Source of the DNA: Chloroflexota bacterium
GTDB taxonomy: Bacteria; Chloroflexota; Limnocylindria; P2-11E
Length of the DNA: 49,164 nucleotides
Direction: 5' to 3'
Assembly (NCBI GenBank): GCA_021787445.1
Contig: JAJYLV010000008.1
Location: forward strand, 1-49,164
In this document: positions 1 to 49,164 of the stretch, in pieces
Numbering within the stretch: the stretch's first letter is position 1
Layout: each line of letters starts with the position of its first letter
Position numbers and translations under genes: made by a program
The notes under the pieces: generated by a model
The model's input: only the letters and a program-made list of their open reading frames with translations
The model's database searches: none
What the model was told of the DNA's origin: nothing

Positions 1-50
1 CGTCATCTCGCGGGACCCCTACTCAGCGAAGCGGCCCTAGAGATCACTGA

Positions 51-94
51 AACGCCCGCGCCCTCTAGTGCCACCGGAGAGGAACGCGGGCGTT
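51..94. repeat. Inverted repeat (stem-loop) before the first gene
   Basis: AACGCCCGCG at 51-60 pairs perfectly with CGCGGGCGTT at 85-94, and inside it CCTCT (62-66) can pair with AGAGG (78-82). The stem ends 18 bases before the ATG at 113. There is no T-run, so it is more likely an operator or RNA leader structure than a finished terminator. Confidence 0.5.
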
Positions 95-112
95 CGTATT
101 TGGAGAAGACAA

Positions 113-328
113 ATGTACTCCTGTCCACGCTGTCACCGCGTCACAAGCGCCATGAGCCTGGTCCGTCACTGCCGCGGCCTCACTGAGTTCAGCCCCGAGC
201 AGATGTGCGCCACCTGTCTCGGGGAGCTCCGCGCCGAGGAGGCCGGTACGCCGACCCTCGAGACCGCCTGGGGTGTGGCGGTCCTCCACGAAGGGGAAGC
301 CGCCGAGCCCGTGGCGCTCGCGGCATGA
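113..328 (+). CDS. Small zinc-ribbon-like protein, coupled to RepA
   Basis: A 71-residue protein with a CxxC pair at residues 4-7, further Cys around residue 20 and a second CxxC near residues 32-35, as in a small zinc ribbon. I chose ATG at 113 over the longer frame from 68 because GGAG at 102-105 sits 7 nt before it. The stop (326-328) overlaps the RepA start in the sequence ATGA at 325-328, so the two proteins are probably made together. It may be a replication accessory or regulator; the family is not recognised. Confidence 0.6.
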   Translation: MYSCPRCHRVTSAMSLVRHCRGLTEFSPEQMCATCLGELRAEEAGTPTLETAWGVAVLHEGEAAEPVALAA

Positions 329-1656
329 CGTCGCTCCACGCGCTGCCGACCATCAATGAGCAGGATGAGCTCGACGAGATCGCCCTGGCACAGGACTCAG
401 TAGTAGATGCCAAGCCAACGTTCGCGACCGAGCGCGGTGCCTTCTCGGCATCGTGGCCGGCGCCGACCTACGTCCGCATCGACATCGACCGCTTCGATGA
501 CAGACGCGACGAGTTGTCGGCGGAAGTCGTCGTCCGCTCCACGGTCCCCGGCCTTGCGCGTCAGATCGCGCAGCGCAGGCTGCCCCTTCTAGGAACGCGC
601 TCGGTGCCGGACCTAGCGAAGTACCTCGGGGGTAGGACGTCGGGCCGGAAGATCGACTGGTCCGCGCTTCTGGACGACACGTTCACTCGTGCAGTGCAGA
701 CGCACCGCCAGGGCGAGCCGGCGATCCGTCTCGATCAGCGTCAGAAGCTCGTCGACCAGGAACTCTACGCGCTCCCACCCGCAGCGCTGCTCCGCGAGCT
801 GACGATCGTCTACGGAAAGCCGGGTGAAGGAAAAACATGGTGGGGACTCGCGATCGCCTGCGCCCTCCAGACGGGACGGGGCGACATCCTGGGACTGACG
901 CCTGCCCGGTCGATGAACGTTCTCGTTCTCGACTGGGAGGACGACGAGCACGTCAAGGGCAAGCGTGCCGACATGATCGCGCCGCCCGGCGTTGCTCTCA
1001 CCTACCTCGTCTGCCGTCGCGCGATCTGGGACGAGCTTGACCGCATCCTGACCACCATCCGCGAGCGCGAGATCGAGTTCTTGCTGATCGACAGCGTCGG
1101 GATGGCGTGTGGTGGACTTCCGCCGGAGAGCTCAGAGGCCGCACTACGGTTCGGGCTCGCCTATCGCCAGCTCGGGCTCGGTGCCGTAGCCATCGCTCAC
1201 CTGCCGAAGGCGACCCAGGATGACTCGATGCCTTACGGCTCTGTATTCTGGGCCGCCCAGGCCCGGCTGACGTGGCTAATCAAGCGCGAACAGGAGCTCG
1301 GCGACAACGGTTTCACCATCGGTGCCTTCTGCAGGAAGGCCAACAACGACCGTCCGCCGCTGCCGCTGGCGTACGACGTCACCTTCGCGGACAGCCAGGT
1401 GCGGTTCACGCGCCGCGATGTTGGGAGCGTCACGGAGTTCTCGGCACAGCTCCCTGTCCGCTGGCGCATCCAGGAGGCGCTGAAGGAGGGGCCCGGGACT
1501 ATCACTCACATCGCTTCGGAGACCGGGGCGGACAACGACACCGTGAGCAAGACGCTCCGTCGGCACGAGGGGAAATATTTCGTCCGCGTCCCGAACGCCC
1601 AGGGCGTGCAGATGTGGGCCAACCTCCGTCGAGACGATCTTCCTCGTAGCGCCTAG
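325..1656 (+). CDS. RepA-like AAA ATPase/helicase with C-terminal winged helix
   Basis: A 443-residue protein of the RepA/AAA_25 class of RecA-fold hexameric helicases. Walker A is GKPGEGKT at about residues 164-171 and Walker B is LLIDS at about 253-257. A helix-turn-helix or winged-helix domain fills residues 380-436 (from WRIQEALK to MWANL). The N-terminal 160 residues are not recognised. The start at ATG 325 is favoured by the 4-nt overlap with the upstream gene; the longer frame from 205 adds only Arg/Gly-rich shadow sequence. The palindromic sites start about 60 bases after the stop, so the tail domain probably binds them and loads the ATPase at a replication origin. That role is inferred from layout and family. 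A diverged copy of the tail domain lies at 2564-2758. Confidence 0.8.
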   Translation: MTSLHALPTINEQDELDEIALAQDSVVDAKPTFATERGAFSASWPAPTYVRIDIDRFDDRRDELSAEVVVRSTVPGLARQIAQRRLPLLGTRSVPDLAKYLGGRTSGRKIDWSALLDDTFTRAVQTHRQGEPAIRLDQRQKLVDQELYALPPAALLRELTIVYGKPGEGKTWWGLAIACALQTGRGDILGLTPARSMNVLVLDWEDDEHVKGKRADMIAPPGVALTYLVCRRAIWDELDRILTTIREREIEFLLIDSVGMACGGLPPESSEAALRFGLAYRQLGLGAVAIAHLPKATQDDSMPYGSVFWAAQARLTWLIKREQELGDNGFTIGAFCRKANNDRPPLPLAYDVTFADSQVRFTRRDVGSVTEFSAQLPVRWRIQEALKEGPGTITHIASETGADNDTVSKTLRRHEGKYFVRVPNAQGVQMWANLRRDDLPRSA

Positions 1657-1677
1657 CTGGGACCGGACAGTCGGACA

Positions 1678-1850
1678 GGGGACTCTAAAGAGTCCCCCTG
1701 TGTCCGTCCGGTACTCCGGACAAGTGTCCGCGGACACTCCGGACAAGTGTCCGGAGCCCTGATCCCATTTGGCTCAAAGGGGCGGACAGTGTCTTCCCGG
1801 GACGCGCGATCTCCACGACTGTCCGCCGCGCTCTCCGGACAAGTGTCCGG
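1678..1850. promoter_or_regulatory. Palindromic site array 1 (iteron/operator-like)
   Basis: A hairpin with arms GGGGACTCT (1678-1686) and AGAGTCCCC (1689-1697) is followed by three palindromes of the form CCGGACA-AG-TGTCCG. They lie at 1714-1730, 1737-1756 (perfect 9-bp arms, CTCCGGACA and TGTCCGGAG) and 1833-1850. Centres of the first two are 23 bp apart with a lone GGACA half-site between them. More half-sites occur at 1666-1677 and 1782-1787. The pattern fits an initiator-binding origin region or the operators of a winged-helix regulator. The third palindrome falls in the -35 region of the next promoter, so it could repress it. Confidence 0.75.
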
Positions 1851-1871
1851 CCCCCGACGACATCCGGCGAC

Positions 1872-1877
1872 TACCAT
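1872..1877 (+). promoter_or_regulatory. Probable -10 box for a leaderless transcript
   Basis: TACCAT is followed by 8 bases and then GTG at 1886. The identical box and spacing occur at 2922 before GTG 2936. Neither gene has a Shine-Dalgarno sequence, which fits transcription beginning at the start codon. Confidence 0.4.
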
Positions 1878-1885
1878 CCGCCGCG

Positions 1886-2563
1886 GTGAGCCACCTTCGT
1901 GCTCCCATCGCGCTCGCTGTCGTGTTGCTGGTCGGCTACGGCGTCTACGCCACAGCGCGGATCGCCTCCCTGGAATCGCAGGTCGCTGCGTACCGCACGT
2001 ACGCGATACAGCGCGACGCATCACTGGAGTCGGCCACGCAGCGCATCGCATCGCTGGAGTCGCAGCTCGCGTTCACAGTGGTCAGCAAGGACGTTCGTGG
2101 CGTGCCCGGACGGCCGGGATTGTTCGAGGGCTGCGTGAAGTACAGAGCTCTGGGCACTACGGAGGAGTGGTGCGGGCTACCGACCAGTACGCCGCCTCCC
2201 GGGTCGGCGGGAGATGTCACCATGCCGACTTGCTGGACGGATGCGCAACTCGGGGCGCCATTGCCCCAGTCATGCCGGGATACCCCATCGTCACTTCTGC
2301 CCTCGGCGCCGCCAGGTGACGGACAGTCGTCCTCGGCGAGAGGGACCGCCGCGACTATCGCCCCTACGACAGCGACCGGGGTGGCGACGCCTGCTCCGAC
2401 GACCGCGAGCCGGGCCCAATACGTCGATTGCCTTCGCTCCGCGCTCGGCCAGAATGCTGCGCCCTACAACGGGATTGTCATTGGCGGCGTCGTGTACACG
2501 CCGGCCCCGTCAACCCTGAGCCCAAACTGTAGGCGGCTGCTCGAGCCGAGTCAGTCGCCATGA
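1886..2563 (+). CDS. Single-pass membrane protein with coiled coil and Thr/Ser/Pro-rich linker
   Basis: A 225-residue unknown protein. After the leader MSHLRAP comes one membrane segment (about residues 8-25), then a coiled-coil-like stretch with the internal repeat RIASLESQ twice. A mid region carries several Cys, a long Thr/Pro/Ser/Ala-rich linker follows, and the tail has a small Cys pair. The layout resembles an anchored extracytoplasmic stalk protein. I start at GTG 1886, not the upstream ATG at 1769, because everything before 1886 is palindrome-array DNA and because the downstream paralogue of the start region (2936) begins at the same point. It could be a lysis or envelope-interaction protein of the element; there is no direct evidence. 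Confidence 0.6.
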   Translation: MSHLRAPIALAVVLLVGYGVYATARIASLESQVAAYRTYAIQRDASLESATQRIASLESQLAFTVVSKDVRGVPGRPGLFEGCVKYRALGTTEEWCGLPTSTPPPGSAGDVTMPTCWTDAQLGAPLPQSCRDTPSSLLPSAPPGDGQSSSARGTAATIAPTTATGVATPAPTTASRAQYVDCLRSALGQNAAPYNGIVIGGVVYTPAPSTLSPNCRRLLEPSQSP

Positions 2564-2758
2564 CCGTGGCGGATCCAGGAAGTGCTCAAGAACGGACCGC
2601 AGACCGTGACGCACATCGCGGCCGAGACGGACGAGAGCACGGACGCGGTGAACAAGGCGCTCCGCCGCGCCGAGGGCAAGGTCTTCGTCAAGGCGCCGAC
2701 CCCAGAGGGCGTTCTGCGCTGGGCGAACCTCTACCAGGAGAACGCCCAGACCGCCTAG
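2564..2758 (+). pseudogene. Second copy of the RepA winged-helix tail (relic or mini-regulator)
   Basis: Directly after the TGA of the preceding gene the same frame encodes WRIQEVLK..., which aligns with the RepA tail (34 of 55 residues identical by hand alignment) and ends at TAG 2756-2758. There is no ATPase domain in front and no in-frame ATG. The only early start is GTG at 2582, with AGGA only 2 nt before it. It is therefore a left-over fragment of a duplicated repA, or a stand-alone DNA-binding peptide made by re-initiation. The amino-acid pattern is well kept, with conserved hydrophobic positions and no internal stop, which argues for recent duplication or continued selection. Confidence 0.7.
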
Positions 2759-2773
2759 ATGGACACATGGACA

Positions 2774-2852
2774 GGACGGACTAGATAGTCCGTCCGTGTC
2801 TGTCCATCGGGATGGACACCTGTCCAGTGGACATGATGGACAACTGTCCATC
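2774..2852. promoter_or_regulatory. Palindromic site array 2 with altered flanks
   Basis: A hairpin with 10-bp arms GGACGGACTA (2774-2783) and TAGTCCGTCC (2786-2795) is followed by two palindromes: TGGACA-CC-TGTCCA at 2813-2826 and GATGGACA-AC-TGTCCATC at 2835-2852. Centres are 24 bp apart with a lone GGACA half-site (2829-2833) between them, as in array 1. The GGACA/TGTCC core is shared, but the outer bases are AT/TA-type instead of the CCG/CGG-type of array 1. Confidence 0.75.
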
Positions 2853-2921
2853 ACCCGAGTCGCTTACGGGACCACGCGGGCCGTCCTGGGTAAGCCCCCG
2901 CAACAAAGTGGTGCTCGCGCC

Positions 2922-2927
2922 TACCAT
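2922..2927 (+). promoter_or_regulatory. Probable -10 box, copy 2
   Basis: TACCAT, 8 bases before GTG 2936, in the conserved block CTACCATCCG shared with copy 1. The nearest palindrome is about 90 bp upstream, so control may differ from copy 1. Confidence 0.35.
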
Positions 2928-2935
2928 CCGCGGCG

Positions 2936-3145
2936 GTGAGTCACCTTCGTGCTCCCGTGGTCGTTCTGCTGGCCGGTGTGACGGCCTATCTGCTCTTCGG
3001 ACCGCTCCCATCGATGCACATCTCCGCGTTCAACTGCGTGCTCCATGAGAGAGAGGGGTTCCCTTTCTGCTTCGGTGCCGGAGGATCCATCGCTCTCGCC
3101 GCCATGACGCTTACAGCGGCCGCCTGGCTCACCTGGGCGCGCTAG
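2936..3145 (+). CDS. Small two-helix membrane protein
   Basis: A 69-residue protein sharing only the first residues (MSHLRAP) with the 225-residue protein of copy 1. Two hydrophobic segments (about residues 8-23 and 48-66) flank a short loop with two Cys, giving a small hairpin membrane protein. The GTG start is fixed by alignment to copy 1. A holin-like or membrane-sensing role is possible but unsupported. Confidence 0.5.
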   Translation: MSHLRAPVVVLLAGVTAYLLFGPLPSMHISAFNCVLHEREGFPFCFGAGGSIALAAMTLTAAAWLTWAR

Positions 3146-3197
3146 CCCCAGGCGACACACGAGACGCGGCAGCTGGGGTTCTGTCACAACGGCGGCA

Positions 3198-3214
3198 TCG
3201 GTGACGGTCACCGA
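3198..3214. promoter_or_regulatory. Operator-like palindrome between convergent genes
   Basis: TCGGTGAC-G-GTCACCGA is a perfect 8-bp inverted repeat with one central base, in the 152-bp gap between the small membrane protein and the 3' end of the tyrosine recombinase. The direct repeat GTGACGGA occurs twice further right, near 3277-3292. It could be a recombinase arm site, an operator or part of a bidirectional terminator. Confidence 0.35.
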
Positions 3215-3297
3215 CGATCACATAGAGACCGGTCAGGGGCCTATGCGCGCTTCTGACGGACGCGGTGACCAGAAAGTGACGGAGTGACGGAGCGGGA

Positions 3298-4284
3298 TCA
3301 GCCGCGCCGGGAGCTGTACGGGACGTGCAGCATGTTCGCGGCCTTCCGCTTCGTGCCTTCGCCGCGCCGGTCATAGCGGGCGGTCGTCGTCACTGAGGCG
3401 TGACCGGCGAGCTCCTTCACCGTCGACAGATCGGCGCCACTGTCCAGCAGGTCACTGACGAACGACCGCCGTAGGTCGTGCGGACTGAGTGCGCCGATGC
3501 CGGCGCGCGCCGCCCGGCGATGGGCGGCTTCGTAGACGGCCTGAGCGGTCATGCGGCGGGGCTGAATGCGGCCCGCCTTGTCGACGGGCCACAGGAGCGG
3601 TCCGGGACCATCACCGCGGATCGCGCACCAGGCAGCGAGCGCGTCCTTGCCCCCGTTGGCGAGGTACGTGACGCGGTCCTTGCGACCCTTGCCGCGGCGC
3701 ACGGTGACGGAGCCTGTCTCCGGGTCGTAGCCGGAGCGCTCGAGCGCGACGGCCTCTGAGCGTCGCAGGCCGGCGCCGTAGAGGAGCGCGAGGAGCGCCG
3801 CGTCCCGCGGACCGCTCGCGCGGTCATCCTCGGCGCAGACAGCGAACAGAGCGCGGAGCTCGCCGGAGGAGAGGGCCCGGCCCGCCGGGAGGGTCGACCC
3901 GCTGACGTTCGGCAGGTCCGACGCGCGTCGGTAGGTCTCCGCGTCCATCGCTCCCAGGCGCCAGGCTTCTCGCAGGACCCCTCGCAGGGCCGCGAGATGC
4001 TTGTTCACCGTCGCGGGGGCGTAGCGCTCGGCCAGGGCGGTACGGACGGCCGTCGTGTGCTGGTAGCGGAGCGCGGACCAGTCGAGGCCGAGCGCGTCGG
4101 ATCGGCCATCGCTCAGGATGCTCGCGATGGTGTCGAGGGCGCGGCGCATGGTCGGGCGCGAGCCGACGTCCAGGCGCGCGAGGTACACGGCCGCGGGATG
4201 CCGGTCCAGGCTTACGAGAACCGCCATTCTCATAGGCGAAGTCGGGCTCGGATCGGCCACCGCGAGCGCGGTCTGATCGGTCAT
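3298..4284 (-). CDS. Tyrosine recombinase (XerC/D-like integrase)
   Basis: A 328-residue phage-integrase-family enzyme that cuts and rejoins DNA through a phosphotyrosine. An N-terminal SAM-like core-binding domain covers roughly residues 20-115. The catalytic domain carries Arg174 (GAGLRRSE), Lys202 (GKGRKDR), His269 and Arg272 (PHDLRRSF), His295 (LAGHASV) and the nucleophile Tyr304 (TARYDRR), so all catalytic residues are present. GGAGG lies 9 nt before the ATG. It is the last gene of a three-gene minus-strand block. It may integrate the element or resolve its multimers; the serine recombinase at the tRNA junction competes for the integration role. Confidence 0.9.
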   Translation of the reverse strand: MTDQTALAVADPSPTSPMRMAVLVSLDRHPAAVYLARLDVGSRPTMRRALDTIASILSDGRSDALGLDWSALRYQHTTAVRTALAERYAPATVNKHLAALRGVLREAWRLGAMDAETYRRASDLPNVSGSTLPAGRALSSGELRALFAVCAEDDRASGPRDAALLALLYGAGLRRSEAVALERSGYDPETGSVTVRRGKGRKDRVTYLANGGKDALAAWCAIRGDGPGPLLWPVDKAGRIQPRRMTAQAVYEAAHRRAARAGIGALSPHDLRRSFVSDLLDSGADLSTVKELAGHASVTTTARYDRRGEGTKRKAANMLHVPYSSRRG

Positions 4285-4365
4285 GGTGACGAACCTCCGA
4301 CGTCCTGATCCCCTCGCTCGGGGAACGCCCCGGCCGGAGCCGGGGCCGCACGGTTGGAGGCCCGA

Positions 4366-4743
4366 CTAGAGCTGGATCGAGAGGGAGCCGACGCGGATCT
4401 CCCGAACGTGCGCACGGATGACCGCGAACGCTGCCGCGTCGGCGGCGGCGTGGACCGCCTCGTAGAGCGCGTCCGCCTCGCCGGTGGTGCAGCCTCCGCG
4501 CTTGCGGATGCGCCCCACGATCTCGTCGACGACCTCCGCGACGTACCGGACGCTCGGATCTGCGTTCACGGGACGGATCAGGACCTCGTTCGCGACTAGT
4601 CGCAGGTCCGACTCGGGGTCATCGCTCGAGTGCAGGAAACGCGCGCTCTTTGCGTCGAACGGCGAATACGGAGCCGGTGAGAACTCGGTGCCGGCGGCGG
4701 ACACGGTGAGCCTCAGATCCTCGAGCTCGTCAGTCTTGATCAC
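4366..4743 (-). CDS. Unknown 125-residue protein
   Basis: A soluble protein, acidic in its first two thirds, with a helical region around residues 65-110 rich in Ala, Val and charged residues. No motif is recognised. Start at GTG 4743, preceded by GGGAGAACC. It lies 81 bp upstream of the tyrosine recombinase and 90 bp downstream of the ArdC-like gene, probably in one transcript. Confidence 0.55.
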   Translation of the reverse strand: MIKTDELEDLRLTVSAAGTEFSPAPYSPFDAKSARFLHSSDDPESDLRLVANEVLIRPVNADPSVRYVAEVVDEIVGRIRKRGGCTTGEADALYEAVHAAADAAAFAVIRAHVREIRVGSLSIQL

Positions 4744-4833
4744 GGTTCTCCCTTTCCAGCGTTGGCCGGATGCTCCGGCGCGCCCGCCTGCCGTCGAAGG
4801 CTGACCGTCGACGGCAGCGCGGCCGCCTCGGAG

Positions 4834-5163
4834 CTAGGAACGTCGACGCGGGGCGGCCTCGTCGGTCTGACAGCGGCAGAACACGAAAGAGGAACGCAGG
4901 AGCCGGAGCGTGTGCTGCTCCCCCGTGTCCTTGTCCTCGTTCACTCGCTCGACCACGACGGGGAGCCGGATGCCGTGCTCGCCCTTGCGGACCGCGCGGC
5001 CCTGAGCGATCCAGCGACGGAACGTGAAGACATCCGCGTAGGGCTCGCAGGGGCATCCGCGCTCGGCGAGGGCGGTCTTGACCGCAACTGCGTTAGCCAC
5101 GCTGAAGGTGTCGAAGGTGCGCGCGTCCTGGGGAGTCTCGAAGCGATAGGCTGAGGGCGCCAT
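4834..5163 (-). CDS. ArdC N-terminal-like ssDNA-binding domain protein
   Basis: A 109-residue protein resembling the N-terminal domain of ArdC antirestriction proteins: FTFRRWIAQGRAVRKGEHGI (about residues 45-64), then a strand region ending in FVFCRCQTD. ArdC domains bind single-stranded DNA and protect incoming plasmid DNA from restriction; the C-terminal metalloprotease-like domain is absent here. I start at ATG 5163 rather than ATG 5178, because the GGAGGT inside the longer frame is an ideal ribosome site 7 nt before 5163. Protection or transport of element ssDNA is an inference. Confidence 0.6.
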   Translation of the reverse strand: MAPSAYRFETPQDARTFDTFSVANAVAVKTALAERGCPCEPYADVFTFRRWIAQGRAVRKGEHGIRLPVVVERVNEDKDTGEQHTLRLLRSSFVFCRCQTDEAAPRRRS

Positions 5164-5544
5164 TGGACTTACCTCCATTGGCCGGGCCCCGGACGTTGAC
5201 CGCGTCGCGGGGCCGTTTTCTTGCCCGCGATCTTACGAGCCGCTTTCGAGAATGCAATAGGACTTATCCACCATCTTCGCGATGGACACGAGATCGTATC
5301 CGGCTAGTTGACCGACGCGCGCAGAGCTCCCCTCGAGCGCGCCGCGGTCGCGCCGGCGCGCCGACCCTCCTCGGCTGCGCGCACGTCGACGTCGGCAGCC
5401 CCCCGGTGGGGCAATGACCGACCCTGAACCGCGGCCGAAAAAACGCGCGGGTCCCCCCACCTCTCACATGGACCCAGTTACCGAAATCCCCTCCCGTCAC
5501 AAGTGACCGATGCATCCGACTGACCGTCACAAGGAGTTACCGAG
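5164..5544. other. Intergenic control region between divergent blocks
   Basis: About 380 bp without a convincing gene, between the minus-strand recombinase block and the plus-strand 955-codon gene, so promoters for both should lie here. Seen: one TTATCCACC (5264-5272), one mismatch from a DnaA box; an A6 run near 5440; the direct repeat CGTCACAAG at about 5496 and 5525, just before the AAGGAG ribosome site of the next gene. The short minus frame at 5233-5460 looks like a shadow. Confidence 0.4.
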
Positions 5545-8412
5545 ATGGCGAACATCGCTGGCCCCACCGGCGGCACCTACCAGCCGCCCTCGCTTCCCGA
5601 CATCGCGAACGTTCCGCTGGGTCGTGTGCCCAGGCTCGTCTCTTCGGGCACTACCACTCCCGCGCCGAGCTCCGGTCCGTCCCTTTCCGACCTTCTCGGC
5701 GGCGTAGGCAGCGCGCTCGGGAATGCGTGGATGACCGCGACGGATCCCGTCACCCGGACGAACGCGATCGCCGCGGCGCAGAGGGGCGAACACCAGCTCA
5801 CCCCCTTCGGGCCGTGGGACATCCTCGGTGGAGCGAACGAGGCCCTGACGCCCCTGCTTCAGCCGATACAGCGTCCGGGCGACGTCATGCCCGAGACGCC
5901 TCCGATCTTCCCCGGTGCTCCTCTCGCCGCAGCGACGGACCTGGCGTCGGAGAGCCTGGGACCAGCGCTCGGTCAGGCGGGACGAGCCATCGGCACCTTC
6001 GCGGAGTCTCCCGCAGTGCGTCGCTTCGCGACCGAGGCCGCGGGGGAGGGCGAGGTCGGCCTGGGTATCCCGGGTGCGGCCCAGAGGGCGGCCCGCTACG
6101 TCGTGAACCACGGCAAGACCGTTCACACGATCATGGACACCCAGACCGGAAAGATCCTGCCCCTCGCGTTCAAGGACGCGGACAGGGCCGAGCAGGTCGC
6201 CGCGGCGAGGAACGCCGCGTTGCGCGCTGTTCCCAGCACCGCAGATGCGGCGAAGACGAACCTCGAGCGCATGGTCGCGTCGGGCCGGAACTTCACCCGT
6301 GTCCCTCCCGGGGAGGCCGCCGCATCCGAGGCCGCGAACCCGTCGGTGGTCCGGGGTGGTCTCCCGACGCCCCAGGAGGCGGCGGCGCAGGAAGCGCAGA
6401 CCCGCGCCGCGAGCGAGGCCGCGCGCAGGGCTCCGAAGCCCGGTGGCTTCGCCGCTCCGGGCACGACCTTCGCGGGCGTGTCCCCGCGTGATCTGACGAA
6501 GACCATCCAGGCGACCACGCCCTATCGCAGCATCAAGGAGTTCGGCGCTGCCGTCCGCAGCGGAGAGGCCGCGAAGAACGGCGCGCCCCAGGGGCTCATC
6601 GATGTCTTCGAGCGTGGCGAGGCCGACATGGCGCGCCGGGCGGCTGAAGACGCGATGCGCTCGCGCGGTGCGAGCCAAGAACTGATCGACCGCACGATGG
6701 GCCGTGCGCCGCGAACGGCTCCCGCTGCCGCGTTCGAGCGCGAGGCCGCCGCGGCGCAGGAGGCGGTGCGTCAGCGGCTCAACGCACTGACATCAACGAC
6801 GGAGACGACGCGCCCGGTCCCAACACTGTCGGGTCCCATCGCCTCGGTCGATTCGGAGCGAGCCGGCCTCGAGGACCTGATCCGTCGCGAGGGCCAGCGG
6901 CAAGGTCTGTCCGACGACGAGATCCGCAAGGCGATCGCCCAGATGGGCGGCGGCGGTGGGCGACGTCCGCCTGCTCCTCCTGCCGGCGGACCGTCGCTGC
7001 CGCGCGGTCCCGCAGAGACGGTCCAGGCCGCGAAGCTGCGTGCCTTCCGTACGCTGTTCCAGACCTTCGTCTACTCGAACATGCTCGGCCCCGGTGTCGC
7101 CGGCCTCAAGGCCGGAAGCGACATGGGGAAGATGATCCTCGGCACCGTACAGATACCGCTCGCGCGCCTGCTCACTCCGGGCGCAGAGGCTGGGAGTGCG
7201 GCCACACGCGAGGCCGTGCTGTGGCGCGGCTTCATACGGGGCGTGACCCAGGATGCAATGCGAGGCTTCGCCACCAACTCGTATCAATTCGCCGACACCA
7301 CTCCCGGGAACTTCACTCGTCTGATGCGAGGTGAGGCGGGCAAGGGCTGGGCCCGTGCGGCTGGCGCCGTCAACGTCGCGTCCGTGTTCCGCGTCATGCC
7401 TCGCCTCTTCTCGGGCGTCACCGCCGCCTTCCTTCACGGCTGGCACGATCTGTCTCTCTACGACCAGGCTGTCCAGGCGGCGAGGGGTCTGAGGGGTGCG
7501 GAGCGCGATCGGTTCATCTCGGACTTTCAGCGCAACGTCACCCCGGAGGTCGAGAAGACCGCGCACGACTTCGCTATGCGTCAGACCTGGCTCAACGGCA
7601 ACGCGATGGTCCGGATGCTCGACACCTTCCGCGATCCAGACCGGATGATGCGGAACGGCGTTCCCAAGTCGATCGCCGAGCCCGCGAGCCTGGTCAGTTG
7701 GACCATGCTCCCGTTCGCCAAGGTCGTCTCGAACCTGCTACGGGAAGGATCCGAGTTCGTACCCGGCGTCAACCTTCCCGGCCTGCTGGACCGCAGCGTT
7801 CCGGCCGTGGAGCAGGGCACCCGGCGGGCGAACGCTCTCATCGGTGCGGGCCTGATGCTCTGGGCCAGCGGCAAGGCCACCAGCGGCGAGATCACCGGCG
7901 ACGGACCGTCGAACGTCCACGCTCGCATCGCGCTCATGAACATGGGCTGGAAGCCCAACAGCATCCGTCTCGGCGGCAGGTGGTACGAGACGCGCCTCTT
8001 CGGTCCTGTCGCGCCGCTGCTGAACATGGTGGGCAACTACCACGACGAGATGCAGTACGACACGAAGCCCATGGACCGCTCGAAGCTCGAGACCCGCGGG
8101 ACCGCCGTCGCCCAGGCGGCGCTGCGCGCGGCCGTCGACGAGCTCGGCTACGCGCAGGACGTCAGCGAGTTCATGAACGCCGTACAGGGATCCCCGGCGG
8201 CACTCGAGCGCTACCTCAACTACCAGACCCAGGGCCTCGAACCCCTCAGCGGCATCGGGCGCAACATCGCCTCGGCCAGCGAGCCGCGCACTCCGATGAA
8301 GATCCAGAGCGGCCGCGTTGTCGGCGGCGTGCGCCGTCCATACACGGGGCCGACCGTCTTCCTGCCATTCCTCGGCGAGCGCGGTCCAGCTAATCCCCGC
8401 TACCCCTTCTGA
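5545..8412 (+). CDS. Large phage-type polyvalent/internal virion-like protein
   Basis: A 955-residue protein, by far the largest of the element. The N-terminal third is Pro/Ala-rich and low in predicted structure, with a folded patch at about residues 180-225. The middle (about 280-480) is Ala/Glu/Arg-rich and helical. The C-terminal half contains a conserved-looking block: a hydrophobic helix near residues 765-785, then GDGPSN and GWKPNSIRLGG (about 801-811) and RLFGPVAPLLNMVGN. The GWxPxSIxxGGxWY pattern recurs in large phage proteins of the LPD38-like polyvalent or internal-virion class, from memory only. AAGGAG lies close before the ATG. It may be an injected or membrane-interacting protein. 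Confidence 0.55.
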   Translation: MANIAGPTGGTYQPPSLPDIANVPLGRVPRLVSSGTTTPAPSSGPSLSDLLGGVGSALGNAWMTATDPVTRTNAIAAAQRGEHQLTPFGPWDILGGANEALTPLLQPIQRPGDVMPETPPIFPGAPLAAATDLASESLGPALGQAGRAIGTFAESPAVRRFATEAAGEGEVGLGIPGAAQRAARYVVNHGKTVHTIMDTQTGKILPLAFKDADRAEQVAAARNAALRAVPSTADAAKTNLERMVASGRNFTRVPPGEAAASEAANPSVVRGGLPTPQEAAAQEAQTRAASEAARRAPKPGGFAAPGTTFAGVSPRDLTKTIQATTPYRSIKEFGAAVRSGEAAKNGAPQGLIDVFERGEADMARRAAEDAMRSRGASQELIDRTMGRAPRTAPAAAFEREAAAAQEAVRQRLNALTSTTETTRPVPTLSGPIASVDSERAGLEDLIRREGQRQGLSDDEIRKAIAQMGGGGGRRPPAPPAGGPSLPRGPAETVQAAKLRAFRTLFQTFVYSNMLGPGVAGLKAGSDMGKMILGTVQIPLARLLTPGAEAGSAATREAVLWRGFIRGVTQDAMRGFATNSYQFADTTPGNFTRLMRGEAGKGWARAAGAVNVASVFRVMPRLFSGVTAAFLHGWHDLSLYDQAVQAARGLRGAERDRFISDFQRNVTPEVEKTAHDFAMRQTWLNGNAMVRMLDTFRDPDRMMRNGVPKSIAEPASLVSWTMLPFAKVVSNLLREGSEFVPGVNLPGLLDRSVPAVEQGTRRANALIGAGLMLWASGKATSGEITGDGPSNVHARIALMNMGWKPNSIRLGGRWYETRLFGPVAPLLNMVGNYHDEMQYDTKPMDRSKLETRGTAVAQAALRAAVDELGYAQDVSEFMNAVQGSPAALERYLNYQTQGLEPLSGIGRNIASASEPRTPMKIQSGRVVGGVRRPYTGPTVFLPFLGERGPANPRYPF

Positions 8413-8437
8413 CCTTCCTTCTCGCTCCATTCCGCTA

Positions 8438-8466
8438 GCAGGCCCCGGTCACAAGCCGGGGCCTGC
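8438..8466 (+). terminator. Strong hairpin after the 955-codon gene
   Basis: GCAGGCCCCGG (8438-8448) pairs perfectly with CCGGGGCCTGC (8456-8466) around a 7-nt loop, 26 bases after the stop at 8412. There is no T-run, and the AGGAGG of the next gene begins 7 bases later, so it may also act as an RNA processing or attenuating stem. Confidence 0.55.
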
Positions 8467-8485
8467 GGCATTCAGGAGGCTCCCC

Positions 8486-8743
8486 TTGTCCAACCTTCGC
8501 ATCGGCGAAAAGCACGGCACCGCGTCCGAGTGCATGGCCTGTGGTGAGGTGTTCTGCGGCGTCGAGGCGTTCGACGGCCATCGCGTCGGCGACTTCTCGC
8601 AGGACTTCGGCAAGGACGGCAAGGGCCGTTGCTGCCTCACGCCTGCCCAGATGGGCTCGCGGGGCCTCGAGCGGTGCGAGCTCGGCCGCTGGAAGGCCCC
8701 GCGAAGGGTGCGCACCCGGGCTAGAACGGCGGTGGCGGCGTGA
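8486..8743 (+). CDS. Phage-type zinc-finger protein (FDxHR class)
   Basis: An 85-residue protein with ECMACGEVFCGVEAFDGHR and later RCCLTPAQM and LGRWKAP. This Cys-x2-Cys, FDxHR, RC and GxW order is a common small zinc-finger protein of actinobacteriophages, known to me by pattern and of unknown function. The start is TTG 8486, fixed by AGGAGG at 8474-8479 and a 6-nt spacer; the in-frame upstream sequence belongs to the hairpin region. The stop overlaps the next gene's GTG (GTGA). Confidence 0.7.
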   Translation: MSNLRIGEKHGTASECMACGEVFCGVEAFDGHRVGDFSQDFGKDGKGRCCLTPAQMGSRGLERCELGRWKAPRRVRTRARTAVAA

Positions 8744-8925
8744 GCGGGAGTATCGGCGTGCTCCGCGCGATCGGGGGCCGGATAGAGGACCTGGAAGAGG
8801 ACCCGAGGGAGCGCGGCTACCGGATCCTCGCCAAGATGTGCCGCGAGGCCGCCGAGGCGATCAGTAGACTCCCCACCGCCGAGAGGGCGCGGTCACTGGG
8901 CGTGGAGGAACGGGATGCGGCCTGA
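8740..8925 (+). CDS. Small helical protein, coupled
   Basis: A 61-residue charged protein with two predicted helices (about residues 5-20 and 24-48). Start at GTG 8740, overlapping the preceding TGA; the stop at 8925 overlaps the serine recombinase start by 11 nt. It is probably translated with its neighbours. It could be a recombinase accessory, since recombination directionality factors are often small and nearby, but no motif shows this. Confidence 0.5.
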   Translation: MSGSIGVLRAIGGRIEDLEEDPRERGYRILAKMCREAAEAISRLPTAERARSLGVEERDAA

Positions 8926-10405
8926 CGCTCGTGCGTGGTTGAGCGGCCGGCGGGCTCGCGGCTATCTCCGCGTGTCGACGAAGCGACAAGCCGACACATA
9001 TGGCCCAGCCGCCCAGCGTCACGATGAGGAAGAGTCCGCCTCGGCCTACGGCACGGCGCCCATGTCGCTGTTCTACGAGGATCACGTCACCGGGACGAAC
9101 GCTCTTATCCGTTCGGACTTCCAGCGGATGGTCGCGGATGCCCGAACGCGACAGTTCGATGTGCTGCTCGTCGCGCGCGTCGACCGCTTCGCCCGCAACG
9201 AACGCGACTCCTGGAACTACCTGCACGCGCTCATCGAGGCCGGCGTCGCTGTTCACTTCTGCGAGGAAGACGTCCTGGTCCCGAACGACGACGACTGGCA
9301 GGACCGGATCGGCGAGTCGATCAACAGCGCTGCGGCGTACTCACGCCGACTGTCGCGGAACGTCCGCAAGGGGCTCGAGCGCAAGTGGGCCTCGGGCGGA
9401 CACATCGGGCCGGTCCCGTGGGGCTACCGCCGCACCGCCGACAAGCGCCTCATCGAGCCCGACCCCGAGACGGCGCCGCAGCGTGCGCTGTGCTTCGAGC
9501 TCTACTCGACCGGCCGCTACACCTATGCGACGCTCGCGGCGGAGCTGAACGGGCGCGGCGTCCGCATTCTCTCCAAAGGCGTGCTCCGCCCATTCACGAA
9601 GTTCACGGTCAAGGATGTGCTCGATAACCCCGTGGTCATCGGGACCATCGGCGAGCGCGAGCAGCGTCAGAACGCCGTTGCGCCCATCGTGACGATGGAC
9701 ACGTGGTGGAGGGTCCGCGAGATCGTCGCCCACCGCTACGGCGCCGACGAGAAGGTGACGCAGCGTCGCCACCGATACCTGTTCGCCTCCGTCGCGCGAT
9801 GCGCTGAGTGCGGCGAGCGGTTCTGGGGCCGCCTTAGCCATCAGCGGAGCCAGCGCCCCTACCGGCAGCTCTACCACGCCCCGCGTGGGTGCCGTCAGGG
9901 CTCACGGAACGAGGAGCGACTGACGACGCAGATCGGCGCGTGGCTGGCGACGTGGAGCCTCCCGGCGGACGCACGAGTCCGAATCGTTCAGTACCTCAAC
10001 GCTCCCCACCCAATCGACACCGGGAGGGCGGTGCGGCGTCAGCAGATCGAGGCCGAGATGGAGCGCGTCCGCAACCTCTACCGCTGGGGCGATCTTGCCG
10101 AGGACGAGTACCTGGGCGACCGCAGGCGGCTCGCGCGGGCGCTCGACGCACTCGGAACCGACCAGCCGGCAAAAGAGCCGAGCGAGGACGCGCTACGCCT
10201 TGCGACCACCATCGGCCGTGCCTGGGAGCACGTCAGCGACGACACTCGCCGCGAGTTCATCGAGGAGTGGGTCGCCGAGCTCCGCATCCGCAAGGACGGC
10301 GGGGTCGACGTCCTGCCGCGCGAGCCGTACCGGGAGATCGTCTACGCCTCGCAGATGGGCACCGTGGGCTGTGCTGGGCTCGAACCAGCGACCTTGCGGA
10401 TGTGA
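8915..10405 (+). CDS. Large serine recombinase (serine integrase)
   Basis: A 496-residue resolvase/invertase-family integrase. The catalytic Ser21 lies in YLRVSTKRQ; the resolvase domain runs to about residue 150 with the RVDRFARN motif; a Recombinase domain follows at about 165-270. A zinc-ribbon-like region (CAEC, then GCRQG) is at about 295-335, with a coiled-coil stretch at about 370-420. The last 13 residues (VGCAGLEPATLRM) are read from the antisense strand of tRNA-Val, and the stop lies in the tRNA anticodon-arm region. The gene therefore abuts its likely attachment site, which makes it the best candidate for the integrase of the element. Confidence 0.88.
   Translation: MRPDARAWLSGRRARGYLRVSTKRQADTYGPAAQRHDEEESASAYGTAPMSLFYEDHVTGTNALIRSDFQRMVADARTRQFDVLLVARVDRFARNERDSWNYLHALIEAGVAVHFCEEDVLVPNDDDWQDRIGESINSAAAYSRRLSRNVRKGLERKWASGGHIGPVPWGYRRTADKRLIEPDPETAPQRALCFELYSTGRYTYATLAAELNGRGVRILSKGVLRPFTKFTVKDVLDNPVVIGTIGEREQRQNAVAPIVTMDTWWRVREIVAHRYGADEKVTQRRHRYLFASVARCAECGERFWGRLSHQRSQRPYRQLYHAPRGCRQGSRNEERLTTQIGAWLATWSLPADARVRIVQYLNAPHPIDTGRAVRRQQIEAEMERVRNLYRWGDLAEDEYLGDRRRLARALDALGTDQPAKEPSEDALRLATTIGRAWEHVSDDTRREFIEEWVAELRIRKDGGVDVLPREPYREIVYASQMGTVGCAGLEPATLRM
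10365..10405. other. Predicted attachment site (element right end in tRNA-Val)
   Basis: The 3' half of tRNA-Val is shared between the host tRNA and the end of the recombinase gene. The crossover most likely lies in this segment or just left of it. The partner site would be a second copy of the tRNA 3' end at the unseen left border. Confidence 0.55.
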
Positions 10406-10438
10406 ACCGCACGCTCTGACCAGCTGAGCTAACAGCCC
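10365..10438 (-). tRNA. tRNA-Val (CAC)
   Basis: 74 nt that fold as a full cloverleaf: acceptor GGGCTGT/ACAGCCC, D-arm GCTC/GAGC, anticodon stem TGCGG/CCGCA with loop TTCACAT (anticodon CAC), T-arm GCTGG/CCAGC with loop TTCGAGC, discriminator A. CCA is not encoded. Its 3' half overlaps the antisense end of the serine recombinase gene, so the integrated element has preserved a working tRNA. Confidence 0.93.
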
Positions 10439-10526
10439 GGGCGGCACCTATTAGGGTACCGCGACACGCGTGAAAGGACGATCTCGCCGCGGGCAGGCGC
10501 GACGGTCGGGCACGACACTTCGACGT

Positions 10527-11438
10527 ATGGGTCCTCTCCGGCTCCTGTGGTCGGTCGCCGTCAGCGAAGGGCTGCTCCTCGCGGGGTACGCGCTCTTCGT
10601 CGAGCCCGCGCGCCTCGCGCTCACCCATCTCGTGCGGATCGATCCGCGCGTCGATCGCCCGCACCGCCTCCTCGTCCTCTCCGACATGCACCTCCACGCG
10701 CTCTCCCATCGCACGTATCGTCGGATCGCGCACGCCGCGCGCTGGGCGGCGGCGAACGGCGCGACGCACGCGCTCCTCGCGGGCGACCTCCTCGACGACG
10801 ACCGCGAGGTCGAGCTCGTCGCCGGGCGCCTCCGCCACGCCCTCGCCGGCCTCCCGGCGGTGTACGTCTCGGGGAACCACGAGTCGTCGCGCTACCACCG
10901 CTGGTCGGTCCTCCCCGAGGAGCGCGGCATCGCGCGGAACGACGTCGCGCGGATCGAGCGAGCGATGGCCGAACACGACATCCGCCGCGCGGATGACCGG
11001 GTCGTCGAGGTCGACGGCATCCCTCTCCTCGGGATCGGCTGGCGCGGCTGGCGGATGGGACCCGGTCCGCTCGCGCCCCGGCGCCTCGCCGACGTCGCGC
11101 GCCCCGGCCTCGTCTTGGCTCACTCGCCCGACCACATCGCCGGGCTCGCGCCGGAGCGCGTCCTCCTCGCGCTATGCGGGCACACGCACGGCGGACAGGT
11201 GCGCCTGCCTCTCGTCGGCGCGCCGTGGACGCCGGTGCGCTCGCGGCTTCCTCGCCTCGCGGGCGCGATGTCGATCGCCGGTGTCGCCACGTACGTGGGT
11301 CGGGGGATCGGAGCGACGGTCCCGGTGCGCCTCGGCTCGGTCCCCGAGGCCATCCTCCTCGACCTGCGCGCGGACGATCCGGTCTCGATCGACGCGACGA
11401 GCGTGGTGACGGTTCGCAGCGCACGGTACCGTCGATAA
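10527..11438 (+). CDS. Membrane-anchored metallophosphoesterase (YkuE-like)
   Basis: A calcineurin-like phosphoesterase. An N-terminal hydrophobic helix (about residues 5-25) is followed by the metal-site series SDMHLH, AGDLLDD, SGNHE, LAHSPD and CGHTHGGQ, a complete set for a two-metal hydrolase. The family includes YkuE-type enzymes of the cell envelope; the substrate cannot be told from sequence. I start at ATG 10527 (303 residues), which places the helix at the N terminus; GTG 10470 would add 19 basic residues. It is divergent from tRNA-Val and marks the first host gene right of the element. Confidence 0.8.
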   Translation: MGPLRLLWSVAVSEGLLLAGYALFVEPARLALTHLVRIDPRVDRPHRLLVLSDMHLHALSHRTYRRIAHAARWAAANGATHALLAGDLLDDDREVELVAGRLRHALAGLPAVYVSGNHESSRYHRWSVLPEERGIARNDVARIERAMAEHDIRRADDRVVEVDGIPLLGIGWRGWRMGPGPLAPRRLADVARPGLVLAHSPDHIAGLAPERVLLALCGHTHGGQVRLPLVGAPWTPVRSRLPRLAGAMSIAGVATYVGRGIGATVPVRLGSVPEAILLDLRADDPVSIDATSVVTVRSARYRR

Positions 11439-11483
11439 CGGGATCACCCGCCTGCGCGTTCACGCGGCAGAGGAAAGGGAAGC

Positions 11484-12095
11484 TTGGTCCACGCACTTCT
11501 GGCGCCACCCGGATTCGGCGACGTGGCCTCCATGGTCACGTACGTCCTCGGTGACCCCTACCTCTTCATCGGCTCGACCACGGTGATGACGACCGCGATG
11601 GTGCTCGGCGCCGTCGTGCTCGCGGCGACGGCCGCGGTCCCCTTCCGGCGGGCCGACCCGATCTCGCGGACGGCCGAGACGCTGCTCGACTGGGCCGCGC
11701 CCAAGCTCGCGATCGTCCTCGCGTACTTCGGGATCGGGTCGATGTCGCTCGCGACGGAGATCCTCATCCGCTACCACGGCGACAACCCCGTCGGCACCGA
11801 GATCCAGTTCCGCTCCGGCGTCGGCCACCTCGCCGTCGCCCTGATCGGCATCCTGCTCCTCTCGTCGCGCCTTCGCGGGCACGACCTTCGGCGGTGGCTC
11901 GACGCGCACTTCTGGGCGCTCGCCTACCTCAGCGTCCAGGTGCTCGTCTTCACGCCGCCGTGGTTCGACTTCCAGTTCCAGGGTGCTCTCGTCTTCGGCA
12001 TCGCCCGCGGCGCCCTCGTCGGCGCGCTCGCGGTGAACCTGTACCTGTGGCTCATCGTCGCGCGCGCGGTCCGCCTCCCCGCCCCGCGGCGGTAG
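11484..12095 (+). CDS. Integral membrane protein, about five helices, unknown
   Basis: 203 residues with hydrophobic segments near 32-52, 73-93, 112-128, 140-155 and 165-192, and a basic tail. Start at TTG 11484 with AGGAAAGGGA just upstream; ATG 11532 is an alternative. No family is recognised. It lies 45 bp after the phosphoesterase and could share its transcript; it converges on the DUF2207 gene. Confidence 0.6.
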   Translation: MVHALLAPPGFGDVASMVTYVLGDPYLFIGSTTVMTTAMVLGAVVLAATAAVPFRRADPISRTAETLLDWAAPKLAIVLAYFGIGSMSLATEILIRYHGDNPVGTEIQFRSGVGHLAVALIGILLLSSRLRGHDLRRWLDAHFWALAYLSVQVLVFTPPWFDFQFQGALVFGIARGALVGALAVNLYLWLIVARAVRLPAPRR

Positions 12096-13853
12096 TCACC
12101 AGCTCCCCCCGCCTCCGCCGCCACCGCCGCCGCCCGCGCCTCCGCCGAAGCCGCTCATGCCGCTGGACGACGGCGTGCTCGACAGCGCCGTCCCGAGGCT
12201 CCCGGAGAAGCCCGACAGGCCGCTCGAGAAGGCCGCGACGCTCGCGATGTTCGCGCCCGCGTACCACCCGGTCGTCGCGCGCTGGACGTCGATGTCCTTG
12301 AACGCCGCGGCCCACTTCGAGACGAGCCCGAACACGATCGCGTACGGGAGGTACGCCGCGAAGATGTTCTCCCGCTCGGCGAAGCGCTGGCGGTCCGTCT
12401 CCGCGGTCTCCATGTAGCGGCGGAAGCCGCGGATGTGCCACAGCAGGTCGCGGCCCTTGGCGCTGCGGCGCGGCATCGCCCGGACGAGCGCGAGGAGGAC
12501 GAGGCCGACGAGCGCGACCGCGATGCCGACCAGCCCCGCCCCCAGCCACATCCCGAGGAGCGCGGCGACGCCCGCCCCGATCGCGACGACGCCGACGGCG
12601 ACGCCGGCCCACGCCCAGCGGACGCGCTCGGGGTCGCGCGGGAACCACCCGCTCGCGACCGAGGCCTCGTAGAGGTCGCGCTCGGCGTGATGCAGCACGG
12701 CGTGGAACGTCCCCTTGAGGTCGGACAGGCGGACCTCGTCGCCGGACGCGAAGAGGCCCTCGAAGAGCCTGCGCTCGTAGAGCGCGAGGCTGTCGTCCGC
12801 CGGGCGGAGGCGGGCGAGGGTCCAGTCGTGGCCGCCGAAGAGGCCACCGCCGACGACCTCCTCGATGCGCAGGTAGCCGCGCACGGCGAGCTGGACGATC
12901 GTCGCGGTCAGGTCCCTCGTGTCGGCCGACTCGTCGACGAGGAGCCCGACCTCGGCGGGGCGCAGCTTGTCGGGCGGCTCGTACTCGGGGACGATCGTCT
13001 CGGGGCCGCGCGGGTCGCGCCCCGAGCGAAGCCAAAGCCGCAGGATGAGGGCGAGCCCGACGAGGACGACGAGGAGCGACGCGCCGACCGTGGCCGGCGT
13101 GAGGTCCCACCACTCGGTGACGTCGCGCGCGCGCGTCTCGAGGATGGGACGCGCCTCGCCCGCGGCGGATCTCGGGAACGCCGCGACGACGGTCATCTGC
13201 TCTCCGGGGGCGAGCGGCCGTGTGGAGCGCATCTCCCCCGCGCCATTCGCGATCGTCGACGTGCACGCCTCGGTGGATCCGGCAGGGCCCTCGTAGCACG
13301 CGACGCGCGTGACGGCGCCGCGCTCGACCTGCACGCGCGCGGTCGCCGCTACCGTCGACGCGGGCCACTCGCCGTTGACGTTCCAGTAGAGCTCGTCGTG
13401 GTCGGCGAAGGCGTTGAGCGCACCCGCGACGTCGTAGACGATCCGGTAGGTCTGCTTCCCGCTCACGGTCCGGTCGGGGTCGCCGATCTTGATGACGAGG
13501 TCGGGCCCCTCCGTGCTCGTCGCGTACGGCCACGGCGCACCCGACGCGCCCGTCACCGTGTGCACGGTCACGCGGTAGACGCGGTCGTGCGTGTCGTCGT
13601 ACCGGTAGCGGACGGGGATGCGCCGGAAGATGCCGTGCTTCCGCTGGGAGCCGAAGTCGACGTCGATCGTCTCGACGACGCCGAGGACGCCGTCGGCGTG
13701 CACGACGTACTGCGCGGCGAACGAGTCCACCGTCCAGCCCTCGTCGGTCGCGGCGCGGGCGGGCACGGCGACGACGGCCGCCGCCAGCGTCACGAGGAGC
13801 GCGGCGAGGAGACGCGTGGACGGACCGCGTCCCTTCGCCATCGTCGCGCGCAT
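12096..13853 (-). CDS. DUF2207-family membrane protein
   Basis: A 585-residue protein with a signal peptide (LLAALLVTLAAAVVAVPARA) and an extracytoplasmic beta-rich domain with the family features (YVVHADGVLGVVETIDVDFG, HGIFRRIPVRYR, ELYWNVNGEWP). A membrane helix lies near residues 258-275, with a cytoplasmic part and two more helices near 430-465. It ends in a poly-glycine tail (GGGG then SW), typical of DUF2207. Function is unknown; the family is often tied to envelope maintenance. ATG 13841 is an equally likely start. It lies 156 bp downstream of the sigma factor operon. Confidence 0.8.
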   Translation of the reverse strand: MRATMAKGRGPSTRLLAALLVTLAAAVVAVPARAATDEGWTVDSFAAQYVVHADGVLGVVETIDVDFGSQRKHGIFRRIPVRYRYDDTHDRVYRVTVHTVTGASGAPWPYATSTEGPDLVIKIGDPDRTVSGKQTYRIVYDVAGALNAFADHDELYWNVNGEWPASTVAATARVQVERGAVTRVACYEGPAGSTEACTSTIANGAGEMRSTRPLAPGEQMTVVAAFPRSAAGEARPILETRARDVTEWWDLTPATVGASLLVVLVGLALILRLWLRSGRDPRGPETIVPEYEPPDKLRPAEVGLLVDESADTRDLTATIVQLAVRGYLRIEEVVGGGLFGGHDWTLARLRPADDSLALYERRLFEGLFASGDEVRLSDLKGTFHAVLHHAERDLYEASVASGWFPRDPERVRWAWAGVAVGVVAIGAGVAALLGMWLGAGLVGIAVALVGLVLLALVRAMPRRSAKGRDLLWHIRGFRRYMETAETDRQRFAERENIFAAYLPYAIVFGLVSKWAAAFKDIDVQRATTGWYAGANIASVAAFSSGLSGFSGSLGTALSSTPSSSGMSGFGGGAGGGGGGGGGGSW

Positions 13854-13863
13854 CTTAGGACGC

Positions 13864-14013
13864 GTGCGCGGCGACGGGGTCCGCGGCGAGGCCGTCCTCG
13901 ATCCGACGCGTGCCTACCGCTACGCGCTCCGGCGCGCCCGGTCGATCGGTCCATCGGGAGCGCCGCGCCACCCGCTCTACCTGCGGGGGGACACGGCGCC
14001 CCAGCCCTTCTAG
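13864..14013 (+). pseudogene. Possible relic resembling the start of a DUF1643 protein
   Basis: A 49-codon plus-strand frame from GTG 13864 contains GEAVLDPTRAYRYALRR, which resembles the N-terminal YRYxLxR signature of DUF1643 proteins, then loses similarity and stops. It lies in the gap between two minus-strand genes. It may be a decayed fragment or chance. Confidence 0.2.
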
Positions 14014-14963
14014 CGGATCGTGATGGAGCTCGCCCCGGCGCTCACGGTGACGGTCACGCGGTCCGTGGCCGTCGCGTAGCCGGACGTCTCGTACGTCGTG
14101 CTCGTCGCACCGACCACCGACGGGCTGCCGGTCCGAAGACGCGGGTTGACGGAGTTGACGCTGATGAGGCCCCCCGTCGTCCGGATGCTCGCCTCGACGC
14201 CGTCCGGCACGACGATGACGACCGATGCCGCGCCCGCGTTGACGGTCACGGGAACGTCGCCGACGGGTGTGGGAAGCGTGAGCTCGAGACGCGACGCGCC
14301 GGTGTCGAAACGCGCGTCGCGCGTGCGGATGCCGCGGAGGTCGACGCTGAAGTCGCCGGCCCCGCCGCTCACGCGCAGCGAGGTCGGGACGTCGGAGGCG
14401 ACGCGGACGTCTACGTGCGTCGGCGGCGTCCCTGCCATGCGGAAGATGTCGCCCGTGTCGCGCGGCTGGATGCGCACGTCTCCGGCGCCGTTGTCGCGGA
14501 GGGCGATCTCTCCGTCCTGCGAGCGCGCCTCGAGGAGCGACGACGAGCCGCCCTGGACGGTGTACGTGCCGGCGCCGCCCTCGATGCGCAGCTGCAGCGA
14601 CCGCACCGAGCCGCGCGGCACGGTGAAGGAGCTGCCGGACGTCCCGCCGCCGACCGGCGCGAAGAAGCCGTACGGCTGCATCGCGACTAGGCCGACGCCG
14701 GCGGCGGCGACGACGACCTCCAGCGCGAGGGCGAGGAAGGGCTGCCGCCGCCCGACGACGAGCTCGATCCCCCAGAGCACGAGAAGGATCGGCCATAGCG
14801 ACAGGACGCCGCTCCACGAGATCGGCGGCAGGTATCCGAGGTTGCCCAGGAAGAAGAACAGGCCCACGAGGATCAGGAGCGCGGGGAACAGGAAGCCGCG
14901 CCGGCGCGGACGCCACGACGGTGTGGGCGCGGACGTCGGGGTGGGAGCGGTCGTGTCGGTCAT
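14010..14963 (-). CDS. LiaF-like/DUF5668 envelope stress membrane protein
   Basis: A 317-residue protein: Pro/Thr-rich N terminus, then two or three membrane segments (about residues 23-45, 48-70 and 78-98), then a long beta-helix-like domain rich in Gly, Val and Ser (GGAGTYTVQGG, GGAGDFSVDL, GASRLELTLP, NAGAASVVI). The layout matches LiaF/toastrack-type cell-wall-active antibiotic response proteins. ATG 14963 overlaps the TGA of the PspC gene (ATGA), so it belongs to the same operon. Confidence 0.75.
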   Translation of the reverse strand: MTDTTAPTPTSAPTPSWRPRRRGFLFPALLILVGLFFFLGNLGYLPPISWSGVLSLWPILLVLWGIELVVGRRQPFLALALEVVVAAAGVGLVAMQPYGFFAPVGGGTSGSSFTVPRGSVRSLQLRIEGGAGTYTVQGGSSSLLEARSQDGEIALRDNGAGDVRIQPRDTGDIFRMAGTPPTHVDVRVASDVPTSLRVSGGAGDFSVDLRGIRTRDARFDTGASRLELTLPTPVGDVPVTVNAGAASVVIVVPDGVEASIRTTGGLISVNSVNPRLRTGSPSVVGATSTTYETSGYATATDRVTVTVSAGASSITIR

Positions 14964-15415
14964 GACCGTGCCCTCGATGCGAGGAGCAGCGCGCCGAGCG
15001 CGATGATCACGAGCGGCCACACGAGCTGCCACTGGACGAACCGGAACGCGCCCAGGTTCGACAGCAGGAAGATGAGCCCGAGCGCGATGAGCGCGATGCC
15101 GAAGCCGTTCCGAGCGCGGTCGGGGTCGTGCGTGTAGGTCGGCCGCGGCGGCGCGGGCGCGTTCGGGTCGATCGGGCCGGGCGGAGGCGCCGCCGACCCC
15201 GGGAGCCACTCCTCGTACAGCGCGCGCTGCCCGGGCAGCGGCATGAGGATCAACAGGACGATGTACACGAGGGCGAACGTGAACGCGGTGAGGACCGTGG
15301 CGATGACGAAGAAGATCCGCACGACCGTGGGGTCGACGACCAGATACTCGCCGATGCCGCCACAGACGCCGGTGAGAACGCGGTTGGTCGCGCTGCGCTC
15401 AAGACGGTGTTGCAT
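14960..15415 (-). CDS. PspC-domain membrane protein
   Basis: 151 residues. The N-terminal PspC domain reads LTGVCGGIGEYLVVDPTVVR followed by two hydrophobic stretches (about residues 30-58). A Pro-rich linker follows, then a second membrane pair (about 108-145) like the LiaI/DUF5668 part of the next gene. PspC proteins sense or buffer membrane stress. The start overlaps the upstream gene by 17 nt. Confidence 0.82.
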   Translation of the reverse strand: MQHRLERSATNRVLTGVCGGIGEYLVVDPTVVRIFFVIATVLTAFTFALVYIVLLILMPLPGQRALYEEWLPGSAAPPPGPIDPNAPAPPRPTYTHDPDRARNGFGIALIALGLIFLLSNLGAFRFVQWQLVWPLVIIALGALLLASRARS

Positions 15416-15791
15416 GTCTGGTTCCCTTCGTGCGCTCGAATGCCGCGGCGATGACCGCGAGCGTCAGGATCGCTATCGGGACGGCCGGCGCCGTCGCGGC
15501 CTGCGCGACCGGCGCGAGCCGGACGAGGACGCCGCTCGCGAGGTCGATGCCGCCGCCGAGGAGGTCCACGCCGGTCAGACCGAGCGCGCCGGACACGAGA
15601 GCGCGGAAGATCTCCGACCAGATCCAGCCCGCGACGAACGCCGCGGAGGCCGCGACGACGATGCCGGTCGAGGCCGTCGAGCGCGACGCGCGCGCGGCGG
15701 CGGCGATCGCGCGCGGATCGAGGCGCGGCGGCGTCTCGTCCGCGTCGAGCCGCAGCGCGCGGCGGATGTCCTGCTCGGCGAGCTCGCTCAT
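15399..15791 (-). CDS. Probable anti-sigma-type membrane protein
   Basis: A 130-residue protein with a short soluble N terminus (about 40 residues) and two or three hydrophobic segments (about 43-70, 76-92 and 100-118). No zinc anti-sigma motif (HxxxCxxC) is present. The call rests on position: its start overlaps the stop of the sigma factor gene by 4 nt, where the cognate anti-sigma factor usually lies. Confidence 0.5.
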   Translation of the reverse strand: MSELAEQDIRRALRLDADETPPRLDPRAIAAAARASRSTASTGIVVAASAAFVAGWIWSEIFRALVSGALGLTGVDLLGGGIDLASGVLVRLAPVAQAATAPAVPIAILTLAVIAAAFERTKGTRHATPS

Positions 15792-16345
15792 GCCTCACCT
15801 CCGAGGGAGCGGCGCAGGAGGGCGCGGGCGCGCAGGAGCTGGACGCCGACGGTCGGCGCCGGCCGCCCGAGCAGCTGCGCGACCTCGTCGACCGACAGGC
15901 CGCTGAAGTAGCGGAGGACGACGGGGCCGCGGTAGAGCTCCGGGAGCGCCGCCACGGCGGCGCGGATACGCTCGCGCTCCTCGCCGCGGAGCGCCTCCTC
16001 GTCCGGGAGCGGCTGCGGATCGACGACGCAGTCGGCCTCCTCCGGTGCGGCGCGGCGCGCCCGCTCGCGCGTGCGCACGCGTCCGGCGCTGATGCACTCG
16101 TTCACCGCGATGCGCAGGAGCCAGTGCCGCGCGGGCCGGCTCTGGTCGTAGCGGTCGAAGGCGCGATACGCCTTGAGGAACACGCTCGAGGCGACGTCGA
16201 GCGCGGCGTCGCGGTCGCCGAGCATCCGGAGAGCGACGCCGTACACCTCGTCCTGGTGCTCCCGGACGAGCTCGGCGAACGTCACGCTGCGGGCCGGGAC
16301 GCGCGCCACGGGGAACGCCAGCGCGGCGACACGAGCGAGCGCCAT
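15788..16345 (-). CDS. ECF-type RNA polymerase sigma factor
   Basis: A 185-residue sigma-70 protein. Region 2 (FAELVREHQDEVYGVALRML to AFDRYDQSRPARHWLLRIAVN) spans about 25-90; region 4 (LPELYRGPVVLRYFSGLSVD, then the HTH VAQLLGRPAPTVGVQLLRAR) spans about 128-180. ATG 16345 is chosen because GGGAAGG lies about 8 nt upstream; the longer frame to 16456 starts in non-coding sequence. It heads the sigma/anti-sigma/PspC/LiaF-like operon and probably controls it in response to envelope stress. Confidence 0.85.
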   Translation of the reverse strand: MALARVAALAFPVARVPARSVTFAELVREHQDEVYGVALRMLGDRDAALDVASSVFLKAYRAFDRYDQSRPARHWLLRIAVNECISAGRVRTRERARRAAPEEADCVVDPQPLPDEEALRGEERERIRAAVAALPELYRGPVVLRYFSGLSVDEVAQLLGRPAPTVGVQLLRARALLRRSLGGEA

Positions 16346-16406
16346 TCTGTGCCTTCCCACCGTCCCTTCACTCCCCCATACGACGGTGACCGCGCCGCCA
16401 TTTCGC

Positions 16407-16697
16407 CTACGTGCGGGCGAGCGCCTCGAGCCGCGTGACCGTATCGGCCGGCACACTCAGGACCTTTCGGCGGCCGTGGCCGCCGCGCTCGATCACGACG
16501 TCGCGAGGAGCGACGCCGAGGGCGCGGGCGAGGGCCGCGACGACGGCCTCGTTCGCCGCGTCGTCGACGGGCGCCGCCGTGACACGCACCAGGAGCGCGC
16601 CGTCCCGCGAGCCGCCGACGGCGGTGCGGGCGGCGCGGGGCACCACGCGCACGCCGAAGGTCACCCGGCCGCCGCGGACCTGGATGGCCAGCGTCAA
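16407..16697 (-). CDS. YggU family protein (DUF167)
   Basis: A 96-residue protein with the DUF167 pattern: VRVVPRAARTAVGG, then APVDDAANEAVVAALARALGV and a closing IERGGHGRRKVLSV. Function is unknown although the family is widespread. Start at TTG 16697, overlapping the YggT stop (TTGA). YggT plus DUF167 downstream of division genes is a common arrangement. Confidence 0.85.
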   Translation of the reverse strand: MTLAIQVRGGRVTFGVRVVPRAARTAVGGSRDGALLVRVTAAPVDDAANEAVVAALARALGVAPRDVVIERGGHGRRKVLSVPADTVTRLEALART

Positions 16698-16990
16698 CCG
16701 GGGTACGGAAGCGCGCGAAGGAGCGGCACCACCAGGTAGCTCTGGATGAGCCCGAGCGCGATCAGCGCGACGAACGGCGAGAGGTCGAGGCCGCCCATCG
16801 CGGGAAGCGCCTGCCGGATGGGCCGGAGCACCGCCTCGCTCACGCTGAAGATGAGGTCGTTGAGGTCGAGAGGCAGGCGCATCGGGATCCAGGAGAGGAT
16901 CACGCGGATGAGGATGACGAGCTGGAGGCCCCCGAAGAACGTCATCACGAAGGCGAAGAGGAAGGCGTAGAGGAGGGCGGTCACCGACAC
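16694..16990 (-). CDS. YggT family membrane protein
   Basis: 98 residues with two membrane helices (about 5-32 and 65-92) around RVILSWIP and VSEAVLRPIRQALPAMGGLDLSP, the YggT hallmarks. Family members are linked to osmotic or envelope functions and to division clusters (YlmG in Gram-positives). GTG 16990 begins right after the dcd stop. Confidence 0.85.
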   Translation of the reverse strand: MSVTALLYAFLFAFVMTFFGGLQLVILIRVILSWIPMRLPLDLNDLIFSVSEAVLRPIRQALPAMGGLDLSPFVALIALGLIQSYLVVPLLRALPYPG

Positions 16991-16991
16991 G

Positions 16992-17552
16992 CTACGTGTC
17001 CAGCCGGTATCGCGACGGCGTCGGCCCCGACTGCCCCTGGTAGCTCGAGCCGAGCTCCGGCGAGCCGTACGGCCGCTCCGCCGGGCTCGACAGCTGGAAG
17101 AAGGAGAGCTGCCCGATCCGCATGCGCGGGTAGAGCGTGATCGGGATCGTGTTGACGTTCGAGAGCTCGAGCGTGATGTGGCCGTCCCACGCCGGGTCGA
17201 TGAACCCGGCGGTGCTGTGGATGAGCAGGCCGAGCCGCCCCAGGCTCGACTTCCCTTCGACGCGCGAGACAAGGTCGCTCGCCAGACGGACGCGCTCGAG
17301 CGTCGAGCCGAGGACGAACTCCCCGGGGTGCAGGATGAACGGCGTGGCGGGATCCACGGTCACGAGCTCGGTGATGTCGTCGACGCCCTTCGCGAGATCG
17401 ATGAAGGGGTGACGGCTCGAGCGGAAGACGCGGAATTGGGAGTCGAGCCGTACGTCGACGCTCGCCGGCTGCAGACAGCGGGGGTCCAGCGGATCGATGA
17501 GGATGCGGCCGCCCTCGATCGCCCGGCGGATGTCGCGGTCACTGAGGACCAT
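16992..17552 (-). CDS. dcd: dCTP deaminase
   Basis: 186 residues. Converts dCTP to dUTP (or directly to dUMP if bifunctional) for dTTP synthesis. The conserved core is [20 protein letters not shown] followed by [10 protein letters not shown], containing the catalytic Glu of the TLEL motif and the trimer substrate loop; the QLSFFQL strand follows. Length is normal. ATG 17552 lies 20 bp downstream of the nrdR stop, which joins nucleotide supply and its regulator. Confidence 0.93.
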
Positions 17553-17572
17553 GCCAGCGAGGATACGGTCGG

Positions 17573-18115
17573 CTAGCGCTTCCGGCGAGATCGCGCCGCC
17601 GCGGCCGCCGGCGCCGCGATCGGCAACGCGATCTGCTCGGCGACGAGGCGGTCGCGCGCCTCGGCGCGCCGCCGCAGCAGCGTGTCCACCTCGCGCAGGA
17701 GCGCGTCCGGATCCTGCAGCTTGTCGTAGACGATCTTGAAGCGGATGTAGCTCATGGGATGGAGCTGGGCGAGCCGCTCGAGCACCATCTCGCCGATCCG
17801 GTGGGAGCTGACCTCGCTCGCGCCGCTCTGCCGGATCGTCTGCTCGAGGTCGTCGATGAGCGCGGCGATCCGCTCGGTCGTCAGGTCCTCCGTCGCGGCC
17901 TTGGCGATGGCGCCCGCGAGCTTGCGCCGGTCGAACTCCTGGCGCGCACCGTCGCGCTTGACGACCTGGATCCGCGCGGACTCCGTCCGCTCGAACGTGG
18001 TGAAGCGCTCGCCGCACGCGTCGCACATCCGCCGGCGGCGTATCGCCGAGCCCTCGTCGGCCTCCCGTGAATCGACGACGCGGGTGTCGGCGGCGGCGCA
18101 GCTGGGACAGCGCAC
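17573..18115 (-). CDS. nrdR: Transcriptional repressor NrdR
   Basis: A 180-residue repressor of ribonucleotide reductase genes. A zinc ribbon with CPSC and CDAC pairs (about residues 3-33, [17 protein letters not shown]) precedes an ATP-cone domain ([20 protein letters not shown], about 48-140). I choose GTG 18115, giving the typical MRCPSC start, over GTG 18121. No Shine-Dalgarno is present and a TATATC box ends 8 nt before this GTG, so the message is probably leaderless. Two NrdR-box-like sites overlap its promoter. Confidence 0.93.
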
Positions 18116-18117
18116 GC

Positions 18118-18151
18118 GCACAAGATATAGGGGCCGCCCCCCTACATCTAG
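18118..18151. promoter_or_regulatory. Tandem NrdR-box-like sites and -10 of nrdR
   Basis: Minus-strand core CTATATCTTG (18121-18130) fits the NrdR consensus core CwAtATaTwG with one mismatch and contains the TATATC -10-like box. A second core, CTAGATGTAG (18142-18151), fits with two mismatches. The cores are 21 bp apart, two helical turns, as expected for cooperative NrdR binding. This suggests autoregulation of the nrdR-dcd genes. Confidence 0.5.
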
Positions 18152-18330
18152 TCGCGGGAGGTGGCCCCCTCCGCCCGGTGCGGACCGTAGCTAGCGGGCG
18201 GCTCCCCGGAGCCGGAGCAGGATCATGCGCCCGAGCGGGACGCCCAGAAGCCAGGGCAGACCGCGGAGCGGGCGATCCGCCCCACGGCCTGCCGATCGCG
18301 GCGTTCCCAGCGCGTCGGCCTATCGACCGA

Positions 18331-19497
18331 TCAACGACGGCGTAGGAAGCTCGGTACCTCCAGGTCGTTCGGGTCGTACTTCTTCTCGTCGAGCCTGTCG
18401 CCGGCGCCGTTGGCGCTCACGCCGGCGAACGGGCGCTCGGCGGCCCGGGCCACGGGCGCTGCCGCCTCGACGACACGCGGCTCGACGACGATCCGCGGCT
18501 GGACGTCGCGCTTGTGGATCGGTTGATCGATCTTCTTCAGCGGTCGCGCCGGGTCGAAGCCGGTCGCGATGACGCTGATCTTCACGTCGCTGCCCATGCG
18601 CTCGTCGATGACGGCGCCGAAGATGATGTTGGCCTCGGGGTCCGCGGCCTGGTGGATGATCTCCGCCGCCTCGTTCACCTCGAAGAGCCCGAGGTCGGGC
18701 CCGCCGGTGATGGTGAAGAGGACGCCGCGCGCGCCCTCGATCGACTGCTCGAGCAGCGGCGACATGATCGCCTGGCGCGCCGCATCCGCGGCGCGCGCCT
18801 CGCCCGAGCCCTGCCCGATGCCCATGAGCGCGGACCCCGCGTTCGTCATGATCGTCTTGACGTCGGCGAAGTCGAGGTTGATCAACCCGGGAACGGTGAT
18901 GAGGTCGCTGATGCCCTGCACGCCCTGGCGCAGGACGTCGTCGACGATGCGGAAGGCGTCGACCATGCTCGTTTTCTTCTCGACGACCTGGAGCAGCCGG
19001 TCGTTGGGAATGACGATGAGCGTGTCCACCTTGTCGACGAGCTCCTGGATGCCCTGCTCGGCCAGGAGACGCCGCTTGGCGCCCTCGAAGCTGAACGGCT
19101 TGGTGACGACGGCGACGGTGAGCGCGCCGATGTCCTTCGCGATCTCGGCGATGATGGGCGCCGCGCCGGTGCCCGTCCCGCCGCCCATGCCCGAGGTAAC
19201 GAAGACCATGTCGGCCTCTTTGAGGATCTCGTACAGCTTCTCCGTGTCCTCCTCGGCGGCCTTCCGCCCGACGGCGGGATCGGCCCCGGCGCCGAGGCCC
19301 TTCGTGATCTTGTCGCCGATGCGGATCTTGTGGGGGGCATCGGAGAGGAGGAGCGCCTGAGCGTCGGTGTTCACGGCGAGGAACTCGACGCCCATGAGCT
19401 CCGCGCGGATCATGCGGTTGACGGCGTTCGATCCGCCGCCGCCTACGCCGACGACCTTGATGAGGGCGAAGTTCTCGATGTCCGAGCGGACCGGCAT
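18331..19497 (-). CDS. ftsZ: Cell division protein FtsZ
   Basis: A 388-residue tubulin-like GTPase that forms the division ring. [13 protein letters not shown] near the N terminus, the nucleotide loop [12 protein letters not shown], the T7 synergy loop region [13 protein letters not shown] and a C-terminal variable tail ending [11 protein letters not shown], the peptide that binds FtsA. ATG 19497 has GGAGG 10 nt upstream; the longer frame to 19587 is not needed. FtsA is 116 bp upstream. The 209-bp gap on its 3' side holds a weak CCGCCCG/CGGGCGG stem (18171-18201) and the nrdR promoter. Confidence 0.97.
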
Positions 19498-19613
19498 ATG
19501 GGAGGGGCCTCCTTGCGCCTTATTGCCGGCGCGCCGCCCCTCCCCTGAGCGCACACGCACGGATCTGTTTCGCAGGGACTTTAACACCGCATGTCACGAC
19601 TTTGGTACGGGTG

Positions 19614-20840
19614 TCAGGGGACCAAGCCGCGGAACAGCTTGCCGAGGCGCGAGCCGAGGCCGTCGAACGAGCGGGATCCCGCCTGCTCTTCCCCCGCCCC
19701 CCAGTGGCGCGCACCCCAGAGGAGCAGCCCGCTCGCCGCCGAGTACTGAGGGCCGACGATCTGGTCGGTCAGCCCGCCGAGCCCGTGAGGCCCCGTCACC
19801 CGCGCCGCCATGCCCAGCTGATCGCGCGCCGCGCGGCCCAGCCCCGGGAGCAGCGCCGCCCCGCCCGTCACGACGAGGCCCGCCTGGAGCCGGTTCGTCG
19901 CGCCCGCGGCCTCGATCTCCCGGGCGACGAGCTCGAACAGCTCCCGGATCCGCGACTGCACGATCTCCGCGATGTGACGCCGCGTCACGCCGTGAGGCAG
20001 CTCCTCGCCGATCGACATGATCTGCACCACCTCGTCGGGGTCGATGTCGAGCGGCAGCGCCGTCGCGTGGCGCAGCTTGATCGTCTCGGCGGAGTCGGGC
20101 GCCACCCGAAGGACGATCCCGAGGTCGCTCGTCACGCTGCGGCCGCCGATCGGGATCGTCGCGGCGTGCACGACCGAGCCGTCCTGGAAGACGGCGACGT
20201 CCGTCGTGTCGCCGCCCATGTCCACGAGGGCGACGCCCAGCTCGCGGTCCTCGTCCGTGAGGACGGCCTCGGCGGTCGCGAGGGGCGCGAGGACGAGCTC
20301 GTCGATCTCGACGCCGGCGCGCTGCACGCACTTGCTGAGGTTCTGCACGCTCGTCGTGGCGGCCGTGACGATGTGCGTCTCCACCTCGAGCCGGACCGCG
20401 GTCATGCCGATGGGATCGCGCACCCCCGCCTGGCCGTCGACGACGTAGCCGCGGGGGATGACGTGCAGGATCTCGCGCGTGTTGGGGATGCTCACGGCGC
20501 GCGCCGCCTCGAGGGCCCGCAGCGTGTCGTCGTGAGCGACGTCGCGGTGGCCCGATATGGCGACCATGCCGCGCGAGTTCTGGGAGCTGATGTGGTTGCC
20601 GGAGACGCCGACGAGGGCGGAGCGGACCTTGTAGCCGGACATCCGCTCGGCCTCCTCGACGGCCGCCATGACGGACCGCACCGTCCGGTCGATGTCGATG
20701 ACGACGCCCTTCCGCAGCCCGTCCGAAGGCGCCGACCCGATCCCGATGACGCTCGCGCCGTCCCTCTCGAGCTCGCCCACGAGGACGCTGACCTTCGTCG
20801 TACCTATGTCGACCCCGACGAGGACGGGCTGGTCAGGCAT
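19614..20840 (-). CDS. ftsA: Cell division protein FtsA
   Basis: A 408-residue actin-fold protein that tethers FtsZ to the membrane and recruits later proteins. GVDIGTTKVSVLVGE (phosphate 1), the SHS2-type 1C insertion around residues 85-165, VALVDMGGDTTDVAVF (phosphate 2) and GLVVTGGAALLPGL (adenosine). A C-terminal amphipathic helix (LGSRLGKLFRGLV) is the membrane anchor. It follows the small basic protein gene by 14 bp. Confidence 0.95.
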   Translation of the reverse strand: MPDQPVLVGVDIGTTKVSVLVGELERDGASVIGIGSAPSDGLRKGVVIDIDRTVRSVMAAVEEAERMSGYKVRSALVGVSGNHISSQNSRGMVAISGHRDVAHDDTLRALEAARAVSIPNTREILHVIPRGYVVDGQAGVRDPIGMTAVRLEVETHIVTAATTSVQNLSKCVQRAGVEIDELVLAPLATAEAVLTDEDRELGVALVDMGGDTTDVAVFQDGSVVHAATIPIGGRSVTSDLGIVLRVAPDSAETIKLRHATALPLDIDPDEVVQIMSIGEELPHGVTRRHIAEIVQSRIRELFELVAREIEAAGATNRLQAGLVVTGGAALLPGLGRAARDQLGMAARVTGPHGLGGLTDQIVGPQYSAASGLLLWGARHWGAGEEQAGSRSFDGLGSRLGKLFRGLVP

Positions 20841-20854
20841 GTCGGCTCACCACG

Positions 20855-21184
20855 TTAGAGGAAATGGCGCCGGATGACGGCGACGTTCTGGAAGATGCGC
20901 CAGCCGAACGCGAAGAGGGCGACGAGATAGAGGTCGATGCCCAGCCGGTCGCCGAGGAACGTGAGCGCGCCGGCGAGTATCGCGTTCGTGTAGAAGCCGC
21001 TCAGGAAGATGCGCGCGTCGAAGTGCCCCTCGAGCTCGGCGCGCGCCGCCCCCAGGATCGAATCGAGCGCGGCGAGGATCCCGACGGCCGTGTACCGCGC
21101 CAGCTCGATGGGGAGCGTGATCCGGAAGGCCAGGCCCAGCAGCACGCCGGCCGCGAGGCCGATGAGAGGGAGCCAAAGAGTCAC
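20855..21184 (-). CDS. sbp: Small basic protein (Sbp/DUF1290)
   Basis: 109 residues with three membrane helices (about 3-20, 33-45 and 66-100), starting TLWLPLIGLAAGVLLG and containing YTAVGILAALDSILGA and FLSGFYTNAILAGALTFLGD, the DUF1290 signature. In Gram-positive and Chloroflexota-type dcw clusters it lies between ftsQ and ftsA, as here. GTG 21184 overlaps the ftsQ TGA. Confidence 0.9.
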   Translation of the reverse strand: MTLWLPLIGLAAGVLLGLAFRITLPIELARYTAVGILAALDSILGAARAELEGHFDARIFLSGFYTNAILAGALTFLGDRLGIDLYLVALFAFGWRIFQNVAVIRRHFL

Positions 21185-21897
21185 TGCGGGCTGTAGACGA
21201 TCCGATCGGGGTTGCGCACGTCGACGTACTCTAGCCGCCGGTCCGGCCGCTCCCGCAGGAAGCGCAGCGCCGCCGACAGCTTGTCCTCGATGTGCTCGGG
21301 CGTCCCGAAGCGGATCTCCCACCCCGCTCCGCTCTCGAGAACGATCCCGTTCGGTCCCGGCTCGATGCGCACGCTCGGGGCCGTCGCGTCGGGGCGGAGC
21401 TCGCCCGGGCCGATCTTGGCGAGACGGATGGCGGCCGCGACGAGCGCGGGGTCGATCCGCTCTCCCGCCGTGCGCGACGGGGCGCGCTCGTCGCGCACGC
21501 GGAGCGCGGGCGCGGCGCTCGGGTCGGCCGAGGCGAAGAGGACGCCGTCGGCGTCGACGAACCACTCCGTCGCGCCGACGACCCACCGCCCCACGGGCTC
21601 ACGCTCGACGAGCGTCACCGCGGCGGATCCCGGCAGCTCCAGGTCGACGCGGGCGTCCCGAACGGCCGGAAGACGGAGGAGGGCGGCGCGCGCGTCGGCG
21701 GAGGACGCCCGGAAGATGGGCATGCCGGCAAGCCCGGTGGCGGCCACCGCCTGCGCGACGGTGAGGTGATGCGCCCCGGACACGCCTACCGCCGAGATCG
21801 GCTCGAGCGGCGCGTACGCGATCGCGCCCACGCCGGCGGCGCAGAGGAGAGCGATGATGCCGGCGACGACACGCGCCGGATCGCTCGGGACAGGCAT
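21181..21897 (-). CDS. ftsQ: Cell division protein FtsQ/DivIB
   Basis: A 238-residue bitopic divisome protein. One membrane segment (about residues 10-28), then a POTRA domain (ISAVGVSGAHHLTVAQAVAATGLA to LPAVRDARVDLELPGSAAVTLVEREPVG) and the beta domain with the C-terminal strand RRLEYVDVRNPDRIVYSP. It links the FtsL/FtsB/FtsI complex to the ring. It lies 28 bp after ddl. Confidence 0.88.
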   Translation of the reverse strand: MPVPSDPARVVAGIIALLCAAGVGAIAYAPLEPISAVGVSGAHHLTVAQAVAATGLAGMPIFRASSADARAALLRLPAVRDARVDLELPGSAAVTLVEREPVGRWVVGATEWFVDADGVLFASADPSAAPALRVRDERAPSRTAGERIDPALVAAAIRLAKIGPGELRPDATAPSVRIEPGPNGIVLESGAGWEIRFGTPEHIEDKLSAALRFLRERPDRRLEYVDVRNPDRIVYSPQ

Positions 21898-21925
21898 CCT
21901 CCGCGGGCGTGCGCGGCGCGCCGGC

Positions 21926-23071
21926 CTACGGCGAACGGTCGGCCTCCGCCTCCGCCGCGTCGGCGAGCGCCCACTGCACCAGGCGCTCGAGGAGCTCGCC
22001 GAAGGCGATCCCGGCGACGCGCGCGGCCTTCGGGACGAGGCTGTTGGCGGTCAGCCCGGGGATGGTGTTGACCTCGAGGACGGGCATGCGCTCGCCGGCG
22101 GCGATCATGTCCGTGCGAGAGATCCCGCGGCACCCGATCGCGCGGTGGGCCGCGAGCGCGAGGTCCTGCGCGTGCCGCGCCACCTCGGCCGGGACGCGCG
22201 CCGGGCAGATCTCCTCCGTCACCGCGGGGTCGTACTTCGCCTGGTAGTCGAAGAAGTCGTGCGACGTCGCGACCTCGATGACCGGCAGCGCCTGGAGGTC
22301 CTCGTCGCGGCCGATGACGCCGACGGTGAGCTCCGTCCCGGCGAGGCGCTCCTCGATGAGCGCGCGGTCGTCGTAGCGCAGCGCTTCCGCCACCGCCGCG
22401 CCGAGCTGGTCCGGCCGCCCGATCATCGTCACCCCGAAGCTCGACCCCTGCCGGACCGGCTTCACCACGAGGGGATAGCCGACGTCCTGCGCGGCCCTCG
22501 CCGCGGCCTCGGGGTCGCGCCCGTACGCGCCCCGCGCGACGACGACGCCGCGCGGGACGTCGATGCCCGCGGCCGCGAGGACGCTCTTGGCCATCGCCTT
22601 GTCCATCGCGAGCGCGGAGGCGAGCACGCCCGACCCGACGTAGGGGATCCCGATGAGGTCGAGCATCCCCTGCAGCGTGCCGTCCTCGCCGTACGGTCCG
22701 TGGAGACCGATGAACGCGACGTCGATGAGCGCCTCTCCGGCGGCGGGGACGAGGGCGCTCGTGGCCGAGCGGAGCGCGGCCGTCGCCGTCTCGATCTCCC
22801 CGCGAAGCTTCTCCGGCAGCTCGCGCCGGTCGCGCTCGCCGAGCGCCTCGACACGCCCGGAGCGCTCGGCGATCGCGCGCGCCTGGGCGCGCTGCGCGGC
22901 GCCCAGCTTCCGGTTGTTGACCATGAGGGCGAGCGGGTCGAGCAGGACGACCTCGTACCGATCCTTCGGCAGGCTCTCCGCGATCTGATGCCCGGTCGCG
23001 AGCGAGATCGGCCGCTCGGCCGACGCGCCGCCGGCGAGCACGCCGACGCGGATGCGGCGCTGCTCGCTCAC
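21926..23071 (-). CDS. ddl: D-alanine-D-alanine ligase
   Basis: A 381-residue ATP-grasp ligase that makes the D-Ala-D-Ala dipeptide for MurF. N-terminal LAGGASAERPISLATG, then FIGLHGPYGEDGTLQGMLDL, the ATP-grasp loop VVKPVRQGSSFGVT and the metal site VLEVNTIPGLTANSLVP. The Y in IPYVGSG and the ligand-loop region YDP suggest a D-Ala-D-Ala enzyme. GTG 23071 overlaps the murB TGA. Confidence 0.95.
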   Translation of the reverse strand: MSEQRRIRVGVLAGGASAERPISLATGHQIAESLPKDRYEVVLLDPLALMVNNRKLGAAQRAQARAIAERSGRVEALGERDRRELPEKLRGEIETATAALRSATSALVPAAGEALIDVAFIGLHGPYGEDGTLQGMLDLIGIPYVGSGVLASALAMDKAMAKSVLAAAGIDVPRGVVVARGAYGRDPEAAARAAQDVGYPLVVKPVRQGSSFGVTMIGRPDQLGAAVAEALRYDDRALIEERLAGTELTVGVIGRDEDLQALPVIEVATSHDFFDYQAKYDPAVTEEICPARVPAEVARHAQDLALAAHRAIGCRGISRTDMIAAGERMPVLEVNTIPGLTANSLVPKAARVAGIAFGELLERLVQWALADAAEAEADRSP

Positions 23072-23946
23072 GGCCACTCCCCCACGAGCTCGACCTCCGG
23101 GACGAGCTCGATCCCGGAACGCTCCTTCACCTCGCGCTGGACGAGGCGCATCAGCTCGCGAACGTCGCTCGCCGTCGCGTCCCCGGTATTGACGATGAAG
23201 TTCGCGTGCCGCTCGCTCACCATCGCGCCGCCGACGCGACGCCCCTTGAGCCCCGCCGCCTCGACGAGGCGGCCGGCGAAGTCGCCGGGCGGGTTGCGGA
23301 AGATCGACCCGGTGTTCGGCTGCGCGAGCGGCTGCTTCCGCGCGCGCTCGTTCGCGATCTCCTTGATCCGCCGCACGGCCGTCTCCCGATCGCCCACGGC
23401 CGCCTCCACGCGCGCGCGGACGACGACGATCGGCGTGCCCTGGAGCGCGCTCGTGCGGTAGGCGAAGCCGAGATCCTCCTTCGATGCGACCCAGGTGTCG
23501 CCGCTCGGGTCCATCAGCTCGGCGTCCACGATGGCGTCGGCGGTCTCGCTGCCGAACGCCCCCGCGTTCCCGTGGACCGCCCCGCCGATCGTCCCGGGGA
23601 CCGTCGCCATCCACTCGAGCCCCAGCAGCCCGGCACGCGCGGCCACGGCGGCGACGTGCGCCATCGGCGAACCGGAGGATGCCGTCACGATCCGCCCCTC
23701 GACGCTGGCCTCGCTCCAGGCGTTCTCGATGACGACGCCGCGGATGCCCTTGTCCGACACGAGCAGGTTCGTGCCGCCGCCGAGCAGGAAGATCGGCATC
23801 TGGTGCTGCCGCGCCACGGCCACCGCGCCGCGGAGATCGTCCTCGCTCGCCACGCGCACGAAGAAGTCCGCGGGCCCCCCGACCCGCAGCGAGGTGTGGC
23901 GGCTCATCGGCTCGTCGCGGACGCCGAAGGGGGCCGGCGCGCTCAC
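23068..23946 (-). CDS. murB: UDP-N-acetylmuramate dehydrogenase MurB
   Basis: A 292-residue FAD enzyme that reduces UDP-GlcNAc-enolpyruvate to UDP-MurNAc. FAD-binding motifs HTSLRVGGPADFF, LLGGGTNLLVSDKGIRGVV and VPGTIGGAVHGNAGAFG; the catalytic Ser in NTGSIFRNP; the C-terminal HANFIVN region. The Tyr-loop is short, as in type II enzymes. GTG 23946 overlaps the murC stop by 4 nt. Confidence 0.95.
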   Translation of the reverse strand: MSAPAPFGVRDEPMSRHTSLRVGGPADFFVRVASEDDLRGAVAVARQHQMPIFLLGGGTNLLVSDKGIRGVVIENAWSEASVEGRIVTASSGSPMAHVAAVAARAGLLGLEWMATVPGTIGGAVHGNAGAFGSETADAIVDAELMDPSGDTWVASKEDLGFAYRTSALQGTPIVVVRARVEAAVGDRETAVRRIKEIANERARKQPLAQPNTGSIFRNPPGDFAGRLVEAAGLKGRRVGGAMVSERHANFIVNTGDATASDVRELMRLVQREVKERSGIELVPEVELVGEWP

Positions 23947-25310
23947 GCGGCGGATCCCTCCCGCGCGGCGACGAGCGCGAGCGCCTGCGACGCGGCCTCC
24001 CGGATGTCGCCCGCGCCGAGCACGAGCAGGACGTCGCCGGCACGCGCCCGCTCGGCCAGCGCGCGCGCCGCGGCGGCGACGTCGGGAGCGTACGTGCCGC
24101 CCGTCGCGTCGGCGAGACGGCGCGCGAGCCCCTCGGGATCGGGGCGCTCGCGGGCCGACGTGAAGGTCTCCGCGACGATGACGGCGTCGGCCTCGCCGAG
24201 CGCGGCGACGAACCCGTCGAAGAAGGCGCGCAGGCGGCTGGGCGTGTGCGGCTGGAAGAGGGCGACGACGCGCGCGGCCGCCGGGCGCATGGCCGCGATC
24301 GACGCGCGGATCTCCGTCGGGTGATGCGCGTAGTCGTCGACGACGGTCACGTCGCCGGCGCGCCCGACGACCTCGAGGCGGCGGCCGGGCAGCGCGACCG
24401 ACGACAGCGCCGCGGCCGCCGCGCGCGGACGAACGCCGAGCGCTCTCGCCGCGGCGACGGCGGCCGCGGCGTTGCGCAGGTTGTGCACGCCCGGCACCGC
24501 CAGCGCCAGCGGAACGCGTCCCTCCTCGAGGCGGAGCTCCGCGCGCGCGGTGTGCCCGTCCGTCTGGGCCTCGGCGACGAGGACGTCGCACTCGGGCGAC
24601 GTGCCGTAGGTGACCACGTCGGCGCGTCCGCGCAGGCGCTCGCGCGCGGCGTCCGCGAGAGCTCGTGATCCGTCGTCGTCACCGCACGCGACGAGCGTTC
24701 CGCCCGGGACGACGCGGCACGCGAAGGCGAGGAACGCCTCGGCGTAGTCCTCGCGCGTCGGGAAGTGGTCGACGTGGTCGTGCTCGACGTTCGTCACGAC
24801 CGCGACCGCCGGCGACAGCGCGAGGAACGTGCGGTCGTACTCGTCGGCCTCGATGACCATTTCGCTCCCCGACCCGACGTGGGCGTTGCCGCCCGCCTCG
24901 CGCACGTCGGCGCCGCAGATGAGCCAGGGGTCGCGGCCCCCTCCGCGCAGCGCCGCCCAGCACATCGCCGTCGTCGTCGTCTTTCCGTGCGTTCCCGCGA
25001 CCGCGACGACGTCCATCCCCTTCGCGAGCTGACGCCACGCATCGTGGCGCCGCCACACGGGTATGCCGGCGGAGCGCGCGGCCACGACCTCGGGGTGCTC
25101 GTCGCCGTAGGCGCTCGAGCGGATGACGACGTCCGCCCCGATGACGTTGCGCGCGTCGAAGGCCTCGAAGACGGTGACGCCGAGCTCGCGGAGGGCCTCG
25201 GCGAGCGGCCAGCGCCCCTCGTCCGACCCGGTGACGGTGCCGCGGGCGGCGAGGAGCCGCGCGACGGCGGACATCCCCGTCCCGCCGATCCCGACGACGT
25301 GGTACCTCAT
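23943..25310 (-). CDS. murC: UDP-N-acetylmuramate-L-alanine ligase MurC
   Basis: A 455-residue Mur ligase adding L-Ala to UDP-MurNAc. VGIGGTGMSAVARLL (Rossmann UDP site), the P-loop VAGTHGKTTTTAM, the central EADEYDRTFL and VTNVEHDHVDHF, and C-terminal VVDDYAHHPTEI. ATG 25310 overlaps the murG TGA (ATGA). Confidence 0.97.
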   Translation of the reverse strand: MRYHVVGIGGTGMSAVARLLAARGTVTGSDEGRWPLAEALRELGVTVFEAFDARNVIGADVVIRSSAYGDEHPEVVAARSAGIPVWRRHDAWRQLAKGMDVVAVAGTHGKTTTTAMCWAALRGGGRDPWLICGADVREAGGNAHVGSGSEMVIEADEYDRTFLALSPAVAVVTNVEHDHVDHFPTREDYAEAFLAFACRVVPGGTLVACGDDDGSRALADAARERLRGRADVVTYGTSPECDVLVAEAQTDGHTARAELRLEEGRVPLALAVPGVHNLRNAAAAVAAARALGVRPRAAAAALSSVALPGRRLEVVGRAGDVTVVDDYAHHPTEIRASIAAMRPAAARVVALFQPHTPSRLRAFFDGFVAALGEADAVIVAETFTSARERPDPEGLARRLADATGGTYAPDVAAAARALAERARAGDVLLVLGAGDIREAASQALALVAAREGSAA

Positions 25311-26443
25311 CCGCACTTCCCCAGGGCCAGCAGCTCCTCGGCGACGAGCGACGCGGCACCCGGGCGGCCCAGCCCCCTCGCGACGGCGGCCATCCGCATC
25401 ATGCGCACGCCGTCGTTCAGGAGCCCCACGACGACGGCGGCCAGACGGTCGGGATCGAGCTGTCCCTCGCGGATGACGGCCGCGGCGCCCGCCTCCTCCA
25501 CCGCACGCGCGTTCGCGCTCTGGTGCGCGCTGGCCGAGGCGCCGAACGGGACGAGCACGAGCGGCTTCCCGAACGCGAGCGCCTCCGAGATCGACGACGC
25601 GCCGGCGCGCCCGACCACCAGGTCCGCGGCCGCGAGCGCGGCCCCCATCTCCTCACGGAGGAACGCGTGCGGGTGGTAGCGCTCGACGAGGTCCGCCGGG
25701 AGGGTGGCTTTGCGCGCCTCGGCCCGACGGACGTGCGCCGCCCCCGCGAGGTGCACGACGCTCGCCGCGCGCAGGATCTGCGGCAGCGCTCCCAGGAGCG
25801 CCTCGTTGATGCGCTCGGATCCCTGGCTCCCTCCGCTCACGAGGACGACCGGGCCGGGGCCCAGGCCGAGCCTGGCGCGGCCCTGCGCGGCGCTCCAGCG
25901 CAGGAGCGAGGCCCGGATCGGATCGCCCGACACGTGAGTGCGGGCGCGCGGGAGGCGCGGCAACGACGCCTCGAACGTCGCCCCGACGCGCTGCGACCAT
26001 CCCGCCAGGATGCGGTTGACGCGTCCCGGGACGACGTTCCCCTCCCACAGGTACACGGGCACGCGCGCGATCCGCGCCGCCGCCACGATGGGCAGCGACA
26101 CGAGGCCGCCGCTCGTGCAGCAGACGCTCGGGCCGAAGCGCGCGATCCGCGTGAGCGCGTCGACGACGGCGGGCACCAGGAGCGCACCGCGCGAGAGCAG
26201 GGACGCGCGCGAGTCGGGGTCGCGCAGCGACGGCATGAGCGTCGCGTGGAACGGGATGCCGGCGGCGGCGGCCAGATCAGCTTCGAGCCCGCGTCGACCG
26301 CCAAGGAACAGGAAGCGAACGTCCGCGTCGCGCTCCCGCGCCGCCTCGGCGACCGCGAGGAGCGGGCTCACGTGGCCGCCCGTCCCGCCTCCCGCGAGGA
26401 GGATCCGACACGCGCGCCGTCCCGTCCGCGCCTGCGCGTCCAA
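25307..26443 (-). CDS. murG: MurG, lipid II-forming GlcNAc transferase
   Basis: A 378-residue GT28 glycosyltransferase that adds GlcNAc to lipid I at the inner membrane face. RILLAGGGTGGHVSPLLAVA near the start, VLVSGGSQGSERINEAL in the middle and VVGRAGASSISEALAFGKPLVLVPF for UDP-GlcNAc binding. Start TTG 26443 gives a normal N terminus but lies 167 nt inside the ftsW frame and has no clear ribosome site, so translation is probably coupled to ftsW. Confidence 0.94.
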   Translation of the reverse strand: MDAQARTGRRACRILLAGGGTGGHVSPLLAVAEAARERDADVRFLFLGGRRGLEADLAAAAGIPFHATLMPSLRDPDSRASLLSRGALLVPAVVDALTRIARFGPSVCCTSGGLVSLPIVAAARIARVPVYLWEGNVVPGRVNRILAGWSQRVGATFEASLPRLPRARTHVSGDPIRASLLRWSAAQGRARLGLGPGPVVLVSGGSQGSERINEALLGALPQILRAASVVHLAGAAHVRRAEARKATLPADLVERYHPHAFLREEMGAALAAADLVVGRAGASSISEALAFGKPLVLVPFGASASAHQSANARAVEEAGAAAVIREGQLDPDRLAAVVVGLLNDGVRMMRMAAVARGLGRPGAASLVAEELLALGKCG

Positions 26444-27539
26444 CGCTGAGGAGTATGCCGACGGCCACGAGGCCGACGCAGAGCGACGACCCGCCGTACG
26501 AGATGAAGGGCAGCGTGATCCCCGTCATGGGGACGAGGCTCGCGACGACGGCCATGTTCAGCCAGGCCTGGAACGCGAGCCAGACGGTGATGCCGATCGC
26601 GAGGAGCGACCCCTCGGCGTCGGGCGCGCGCAGCGCGATGCGCGTCCCGCGGAAGGCGAGGACGAGGAAGAGGAAGATCACCAGGCCCGTCCCGACCATG
26701 CCCAGCTCGTTGCCGATCACCGAGAAGATCGAATCGGTGTAGGGCGCGGGAAGGAACCCGAACTTCTCGGTCCCGGCGCCGAGCCCCGCGCCGAACGGGC
26801 CGCCGAGCGCCAGGCCGTACAGCGACTGGATCGCCTGGAACCCGGCACCCTGGGGGTCCTTCCAGGGGTCGAGGAAGGTGAGGAGCCGCTGGAGGCGGTA
26901 CGGCTGCGCGACGGCGAGGGCGACCGTGAGCACGGCGCCGAGCGCGCCGAGGCCGGCGAAGGCCGCCAGGCGCGCGCCCGCGGCGAAGTAGAGCGCCAGG
27001 GCGATCGCGGCGAGGACGATCGCCGTCCCGAGATCCGGCTCGGCGACGACGAGGCCCGCGACGGCCGCGACGAGGAGCGCGAACGGCAGCATCGTGCCCA
27101 CCGCCGCGATGCGGTCGCGCCGCGCGGCCAGCCAGAACGCGAGGTACACGATGAGCGCCAGCTTGGCGAGCTCCGCGGGCTGGATGCCGGCGAACGCGGT
27201 GACGCGTAGCCAGCGGCACGCGCCGCCCGCGCACGTCCCGACCCCGGGGACCAGGACGACGACCAGCAGGACGAGCGCGACGACACCCAGGGGGGCGGCC
27301 GCGCGGCGCAGGGCGCGATGGTCGAGGCGCGCCGCGAGGACCATCCCCGCCAAGCCGACGGTGGCCCACGCCGCCTGCTGCACGAGGAAGTAGCTGGGGT
27401 CGTCGAGCGCGTCGAGGGCCCGGATGCCGCTGGCGCTGTAGACCATCGCCAGGCCGATCGCGACGAGGGCGAGGACGACGGCCGCGAGCGGCAGGTCGTA
27501 CGCGGTCGTGCGCGGCACTCCGGGCCGCCCGATCCTCAC
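26277..27539 (-). CDS. ftsW: Lipid II polymerase FtsW (SEDS family)
   Basis: A 420-residue SEDS glycosyltransferase with about ten membrane helices. Landmarks: VYSASGIRALD, RWLRVTAFAGIQPAELAKLALIVY, AEPDLGTAIVLA, GLGAGTEKFGFLP and PMTGITLPFISYGGSS. GTG 27539 overlaps the murD stop. The last 60 or so residues, after VAVGILLSVGRAG, are an Arg/Gly/Pro-rich tail that extends 167 nt into murG in another frame. This is far longer than any other overlap in the cluster and suggests loss of an earlier stop. Confidence 0.93.
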   Translation of the reverse strand: MRIGRPGVPRTTAYDLPLAAVVLALVAIGLAMVYSASGIRALDALDDPSYFLVQQAAWATVGLAGMVLAARLDHRALRRAAAPLGVVALVLLVVVLVPGVGTCAGGACRWLRVTAFAGIQPAELAKLALIVYLAFWLAARRDRIAAVGTMLPFALLVAAVAGLVVAEPDLGTAIVLAAIALALYFAAGARLAAFAGLGALGAVLTVALAVAQPYRLQRLLTFLDPWKDPQGAGFQAIQSLYGLALGGPFGAGLGAGTEKFGFLPAPYTDSIFSVIGNELGMVGTGLVIFLFLVLAFRGTRIALRAPDAEGSLLAIGITVWLAFQAWLNMAVVASLVPMTGITLPFISYGGSSLCVGLVAVGILLSVGRAGADGTARVSDPPRGRRDGRPREPAPRGRRGGAGARRGRSLPVPWRSTRARS

Positions 27540-28981
27540 CGCGCGGCCACGCCCTTCGCGAGGGCGCGCACCGCGTCGCGGAAGCGGTCGCCGCGCTCCT
27601 CGTACGACGAGAACATGTCGAACGACGCGCACGCCGGCGACAGGAGGACGACGTCGCCCGAACGGGCCATCTCCCGCGCGCGCTCCACGGCGGTCGGCAG
27701 ATCCGGCGCGCGCACGACCGGCGGAGCCGCCTCCGGCGCGCGGCGCCGCGCGGCGGCGATGGCCGCGGCGATCTCGTCGGCGGCCTGGCCGATGAGGACG
27801 GCGCCGCGCGCGCGCGCGACGACGGCCCGGCCGAGCTCGGCGAAGTCCGCGTCCTTCGACACGCCGCCGAGGATCACGACGGGGGGCCGGCCGTAGGCGG
27901 AGAGGGCGGGGATCGTCGCGTAGGGCGTCGTGCCCTGCGAGTCGTTCACGTACAGGACGCCGCCGACCTCGGCGACGGCCTCGAGCCGGTGCGGGAGTCC
28001 CTCGAAGGAGACCAGGACCTCGCGCGTCGCCTCCGGCGGGATGCCGAAGACGTCCCCGACGATCGCCGCCGCGAGGGCGTTCGCCACGTTGTGGCGTCCC
28101 GGGACGCGGAGATCGCCGGCCGAGCAGAGGACGCTCTCGCGCTCGCCTTCGGTCAGCACGAGCCGCTCGCGCGCGTCGAGGTAGGCCCCGCGCTTCGGCC
28201 GCAGCGACAGGGAGAACGTCCGCAGCACCGACGCGGCCCCTTCGTGCATCGACATGGCGGTCGGGTCATCGAGGTTCAGCACCGCGACGTCGTGCGACCC
28301 CTGCCAGCGGACGATGTTCGTCTTCGCCGCGACGTAGGCGTCATGGGTGCCGTGGTGGTCGAGGTGGTCCTCGAGGACGTTCGTCACCACCGCCACGTGC
28401 GGGCTTCGCGCGAGGGTCTCCAGCTGGAAGCTCGAGAGCTCGAGGACGACGAGGTCGTCGCGCGTCAGTCCCGGCAGCTCGTCGATGACGCTGCTCCCGA
28501 TGTTGCCGCGGACGAGCACGCGGCGGCGGCCCGTCGAGAGGATGCGCCCGACCAGCGTGGTCGTCGTCGACTTGCCTTTGGTGCCCGTGATCCCGACGAT
28601 CCGCGCCGGGCAGAGCCGGAAGAAGAGCGCGATCTCGGTGAGGATCGGAACGTCGCGCTCGCGCGCCCGGAGGATCGTCGCCGAGCGCGGCCGGATCCCC
28701 GGCATGAGGAAGACGAAGTCGGGGTCGGCCAGCGCGGCGTCGTCGCTCGACGGCCCCAGCACCAGGTCGACGCGATCCAGGATCCCGGCCTCGCGGAGCC
28801 GCTCCAGCCCCTCGGCCAGCTCCTCACGCGGCTTGCGATCGGACATGGTGACCAGGGCGCCCTGGTCGAGCAGCCACTTCCCGAGCCCCGCGGCCGTCCG
28901 CGCCTTCCCCATCCCGACGATCGTCACGCGCCGCTCCCGCAGGTCCTCCGGGTCGACCTCGGGATCGAAAAGGAGCGTCAC
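27536..28981 (-). CDS. murD: UDP-MurNAc-L-alanine-D-glutamate ligase MurD
   Basis: 481 residues. VTIVGMGKARTAAGLGKWL (UDP site), GITGTKGKSTTTTLVGRIL (P-loop), VLELSSFQLETL, TNVLEDHLDHHGT and the C-terminal VNDSQGTTPYATIPAL. This is slightly longer than usual. The open frame continues much further upstream in shadow sequence; GTG 28981 is chosen because it overlaps the pgeF TGA by 4 nt, as elsewhere in the operon. Confidence 0.95.
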   Translation of the reverse strand: MTLLFDPEVDPEDLRERRVTIVGMGKARTAAGLGKWLLDQGALVTMSDRKPREELAEGLERLREAGILDRVDLVLGPSSDDAALADPDFVFLMPGIRPRSATILRARERDVPILTEIALFFRLCPARIVGITGTKGKSTTTTLVGRILSTGRRRVLVRGNIGSSVIDELPGLTRDDLVVLELSSFQLETLARSPHVAVVTNVLEDHLDHHGTHDAYVAAKTNIVRWQGSHDVAVLNLDDPTAMSMHEGAASVLRTFSLSLRPKRGAYLDARERLVLTEGERESVLCSAGDLRVPGRHNVANALAAAIVGDVFGIPPEATREVLVSFEGLPHRLEAVAEVGGVLYVNDSQGTTPYATIPALSAYGRPPVVILGGVSKDADFAELGRAVVARARGAVLIGQAADEIAAAIAAARRRAPEAAPPVVRAPDLPTAVERAREMARSGDVVLLSPACASFDMFSSYEERGDRFRDAVRALAKGVAAR

Positions 28982-29733
28982 GCGCGCCGCCCGATGAAAG
29001 CGAGGTTCAGCAGGCCGACGTCGCCCGAGCGGCGGGACCACGTGTTCGCGCCGCCGCATCTGGTGCAGATCCCGGACACCTCGATCCTTCCCACGCCCTC
29101 GTCGCGCAGCTGCTCGACGTTCGCCGTCCAGAGGTCGAAGGTCGTCACGCCGTCGCGTCTGGCGAGCGCTCGCCCGCCAGCGGCCCCCAGGCGCTCGCGC
29201 ACCATCTGCGCCCGCTCGTCGCCGACGGAGTAGCAGCACGGCCCGACCGAGGGCCCGAGCGAGGCGACCATGCCGGAGGGCGCCGCCCCTTCGGCGCGGA
29301 GGGCCGCGACGAGACGCCGCGCGACCCCGCGCGTCGTCCCCTCCCAGCCCGCGTGCGCGGCGCCGATGCGCGTCCCGCCGGCCTCGGCGACGAGGACGGG
29401 AACGCAGTCCGCGGCGGTGACGCCGAGGAGGACGCCGACGCGCTCCGTCCACACCGCGTCCGCTCGCGGCCACGGCGAGGCGAACGGCGCGTCCGCGTGC
29501 ACGACCCCGCTCCCGTGCACCTGCGTCACCCGGACGACCCCGTCGAAGCCGAGGCTCGCCGCGAGCGCGGCACGCGCGTGGAGCGCGTCGTGCGACGGCG
29601 TCGCGCTCCCGCCCATGCTTCCGAGCGGGCGCGTCGTCGATCCCGCGGCGAGGCCGAGCTCGGTCAGCGCGGGCGAGTACAGCACGCCGCGCTCGTGTCG
29701 CCACGGCGCGAGCTCGACCACGGCAGCCGTCAT
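28978..29733 (-). CDS. pgeF: Peptidoglycan editing factor PgeF (YfiH, laccase-domain)
   Basis: A 251-residue Cu-oxidase_4/DUF152 protein. Metal-site motifs VTQVHGSGVV, GVTAADCVPVLV and IGAAHAGWEGT, then SLGPSVGPCCYSVG and SGICTRCGG. In E. coli the homologue keeps L-Ser out of the stem peptide added by MurC; other members show purine nucleoside phosphorylase activity. It lies between mraY and murD with 4-nt overlaps on both sides, so it is made with the Mur ligases, a position not usual in textbook clusters. Confidence 0.9.
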   Translation of the reverse strand: MTAAVVELAPWRHERGVLYSPALTELGLAAGSTTRPLGSMGGSATPSHDALHARAALAASLGFDGVVRVTQVHGSGVVHADAPFASPWPRADAVWTERVGVLLGVTAADCVPVLVAEAGGTRIGAAHAGWEGTTRGVARRLVAALRAEGAAPSGMVASLGPSVGPCCYSVGDERAQMVRERLGAAGGRALARRDGVTTFDLWTANVEQLRDEGVGRIEVSGICTRCGGANTWSRRSGDVGLLNLAFIGRRA

Positions 29734-30740
29734 GGGATCGGTGTCGCGAACGCGAGGATCGCGGCCGCGATCCCGGCCACGGCGCCGAGGAGCCAGAAGC
29801 GCAGCGTCACCTTCTCCTCCGGCCACCCCAGCAGCTCGAAGTGGATGTGGAACGGCGCCATGCGGAAGATGCGCTTGCCGCGGATCCGGAAGCTGCCCAC
29901 CTGCAGGACGACCGACACCGTCTCGGCGACGAACACGATGCCCGCGATCGGCAGGAGGAGGATGAATCCGGTCACCAGGGCGGCGCTCGCGAGCGCGGCG
30001 CCGAGCGACAGCGCACCCGCATCGCCCATGATGAATTCGGCGGGGTGCACGTTGAACCACAGGAACGCGAGCACCGCGCCGACGACGGCGGCGCAGAAGA
30101 CGGTGAGCCACGGGAACCCGCGGGCGGCGGCGATGAGGGTGAACGACAGGAAGGCGAAGACGGCCGTCCCTCCCGCCAGGCCGTCGAGCCCATCCGTCAG
30201 GTTCACCCCGTTCGACGTCCCGATGATCGCGATCGTCGCGATGATGACGAACGCCACCGCGCCGATCCGCCACTCGCCGACGAGCGGGACGAGGACGCCG
30301 GTGACGCCGAAGTGGCGCTGGATGTACAGCGCGCCGGCGAGCGCGACGATCGTCTGCCACACGAGCTTGTGCCGCCCGCGGATCCCGAAGCCGTAGGCGA
30401 CGTTGACGAGGTCGTCGATCGCGCCGAGCAGACCGACAGCCAGGAGCGCACCCATGGGGACGATCGTCTGCGGGATGAATTCGTTGCGCTGGTCGACCGG
30501 CAGGAGCCCGAAGACGATCGCCCAGAGGGCGAAGACGACACCGATGAAGAGCAGGCCGCCCATCGTCGGCGTGCCCTGCTTCGCGAGGTGCGCGCGCGGG
30601 CCCTCCGCGCGGATGTTCTTCCCGATCCGCAGATCGCGGAGAAGCTGGATGTACGGGCGGCCGACGGCGAGGCCGACGGCGAACGCGAGCAGCAGGACGC
30701 CGAGGGGGATGAGGATCAGGGCGCGGGCGTCGAGCGGCAC
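29730..30740 (-). CDS. mraY: Phospho-MurNAc-pentapeptide transferase MraY
   Basis: A 336-residue polytopic enzyme that makes lipid I from UDP-MurNAc-pentapeptide and undecaprenyl phosphate. HLAKQGTPTMGGLLFI, the catalytic NLTDGLDGLAGG, FLWFNVHPAEFIMGDAGAL and FRMAPFHIHFELLGWPE are all present, with about ten membrane helices. GTG 30740 overlaps the murF stop by one base. Confidence 0.96.
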   Translation of the reverse strand: MPLDARALILIPLGVLLLAFAVGLAVGRPYIQLLRDLRIGKNIRAEGPRAHLAKQGTPTMGGLLFIGVVFALWAIVFGLLPVDQRNEFIPQTIVPMGALLAVGLLGAIDDLVNVAYGFGIRGRHKLVWQTIVALAGALYIQRHFGVTGVLVPLVGEWRIGAVAFVIIATIAIIGTSNGVNLTDGLDGLAGGTAVFAFLSFTLIAAARGFPWLTVFCAAVVGAVLAFLWFNVHPAEFIMGDAGALSLGAALASAALVTGFILLLPIAGIVFVAETVSVVLQVGSFRIRGKRIFRMAPFHIHFELLGWPEEKVTLRFWLLGAVAGIAAAILAFATPIP

Positions 30741-32125
30741 TAGCGGGCCCCGACCGGCGCGTCCGACCGCAGGAGGGCGTCGACGACGGTATCGAGCGCG
30801 AGAGCGCGCGAGCCCTTGACCAGCACGACGTCGCCCGGGCGCACGACGCGCCGGAGGACGAGGAGCGCGTCGTCGGCATCCGCGACCTCGTACACGTCCG
30901 TCAGCGACGCGCGCGCGGCGCGCGCGATCGTCGCGGCGAGGTCACCCACCGTCACGAGAACGTCCGTGCTCCGCGCGGCATCGCGCCCGGCTTCCTCGTG
31001 CGCGGGCAGCGACAGGGTCCCGAGCTCGCGCATGTCGCCGATGACGGCGACGCGCCGTCCTCCCTGGCGCCGGAGCAGCGCGAGCGCCGCGGCGACGGCG
31101 GCCGGGCTCGAGTTGTACGAGTCATCGATGATCGTCACGCCCATCGCGTGGCGCACGGCCATGCGGTGCGCGGGCGGCTCCATCGTCCCCAGCGCGTCCG
31201 CCGCCTCGTCGAGCGGCACCCCGAGCTCGACCGCCGCGCCGATCGCGGGCAGCGCCGCCGCGAGGAGGTGCGTCCCCGGCATCGGCAGGCGCGCCCTCGC
31301 GCTCGCGCCCCGATACGCGACGGTGAAGCGGGACCCCTCGAGGCCCTCGTCGACGATGTCGCGCGCGCGGAGGTCCGCGCCGGCGTGCGCGCCGTACAGG
31401 ACCACGCGGGCGCGCGTCCGGTCGGAGAGCGCGCGCACGCGCGCGTCGTCGCCGTTGAGGAGGGCGACGCCGTCCGGCGGGAGCGCTGCGATGAGCTCGG
31501 CCTTGCCCGCGGCGATCGCCTCGACGCTCGGGGTCCGCTCGAAGTGCACGGGACGTTCGGGGATCGCCGTGATGACGCCGATGCGCGGACGGACGAGCTC
31601 ACACAGGTCGGCGATCTCACCGGGCACGTAGAAGCCGAGCTCGACGACGGCGACCTCGTCCGTCGGCTCGCTATCGAGGAACGTGAGCGGGACGCCGATC
31701 TCGTTGTTGTACGAGCTCGCGCTCGCGAGGACGCGGTAGCGGGCGCCGAGCGTCGCGACCGTCGCCTGCTTCGCCGTCGTCTTGCCCACGTTCCCCGTGA
31801 TCCCCACGGCGGGGATCGGCCGCTCGTCGCGCAGCGCCTCCGCGAGGCCCCGGAGCGCACGCGGCACGGACGCGACCTGGACCAGCAGCGCATCGTCGAG
31901 CACGCCCTCGGGGATGCGCTCGACGACGGCGCCGCGCGCCCCGTGAGCGATCGCGTCGGCGACGAAGTCATGCCCGTCACGCACGTCGCGCAGCGCGAAG
32001 AAGAGCGCGCCCGGCGTCACGATCCGCGAGTCGAACGCGCCGCCGCGAAAGACGCACGACGGGTCGGCGCTCCCGCGGACGACACGCCCGGCCGTCGCGC
32101 TGAGCACGTGCTCCAGCGTGAACAT
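30740..32125 (-). CDS. murF: MurF, D-Ala-D-Ala-adding ligase
   Basis: A 461-residue Mur ligase that adds the D-Ala-D-Ala made by Ddl. FDSRIVTPGALFFALRDVRDGHDF (first 20 residues typical of MurF), P-loop GITGNVGKTTAK, ASSYNNEIGVPLT, VVELGFYVPGEI, and IIDDSYNSSPAAV with VIGDMRELG, both characteristic of MurF rather than MurE. It follows ftsI by 30 bp where murE would normally stand; no murE is in the window. Confidence 0.94.
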   Translation of the reverse strand: MFTLEHVLSATAGRVVRGSADPSCVFRGGAFDSRIVTPGALFFALRDVRDGHDFVADAIAHGARGAVVERIPEGVLDDALLVQVASVPRALRGLAEALRDERPIPAVGITGNVGKTTAKQATVATLGARYRVLASASSYNNEIGVPLTFLDSEPTDEVAVVELGFYVPGEIADLCELVRPRIGVITAIPERPVHFERTPSVEAIAAGKAELIAALPPDGVALLNGDDARVRALSDRTRARVVLYGAHAGADLRARDIVDEGLEGSRFTVAYRGASARARLPMPGTHLLAAALPAIGAAVELGVPLDEAADALGTMEPPAHRMAVRHAMGVTIIDDSYNSSPAAVAAALALLRRQGGRRVAVIGDMRELGTLSLPAHEEAGRDAARSTDVLVTVGDLAATIARAARASLTDVYEVADADDALLVLRRVVRPGDVVLVKGSRALALDTVVDALLRSDAPVGAR

Positions 32126-32155
32126 GCGGTCAGAGCCTAGTCGTCGGGATGCGCC

Positions 32156-33832
32156 TCAGCGATCGGGCTGCACCAGCGCGTAGCGGAGCGTGTCCTCCGC
32201 GACGCCGCGGAAGACCGCCATCGCCGAGACCGTCCCATACAGCTCGGATCGCGGCTTCTCGAGCGCGACGACGACCACCATGTACGGATCGTGCGAGGGC
32301 ACGAACCCCGCGAACGTGCTGATGTACTGGCCGTCGAGGTAGTGCCCGTCCGGCGACGCGATCTGCGCCGTCCCCGTCTTCCCGGCGACGCTGTAGTCCG
32401 CCAGATGCGCGGCGTGCGCGATCCCCTTGTCGACCGTCGCGACGAGCATGTCGCGCAGCGTCGCCGCCGTCCGCTCCGAGACCACGCGACGGATGGCGGC
32501 CGGCGCGGTGCGGTGCTCCCCGTCCGCACCGCGCCAGCTCGCCACCACGTAGGGCCGGTAGAGCGTCCCGCCGTTCGCGATCGCGGCGTACACGGACGCG
32601 AGCTGGAGCGGCGTCGCCGTCAGGCCCTGTCCGAAGGCCGCGGTCCCGAGGTCGACCGGGTACCACTGCGCGAGCGGCCGCAGGATGCCCGGCGCCTCTC
32701 CCGCGAGATCGACCCCGGTCGCCGTCCCGATCCCGAACGAGCGCAGGGCGTCGTACAGGCGCTGCTCACCGAGCTTCTTCGCGACGAACACCGCGCCCGC
32801 GTTCGCGGAATGCTCGAGGACCTGCGTCATCGTCGAGGGCCCCCACACCTCGCCGAGCGCGTTGTAGAGCCGCCGTCCGCCGATGTCGGCGTAGCCCGTG
32901 TCGACGTAGGTCGTGTTCGGAGTGATGAGCCCGTCCTGCAGGGCGGCCGCCATCGTGATCGCCTTCATCACCGACCCGGGCTCGTACGCCCAGTCGATGA
33001 CGCGGTCGGGCAGCGCCGCCGGATCCGCCGCGATGACGGCGCTCGGGTCGAACGTGGGATACGACGCGGAGGCGAGGATCGCGCCGTTGCGCGGATCGAG
33101 CACGACGATCGAGCCGCTCGCCGCGTGCTCCCGCTCCACCGCCGTCCGCAGCTCGCGCTCCGCCGACGTCTGGATGGACAGGTCGACCGTGAGCGTGACG
33201 TCCGCTCCGTTGCGCGGCGGGACGCTCTCGCGCAACCCGAGGGCGATCTCGCGGTCCGCCGGGTCGCGCTCCGCGACGAGCTTCCCGTCGGTCCCGCGCA
33301 GGACGCGGTCGTACCTCTCCTCGACCCCCTCCTGCCCGACACCGGCGTCGTTGACGAACCCGAGCAGGTGGGAGGCGAGGTCGCCGTTCGGGTAGAGCCG
33401 CTTAGGCTCCTCGACGAAGCCGAGACCGTCGACGTGCAGGTCCGCGATGGCGTTCGCCGTCGCTTCGGGCAGCCGGCGCTGGATGAATACCCAGTCCGCC
33501 CCCGACGTGAGCCGCTCCAGGATCGGTCCCGAGGCCCGCCCGAGGAGGATCCCGAGGTCGTTGGCGACCGTCGCCTTGTCCGCGATCCGCGCGGGGATGG
33601 CGTAGAGCGAGCGCAGGTCGACGCTGGCCGCCAGGATCGCGCCGTTGCGGTCGTAGATCGTCCCGCGCCGCGCGTGGAGGACCTGGTCGCTGAGGATCTG
33701 GCCGTTCGCCTGCTCCAGCAGCGTCGGACGCGCGACCGTCTGCCAGTACGCGACCCGCGCCGAGAGCACGATCGTGAGCACGGCGAAAAGGGCGAAGAGG
33801 ATGCGGAGGCGCGCGGACGAGACCGGCGCCAT
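32156..33832 (-). CDS. ftsI: FtsI/PBP2-type division transpeptidase
   Basis: A 558-residue class B penicillin-binding protein. Membrane helix at about residues 8-28; PBP dimer domain with RRGTIYDRNGAILAAS; transpeptidase motifs SxxK (EPGSVMKAIT, near residue 287), SxN (EHSANAGA) and KTG (VAGKTGTAQI, near 484). It crosslinks septal peptidoglycan with FtsW. No PASTA domain is present. ftsL is 4 bp upstream. Confidence 0.95.
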   Translation of the reverse strand: MAPVSSARLRILFALFAVLTIVLSARVAYWQTVARPTLLEQANGQILSDQVLHARRGTIYDRNGAILAASVDLRSLYAIPARIADKATVANDLGILLGRASGPILERLTSGADWVFIQRRLPEATANAIADLHVDGLGFVEEPKRLYPNGDLASHLLGFVNDAGVGQEGVEERYDRVLRGTDGKLVAERDPADREIALGLRESVPPRNGADVTLTVDLSIQTSAERELRTAVEREHAASGSIVVLDPRNGAILASASYPTFDPSAVIAADPAALPDRVIDWAYEPGSVMKAITMAAALQDGLITPNTTYVDTGYADIGGRRLYNALGEVWGPSTMTQVLEHSANAGAVFVAKKLGEQRLYDALRSFGIGTATGVDLAGEAPGILRPLAQWYPVDLGTAAFGQGLTATPLQLASVYAAIANGGTLYRPYVVASWRGADGEHRTAPAAIRRVVSERTAATLRDMLVATVDKGIAHAAHLADYSVAGKTGTAQIASPDGHYLDGQYISTFAGFVPSHDPYMVVVVALEKPRSELYGTVSAMAVFRGVAEDTLRYALVQPDR

Positions 33833-33836
33833 CCGC

Positions 33837-34244
33837 CTAGCGCTGCACCGCTACCGGATCCGCGGTGACGACGGGGATGTACGGCACGCGCACGAGGCCG
33901 AGCCTCTTCGCCTCCGCCTCGATGCGCGCCGGCGAGTCCAGCCGCGAGAGCTCGAGCTCGAGCAGAGCGTTCTGACGCCCCAGCTCGTCGCGTTGCGCCC
34001 GGAGACGCTGCGCCTGGTACCCGACCGACGCTATCCCCGTGGATCCGGCGAGGTAGATCAGCGCGAGGACGAACGCGACCGCGATCGCCGCCGACGCGGC
34101 GATGAAGGACCGCGTCTCCCACGCGGCGGCGCGGGTGACGGCGCGGGCGTGTCTCGGGAGCGAGCGCGAGCGGGGCGGCTGGGCGCGCCGCGCGCGACGC
34201 ACGCGGACAGACCGTCGCCGTGCCGTGAGGGCGAGCACGGTCAT
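33837..34244 (-). CDS. ftsL: FtsL-like septum protein
   Basis: A 135-residue bitopic protein: an Arg-rich cytoplasmic N terminus (about 45 residues), one membrane helix (about 48-68), then a coiled coil (YQAQRLRAQRDELGRQNALL) and the closing motif EAEAKRLGLVRV typical of FtsL/DivIC. The call is strengthened by its place between rsmH and ftsI. ATG 34244 overlaps the rsmH TGA. Confidence 0.85.
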   Translation of the reverse strand: MTVLALTARRRSVRVRRARRAQPPRSRSLPRHARAVTRAAAWETRSFIAASAAIAVAFVLALIYLAGSTGIASVGYQAQRLRAQRDELGRQNALLELELSRLDSPARIEAEAKRLGLVRVPYIPVVTADPVAVQR

Positions 34245-35188
34245 GCCGCCGCGAGCTTCTCGGCGGCGCGAAGCCTGGCGCTGCGGGCGCGCGGGTTGCG
34301 CCTCACCTCCTCGGCGTCCGGCATGACCGGCCGTCGGGAGATGAGACGCACACCCGCGCGGTGCCCGCAGACGCAGGTGGGGAGGTGGGGAGGACAGATG
34401 CAGTCGCGGGACTCCCGCACCATGAACGTCTTCACGGCGCGGTCCTCCAGCGAGTGGAACGAGATGACGAGCAGCCGGCCACCGGGCCGGAGGATCTCGA
34501 GCGCGGCGCGGAGGCCATGCTCGAGGGATGCGAGCTCGTCGTTGACGGCCATTCGGAGCGCCTGGAACACGCGCGTCGCGGGGTCGACGCCGCGTGGCCG
34601 CCGCGTCTTCACGCCGGCCACGAAGCGGCCGAGATCGTCGGCCGCGAGGAAGGGACGCCGCGTGCGACGGCGCGCGATCGCCGCCGCGATCCGCCCGGCC
34701 TCGGGCTCCTCGCCGAGCTCCACCAGAACGCGGCGCAGCTCGGCGACGTCCCACGTGTTCACCACGTCGGCCGCGGTGATCGGGCGATCGGGGTCGGCCC
34801 TCATGTCCAGAGGGCCTTCCGCCCGGAAGCTGAAGCCCCGCCGCTCGTCGGCGAGCTGCATGGACGAGAGCCCGAGGTCGAGGACCACGGCGTCGGCCGG
34901 CGCGAAGCCGTGCTCGCGCGCGACGCCGTCCAGGTCCGCGAAGCTCGCTCGGACGAGGGTGACCCGGTCGCCGTAACGCGCCAGCTCCCGTCGCGCGATC
35001 TCGATGGCCGCAGGATCGACGTCGAGACCGAGAAGACGCCCGTTCGGGGCGCTCCGCTCGAGGAGGGCGGCGGCGTGACCGCCCGCGCCCACCGTGCCGT
35101 CGACGTAGCGCCCACCGTCGTGAGGAGCCGCGAGATCGACGACCGCGCCGAGGAGAACGGGCTCGTGCGCACGCTCAGATCCCGAGAT
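34241..35188 (-). CDS. rsmH: 16S rRNA m4C1402 methyltransferase RsmH (MraW)
   Basis: SAM-dependent methyltransferase of 16S rRNA. The core is complete: HEPVLLGAVVDL, YVDGTVGAGGHAAALLE (SAM loop), VLDLGLSSMQLADERRGFSF, LDMRAD, RVFQALRMAVNDEL and VISFHSLEDRAVK. The start is a problem: between the in-frame ATG at 35368, deep inside mraZ, and HEPVLL there is no ATG, GTG, TTG or CTG codon. The coordinate given uses an ATC at 35188, preceded by GAGAAG, as a tentative non-standard start. A one-base sequence error or frameshift from mraZ is also possible. The function call is secure, the 5' end is not. Confidence 0.85.
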   Translation of the reverse strand: MSGSERAHEPVLLGAVVDLAAPHDGGRYVDGTVGAGGHAAALLERSAPNGRLLGLDVDPAAIEIARRELARYGDRVTLVRASFADLDGVAREHGFAPADAVVLDLGLSSMQLADERRGFSFRAEGPLDMRADPDRPITAADVVNTWDVAELRRVLVELGEEPEAGRIAAAIARRRTRRPFLAADDLGRFVAGVKTRRPRGVDPATRVFQALRMAVNDELASLEHGLRAALEILRPGGRLLVISFHSLEDRAVKTFMVRESRDCICPPHLPTCVCGHRAGVRLISRRPVMPDAEEVRRNPRARSARLRAAEKLAAA

Positions 35189-35606
35189 CGGCGAGCTTCT
35201 CGCCGATGGAGGACTCGACCTGGGCGAGGCGGGCGTGCCAGCGTCCGGGCTCCCAGACCTCGAGGTGATCGGAGGCGCCGACGACGAGCGCTTCTCCCGA
35301 GAGGCCGGCGTACTCGCGGAGGTGCGCCGGGACGACGATCCGCCCCTGCCCGTCCGGGTCCGCGTCATGCGCGCCCGAGACGAGGAAGTGCACGAACTGC
35401 TGTCGGAGCGGGTCCGTCCGCGGCCGCTTGCGGATGTCGGCGTTGATGCTCTCCCACTCGTCGTTCGGGAAGATGGCGAGGCACTCCCCTATCCAACGGC
35501 TCACGACCGCTCCTTCTTTGAAGCGGGAGCGGAACTTGGACGGGATCGCCAGCCGACCCTTCTCGTCCAGGCTGTGCGCGAATTCCCCCAGGAAAGCGCC
35601 TTCCAC
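35175..35606 (-). CDS. mraZ: Transcriptional regulator MraZ
   Basis: A 143-residue protein with two SpoVT/AbrB-like halves: LGEFAHSLDEKGRLAIPSKF near the N terminus and DADPDGQGRIVVPAHLREYAG in the second half. MraZ forms rings, binds repeated boxes before its own gene and represses the dcw operon. I start at GTG 35606 (normal MraZ length, AAAGGGA about 8 nt upstream) rather than at 35642. Three boxes are seen upstream. Confidence 0.92.
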   Translation of the reverse strand: MEGAFLGEFAHSLDEKGRLAIPSKFRSRFKEGAVVSRWIGECLAIFPNDEWESINADIRKRPRTDPLRQQFVHFLVSGAHDADPDGQGRIVVPAHLREYAGLSGEALVVGASDHLEVWEPGRWHARLAQVESSIGEKLADLGI

Positions 35607-35635
35607 CGACCCGTCCCTTTCCGGGCGACGATGAC

Positions 35636-35662
35636 TCCCCACTCGTCACCACGATTCACCAC
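35636..35662 (-). promoter_or_regulatory. MraZ-binding boxes (three direct repeats)
   Basis: On the minus strand GTGGTGA (35662-35656), GTGGTGA (35652-35646) and GTGGGGA (35642-35636) repeat at exactly 10 bp. They lie between the -10 box and the mraZ start, where MraZ autorepression sites are known to lie. Confidence 0.75.
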
Positions 35663-35670
35663 GCAGCGGC

Positions 35671-35698
35671 ATTTTCACCCACCAGACATGTTTGTCAA
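35671..35698 (-). promoter_or_regulatory. dcw operon promoter
   Basis: A perfect TTGACA -35 box (35698-35693) and GAAAAT (35676-35671, four of six matches to TATAAT) are separated by 16 bp, just upstream of the MraZ boxes. It should drive mraZ and the genes downstream. Confidence 0.65.
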
Positions 35699-35940
35699 GG
35701 CCTTTTCGGTCTCTGGCCGGGCGACAGCCGATCAGCGCGAGGCGGGGTGATGTCGCGGCGGGCGAATGCGATCTCGCGAAGGCCTGCGACCGGGCCCCGG
35801 CCGGCACAAGTCACGTCCGGGACAAAGAGCGGGCCGGGGGGAGCAGGCCCGGAGCGAGACGCCGGGACCGCCAGGGGGTGCGCCACCCCGCCGGGCGCTG
35901 ATCGTGCCAGCCGGGTGCGTCATCCGGCCAAGCGCCGAGA
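35699..35940. other. Intergenic region between fabH and the dcw promoter
   Basis: 242 bp without a supported gene. Short GC-rich inverted repeats are present, but no hairpin with a T-run that would be a clear terminator for fabH. Confidence 0.4.
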
Positions 35941-37023
35941 TCAGCCGGGCAGCCTCACCCGCTCCAGAAGATCGTCCACGGTGCGAGCGGCGCGGCCCAC
36001 GAGGCCCTTCTCGCGCCGATCGGGGATCGGCACGCCCCACCACTCCATGACCGCCGCTCCCCAGGTGAACCCGCCGCCGAAGGCCGCGAGCAGCACCCGG
36101 TCGCCCTTGTGAAGACGCCCCTGCTCCGCCGCTTCCGACAGCGCGATGGGGATCGAGGCCGCCGAGGTGTTCCCGTAGTGCTGGATGTTCACGAAGACCT
36201 TCTCCGGAGGGAAGTGCAGGCGCCGCGCGACCGCGTCGATGATGCGGAGGTTGGCCTGGTGCGGGACGAGCAGATCGATGTCGTCGCCGGTCACGCCGGC
36301 CGCCGCGAGCGCCTCCTCCGCGGCGTCGCACATCGACTTCACGGCCAGCTTGAACACCTCGCCGCCCTGCATGCGGATGAAGTGCTGACCCTGCTCCACC
36401 GTCTCTTTGCTCGCGGGCATCCGCGTTCCGCCCGCGCGGACGAGGAGGAGCTCCCCCTTCGACCCGTCGGCGTGGAGGACCGCCGACTCGACGCCCACCG
36501 AGGCGTTCGACGCCTCGAGCACGACCGCCCCCGCGCCGTCGCCGAACAGCACGCACGTCGTGCGGTCCGTGAAGTCGAGCAGGCGCGACAGGGTCTCCGC
36601 GCCGATGACGAGCGCGTTCCGCGCCGTGCCGCCGAGGATCATGCCGTTGGCGATCGCGAGCGCCGAGATGAAGGACGTGCACGCCGCTTCGACGTCGAAC
36701 GCGCCCGCGTGCTCGGCGCCCAGCGCCGACTGCACGATGCACGCGGTCGCCGGGAACAGGTAGTCCGGCGACGCGGATCCCACCACGATCAGATCGAGAT
36801 CGGCGGGTCGCATGTGTGCACGCTCCAGCGCGACCTTCGCGGCACGAATGGCGAGCGTCGACGTCGACTCCCCGTCGGCCGCGAAATGCCGCTCCTTGAT
36901 CCCCGTCCGCGTCGTGATCCATTCGTCGGACGTGTCGACCATCTTCTCGAAGTCGCGATTCGTCACGATGCGGGATGGAGCGTGGAAGCCGTATCCGGTG
37001 ACGACGGCGTTGTGGTTGGCCAC
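35941..37023 (-). CDS. fabH: Beta-ketoacyl-ACP synthase III (FabH)
   Basis: A 360-residue thiolase-fold enzyme that starts fatty acid synthesis by condensing acyl-CoA with malonyl-ACP. Catalytic Cys in VEAACTSFISALAIA, His in VPHQANLRIIDAV and Asn in HYGNTSAASIP; TSDEWITTRTGIKER is the typical N-terminal signature. It is slightly long because of a C-terminal extension after GFTWGAAVMEW. GTG 37023 lies 7 bp after the zinc-ribbon gene. Confidence 0.95.
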   Translation of the reverse strand: MANHNAVVTGYGFHAPSRIVTNRDFEKMVDTSDEWITTRTGIKERHFAADGESTSTLAIRAAKVALERAHMRPADLDLIVVGSASPDYLFPATACIVQSALGAEHAGAFDVEAACTSFISALAIANGMILGGTARNALVIGAETLSRLLDFTDRTTCVLFGDGAGAVVLEASNASVGVESAVLHADGSKGELLLVRAGGTRMPASKETVEQGQHFIRMQGGEVFKLAVKSMCDAAEEALAAAGVTGDDIDLLVPHQANLRIIDAVARRLHFPPEKVFVNIQHYGNTSAASIPIALSEAAEQGRLHKGDRVLLAAFGGGFTWGAAVMEWWGVPIPDRREKGLVGRAARTVDDLLERVRLPG

Positions 37024-37030
37024 GACGGGC

Positions 37031-37378
37031 CTACGCGCGCCGCTCGCGCTTCTGTGCGGTGGTCCGCTTGAAGAGGGCGTTCACGTCGCCCTCGAACGTG
37101 GCCAGGAGACCGTGGGCGTCCAGCACGTCGTCGATGCTGACGGGCGGCCGGCGATGCTCGCGCGACCGCCCCTCCCTGACCGGCGTGACCGCCGCTTTCT
37201 GCTCCTCGACGACGACGAGGAGCTTGAACGCGGTCTGGCAGCTCGAGCACGTCACGCGGACGATCCACGCCGAGTCGAGCTTCCCGAGCACGCGGATATC
37301 CGAGCGCGCGTGGTTGGTCCCGCACACGCTGCAGTCGAACTTCTTCGCTTCCTCACGAAGGGTGCGGAGGATGTTCAC
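37031..37378 (-). CDS. Zinc-ribbon protein of unknown function
   Basis: A 115-residue protein with CSVCG (about residues 16-20) and CSSC (about 44-47), spaced as in a four-Cys zinc ribbon, then a hydrophobic strand KLLVVVEE and a basic tail. Just upstream of fabH, transcribed with it. It may bind nucleic acid or act as a small metal-dependent partner; no family is recognised. Confidence 0.6.
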   Translation of the reverse strand: MNILRTLREEAKKFDCSVCGTNHARSDIRVLGKLDSAWIVRVTCSSCQTAFKLLVVVEEQKAAVTPVREGRSREHRRPPVSIDDVLDAHGLLATFEGDVNALFKRTTAQKRERRA

Positions 37379-37430
37379 GCGCGTATCACTCTAGCCGCAC
37401 GCCCGCTCGGCGTGCCACGGAGGGAGCACG

Positions 37431-39398
<1,968 letters not shown>

Positions 39399-39456
39399 TG
39401 GCGGACCCCCCGTTCCGTGATGGCCGCCCCAGTATGGAACGCGCGGCGGCGCCGTT

Positions 39457-39792
39457 TCAGCGGAGGCGGGCGACCCCCGCCTCCGCCTCGTCGGCGCTCC
39501 GTCCGGTGACGGCCACGAAGACGTCCTCCAGGCTCCGCGCGGCGTGGCGCTCGGCCAGGTCGTCCACGTCGCCGTCGGCGACCAGCCGTCCGGCGTGGAG
39601 GATCCCGATGCGGTCCGCGAGCCGCTCCGCCTCGTCCAGGTCATGGGTCGTCAGGACGATCGTCGCGTCATGGCGCTCCCGGAGATCGCGCAGGAGCGTC
39701 TGGAGCTCGCGCCGGCGCCGCACGTCGAGCCCGGTCGTCGGCTCGTCGAGGAGCACGAGCGCGGGCGCGATGACGCCATGAGGTCGATGCAT
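39457..39792 (-). pseudogene. Truncated ABC transporter ATPase
   Basis: 111 codons covering only the last part of an ABC ATPase: Walker B with D-loop (PALVLLDEPTTGLDVRRRREL), H-loop TTHDLDEAERLADRI and the tail LEDVFVAVTGRSADEAE found in multidrug-type ATPases. Walker A, Q-loop and the LSGG signature are missing, and the upstream 116 bp do not encode them. A partner permease is absent. It is most simply a decayed gene remnant. Confidence 0.75.
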
Positions 39793-39908
39793 CTTATGGA
39801 CGCTATCGAGGTCGCTGCCGGCGAGAGCGGAACGGACACGCGCCCTTTTGGCGAGGCCGTCCCCGCCCTCCGCTCACGGCGCCGTCGACGATCGACGGGC
39901 CGGTCCCG

Positions 39909-40061
39909 CTAGACGACCGTCCTGCGGCCCGAGAGGAGCTGGATGATCAGCACGATCAAGGCAAGGACCAGCAGGATATGGATCAGCGCACCGACGCTCG
40001 GGAGCGCCACGACGCCGAGCAGCCACAGGATCAGGAGCACGGCGATGATCGTCCACAGCAT
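39909..40061 (-). CDS. lmo0937-type mini membrane protein (DUF5670-like)
   Basis: A 50-residue protein: MLWTIIAVLLILWLLGVV, a short turn with Pro and Ser, then GALIHILLVLALIVLIIQLL and a basic end GRRTVV. This two-helix pattern matches the lmo0937/DUF5670 family of stress-induced small membrane proteins. GGAGGT lies 5 nt before the ATG, so translation should be efficient. Confidence 0.8.
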   Translation of the reverse strand: MLWTIIAVLLILWLLGVVALPSVGALIHILLVLALIVLIIQLLSGRRTVV

Positions 40062-40208
40062 GCGGCACCTCCTTCAGCGCGCCCTTCGGACGCAAGCGAT
40101 GTGCCACGCCGGCGCCCGGAGAAGCGACGCGTCCACCGGCCCCCTAACGGTGAGGTAACACGCGGAACGACGACGGCGTGCGTCGTCCCGCGCTCCTGCG
40201 CGGCGCCG

Positions 40209-40628
40209 CTACATGTAGGCGAACGACGCGCCGCCGTCCGGTCCCCCGCCCGGAGCGTCGCGCTGGCAGAAGCGTTCGACGATCCGGAGCAGGTCGGTCA
40301 GCTGGAACGGCTTCGCCAGGTAGTCGTCAGCCCCGATCTCCTGCGCCCACGCGCGTGCGTTCTCGGCGGCAGTGACGACGACGACCGGGCACCGGAGTCC
40401 CTTCTCCCGAAGGGCCCGCGCGAATCCCCAGCCGTCCATGGTCGGCATGCGCATGTCGAGGAGGACGAGGCACGGAGCCTCTCGGCCCAGGACCTCGAGA
40501 GCTTCCGCGCCGTTCTGCGCCGCGAGCACGCGATACCCCTCGCCCGAGAGGATGTCCGTCATGAGATCGAGGATCGAAGGGTCGTCGTCGACCGCGAGCA
40601 CGGAGGTCCCGTCCCAAGCCCCTCTCAC
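40209..40628 (-). CDS. Single-domain response regulator receiver
   Basis: A 139-residue CheY-like domain without an output domain. Acidic pocket in LAVDDDPSILDLM, phospho-acceptor Asp in LVLLDMRMPTMDGWG, Thr in VVVTAAEN, Lys in GADDYLAKPFQLTDLL. The C terminus is a Gly-rich tail. No histidine kinase is in the window, so its partner is elsewhere. The start at GTG 40628 could be shortened to the GTG coding LAVDDD. Confidence 0.88.
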   Translation of the reverse strand: MRGAWDGTSVLAVDDDPSILDLMTDILSGEGYRVLAAQNGAEALEVLGREAPCLVLLDMRMPTMDGWGFARALREKGLRCPVVVVTAAENARAWAQEIGADDYLAKPFQLTDLLRIVERFCQRDAPGGGPDGGASFAYM

Positions 40629-40720
40629 CGGGTGCGCATCCTACGAGAGCGCATTCGATGCGTCGAACGCGGATAGCTCGGTCGCTCGCTTGAGCGACGA
40701 CACCGCGTTGGCGCGAGGAC

Positions 40721-41021
40721 GCCGAGCGGGTCCATAAGCGGGGTCCTGTCCCCCTTGCGGGGTGACGGTCATCTCTCTCGGCCGAAGGTCACCCTCCGGC
40801 TCGTGCGATCGACCCGGGGACGGCGCGGGCCACGCCATGGTCCCCCTATTCGATCTTGCTCCCGCTAGAGCTTGCCGCGTTTCACTCCGCCTCGCGGCGG
40901 CATCGTCACTGTGGCGCTGGTCCTCGCCTCACGGCGGACGGGTGTTGCCCGCTAGCGTGCCCTGTGGAGCCCCGACTTTCCTCGACGCCTCGCGGCGCCG
41001 CGACCGTCGGACCTGCTCGGC
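40721..41021 (-). ncRNA. rnpB: RNase P RNA
   Basis: About 300 nt with the universal RNase P blocks: GAGGAAAGTCGGGGCTCC (starting at 40983), ACAGGGCACGCTAGCGGGCA with the following GTAA-like turn, GTGAAACGCGGCAAG with GGAGCAAGATCGAATAGGGG, AGAGAGATGACCGTC (40778-40764) and ACAGGACCCCGCTTAT (40749-40734). The ends pair as P1: GCCGAGCAGGTCC (41021-41009) with GGACCCGCTCGGC (40733-40721), one mismatch. The short length implies reduced peripheral helices. It explains the otherwise gene-free 40629-41108. Confidence 0.9.
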
Positions 41022-41028
41022 ACCCACC

Positions 41029-41034
41029 ATTTTA
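41029..41034 (-). promoter_or_regulatory. rnpB -10 box
   Basis: TAAAAT lies 7 bases upstream of the predicted RNA 5' end. No good -35 box is seen. Upstream, a 20-nt motif (CTCTCGGCCGTACGCGCGAG on the plus strand, then a diverged copy about 33 bp on) forms an imperfect direct repeat. Confidence 0.5.
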
Positions 41035-41108
41035 CCGGTCTCTCGGCCGTACGCGCGAGGCCCTCTATCGATCTCCCGGCCGCACTCGCGAGACGCTTTT
41101 CTCGGAGC

Positions 41109-41897
41109 TCACAAGGCCTGTAGGTACCGGCGCATCAATGAGTCGAGCTTCTCCGCTCCCCTGAGGACATCCGTCGGCAGCATCACCCCCACCCGCTCGG
41201 CATAGACGCGCGACAGGCCGATGCCGCGCACGGCGTCGTCCGCATCGACGAGATCCGCGACGAGCCGCACGACGTCGAGCAGGCCGCAGCCCAGGTGCGC
41301 GCGCCCCCAGCTCCGAAGCACGACGCCGCGCTCGCTCGTGACGACGTTGGCGCAGCGCAGGTCGCCGTGCACGAGGACGGCCGGCCACCTGCGAAGGCGC
41401 CGCGCGGCCCCGCGCGCGTCGCTCACGGCGGTGTCGGGGGCGCCGGCCGCCGCGATCTCCTCGACGACGTCCGCGGGCGACCGCTCCGGGACGCCGAGCG
41501 CCCGCAGCGCGGGCGCGTCGCGCGCGACCGCCTCCTCGACGGAGACGAGCGCCTCGACGATCTCGCGCGGGTCACGGCCGCAGGCCGTCGGCGCGTCCTC
41601 GAGATCCTCGAGGAGCAGCCAGCGCGGGGCGGCGACGGTCGCGGGCGGGATGCCGCGCGCGTGCACCTTCGCCACATGCGGCGTCCGGCGCGACAAGAAC
41701 GGAAGGAGCTGGACCTCGAGCGCGGCGCGCGGCGCGAAGCGCTCGAACACGACGGAGCGCTCCGCGTCGCCGGATCGATAGCGCACGCGCTCGCGTTCGA
41801 CCCCGTCGCGCGTGCCGAGCGCCTCGCCGCGAACGCCGGCGACCTCTGCGCCGAGCGCGCGCGCCAGCATGGCGGCGAGCGGCGCTTCGTCGGTCAC
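41109..41897 (-). CDS. Aminoglycoside phosphotransferase-fold protein, possibly inactive
   Basis: A 262-residue protein with a kinase-like APH fold: N-lobe strands (SVVFERFAPRAALEVQLLPF), hinge WLLLEDLED, catalytic loop LVHGDLRCANVV, then VVLRSWGRAHLGCGLLDVVRL. In active enzymes the last segment begins with an Asp-Trp pair (DW) whose Asp binds magnesium; here the Asp is a Ser (RSW). Phosphotransfer may therefore be lost or weak. GTG 41897 overlaps the rnhA stop. The substrate is unknown. Confidence 0.7.
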   Translation of the reverse strand: MTDEAPLAAMLARALGAEVAGVRGEALGTRDGVERERVRYRSGDAERSVVFERFAPRAALEVQLLPFLSRRTPHVAKVHARGIPPATVAAPRWLLLEDLEDAPTACGRDPREIVEALVSVEEAVARDAPALRALGVPERSPADVVEEIAAAGAPDTAVSDARGAARRLRRWPAVLVHGDLRCANVVTSERGVVLRSWGRAHLGCGLLDVVRLVADLVDADDAVRGIGLSRVYAERVGVMLPTDVLRGAEKLDSLMRRYLQAL

Positions 41898-42325
41898 ATC
41901 CGGCTCCGCGCCGCGCCTCCACCCCGCGCGTCGTCGACCGCCTTGTTCGCCAGCGCGTCCGCGAGCGCGTTCTCCTCGCGCGGGACGTGCTCGATCGACC
42001 GTCGCTCGAACTCCGCCAGAAGCCGCCCGGCGCGCAGCGCCAGCGGCCGCAGCCCGGGATGTCGGATCTTCCACAGCCCCTGCATCTGCCGGACGACGAG
42101 GAGCGAGTCCATCCGGACGTCGATCTCGTCGATCCCCCGTCGCCGCGCCTCCTCGAGGCCGAGGATGAGCGCGTTGTACTCGGCGACGTTATTGGTGGCC
42201 GTCCCGAGAGAGAGGGTGAGGCGAGCGATGGGGCGGCCGTCCTCGTCGAGGAGGATCGCGCCGGAGCCCGCCGGGCCGGGGTTCCCCCGCGCGGCGCCGT
42301 CGGCGTAGAGGGTCGCCCGCGTCAC
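41894..42325 (-). CDS. rnhA: Ribonuclease HI
   Basis: 143 residues, degrades RNA in RNA-DNA hybrids. Catalytic acids: Asp in LYADGAARGNPG, Glu in NNVAEYNALI, Asp in VRMDSLLVV and Asp in NALADALAN. This is the compact form without the basic E. coli-type protrusion. GTG 42325 overlaps the stop of the threonine dehydratase gene. Confidence 0.93.
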   Translation of the reverse strand: MTRATLYADGAARGNPGPAGSGAILLDEDGRPIARLTLSLGTATNNVAEYNALILGLEEARRRGIDEIDVRMDSLLVVRQMQGLWKIRHPGLRPLALRAGRLLAEFERRSIEHVPREENALADALANKAVDDARGGGAARSRM

Positions 42326-43272
42326 GCCCGGAGGATCTCCGCCAGCCGGTCCATGTCGACGTTGCCGCCGCTCACGATCGCGACGACCCGCTCGCCGGGC
42401 CGCACCGGCACGCGCCCCGCGAGGAGGGCGCCCACGCCGGCGGCTCCGCCGGGCTCGGCCACGAGGCGCGACCGCGCGGCGAGGAAGCGCACGCCTTCGG
42501 CGATCTCGCCCTCGCTCACGAGGACGACGTCCTCGACGAGCTTCCGGACGATCTCGAGCGGCCGCTCCCCGGCGAACGGTGCCGCGAGAGCGTCGGCGAT
42601 GGTCGGCATGGGCCCCATCGGGACCGGCCGTCCGGCGTCGAGGGCGCGGCGCATCGTCGGCGCCGCTTCCGGCTCGACCCCGATGACGCGGATCCCGGGC
42701 CGGCGCGCCGTCGCGGCGACCGCGATGCCGGCGATGAGGCCGCCCCCGCCGATACCCACCACTATCACGTCGGCGTCGGGAAGGTCCTCGAGGACCTCGA
42801 GCGCGATCGTGCCATGCCCCGCGAGGATGTCGTCGTCGTCGTAGGGATGAAGGAAGCGCATCCCCTCGGCCTCGCACTGCCGGACGATGGGCAGCAGACC
42901 GTTCATGTCCTCGGCGAAGCGGATCTCGGCACCGTGCGAGCGCGTCGCCTCGACCTTCGTCCTCGGCGCGGTCCTCGGCATGACGACGGTGACGCGGGCG
43001 CCGACGGCCTTTCCGGCGTAGGCGACGGCCTGCGCGGTGTTGCCCGCGCTCATCGTGACGATCCCGCGAGACCGGTCGGCCTCGGACAGGGCCGCGACGG
43101 CGTTCGTCGCGCCCCGCGGCTTGAACGAGCCCGTCCGCTGCAGGCTTTCCGCCTTCAGGTAGGCACGAGCGCCGATCCGCTCGCCGAGCTGGCGAGCAGA
43201 GAGGAGGGGCGTGCGGTAGACGTGGGGAGCGATGACCTCGCGGGCCCGCTGGACATCGGCGAGGGTGATCAT
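42322..43272 (-). CDS. Threonine dehydratase / serine-threonine ammonia-lyase, catabolic type
   Basis: A 316-residue fold-type II PLP enzyme. The Lys of RTGSFKPRGATNA forms the Schiff base; SAGNTAQAVAYAGK binds the substrate; VGIGGGGLIAGIA binds phosphate; AIVSGGN closes the core. No C-terminal ACT domain, so it is the short form that is not isoleucine-feedback regulated. Threonine dehydratase or serine racemase activity cannot be separated by sequence. The call is supported by full length and all motifs. Confidence 0.88.
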   Translation of the reverse strand: MITLADVQRAREVIAPHVYRTPLLSARQLGERIGARAYLKAESLQRTGSFKPRGATNAVAALSEADRSRGIVTMSAGNTAQAVAYAGKAVGARVTVVMPRTAPRTKVEATRSHGAEIRFAEDMNGLLPIVRQCEAEGMRFLHPYDDDDILAGHGTIALEVLEDLPDADVIVVGIGGGGLIAGIAVAATARRPGIRVIGVEPEAAPTMRRALDAGRPVPMGPMPTIADALAAPFAGERPLEIVRKLVEDVVLVSEGEIAEGVRFLAARSRLVAEPGGAAGVGALLAGRVPVRPGERVVAIVSGGNVDMDRLAEILRA

Positions 43273-43282
43273 CGACAGGCGG

Positions 43283-43354
43283 TGGGCCGGCCAGGGATCG
43301 GACCTGGGACCAACAGATTATGAGTCTGCCGCTCTACCACTGAGCTACCGGCCC
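43283..43354 (-). tRNA. tRNA-Met (CAT), elongator type
   Basis: A 72-nt cloverleaf: acceptor GGGCCGG/CCGGCCC, D-arm GCTC/GAGC, anticodon stem GCAGA/TCTGT with loop CTCATAA (CAT), T-stem CCAGG/CCTGG, discriminator A. It lacks the three G-C anticodon-stem pairs of initiator tRNA; tRNA-Ile with a modified CAT anticodon cannot be fully excluded. The T-loop reads TCCGATC, with C in place of the usual T at position 55. Confidence 0.88.
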
Positions 43355-43450
43355 GAGCGCCCATTCGTATTCCATTCTCGCGTATAGTTCCGTGGGACCG
43401 AGGCGCGAGGCTTCCACGCGCCATGGGGAGACGGTCACGAGAGTCTCGCC

Positions 43451-44230
43451 ATGGGAGGCGCGTTGGGACAGGTCATCGCGATCGCCAATCAAAAGGGCGG
43501 CGTCGGCAAGACGACCACCGCCATCAACCTCGGCGGCGCTCTCGCCGCGATGGGTCATCGGGTCCTGTGCATCGACCTCGATCCGCAGGGGAACCTGACC
43601 GTCGGGCTCGGGATCGACCTCAACAGCGTCGAGCGTGGGATGGCGCAGGTCATGATCGATCCGGACGTCCCTCTCGCGTCCGTCATTCGCCAGACGAAGA
43701 CGAAGGACCTGGACGTCGCGCCAACGACGATCGAGCTGTCGGCCGCCGAGGTCGAGCTCATGACCGCGATCGGGCGCGAGATGGCGCTGCGCGACAAGCT
43801 CGTTCCCGACCTCATCGAGCGCTACTCGCACATCGTGATCGACTGTCCGCCGACGCTCGGCCTGCTCACCCTGAACGCGCTCGTCGCGGCGGACGGCGTG
43901 ATCATCCCCGTGCAGACGCAGTACTACGCTCTCAAGGGCGTCGCGGCGCTCCTGAAGATCATCAAGACCGTGCAGACGCGGCTCAACCCGCGCCTCGCGG
44001 TGCTCGGTCTCCTCCCGACCTTCTACGACAGCCGGACGATCCTCGGGCGCGACATGCTCGACTCCCTGCGCGATCTCGGCGACCACCAGATCTTCCGGAC
44101 GGTCATCCGTCAGTCGGTGAAGATCGGCGAAGCGCCGACGGCGGGGGTCCCCATCACCGTGTACGACGCGCGGTCGGACGCCGCGAAGAGCTTCATGGAC
44201 CTCGCGAAGGAGGTGGCGAGTGCTCGCTAG
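43451..44230 (+). CDS. parA: Chromosome partitioning ATPase ParA (Soj)
   Basis: A 259-residue deviant Walker ATPase. VIAIANQKGGVGKTTTAINL (P-loop with signature Lys), VLCIDLDPQGNLT, and IVIDCPPTLGLLTLNALVAA. The ATG at 43451 may instead be the source of a ribosome site (GGGAGG, 43453-43458) for TTG 43463, which would give the more usual short MGQVIAIANQ start. It works with ParB to move the origin region. A TATAGT box is at 43383-43388. Confidence 0.95.
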   Translation: MGGALGQVIAIANQKGGVGKTTTAINLGGALAAMGHRVLCIDLDPQGNLTVGLGIDLNSVERGMAQVMIDPDVPLASVIRQTKTKDLDVAPTTIELSAAEVELMTAIGREMALRDKLVPDLIERYSHIVIDCPPTLGLLTLNALVAADGVIIPVQTQYYALKGVAALLKIIKTVQTRLNPRLAVLGLLPTFYDSRTILGRDMLDSLRDLGDHQIFRTVIRQSVKIGEAPTAGVPITVYDARSDAAKSFMDLAKEVASAR

Positions 44231-45176
44231 CGATCGATCGCGCTCCAAGAGCTTCCGCGACGCCGGCAGCCGGATCTTCGAGCAGGAGAACGGCACCCAG
44301 GACGGGATCATCAGTCTCCTCGCGGCGCGCACGCCCACCGCCGTGCGCGACATCCCGATCTCGAAGATCACGCCCAACCCCTCGCAGCCGCGCATGACCT
44401 GGCACGAGGAGTCGCTGAAGGAGCTCGCCGCGTCGATCAAAGAGCACGGCGTCCTGCAGCCGATCCTCGTGCGTCCCTCCGCCAGCGCGGGCAGCGAGGC
44501 GGGGTACGAGATCATCGCCGGCGAGCGCCGCTGGCGCGCCTCGAAGCTCGCGGGGCGCGACACGATCCCCGCGATCGTCGAGCGCTTCGACGACGCCACC
44601 GCGCTCGAGATCGCCCTCATCGAGAACCTCCAGCGCGAGGACCTGTCCCCCCTCGACGAGGCGTACATCTACACGAAGATGACGAGCGAGCTCGGATACT
44701 CGATCCGCGGTCTCGCCGCGAAGCTCGGCAAGGACAAGGGATACGTCGAGAACCGCCTGCGGCTCGCCGGCGCGCCCGACGACGTCCGCGAGATGGTCGC
44801 GCAGCGCTACGACACGATCACCGCGGCGTACGAGATCATGAAGCTCGACGACAAGAAGAGGCGCCGCCTTCTCATCAAGCGCGTCCTCTCCGGCGAGCTG
44901 ACGCTCCTCAAGCTGCACGAGCGCGTCGAGCGCATCCTCGACCCCAGCGGACGGCCGGCGAAGGAGGTCGAGGAGCGGGACGGGCCCCCGCCCCTCCGCG
45001 ACGACGCGATGATCGTCGCGACGCGGAAGCTCAACGAGTCCCTGCTCGAGCTGTCGGAGGCGGTCGACGCTGCGCTCGACGTGCCCGAGAGCGATCGCCA
45101 GAACCTGGCGAAATTCCTGACCATCTCCCGCGCCCGGCTCGACAACCTCGTCGCTCGGATACGCTCCTCGTCGTGA
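44220..45176 (+). CDS. parB: Chromosome partitioning protein ParB (Spo0J)
   Basis: A 318-residue CTP-dependent DNA clamp. N-terminal CTPase part with NPSQPR, EHGVLQPILVRP and the GERRWRAS motif; central HTH region ENLQREDLSPLDEA to AAKLGKDKGYVENRLRL; C-terminal dimer domain. GTG 44220 lies inside the end of parA, with AAGGAGGT 5 nt upstream. No parS-like palindrome was seen in the window. Confidence 0.95.
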   Translation: MLASDRSRSKSFRDAGSRIFEQENGTQDGIISLLAARTPTAVRDIPISKITPNPSQPRMTWHEESLKELAASIKEHGVLQPILVRPSASAGSEAGYEIIAGERRWRASKLAGRDTIPAIVERFDDATALEIALIENLQREDLSPLDEAYIYTKMTSELGYSIRGLAAKLGKDKGYVENRLRLAGAPDDVREMVAQRYDTITAAYEIMKLDDKKRRRLLIKRVLSGELTLLKLHERVERILDPSGRPAKEVEERDGPPPLRDDAMIVATRKLNESLLELSEAVDAALDVPESDRQNLAKFLTISRARLDNLVARIRSSS

Positions 45177-45352
45177 CCCCGGCGCGCGTCCCGTCCTTCC
45201 GCTGGAGCGCCCTCGCGTTCGTCGCGATCACCGCGGTCGTCCTGGCGGCGGCGACGGGCGTGCTCGTCCTGCTCGACCCGCGCAGCCAGGCCTGGTGGGG
45301 CGGCCTCTTCTCCTCCCTCGGCACCTACGCCCGCTCGATCGTGGTCAGGTAG
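45173..45352 (+). CDS. Small membrane protein coupled to parB
   Basis: 59 residues from GTG 45173, overlapping the parB TGA (GTGA). A short basic N terminus, one membrane helix (about residues 12-34, ALAFVAITAVVLAAATGVLV), then an aromatic patch QAWWGGLFSSLG and a basic end. The tight coupling suggests co-translation with ParB. No family is recognised. Confidence 0.6.
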   Translation: MTPARVPSFRWSALAFVAITAVVLAAATGVLVLLDPRSQAWWGGLFSSLGTYARSIVVR

Positions 45353-45527
45353 CCGAGCGAGGATCCGGCTTTGCCGGTCCGAGCGAGCCGACCCCGATCG
45401 GCTCCTTCGCGGCATCCGCCGCATGCGTCTGGGTGTCCCGGAGGATCGCGACGGTCGTCGCGACCAGGCCCGCCGCCGAGAACAGCAAGATCGCGACGTC
45501 GCTGCTGAAGGCCTTCGCGAGGTCCAT
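45345..45527 (-). CDS. Small single-pass membrane protein
   Basis: 60 residues with one helix (DVAILLFSAAGLVATTVAIL, about 10-29) and a polar tail. The start is ATG 45527, because GGAGGAGG lies 5 nt before it; the longer frame would place that site inside the gene. Its 3' end overlaps the preceding plus-strand gene tail by 8 nt. Function unknown. Confidence 0.6.
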   Translation of the reverse strand: MDLAKAFSSDVAILLFSAAGLVATTVAILRDTQTHAADAAKEPIGVGSLGPAKPDPRSAT

Positions 45528-45632
45528 TCGGGCCTCCTCCATCATCGGTACGCCGTGCGCCGATCACGCACCCGGCGTGCCACGACGACCGACCAGGCCG
45601 CCGCTTGGAGCAACGATCGGACAACGCCGACG

Positions 45633-46127
45633 TCACCGCGCCGTTGCCCGCCCGAGACGTTCGTACCGCCCGGCGTGGAAGACGAGGGGGCGACCTTCGC
45701 CCGCCGCCAGGTCGGTCACACGGGCTACGTAGATGGTGTGCGTGCGTCCTCCGGGGTGCCGCGCGATCGGCTCGCACTCCAGCCACGCATGTACGCCGTC
45801 GATGATCGGCAGGCCGTGCGGCGAGCGACGGTAGGGGACGCCGGCGAACTTGTCCTCGGCCATCTTGCTGGCGAAGACGCGCGCGATCTCCTCCTGACCC
45901 TCGGCGAGGACGTTCACGGCGAAGCGCTCGGCCGCGTCGATGCACGCATACGCCCGCGCCGACCGGGCCAGGCAGACGAGGACGAGCGGCGGATCGAGGG
46001 AGACCGAGGCGAAGCTGTTCACCGTGAGGCCGCACGGTCGAGCGTCGCGGGCCGCCGTCACGACCGTCACCCCCGTGGCGAAGTGACCGGCGACACGGCG
46101 TAGCTCCCGAGGATCGACGTCGCTCAC
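45633..46127 (-). CDS. Flavin reductase domain protein
   Basis: A 164-residue FMN-binding split-barrel protein: VAGHFATGVTVVTA, GLTVNSFASVSLDPPLVLVC and FAVNVLAEGQEEIA, then the closing LVFHAGRYERLG. Members supply reduced flavin to two-component monooxygenases; no oxygenase is nearby. GTG 46127 overlaps the stop of the CorC-type gene. Confidence 0.88.
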   Translation of the reverse strand: MSDVDPRELRRVAGHFATGVTVVTAARDARPCGLTVNSFASVSLDPPLVLVCLARSARAYACIDAAERFAVNVLAEGQEEIARVFASKMAEDKFAGVPYRRSPHGLPIIDGVHAWLECEPIARHPGGRTHTIYVARVTDLAAGEGRPLVFHAGRYERLGRATAR

Positions 46128-47434
46128 CGCGCCCTCGGCCCCGCCGGCATCTTCGCCACACGCACCTGCGCGACGCGCCGCCCATCGACCGCCGTCACCT
46201 CGAAGCGGTAGCCCTCGACGTCGACCGTGTCCCCCACCTTCCCGAGGCGGCCCAGCCGCCCGAACACCATGCCGCCGACGGTGTCGTAGGGCTCGTCCTC
46301 GAGCTCGACGCCCAGCCGCTCGCGCAGCTCGGGCAGGGAGGCGAGACCGTCGACGAGGAATCCGCCGCCGGGCTCGCCGCGGAAGTGCGGCGTCTCGCGG
46401 TCGAATTCGTCCTGGACCTCCCCGACCAGCTGCTCCAGGACGTCCTCGAGCGTGGCGAGGCCGGATGTCCCGCCGAATTCATCGATCACGATCCCCAGCT
46501 GCAGCCGGCCGCGTCGGAACTCGGCGAGGGCCCGGTCGAGGCGCGTCGTCTCGGGCAGGAACAGCGGCCGCCGCATGACCTCACGGACGGTCCGGCTCAG
46601 ATCCTGCGCCCCGACGAGGTCCCTCAAGTGGACGACACCGACGATGTGGTCCAGGTCCCCGTGGAAGACGGGGAACCGGGTGAAGGGATGCTCGCGGGAG
46701 AGGTCGCGCAGGTCGCGCAGCGTCCGGTCGTCCTCGATCGCGACGACCTCGGTCCGCGGGACCATGATCTGGCGCACGAAGGTGTCCGCGAAGTCGAGCG
46801 CGCGCCCGAGGAGGACGCGCTCCGACTCTTGGAGGACGCCCTTCCGTGTCGAGATGGCGACGAGCATCTTCAGCTCCTCCTCCGAATGAGCGTCGAGATC
46901 CGCGTTCCGCCGCACCCCGAGGAGCGCGACCAGGCCGTTCGCGCTGACGTTCATGAGCCAGATGAGCGGGTACGCGACGCGGTAGAAGAGCTCGAGCGGA
47001 TACGAGACGAGGAGAGCGACGTCGAGGGCCCGCTGGATGGCGAGATACTTCGGCGCGAGCTCGCCGGCGACGACCGTGACGTAGGTGACGACGCCGAAGG
47101 AGATGACGAAGCTCACGACCCCGAAGGCCGCGTCGGACCGCTCGATGAGCCAGCCGAACAGCGGGCGGATGAGCGCCGCGATCGCCGGCTCGCCGACGAG
47201 CCCGAGCGCGAGCGAGGCCGCGGTGACGCCCAGCTGGGTCGCCGAGAGGTAGCGGTCGATGTTCGCCGACAGCTGCTCCGCCAGGCGCGCCCGTGCGCTC
47301 CCCCGCTCCGCCAGCTCGCGGAGCTGGGTCTCGCGGACGCGGACGAGCGCGAGCTCGGCGGCGACGAAGAAGGCGTTGACGAGCAGGATGAGGAGGGAGA
47401 GCAGCAGCGCGGGCAACGCCGCGCCCACGTCCAT
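46124..47434 (-). CDS. CorC/HlyC family CNNM-CBS membrane protein
   Basis: 436 residues. N-terminal DUF21/CNNM domain with three to four helices (VNAFFVAAELALVRVRETQL, AGELAPKYLAIQRA), two CBS domains (IMVPRTEVVAIEDD and FLPETTRLDRALAEFRRG to VIDEFGGTSGLATLED) and a CorC_HlyC domain at the C terminus (VDGLASLPELRERLG, DTVGGMVFGRLGR). The family is implicated in magnesium and other divalent cation handling. Confidence 0.92.
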   Translation of the reverse strand: MDVGAALPALLLSLLILLVNAFFVAAELALVRVRETQLRELAERGSARARLAEQLSANIDRYLSATQLGVTAASLALGLVGEPAIAALIRPLFGWLIERSDAAFGVVSFVISFGVVTYVTVVAGELAPKYLAIQRALDVALLVSYPLELFYRVAYPLIWLMNVSANGLVALLGVRRNADLDAHSEEELKMLVAISTRKGVLQESERVLLGRALDFADTFVRQIMVPRTEVVAIEDDRTLRDLRDLSREHPFTRFPVFHGDLDHIVGVVHLRDLVGAQDLSRTVREVMRRPLFLPETTRLDRALAEFRRGRLQLGIVIDEFGGTSGLATLEDVLEQLVGEVQDEFDRETPHFRGEPGGGFLVDGLASLPELRERLGVELEDEPYDTVGGMVFGRLGRLGKVGDTVDVEGYRFEVTAVDGRRVAQVRVAKMPAGPRAR

Positions 47435-47463
47435 GCGTCCTGAGCATATCTAGACTTGCGCGT

Positions 47464-48132
47464 GTGAGGGTGCTCGTGCGGCTCTTCGCGTCCTATCGTG
47501 AGGCGGCCGGCGTCGGGCACATCGAGCTCGACCTACCGCCCGGGTCGACGGCGCGCGACGCGATCCGCGCCGTGCTCGCGGAGCATCCCCTCGTCGCCGA
47601 GGGCCGTCAGCTGGTCATCGCGCGGAACGAGGAGTACGTGGACGCGAGCGCCGCGCTCGAGGACGGCGACGAGCTCGCGCTCATCCCTCCGGTATCCGGA
47701 GGCGCCACGCGGTCCGCGGTGCGCATCGCCGTGACGAGCGAGCCTCTCTCGACGGACGACCTCATCGAGGCCGTCCGCGGCGACGGCTTCGGCGGGATCG
47801 TCGTGTTCCTCGGCACGGTGCGGGACCACAGCCGCGGGAAGCGTGTGACGAAGCTCGGATACGAGGCCTACGCCTCGATGGCCGAGCGCACGATGCGCGA
47901 GATCGCGGATCGGCTGGAGCGCGAGCACCCGCCGGCTCGCGTCGCGATGCACCATCGCGTCGGCGACCTCGCCATCGGAGAGATCGCCGTCGCCGTCGCC
48001 GTCGCCGCGCCGCACCGCGACGCCGCCTTCGCCGCTGCGCGCCGCGCGATCGACGAGCTCAAGACCGTCGTTCCCATCTGGAAGAAGGAATACACGGACG
48101 ACGGCGCCGTCTGGATCGAGGAGCACGCGTAG
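47464..48132 (+). CDS. Fused MoaD-MoaE molybdopterin synthase
   Basis: 222 residues. Residues 1-81 are MoaD-like (VRLFASYREAAGVG, ending LIPPVSGG), followed by MoaE (GGIVVFLGTVRDHSRGKRV, LGYEAYASMAERTM, HRVGDLAIGEIAVAV, VPIWKKEY with the active Lys). MoaD normally needs a free C-terminal GG to carry the thiocarboxylate; here it continues into MoaE, as in mycobacterial MoaX, which is cleaved after the GG. GTG 47464 start. Other molybdenum cofactor genes are not in the window. Confidence 0.92.
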   Translation: MRVLVRLFASYREAAGVGHIELDLPPGSTARDAIRAVLAEHPLVAEGRQLVIARNEEYVDASAALEDGDELALIPPVSGGATRSAVRIAVTSEPLSTDDLIEAVRGDGFGGIVVFLGTVRDHSRGKRVTKLGYEAYASMAERTMREIADRLEREHPPARVAMHHRVGDLAIGEIAVAVAVAAPHRDAAFAAARRAIDELKTVVPIWKKEYTDDGAVWIEEHA

Positions 48133-48162
48133 GGCGCGCGTCCAGAGGATCGGACCGGCGCC

Positions 48163-49164
48163 TCAGCGGGACGAAGCGGGAGCCGCGCCTTTGGGAGCGT
48201 GGGTGGCCGCTGCCGGATGGACCTTCACCGTGACGTACATCCCCATGTCGTCCATCCAGGCGCCGCCGTCGACGACGCCCCGAAGCGGGATCGTGAACAC
48301 TCCTGGCCGTGTCCCCTTCACGCGGAAGGTGAACGTCGCCCACCCGCCGGGCATGACCAGCGGCTCGTTCTGCACCGCCGGGCGGTCGGGGGTCGGCCAC
48401 CCGTCCGCGAGGAACGCGAAGCTCGTGTCGTTGTTGCGGATGCCGAGGTGCGCCTCCTGCGGGGTCCCCTTGCGCCACGCCGTCGAGCCGGCGTTGCGCA
48501 GCGTCACGGTGACCGCCGCGGTCTGCCCGACGGCGATGACCGGCGACGGGCTCTGGCCGATGTACGTCGCATGGACGGTCGACGCCGTCGGAGGAGCGCA
48601 GAAGGTCGTCAGCCACATGAAGTGGGGCCAGTTCCACGTCGGCCCGGGGTCGGTGTGGTCGTTCGGCCACGGCACCTCGTTGTGCCCGATGACGTGGTCG
48701 CGGTCGAGCGGGATGCCGTGTCGGGCCGCGATCGCGCAGGTGAGGACGGCCGCGGCCTTGTACTGGGCGTCGGTGAAGCTCGGGTTCGTGACCGGATCCA
48801 GCTCGAGCTCGATGCCGACGGCGTGCTGATTGAACCAGTAGTTGCCCGCGTGCCACGCGGTGTCCGATTCGCCCACGAGCTGTGCGATGTGCCCGTCGCC
48901 GCGGATGACGTAGTGCGCGCTCACGCCGGAGTTCGGGTTGTTGAAGGCGATGATGGTGCGCGCGTAGCTGATCGCGGTGTAGTGGATGATGATGTAGTCG
49001 ATCGACGCGCCGCCACGACCGACGTCGTGGTTGTAGGGCGTCGGGATCCACTCGGGGTGGGGCGTGTACGGGAACGTCTGAGCCGGAGCGGCCGCGCGCG
49101 GCGCCGGCCGCGCGCGCTCGGGCGCGGGCGCCGCGTTCGGCGGCGGCGGCGACGGCGGCTCGGG
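48163..49164 (-). CDS. N-acetylmuramoyl-L-alanine amidase with NBR1-like Ig domain (partial)
   Basis: 333 codons visible, cut by the window edge at the 5' end. A Pro/Ala-rich region precedes the Amidase_2 domain: zinc His in YIIIHYTAIS, then SAHYVIRGDGHIAQLV, HAVGIELELD, HVIGHNEVPWPNDHTDPG with the second His and the last ligand. The C-terminal part (IAVGQTAAVTVTLRNAG, AWRKGTPQEA, VMPGGWATFTFRVKG) resembles the Ig-like domain next to BRCA1 found in secreted Chloroflexota proteins. It is expected to be exported and to act on peptidoglycan; the signal peptide is outside the window. Confidence 0.88.
   Translation of the reverse strand, partial: PEPPSPPPPNAAPAPERARPAPRAAAPAQTFPYTPHPEWIPTPYNHDVGRGGASIDYIIIHYTAISYARTIIAFNNPNSGVSAHYVIRGDGHIAQLVGESDTAWHAGNYWFNQHAVGIELELDPVTNPSFTDAQYKAAAVLTCAIAARHGIPLDRDHVIGHNEVPWPNDHTDPGPTWNWPHFMWLTTFCAPPTASTVHATYIGQSPSPVIAVGQTAAVTVTLRNAGSTAWRKGTPQEAHLGIRNNDTSFAFLADGWPTPDRPAVQNEPLVMPGGWATFTFRVKGTRPGVFTIPLRGVVDGGAWMDDMGMYVTVKVHPAAATHAPKGAAPASSR

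Follow-up and report, generated by a model that had tools for sequence, protein, structure and literature searches.

In an integrated phage-like element of a Chloroflexota bacterium, the DNA behind a replication gene is present in two homologous versions, each made up of the coding sequence for a winged-helix tail, a hairpin, an array of GGACA words, and a start-site box, and the base preceding GGACA differs between them at each of the eight words that they share. We posit that the array is an origin of replication read by the winged-helix tail and that the second copy was left by recombination with a sister element, a reading that we consider on balance probable from sequence comparison, structural models, and analogy to characterized replicons.

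The element fills the left 10.4 kb of the window, the 49,164-nt stretch that we analyzed, which is a whole contig of a draft genome (185 contigs). Its far end lies beyond the contig, which begins at base 1, so that the left remainder of the element is missing from the sequence. Present are repA (325..1656, plus strand), two hydrophobic ORFs, a tyrosine integrase (3298-4284, minus strand), just to its right a 955-aa ORF (5545-8412) whose match to an internal-virion-protein PHROG (E 4.5e-17) suggests that the element is a prophage, and a large serine recombinase (8915-10405) whose gene ends inside a tRNA-Val. One element thus houses two integrase types, tyrosine and large serine. A genome search for attL, in the form of a second copy of the tRNA-Val end, did not find it, and the tRNA was the only match in an Rfam search. 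Upstream, a small plus-strand ORF with zinc-ribbon-like CPRC/CATC motifs (113..328), the coding part of which has no Pfam or PHROG match, overlaps the repA start with its stop codon (ATGA).

RepA is a putative initiator/helicase that joins a RecA-fold ATPase to a C-terminal winged helix. Its core matches Pfam AAA_25 (PF13481; E 5.7e-9) above the curated cut-off (36.3 versus 27 bits), and Foldseek returns structural matches to RecA, KaiC, and DnaB. The tail (1453..1653, plus strand) models as a winged helix: poor in a full-length RepA model built from five sequences, it is better when modeled alone, giving an H-H-H-b-b-H order in AlphaFold (pLDDT 78), and the best Foldseek matches of this model to the PDB are mostly MarR, ArsR, and Zalpha winged helices, at modest E values (best, 7e-3).

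The preliminary description of this DNA had noted the winged-helix tail, a hairpin, GGACA palindromes with a half-site, a TACCAT box, and a GTG start encoding MSHLRAP twice in the same order, and alignment of 1462-1910 with 2567-2960 bears this out with two significant blastn matches. One covers 175 nt of the tails at 68% identity (E 3e-13); in the other, the boxes spanning TACCAT, GTG, and MSHLRAP agree at 37 of 40 positions (93%; E 9e-13). At the protein level, the tails share 62% of 55 ungapped aligned residues, and a genome search with the RepA tail gives a second match at 2549-2743 (E 3e-18). Beyond the box, similarity is lost (30% across the 60 nt that follow), so the proteins encoded by orfA and orfB, the genes that start in the two boxes, have only their first seven residues in common. 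As had also been described, the second winged helix comes without an ATPase domain: by genome search, blastn, and comparison with copy 1, 2567..2758 (plus strand) codes for an orphan tail alone. This second tail, tail2, follows immediately on the TGA (2561-2563) that ends the ORF at 1886-2563, lacks a start codon at its homologous beginning (GTG 2582 is a possible one), and has a reading frame open over 64 codons. Synonymous divergence between the two tails is about 1.1 substitutions per site, and their pN/pS is 0.42 (95%, 0.26-0.66), which implies that each has been evolving as a protein through most of their separate history.

The arrays are partitioned by a single letter. Array 1 (1664..1849) contains 12 CGGACA words and no TGGACA, and array 2 (2760..2850) contains 8 TGGACA words and no CGGACA. 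The first eight GGACA words have the same order and orientation in both (++-+-++-), with offsets of 0, 8, 36, 53, 60, 67, 76, and 83 in array 1 and 0, 8, 40, 53, 60, 68, 77, and 84 in array 2, and all eight pairs show the same C-to-T change before GGACA; four further words, at 1784, 1820, 1837, and 1844, are present in copy 1 and absent from copy 2. The palindrome GGACANNTGTCC occurs five times in the 49 kb, with 0.06 expected, and every occurrence falls within the arrays (1718, 1741, and 1837; 2814 and 2838), with half-sites at 1732 and 2829. Copy numbers of 12 and 8 for a short word near a rep gene are in keeping with an iteron replicon. At the head of each array is a plus-strand hairpin with inverted words at its base, CGGACA in hairpin 1 (1664..1712; apex GGGGACTC-TAAA-GAGTCCCC; DNA fold z -4.7) and TGGACA in hairpin 2 (2760..2808; z -7.0). 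A scan for rho-independent terminators at the hairpins found none, and reading of the sequence identified no AT-rich melting region between or beside the arrays. Elsewhere in the Chloroflexota, loci of one family (f21: L102, L103, L104, L105, L107, L108, and L109) carry pairs of GGACANNTGTCC about 19-24 bp apart, which flank AT-rich or TACAAT-like sequence and look like chromosomal operators.

How did one element come to hold both versions? The shared order of parts is what a simple tandem duplication of the tail-array-box-ORF segment inside one element, followed by divergence, would leave, and the segment had been proposed to have duplicated as a unit. This proposal is doubtful, and we rate it as very unlikely: synonymous divergence is high (about 1.1) yet tail2 is under purifying selection, both arrays have unbroken but different words that changed at all eight positions together, and the proteins encoded downstream have nothing in common past residue seven. 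Because a motor-less tail confined to one genome should decay without selection, and tail2 did not, import from a sister element fits better. Under our preferred reading, two sister elements would have crossed over at the 3' end of rep, and a block of rep, origin 1, and orfA would have replaced the old rep body, leaving from the old element the rep 3' end (tail2), origin 2, and orfB. A single recombination event would then account for the undrifted tail2, the unbroken words, and a specificity letter that differs at every word. Also in its favor, the other loci searched hold no doubled cassette. Against it, the box is far more conserved than the tail, a difference that simple divergence of the blocks as wholes would explain only with an extra constraint, and no sister element with TGGACA only was found. 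Chimeric assembly of two related phages is a concern raised by the 185-contig draft, but the exact runs shared by the copies (15 bases in the box) are shorter than an ordinary assembly join would require, and the junction has no near-identical repeat, making an artifact exceedingly improbable.

The suggestion that the segment is a replication-control cassette gains support from relatives of RepA, since the array lies right behind the rep gene in every close relative tested. About twenty relatives, gathered by profile search of class, phylum, and viral contigs, share an AAA_25 RecA-fold ATPase core and a C-terminal domain; L058, which has an internal stop, was left out. Behind the stop codon of each of 20 relatives lies an array of a private short word: CGAGAC, GCGACA, CCGACA, CGGGAC, GCACGC, GACGCA (15 copies), ACTTAC/AACTTA, ATTAGC, ACCCCA, CGCAAC, and others. 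Together with both window copies, these make 22 arrays, from relatives chosen partly after inspection of the downstream sequence. Each of the 22, located no more than 200 nt from the stop codon, beats dinucleotide shuffles at p<0.05, and 19 do so at p<0.01. At least five word copies are found in 18 of the 22, a count reached by 4% of 178 control stretches drawn from these loci. Distant AAA_25 matches mostly do without: no convincing array was seen in L038-L042, L045, L047, L049, L059, L060, L062, or L064-L066, and one was present in L067, which marks the array as a property of the RepA family and not of AAA_25 proteins in general. Proteins with more similar tails also have more similar arrays (Mantel r 0.51 at k=6, p 0.0002), even after removal of ATPase-core similarity (partial Mantel r 0.37, p 0.0002, a test that can overstate significance). 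Each lineage would appear to have its own word, read by its own tail.

Other features of the family are more variable. A conserved long hairpin was considered and dropped, as stem lengths beat shuffles in only 6 of the 22 arrays, though both window hairpins are stable. The densest array in the family, 14-15 GACGCA words behind the rep gene with many arranged as TGACGCATGCGTC palindromes, is found in L052 and L075. At their N-termini, L011 (934-2385) has a DnaB-N domain (Pfam, E 9e-32), and L013 (1501-3552) and L014 (997-2433) have weak matches, below the Pfam cut-off, to a LigD-type primase-polymerase and to Toprim, respectively, as if priming and helicase-accessory domains were exchanged within the RepA family. 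Named phage and plasmid collections contain no RepA relatives at E 1e-5, and neither a single-sequence scan nor an A5 scan of viral contigs returned any.

The palindromes could instead be operators through which each array regulates the gene behind it from a promoter at the TACCAT box. The regulator would be the RepA tail or a host repressor, and there would be no origin at all. Both arrays are indeed followed by a -10-like TACCAT and a near-leaderless GTG, and GGACANNTGTCC pairs flank a -10-like TACAAT in some other Chloroflexota genomes (for instance L102, L107, and L108), so the palindrome can be an operator elsewhere. However, in all close relatives tested the array stays behind the rep gene whatever gene follows, including recombinases in the L012 and L051 loci; the 8-12 copies in mixed orientation with half-sites are iteron-like; and the word changes with the rep tail. 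We therefore think that transcription cassettes without an origin are an improbable explanation. The box itself is the most conserved part of the two copies. Box 1 (1867..1906, plus strand) consists of TACCAT, 8 nt, the GTG start at 1886, and 21 conserved coding bases; box 2 (2917..2956, plus strand) has its GTG at 2936. Searches of 177 class genomes with up to 3 mismatches and of viral contigs for exact matches did not find the box. A promoter with a start-codon operator, serving orfA and orfB, would explain the constraint on it. An inverted repeat runs across the GTG start in both copies (1885-1895 and 2935-2945; GGTGAGTCACC in copy 2) and may be an operator or a leader structure. Of the two plus-strand genes, orfA (1886..2563) encodes a coiled-coil-like protein with an N-terminal hydrophobic segment and no significant family match, and orfB (2936..3145) encodes a hydrophobic protein of 69 aa, holin-like in size, with no family match.

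The second copy might also be active. In this scenario, tail2 would be expressed as a small, free-standing winged-helix protein, with translation either starting at GTG 2582 or reading through the orfA stop, and would bind array 2, where it controls a second origin or competes with incoming TGGACA relatives. The frame open over 64 codons, the pN/pS of 0.42, and the intact words and conserved spacing of array 2 are all in its favor, and precedents are at hand: the ICP1 protein Odn is a free origin-binding domain with a biological role (PMC8263062), and ectopic origin copies arrest lambda (PMC4488673). Yet tail2 has neither a good start codon nor a ribosome site, initiation at GTG 2582 would shorten helix 1, the ATG that overlaps the orfA stop (2560) is out of frame with tail2, and no second case of the doubled cassette was seen among the relatives and other loci searched. 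Active dual specificity is thus unlikely, if the least so of the alternatives, and the specific version in which two origins of different word specificity both work and the tail2 protein controls or blocks TGGACA-type origins, its own or those of competitors, is distinctly unlikely; if true, the region would be a device for replication-level immunity or switching.

The most telling independent hint that the array is an origin comes from unrelated proteins. Among 2.9 million viral contigs, the dense full-half-full GGACA array has only two matches (L093:9709-9744 and L094:6492-6527), both inside Phage_rep_org_N replisome-organiser genes (E 1e-33). In phages TP901-1 and Tuc2009, the ori consists of repeats within the replisome-organiser gene, to which the encoded protein binds (PMC8965321); the L093 and L094 arrays are thus likely intragenic origins that use the same word as the unrelated RepA, and on this ground we take the window array as an origin and the tail as its reader.

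In the model that we favor, RepA would serve the integrated element as replication initiator, a RecA-fold ATPase of the helicase type that uses its C-terminal winged helix to bind the short words in the array directly behind its own gene. The origin region would exist in two allelic versions, one pairing repA and its tail with CGGACA words and the other a motor-less tail2 with TGGACA words. Array 1 would be the site where RepA initiates replication, and array 2 a passenger or a weak site. The private word and the dedicated tail of each relative offer ready protein-word pairs for learning how winged helices choose DNA. The window holds a natural pair, two homologous putative origins in which all eight shared words differ at the same base and each of which lies beside its own tail, so that two small proteins and two DNA fragments would suffice for a direct test of how an initiator changes specificity.

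The claim that no described element has this layout stands for the doubled cassette. It fails for the single cassette, the layout of which resembles that of SaPI/PICI satellites. Their iteron array/origin lies immediately 3' of rep (PMC6092414), as does the window array, and the C-terminal domain of SaPI Rep reads iterons just downstream of its gene (PMC7581432), the role that the winged-helix model and the tail-array covariation indirectly suggest for the RepA tail. A comparable array-behind-rep layout, with a RecA-fold motor, recurs in a family across Chloroflexota elements. The motors differ, DUF927-related or D5_N/Primase_Cterm in SaPI Rep versus RecA-fold AAA_25 (Pfam) in RepA, which places RepA outside the SaPI families. 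In SaPIs, two iteron sets flank an AT-rich region, whereas the two window arrays have different words and orfA between them, with no AT-rich stretch identified, and RepA relatives have one array. PICI satellites lack virion genes of their own and are induced by a helper phage; the element, its left part missing, has the virion-protein match at 5545-8412 (E 4.5e-17), and some RepA-family elements carry terminase and virion-protein genes. In its RecA-fold core of the hexameric-helicase type, RepA is more like RSF1010 RepA and lactococcal phage GP46 (PMC8965321), but in RSF1010 a separate RepC melts oriV, while here the ATPase has its own winged helix and the array lies behind its gene. Replisome organisers of the Phage_rep_org_N type (TP901-1, Tuc2009) likewise pair an initiator with an adjacent repeat array, twice with the full-half-full GGACA arrangement, but they are unrelated proteins that have no ATPase and keep the array inside the gene. 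For the recombination that we propose, the closest parallels are PLE satellites, in which replicon swapping exchanges the DNA-binding domain of the initiator and the origin as a module, and ICP1 Odn, an origin-binding domain detached from its initiator and usable against relatives (PMC8263062); these domains are of the RepA_N type, and Odn has a nuclease where tail2 has nothing. In its mode of action, the single cassette would resemble replicons of a familiar kind, and what is new is the motor family, the private words across relatives, and the natural specificity pair.
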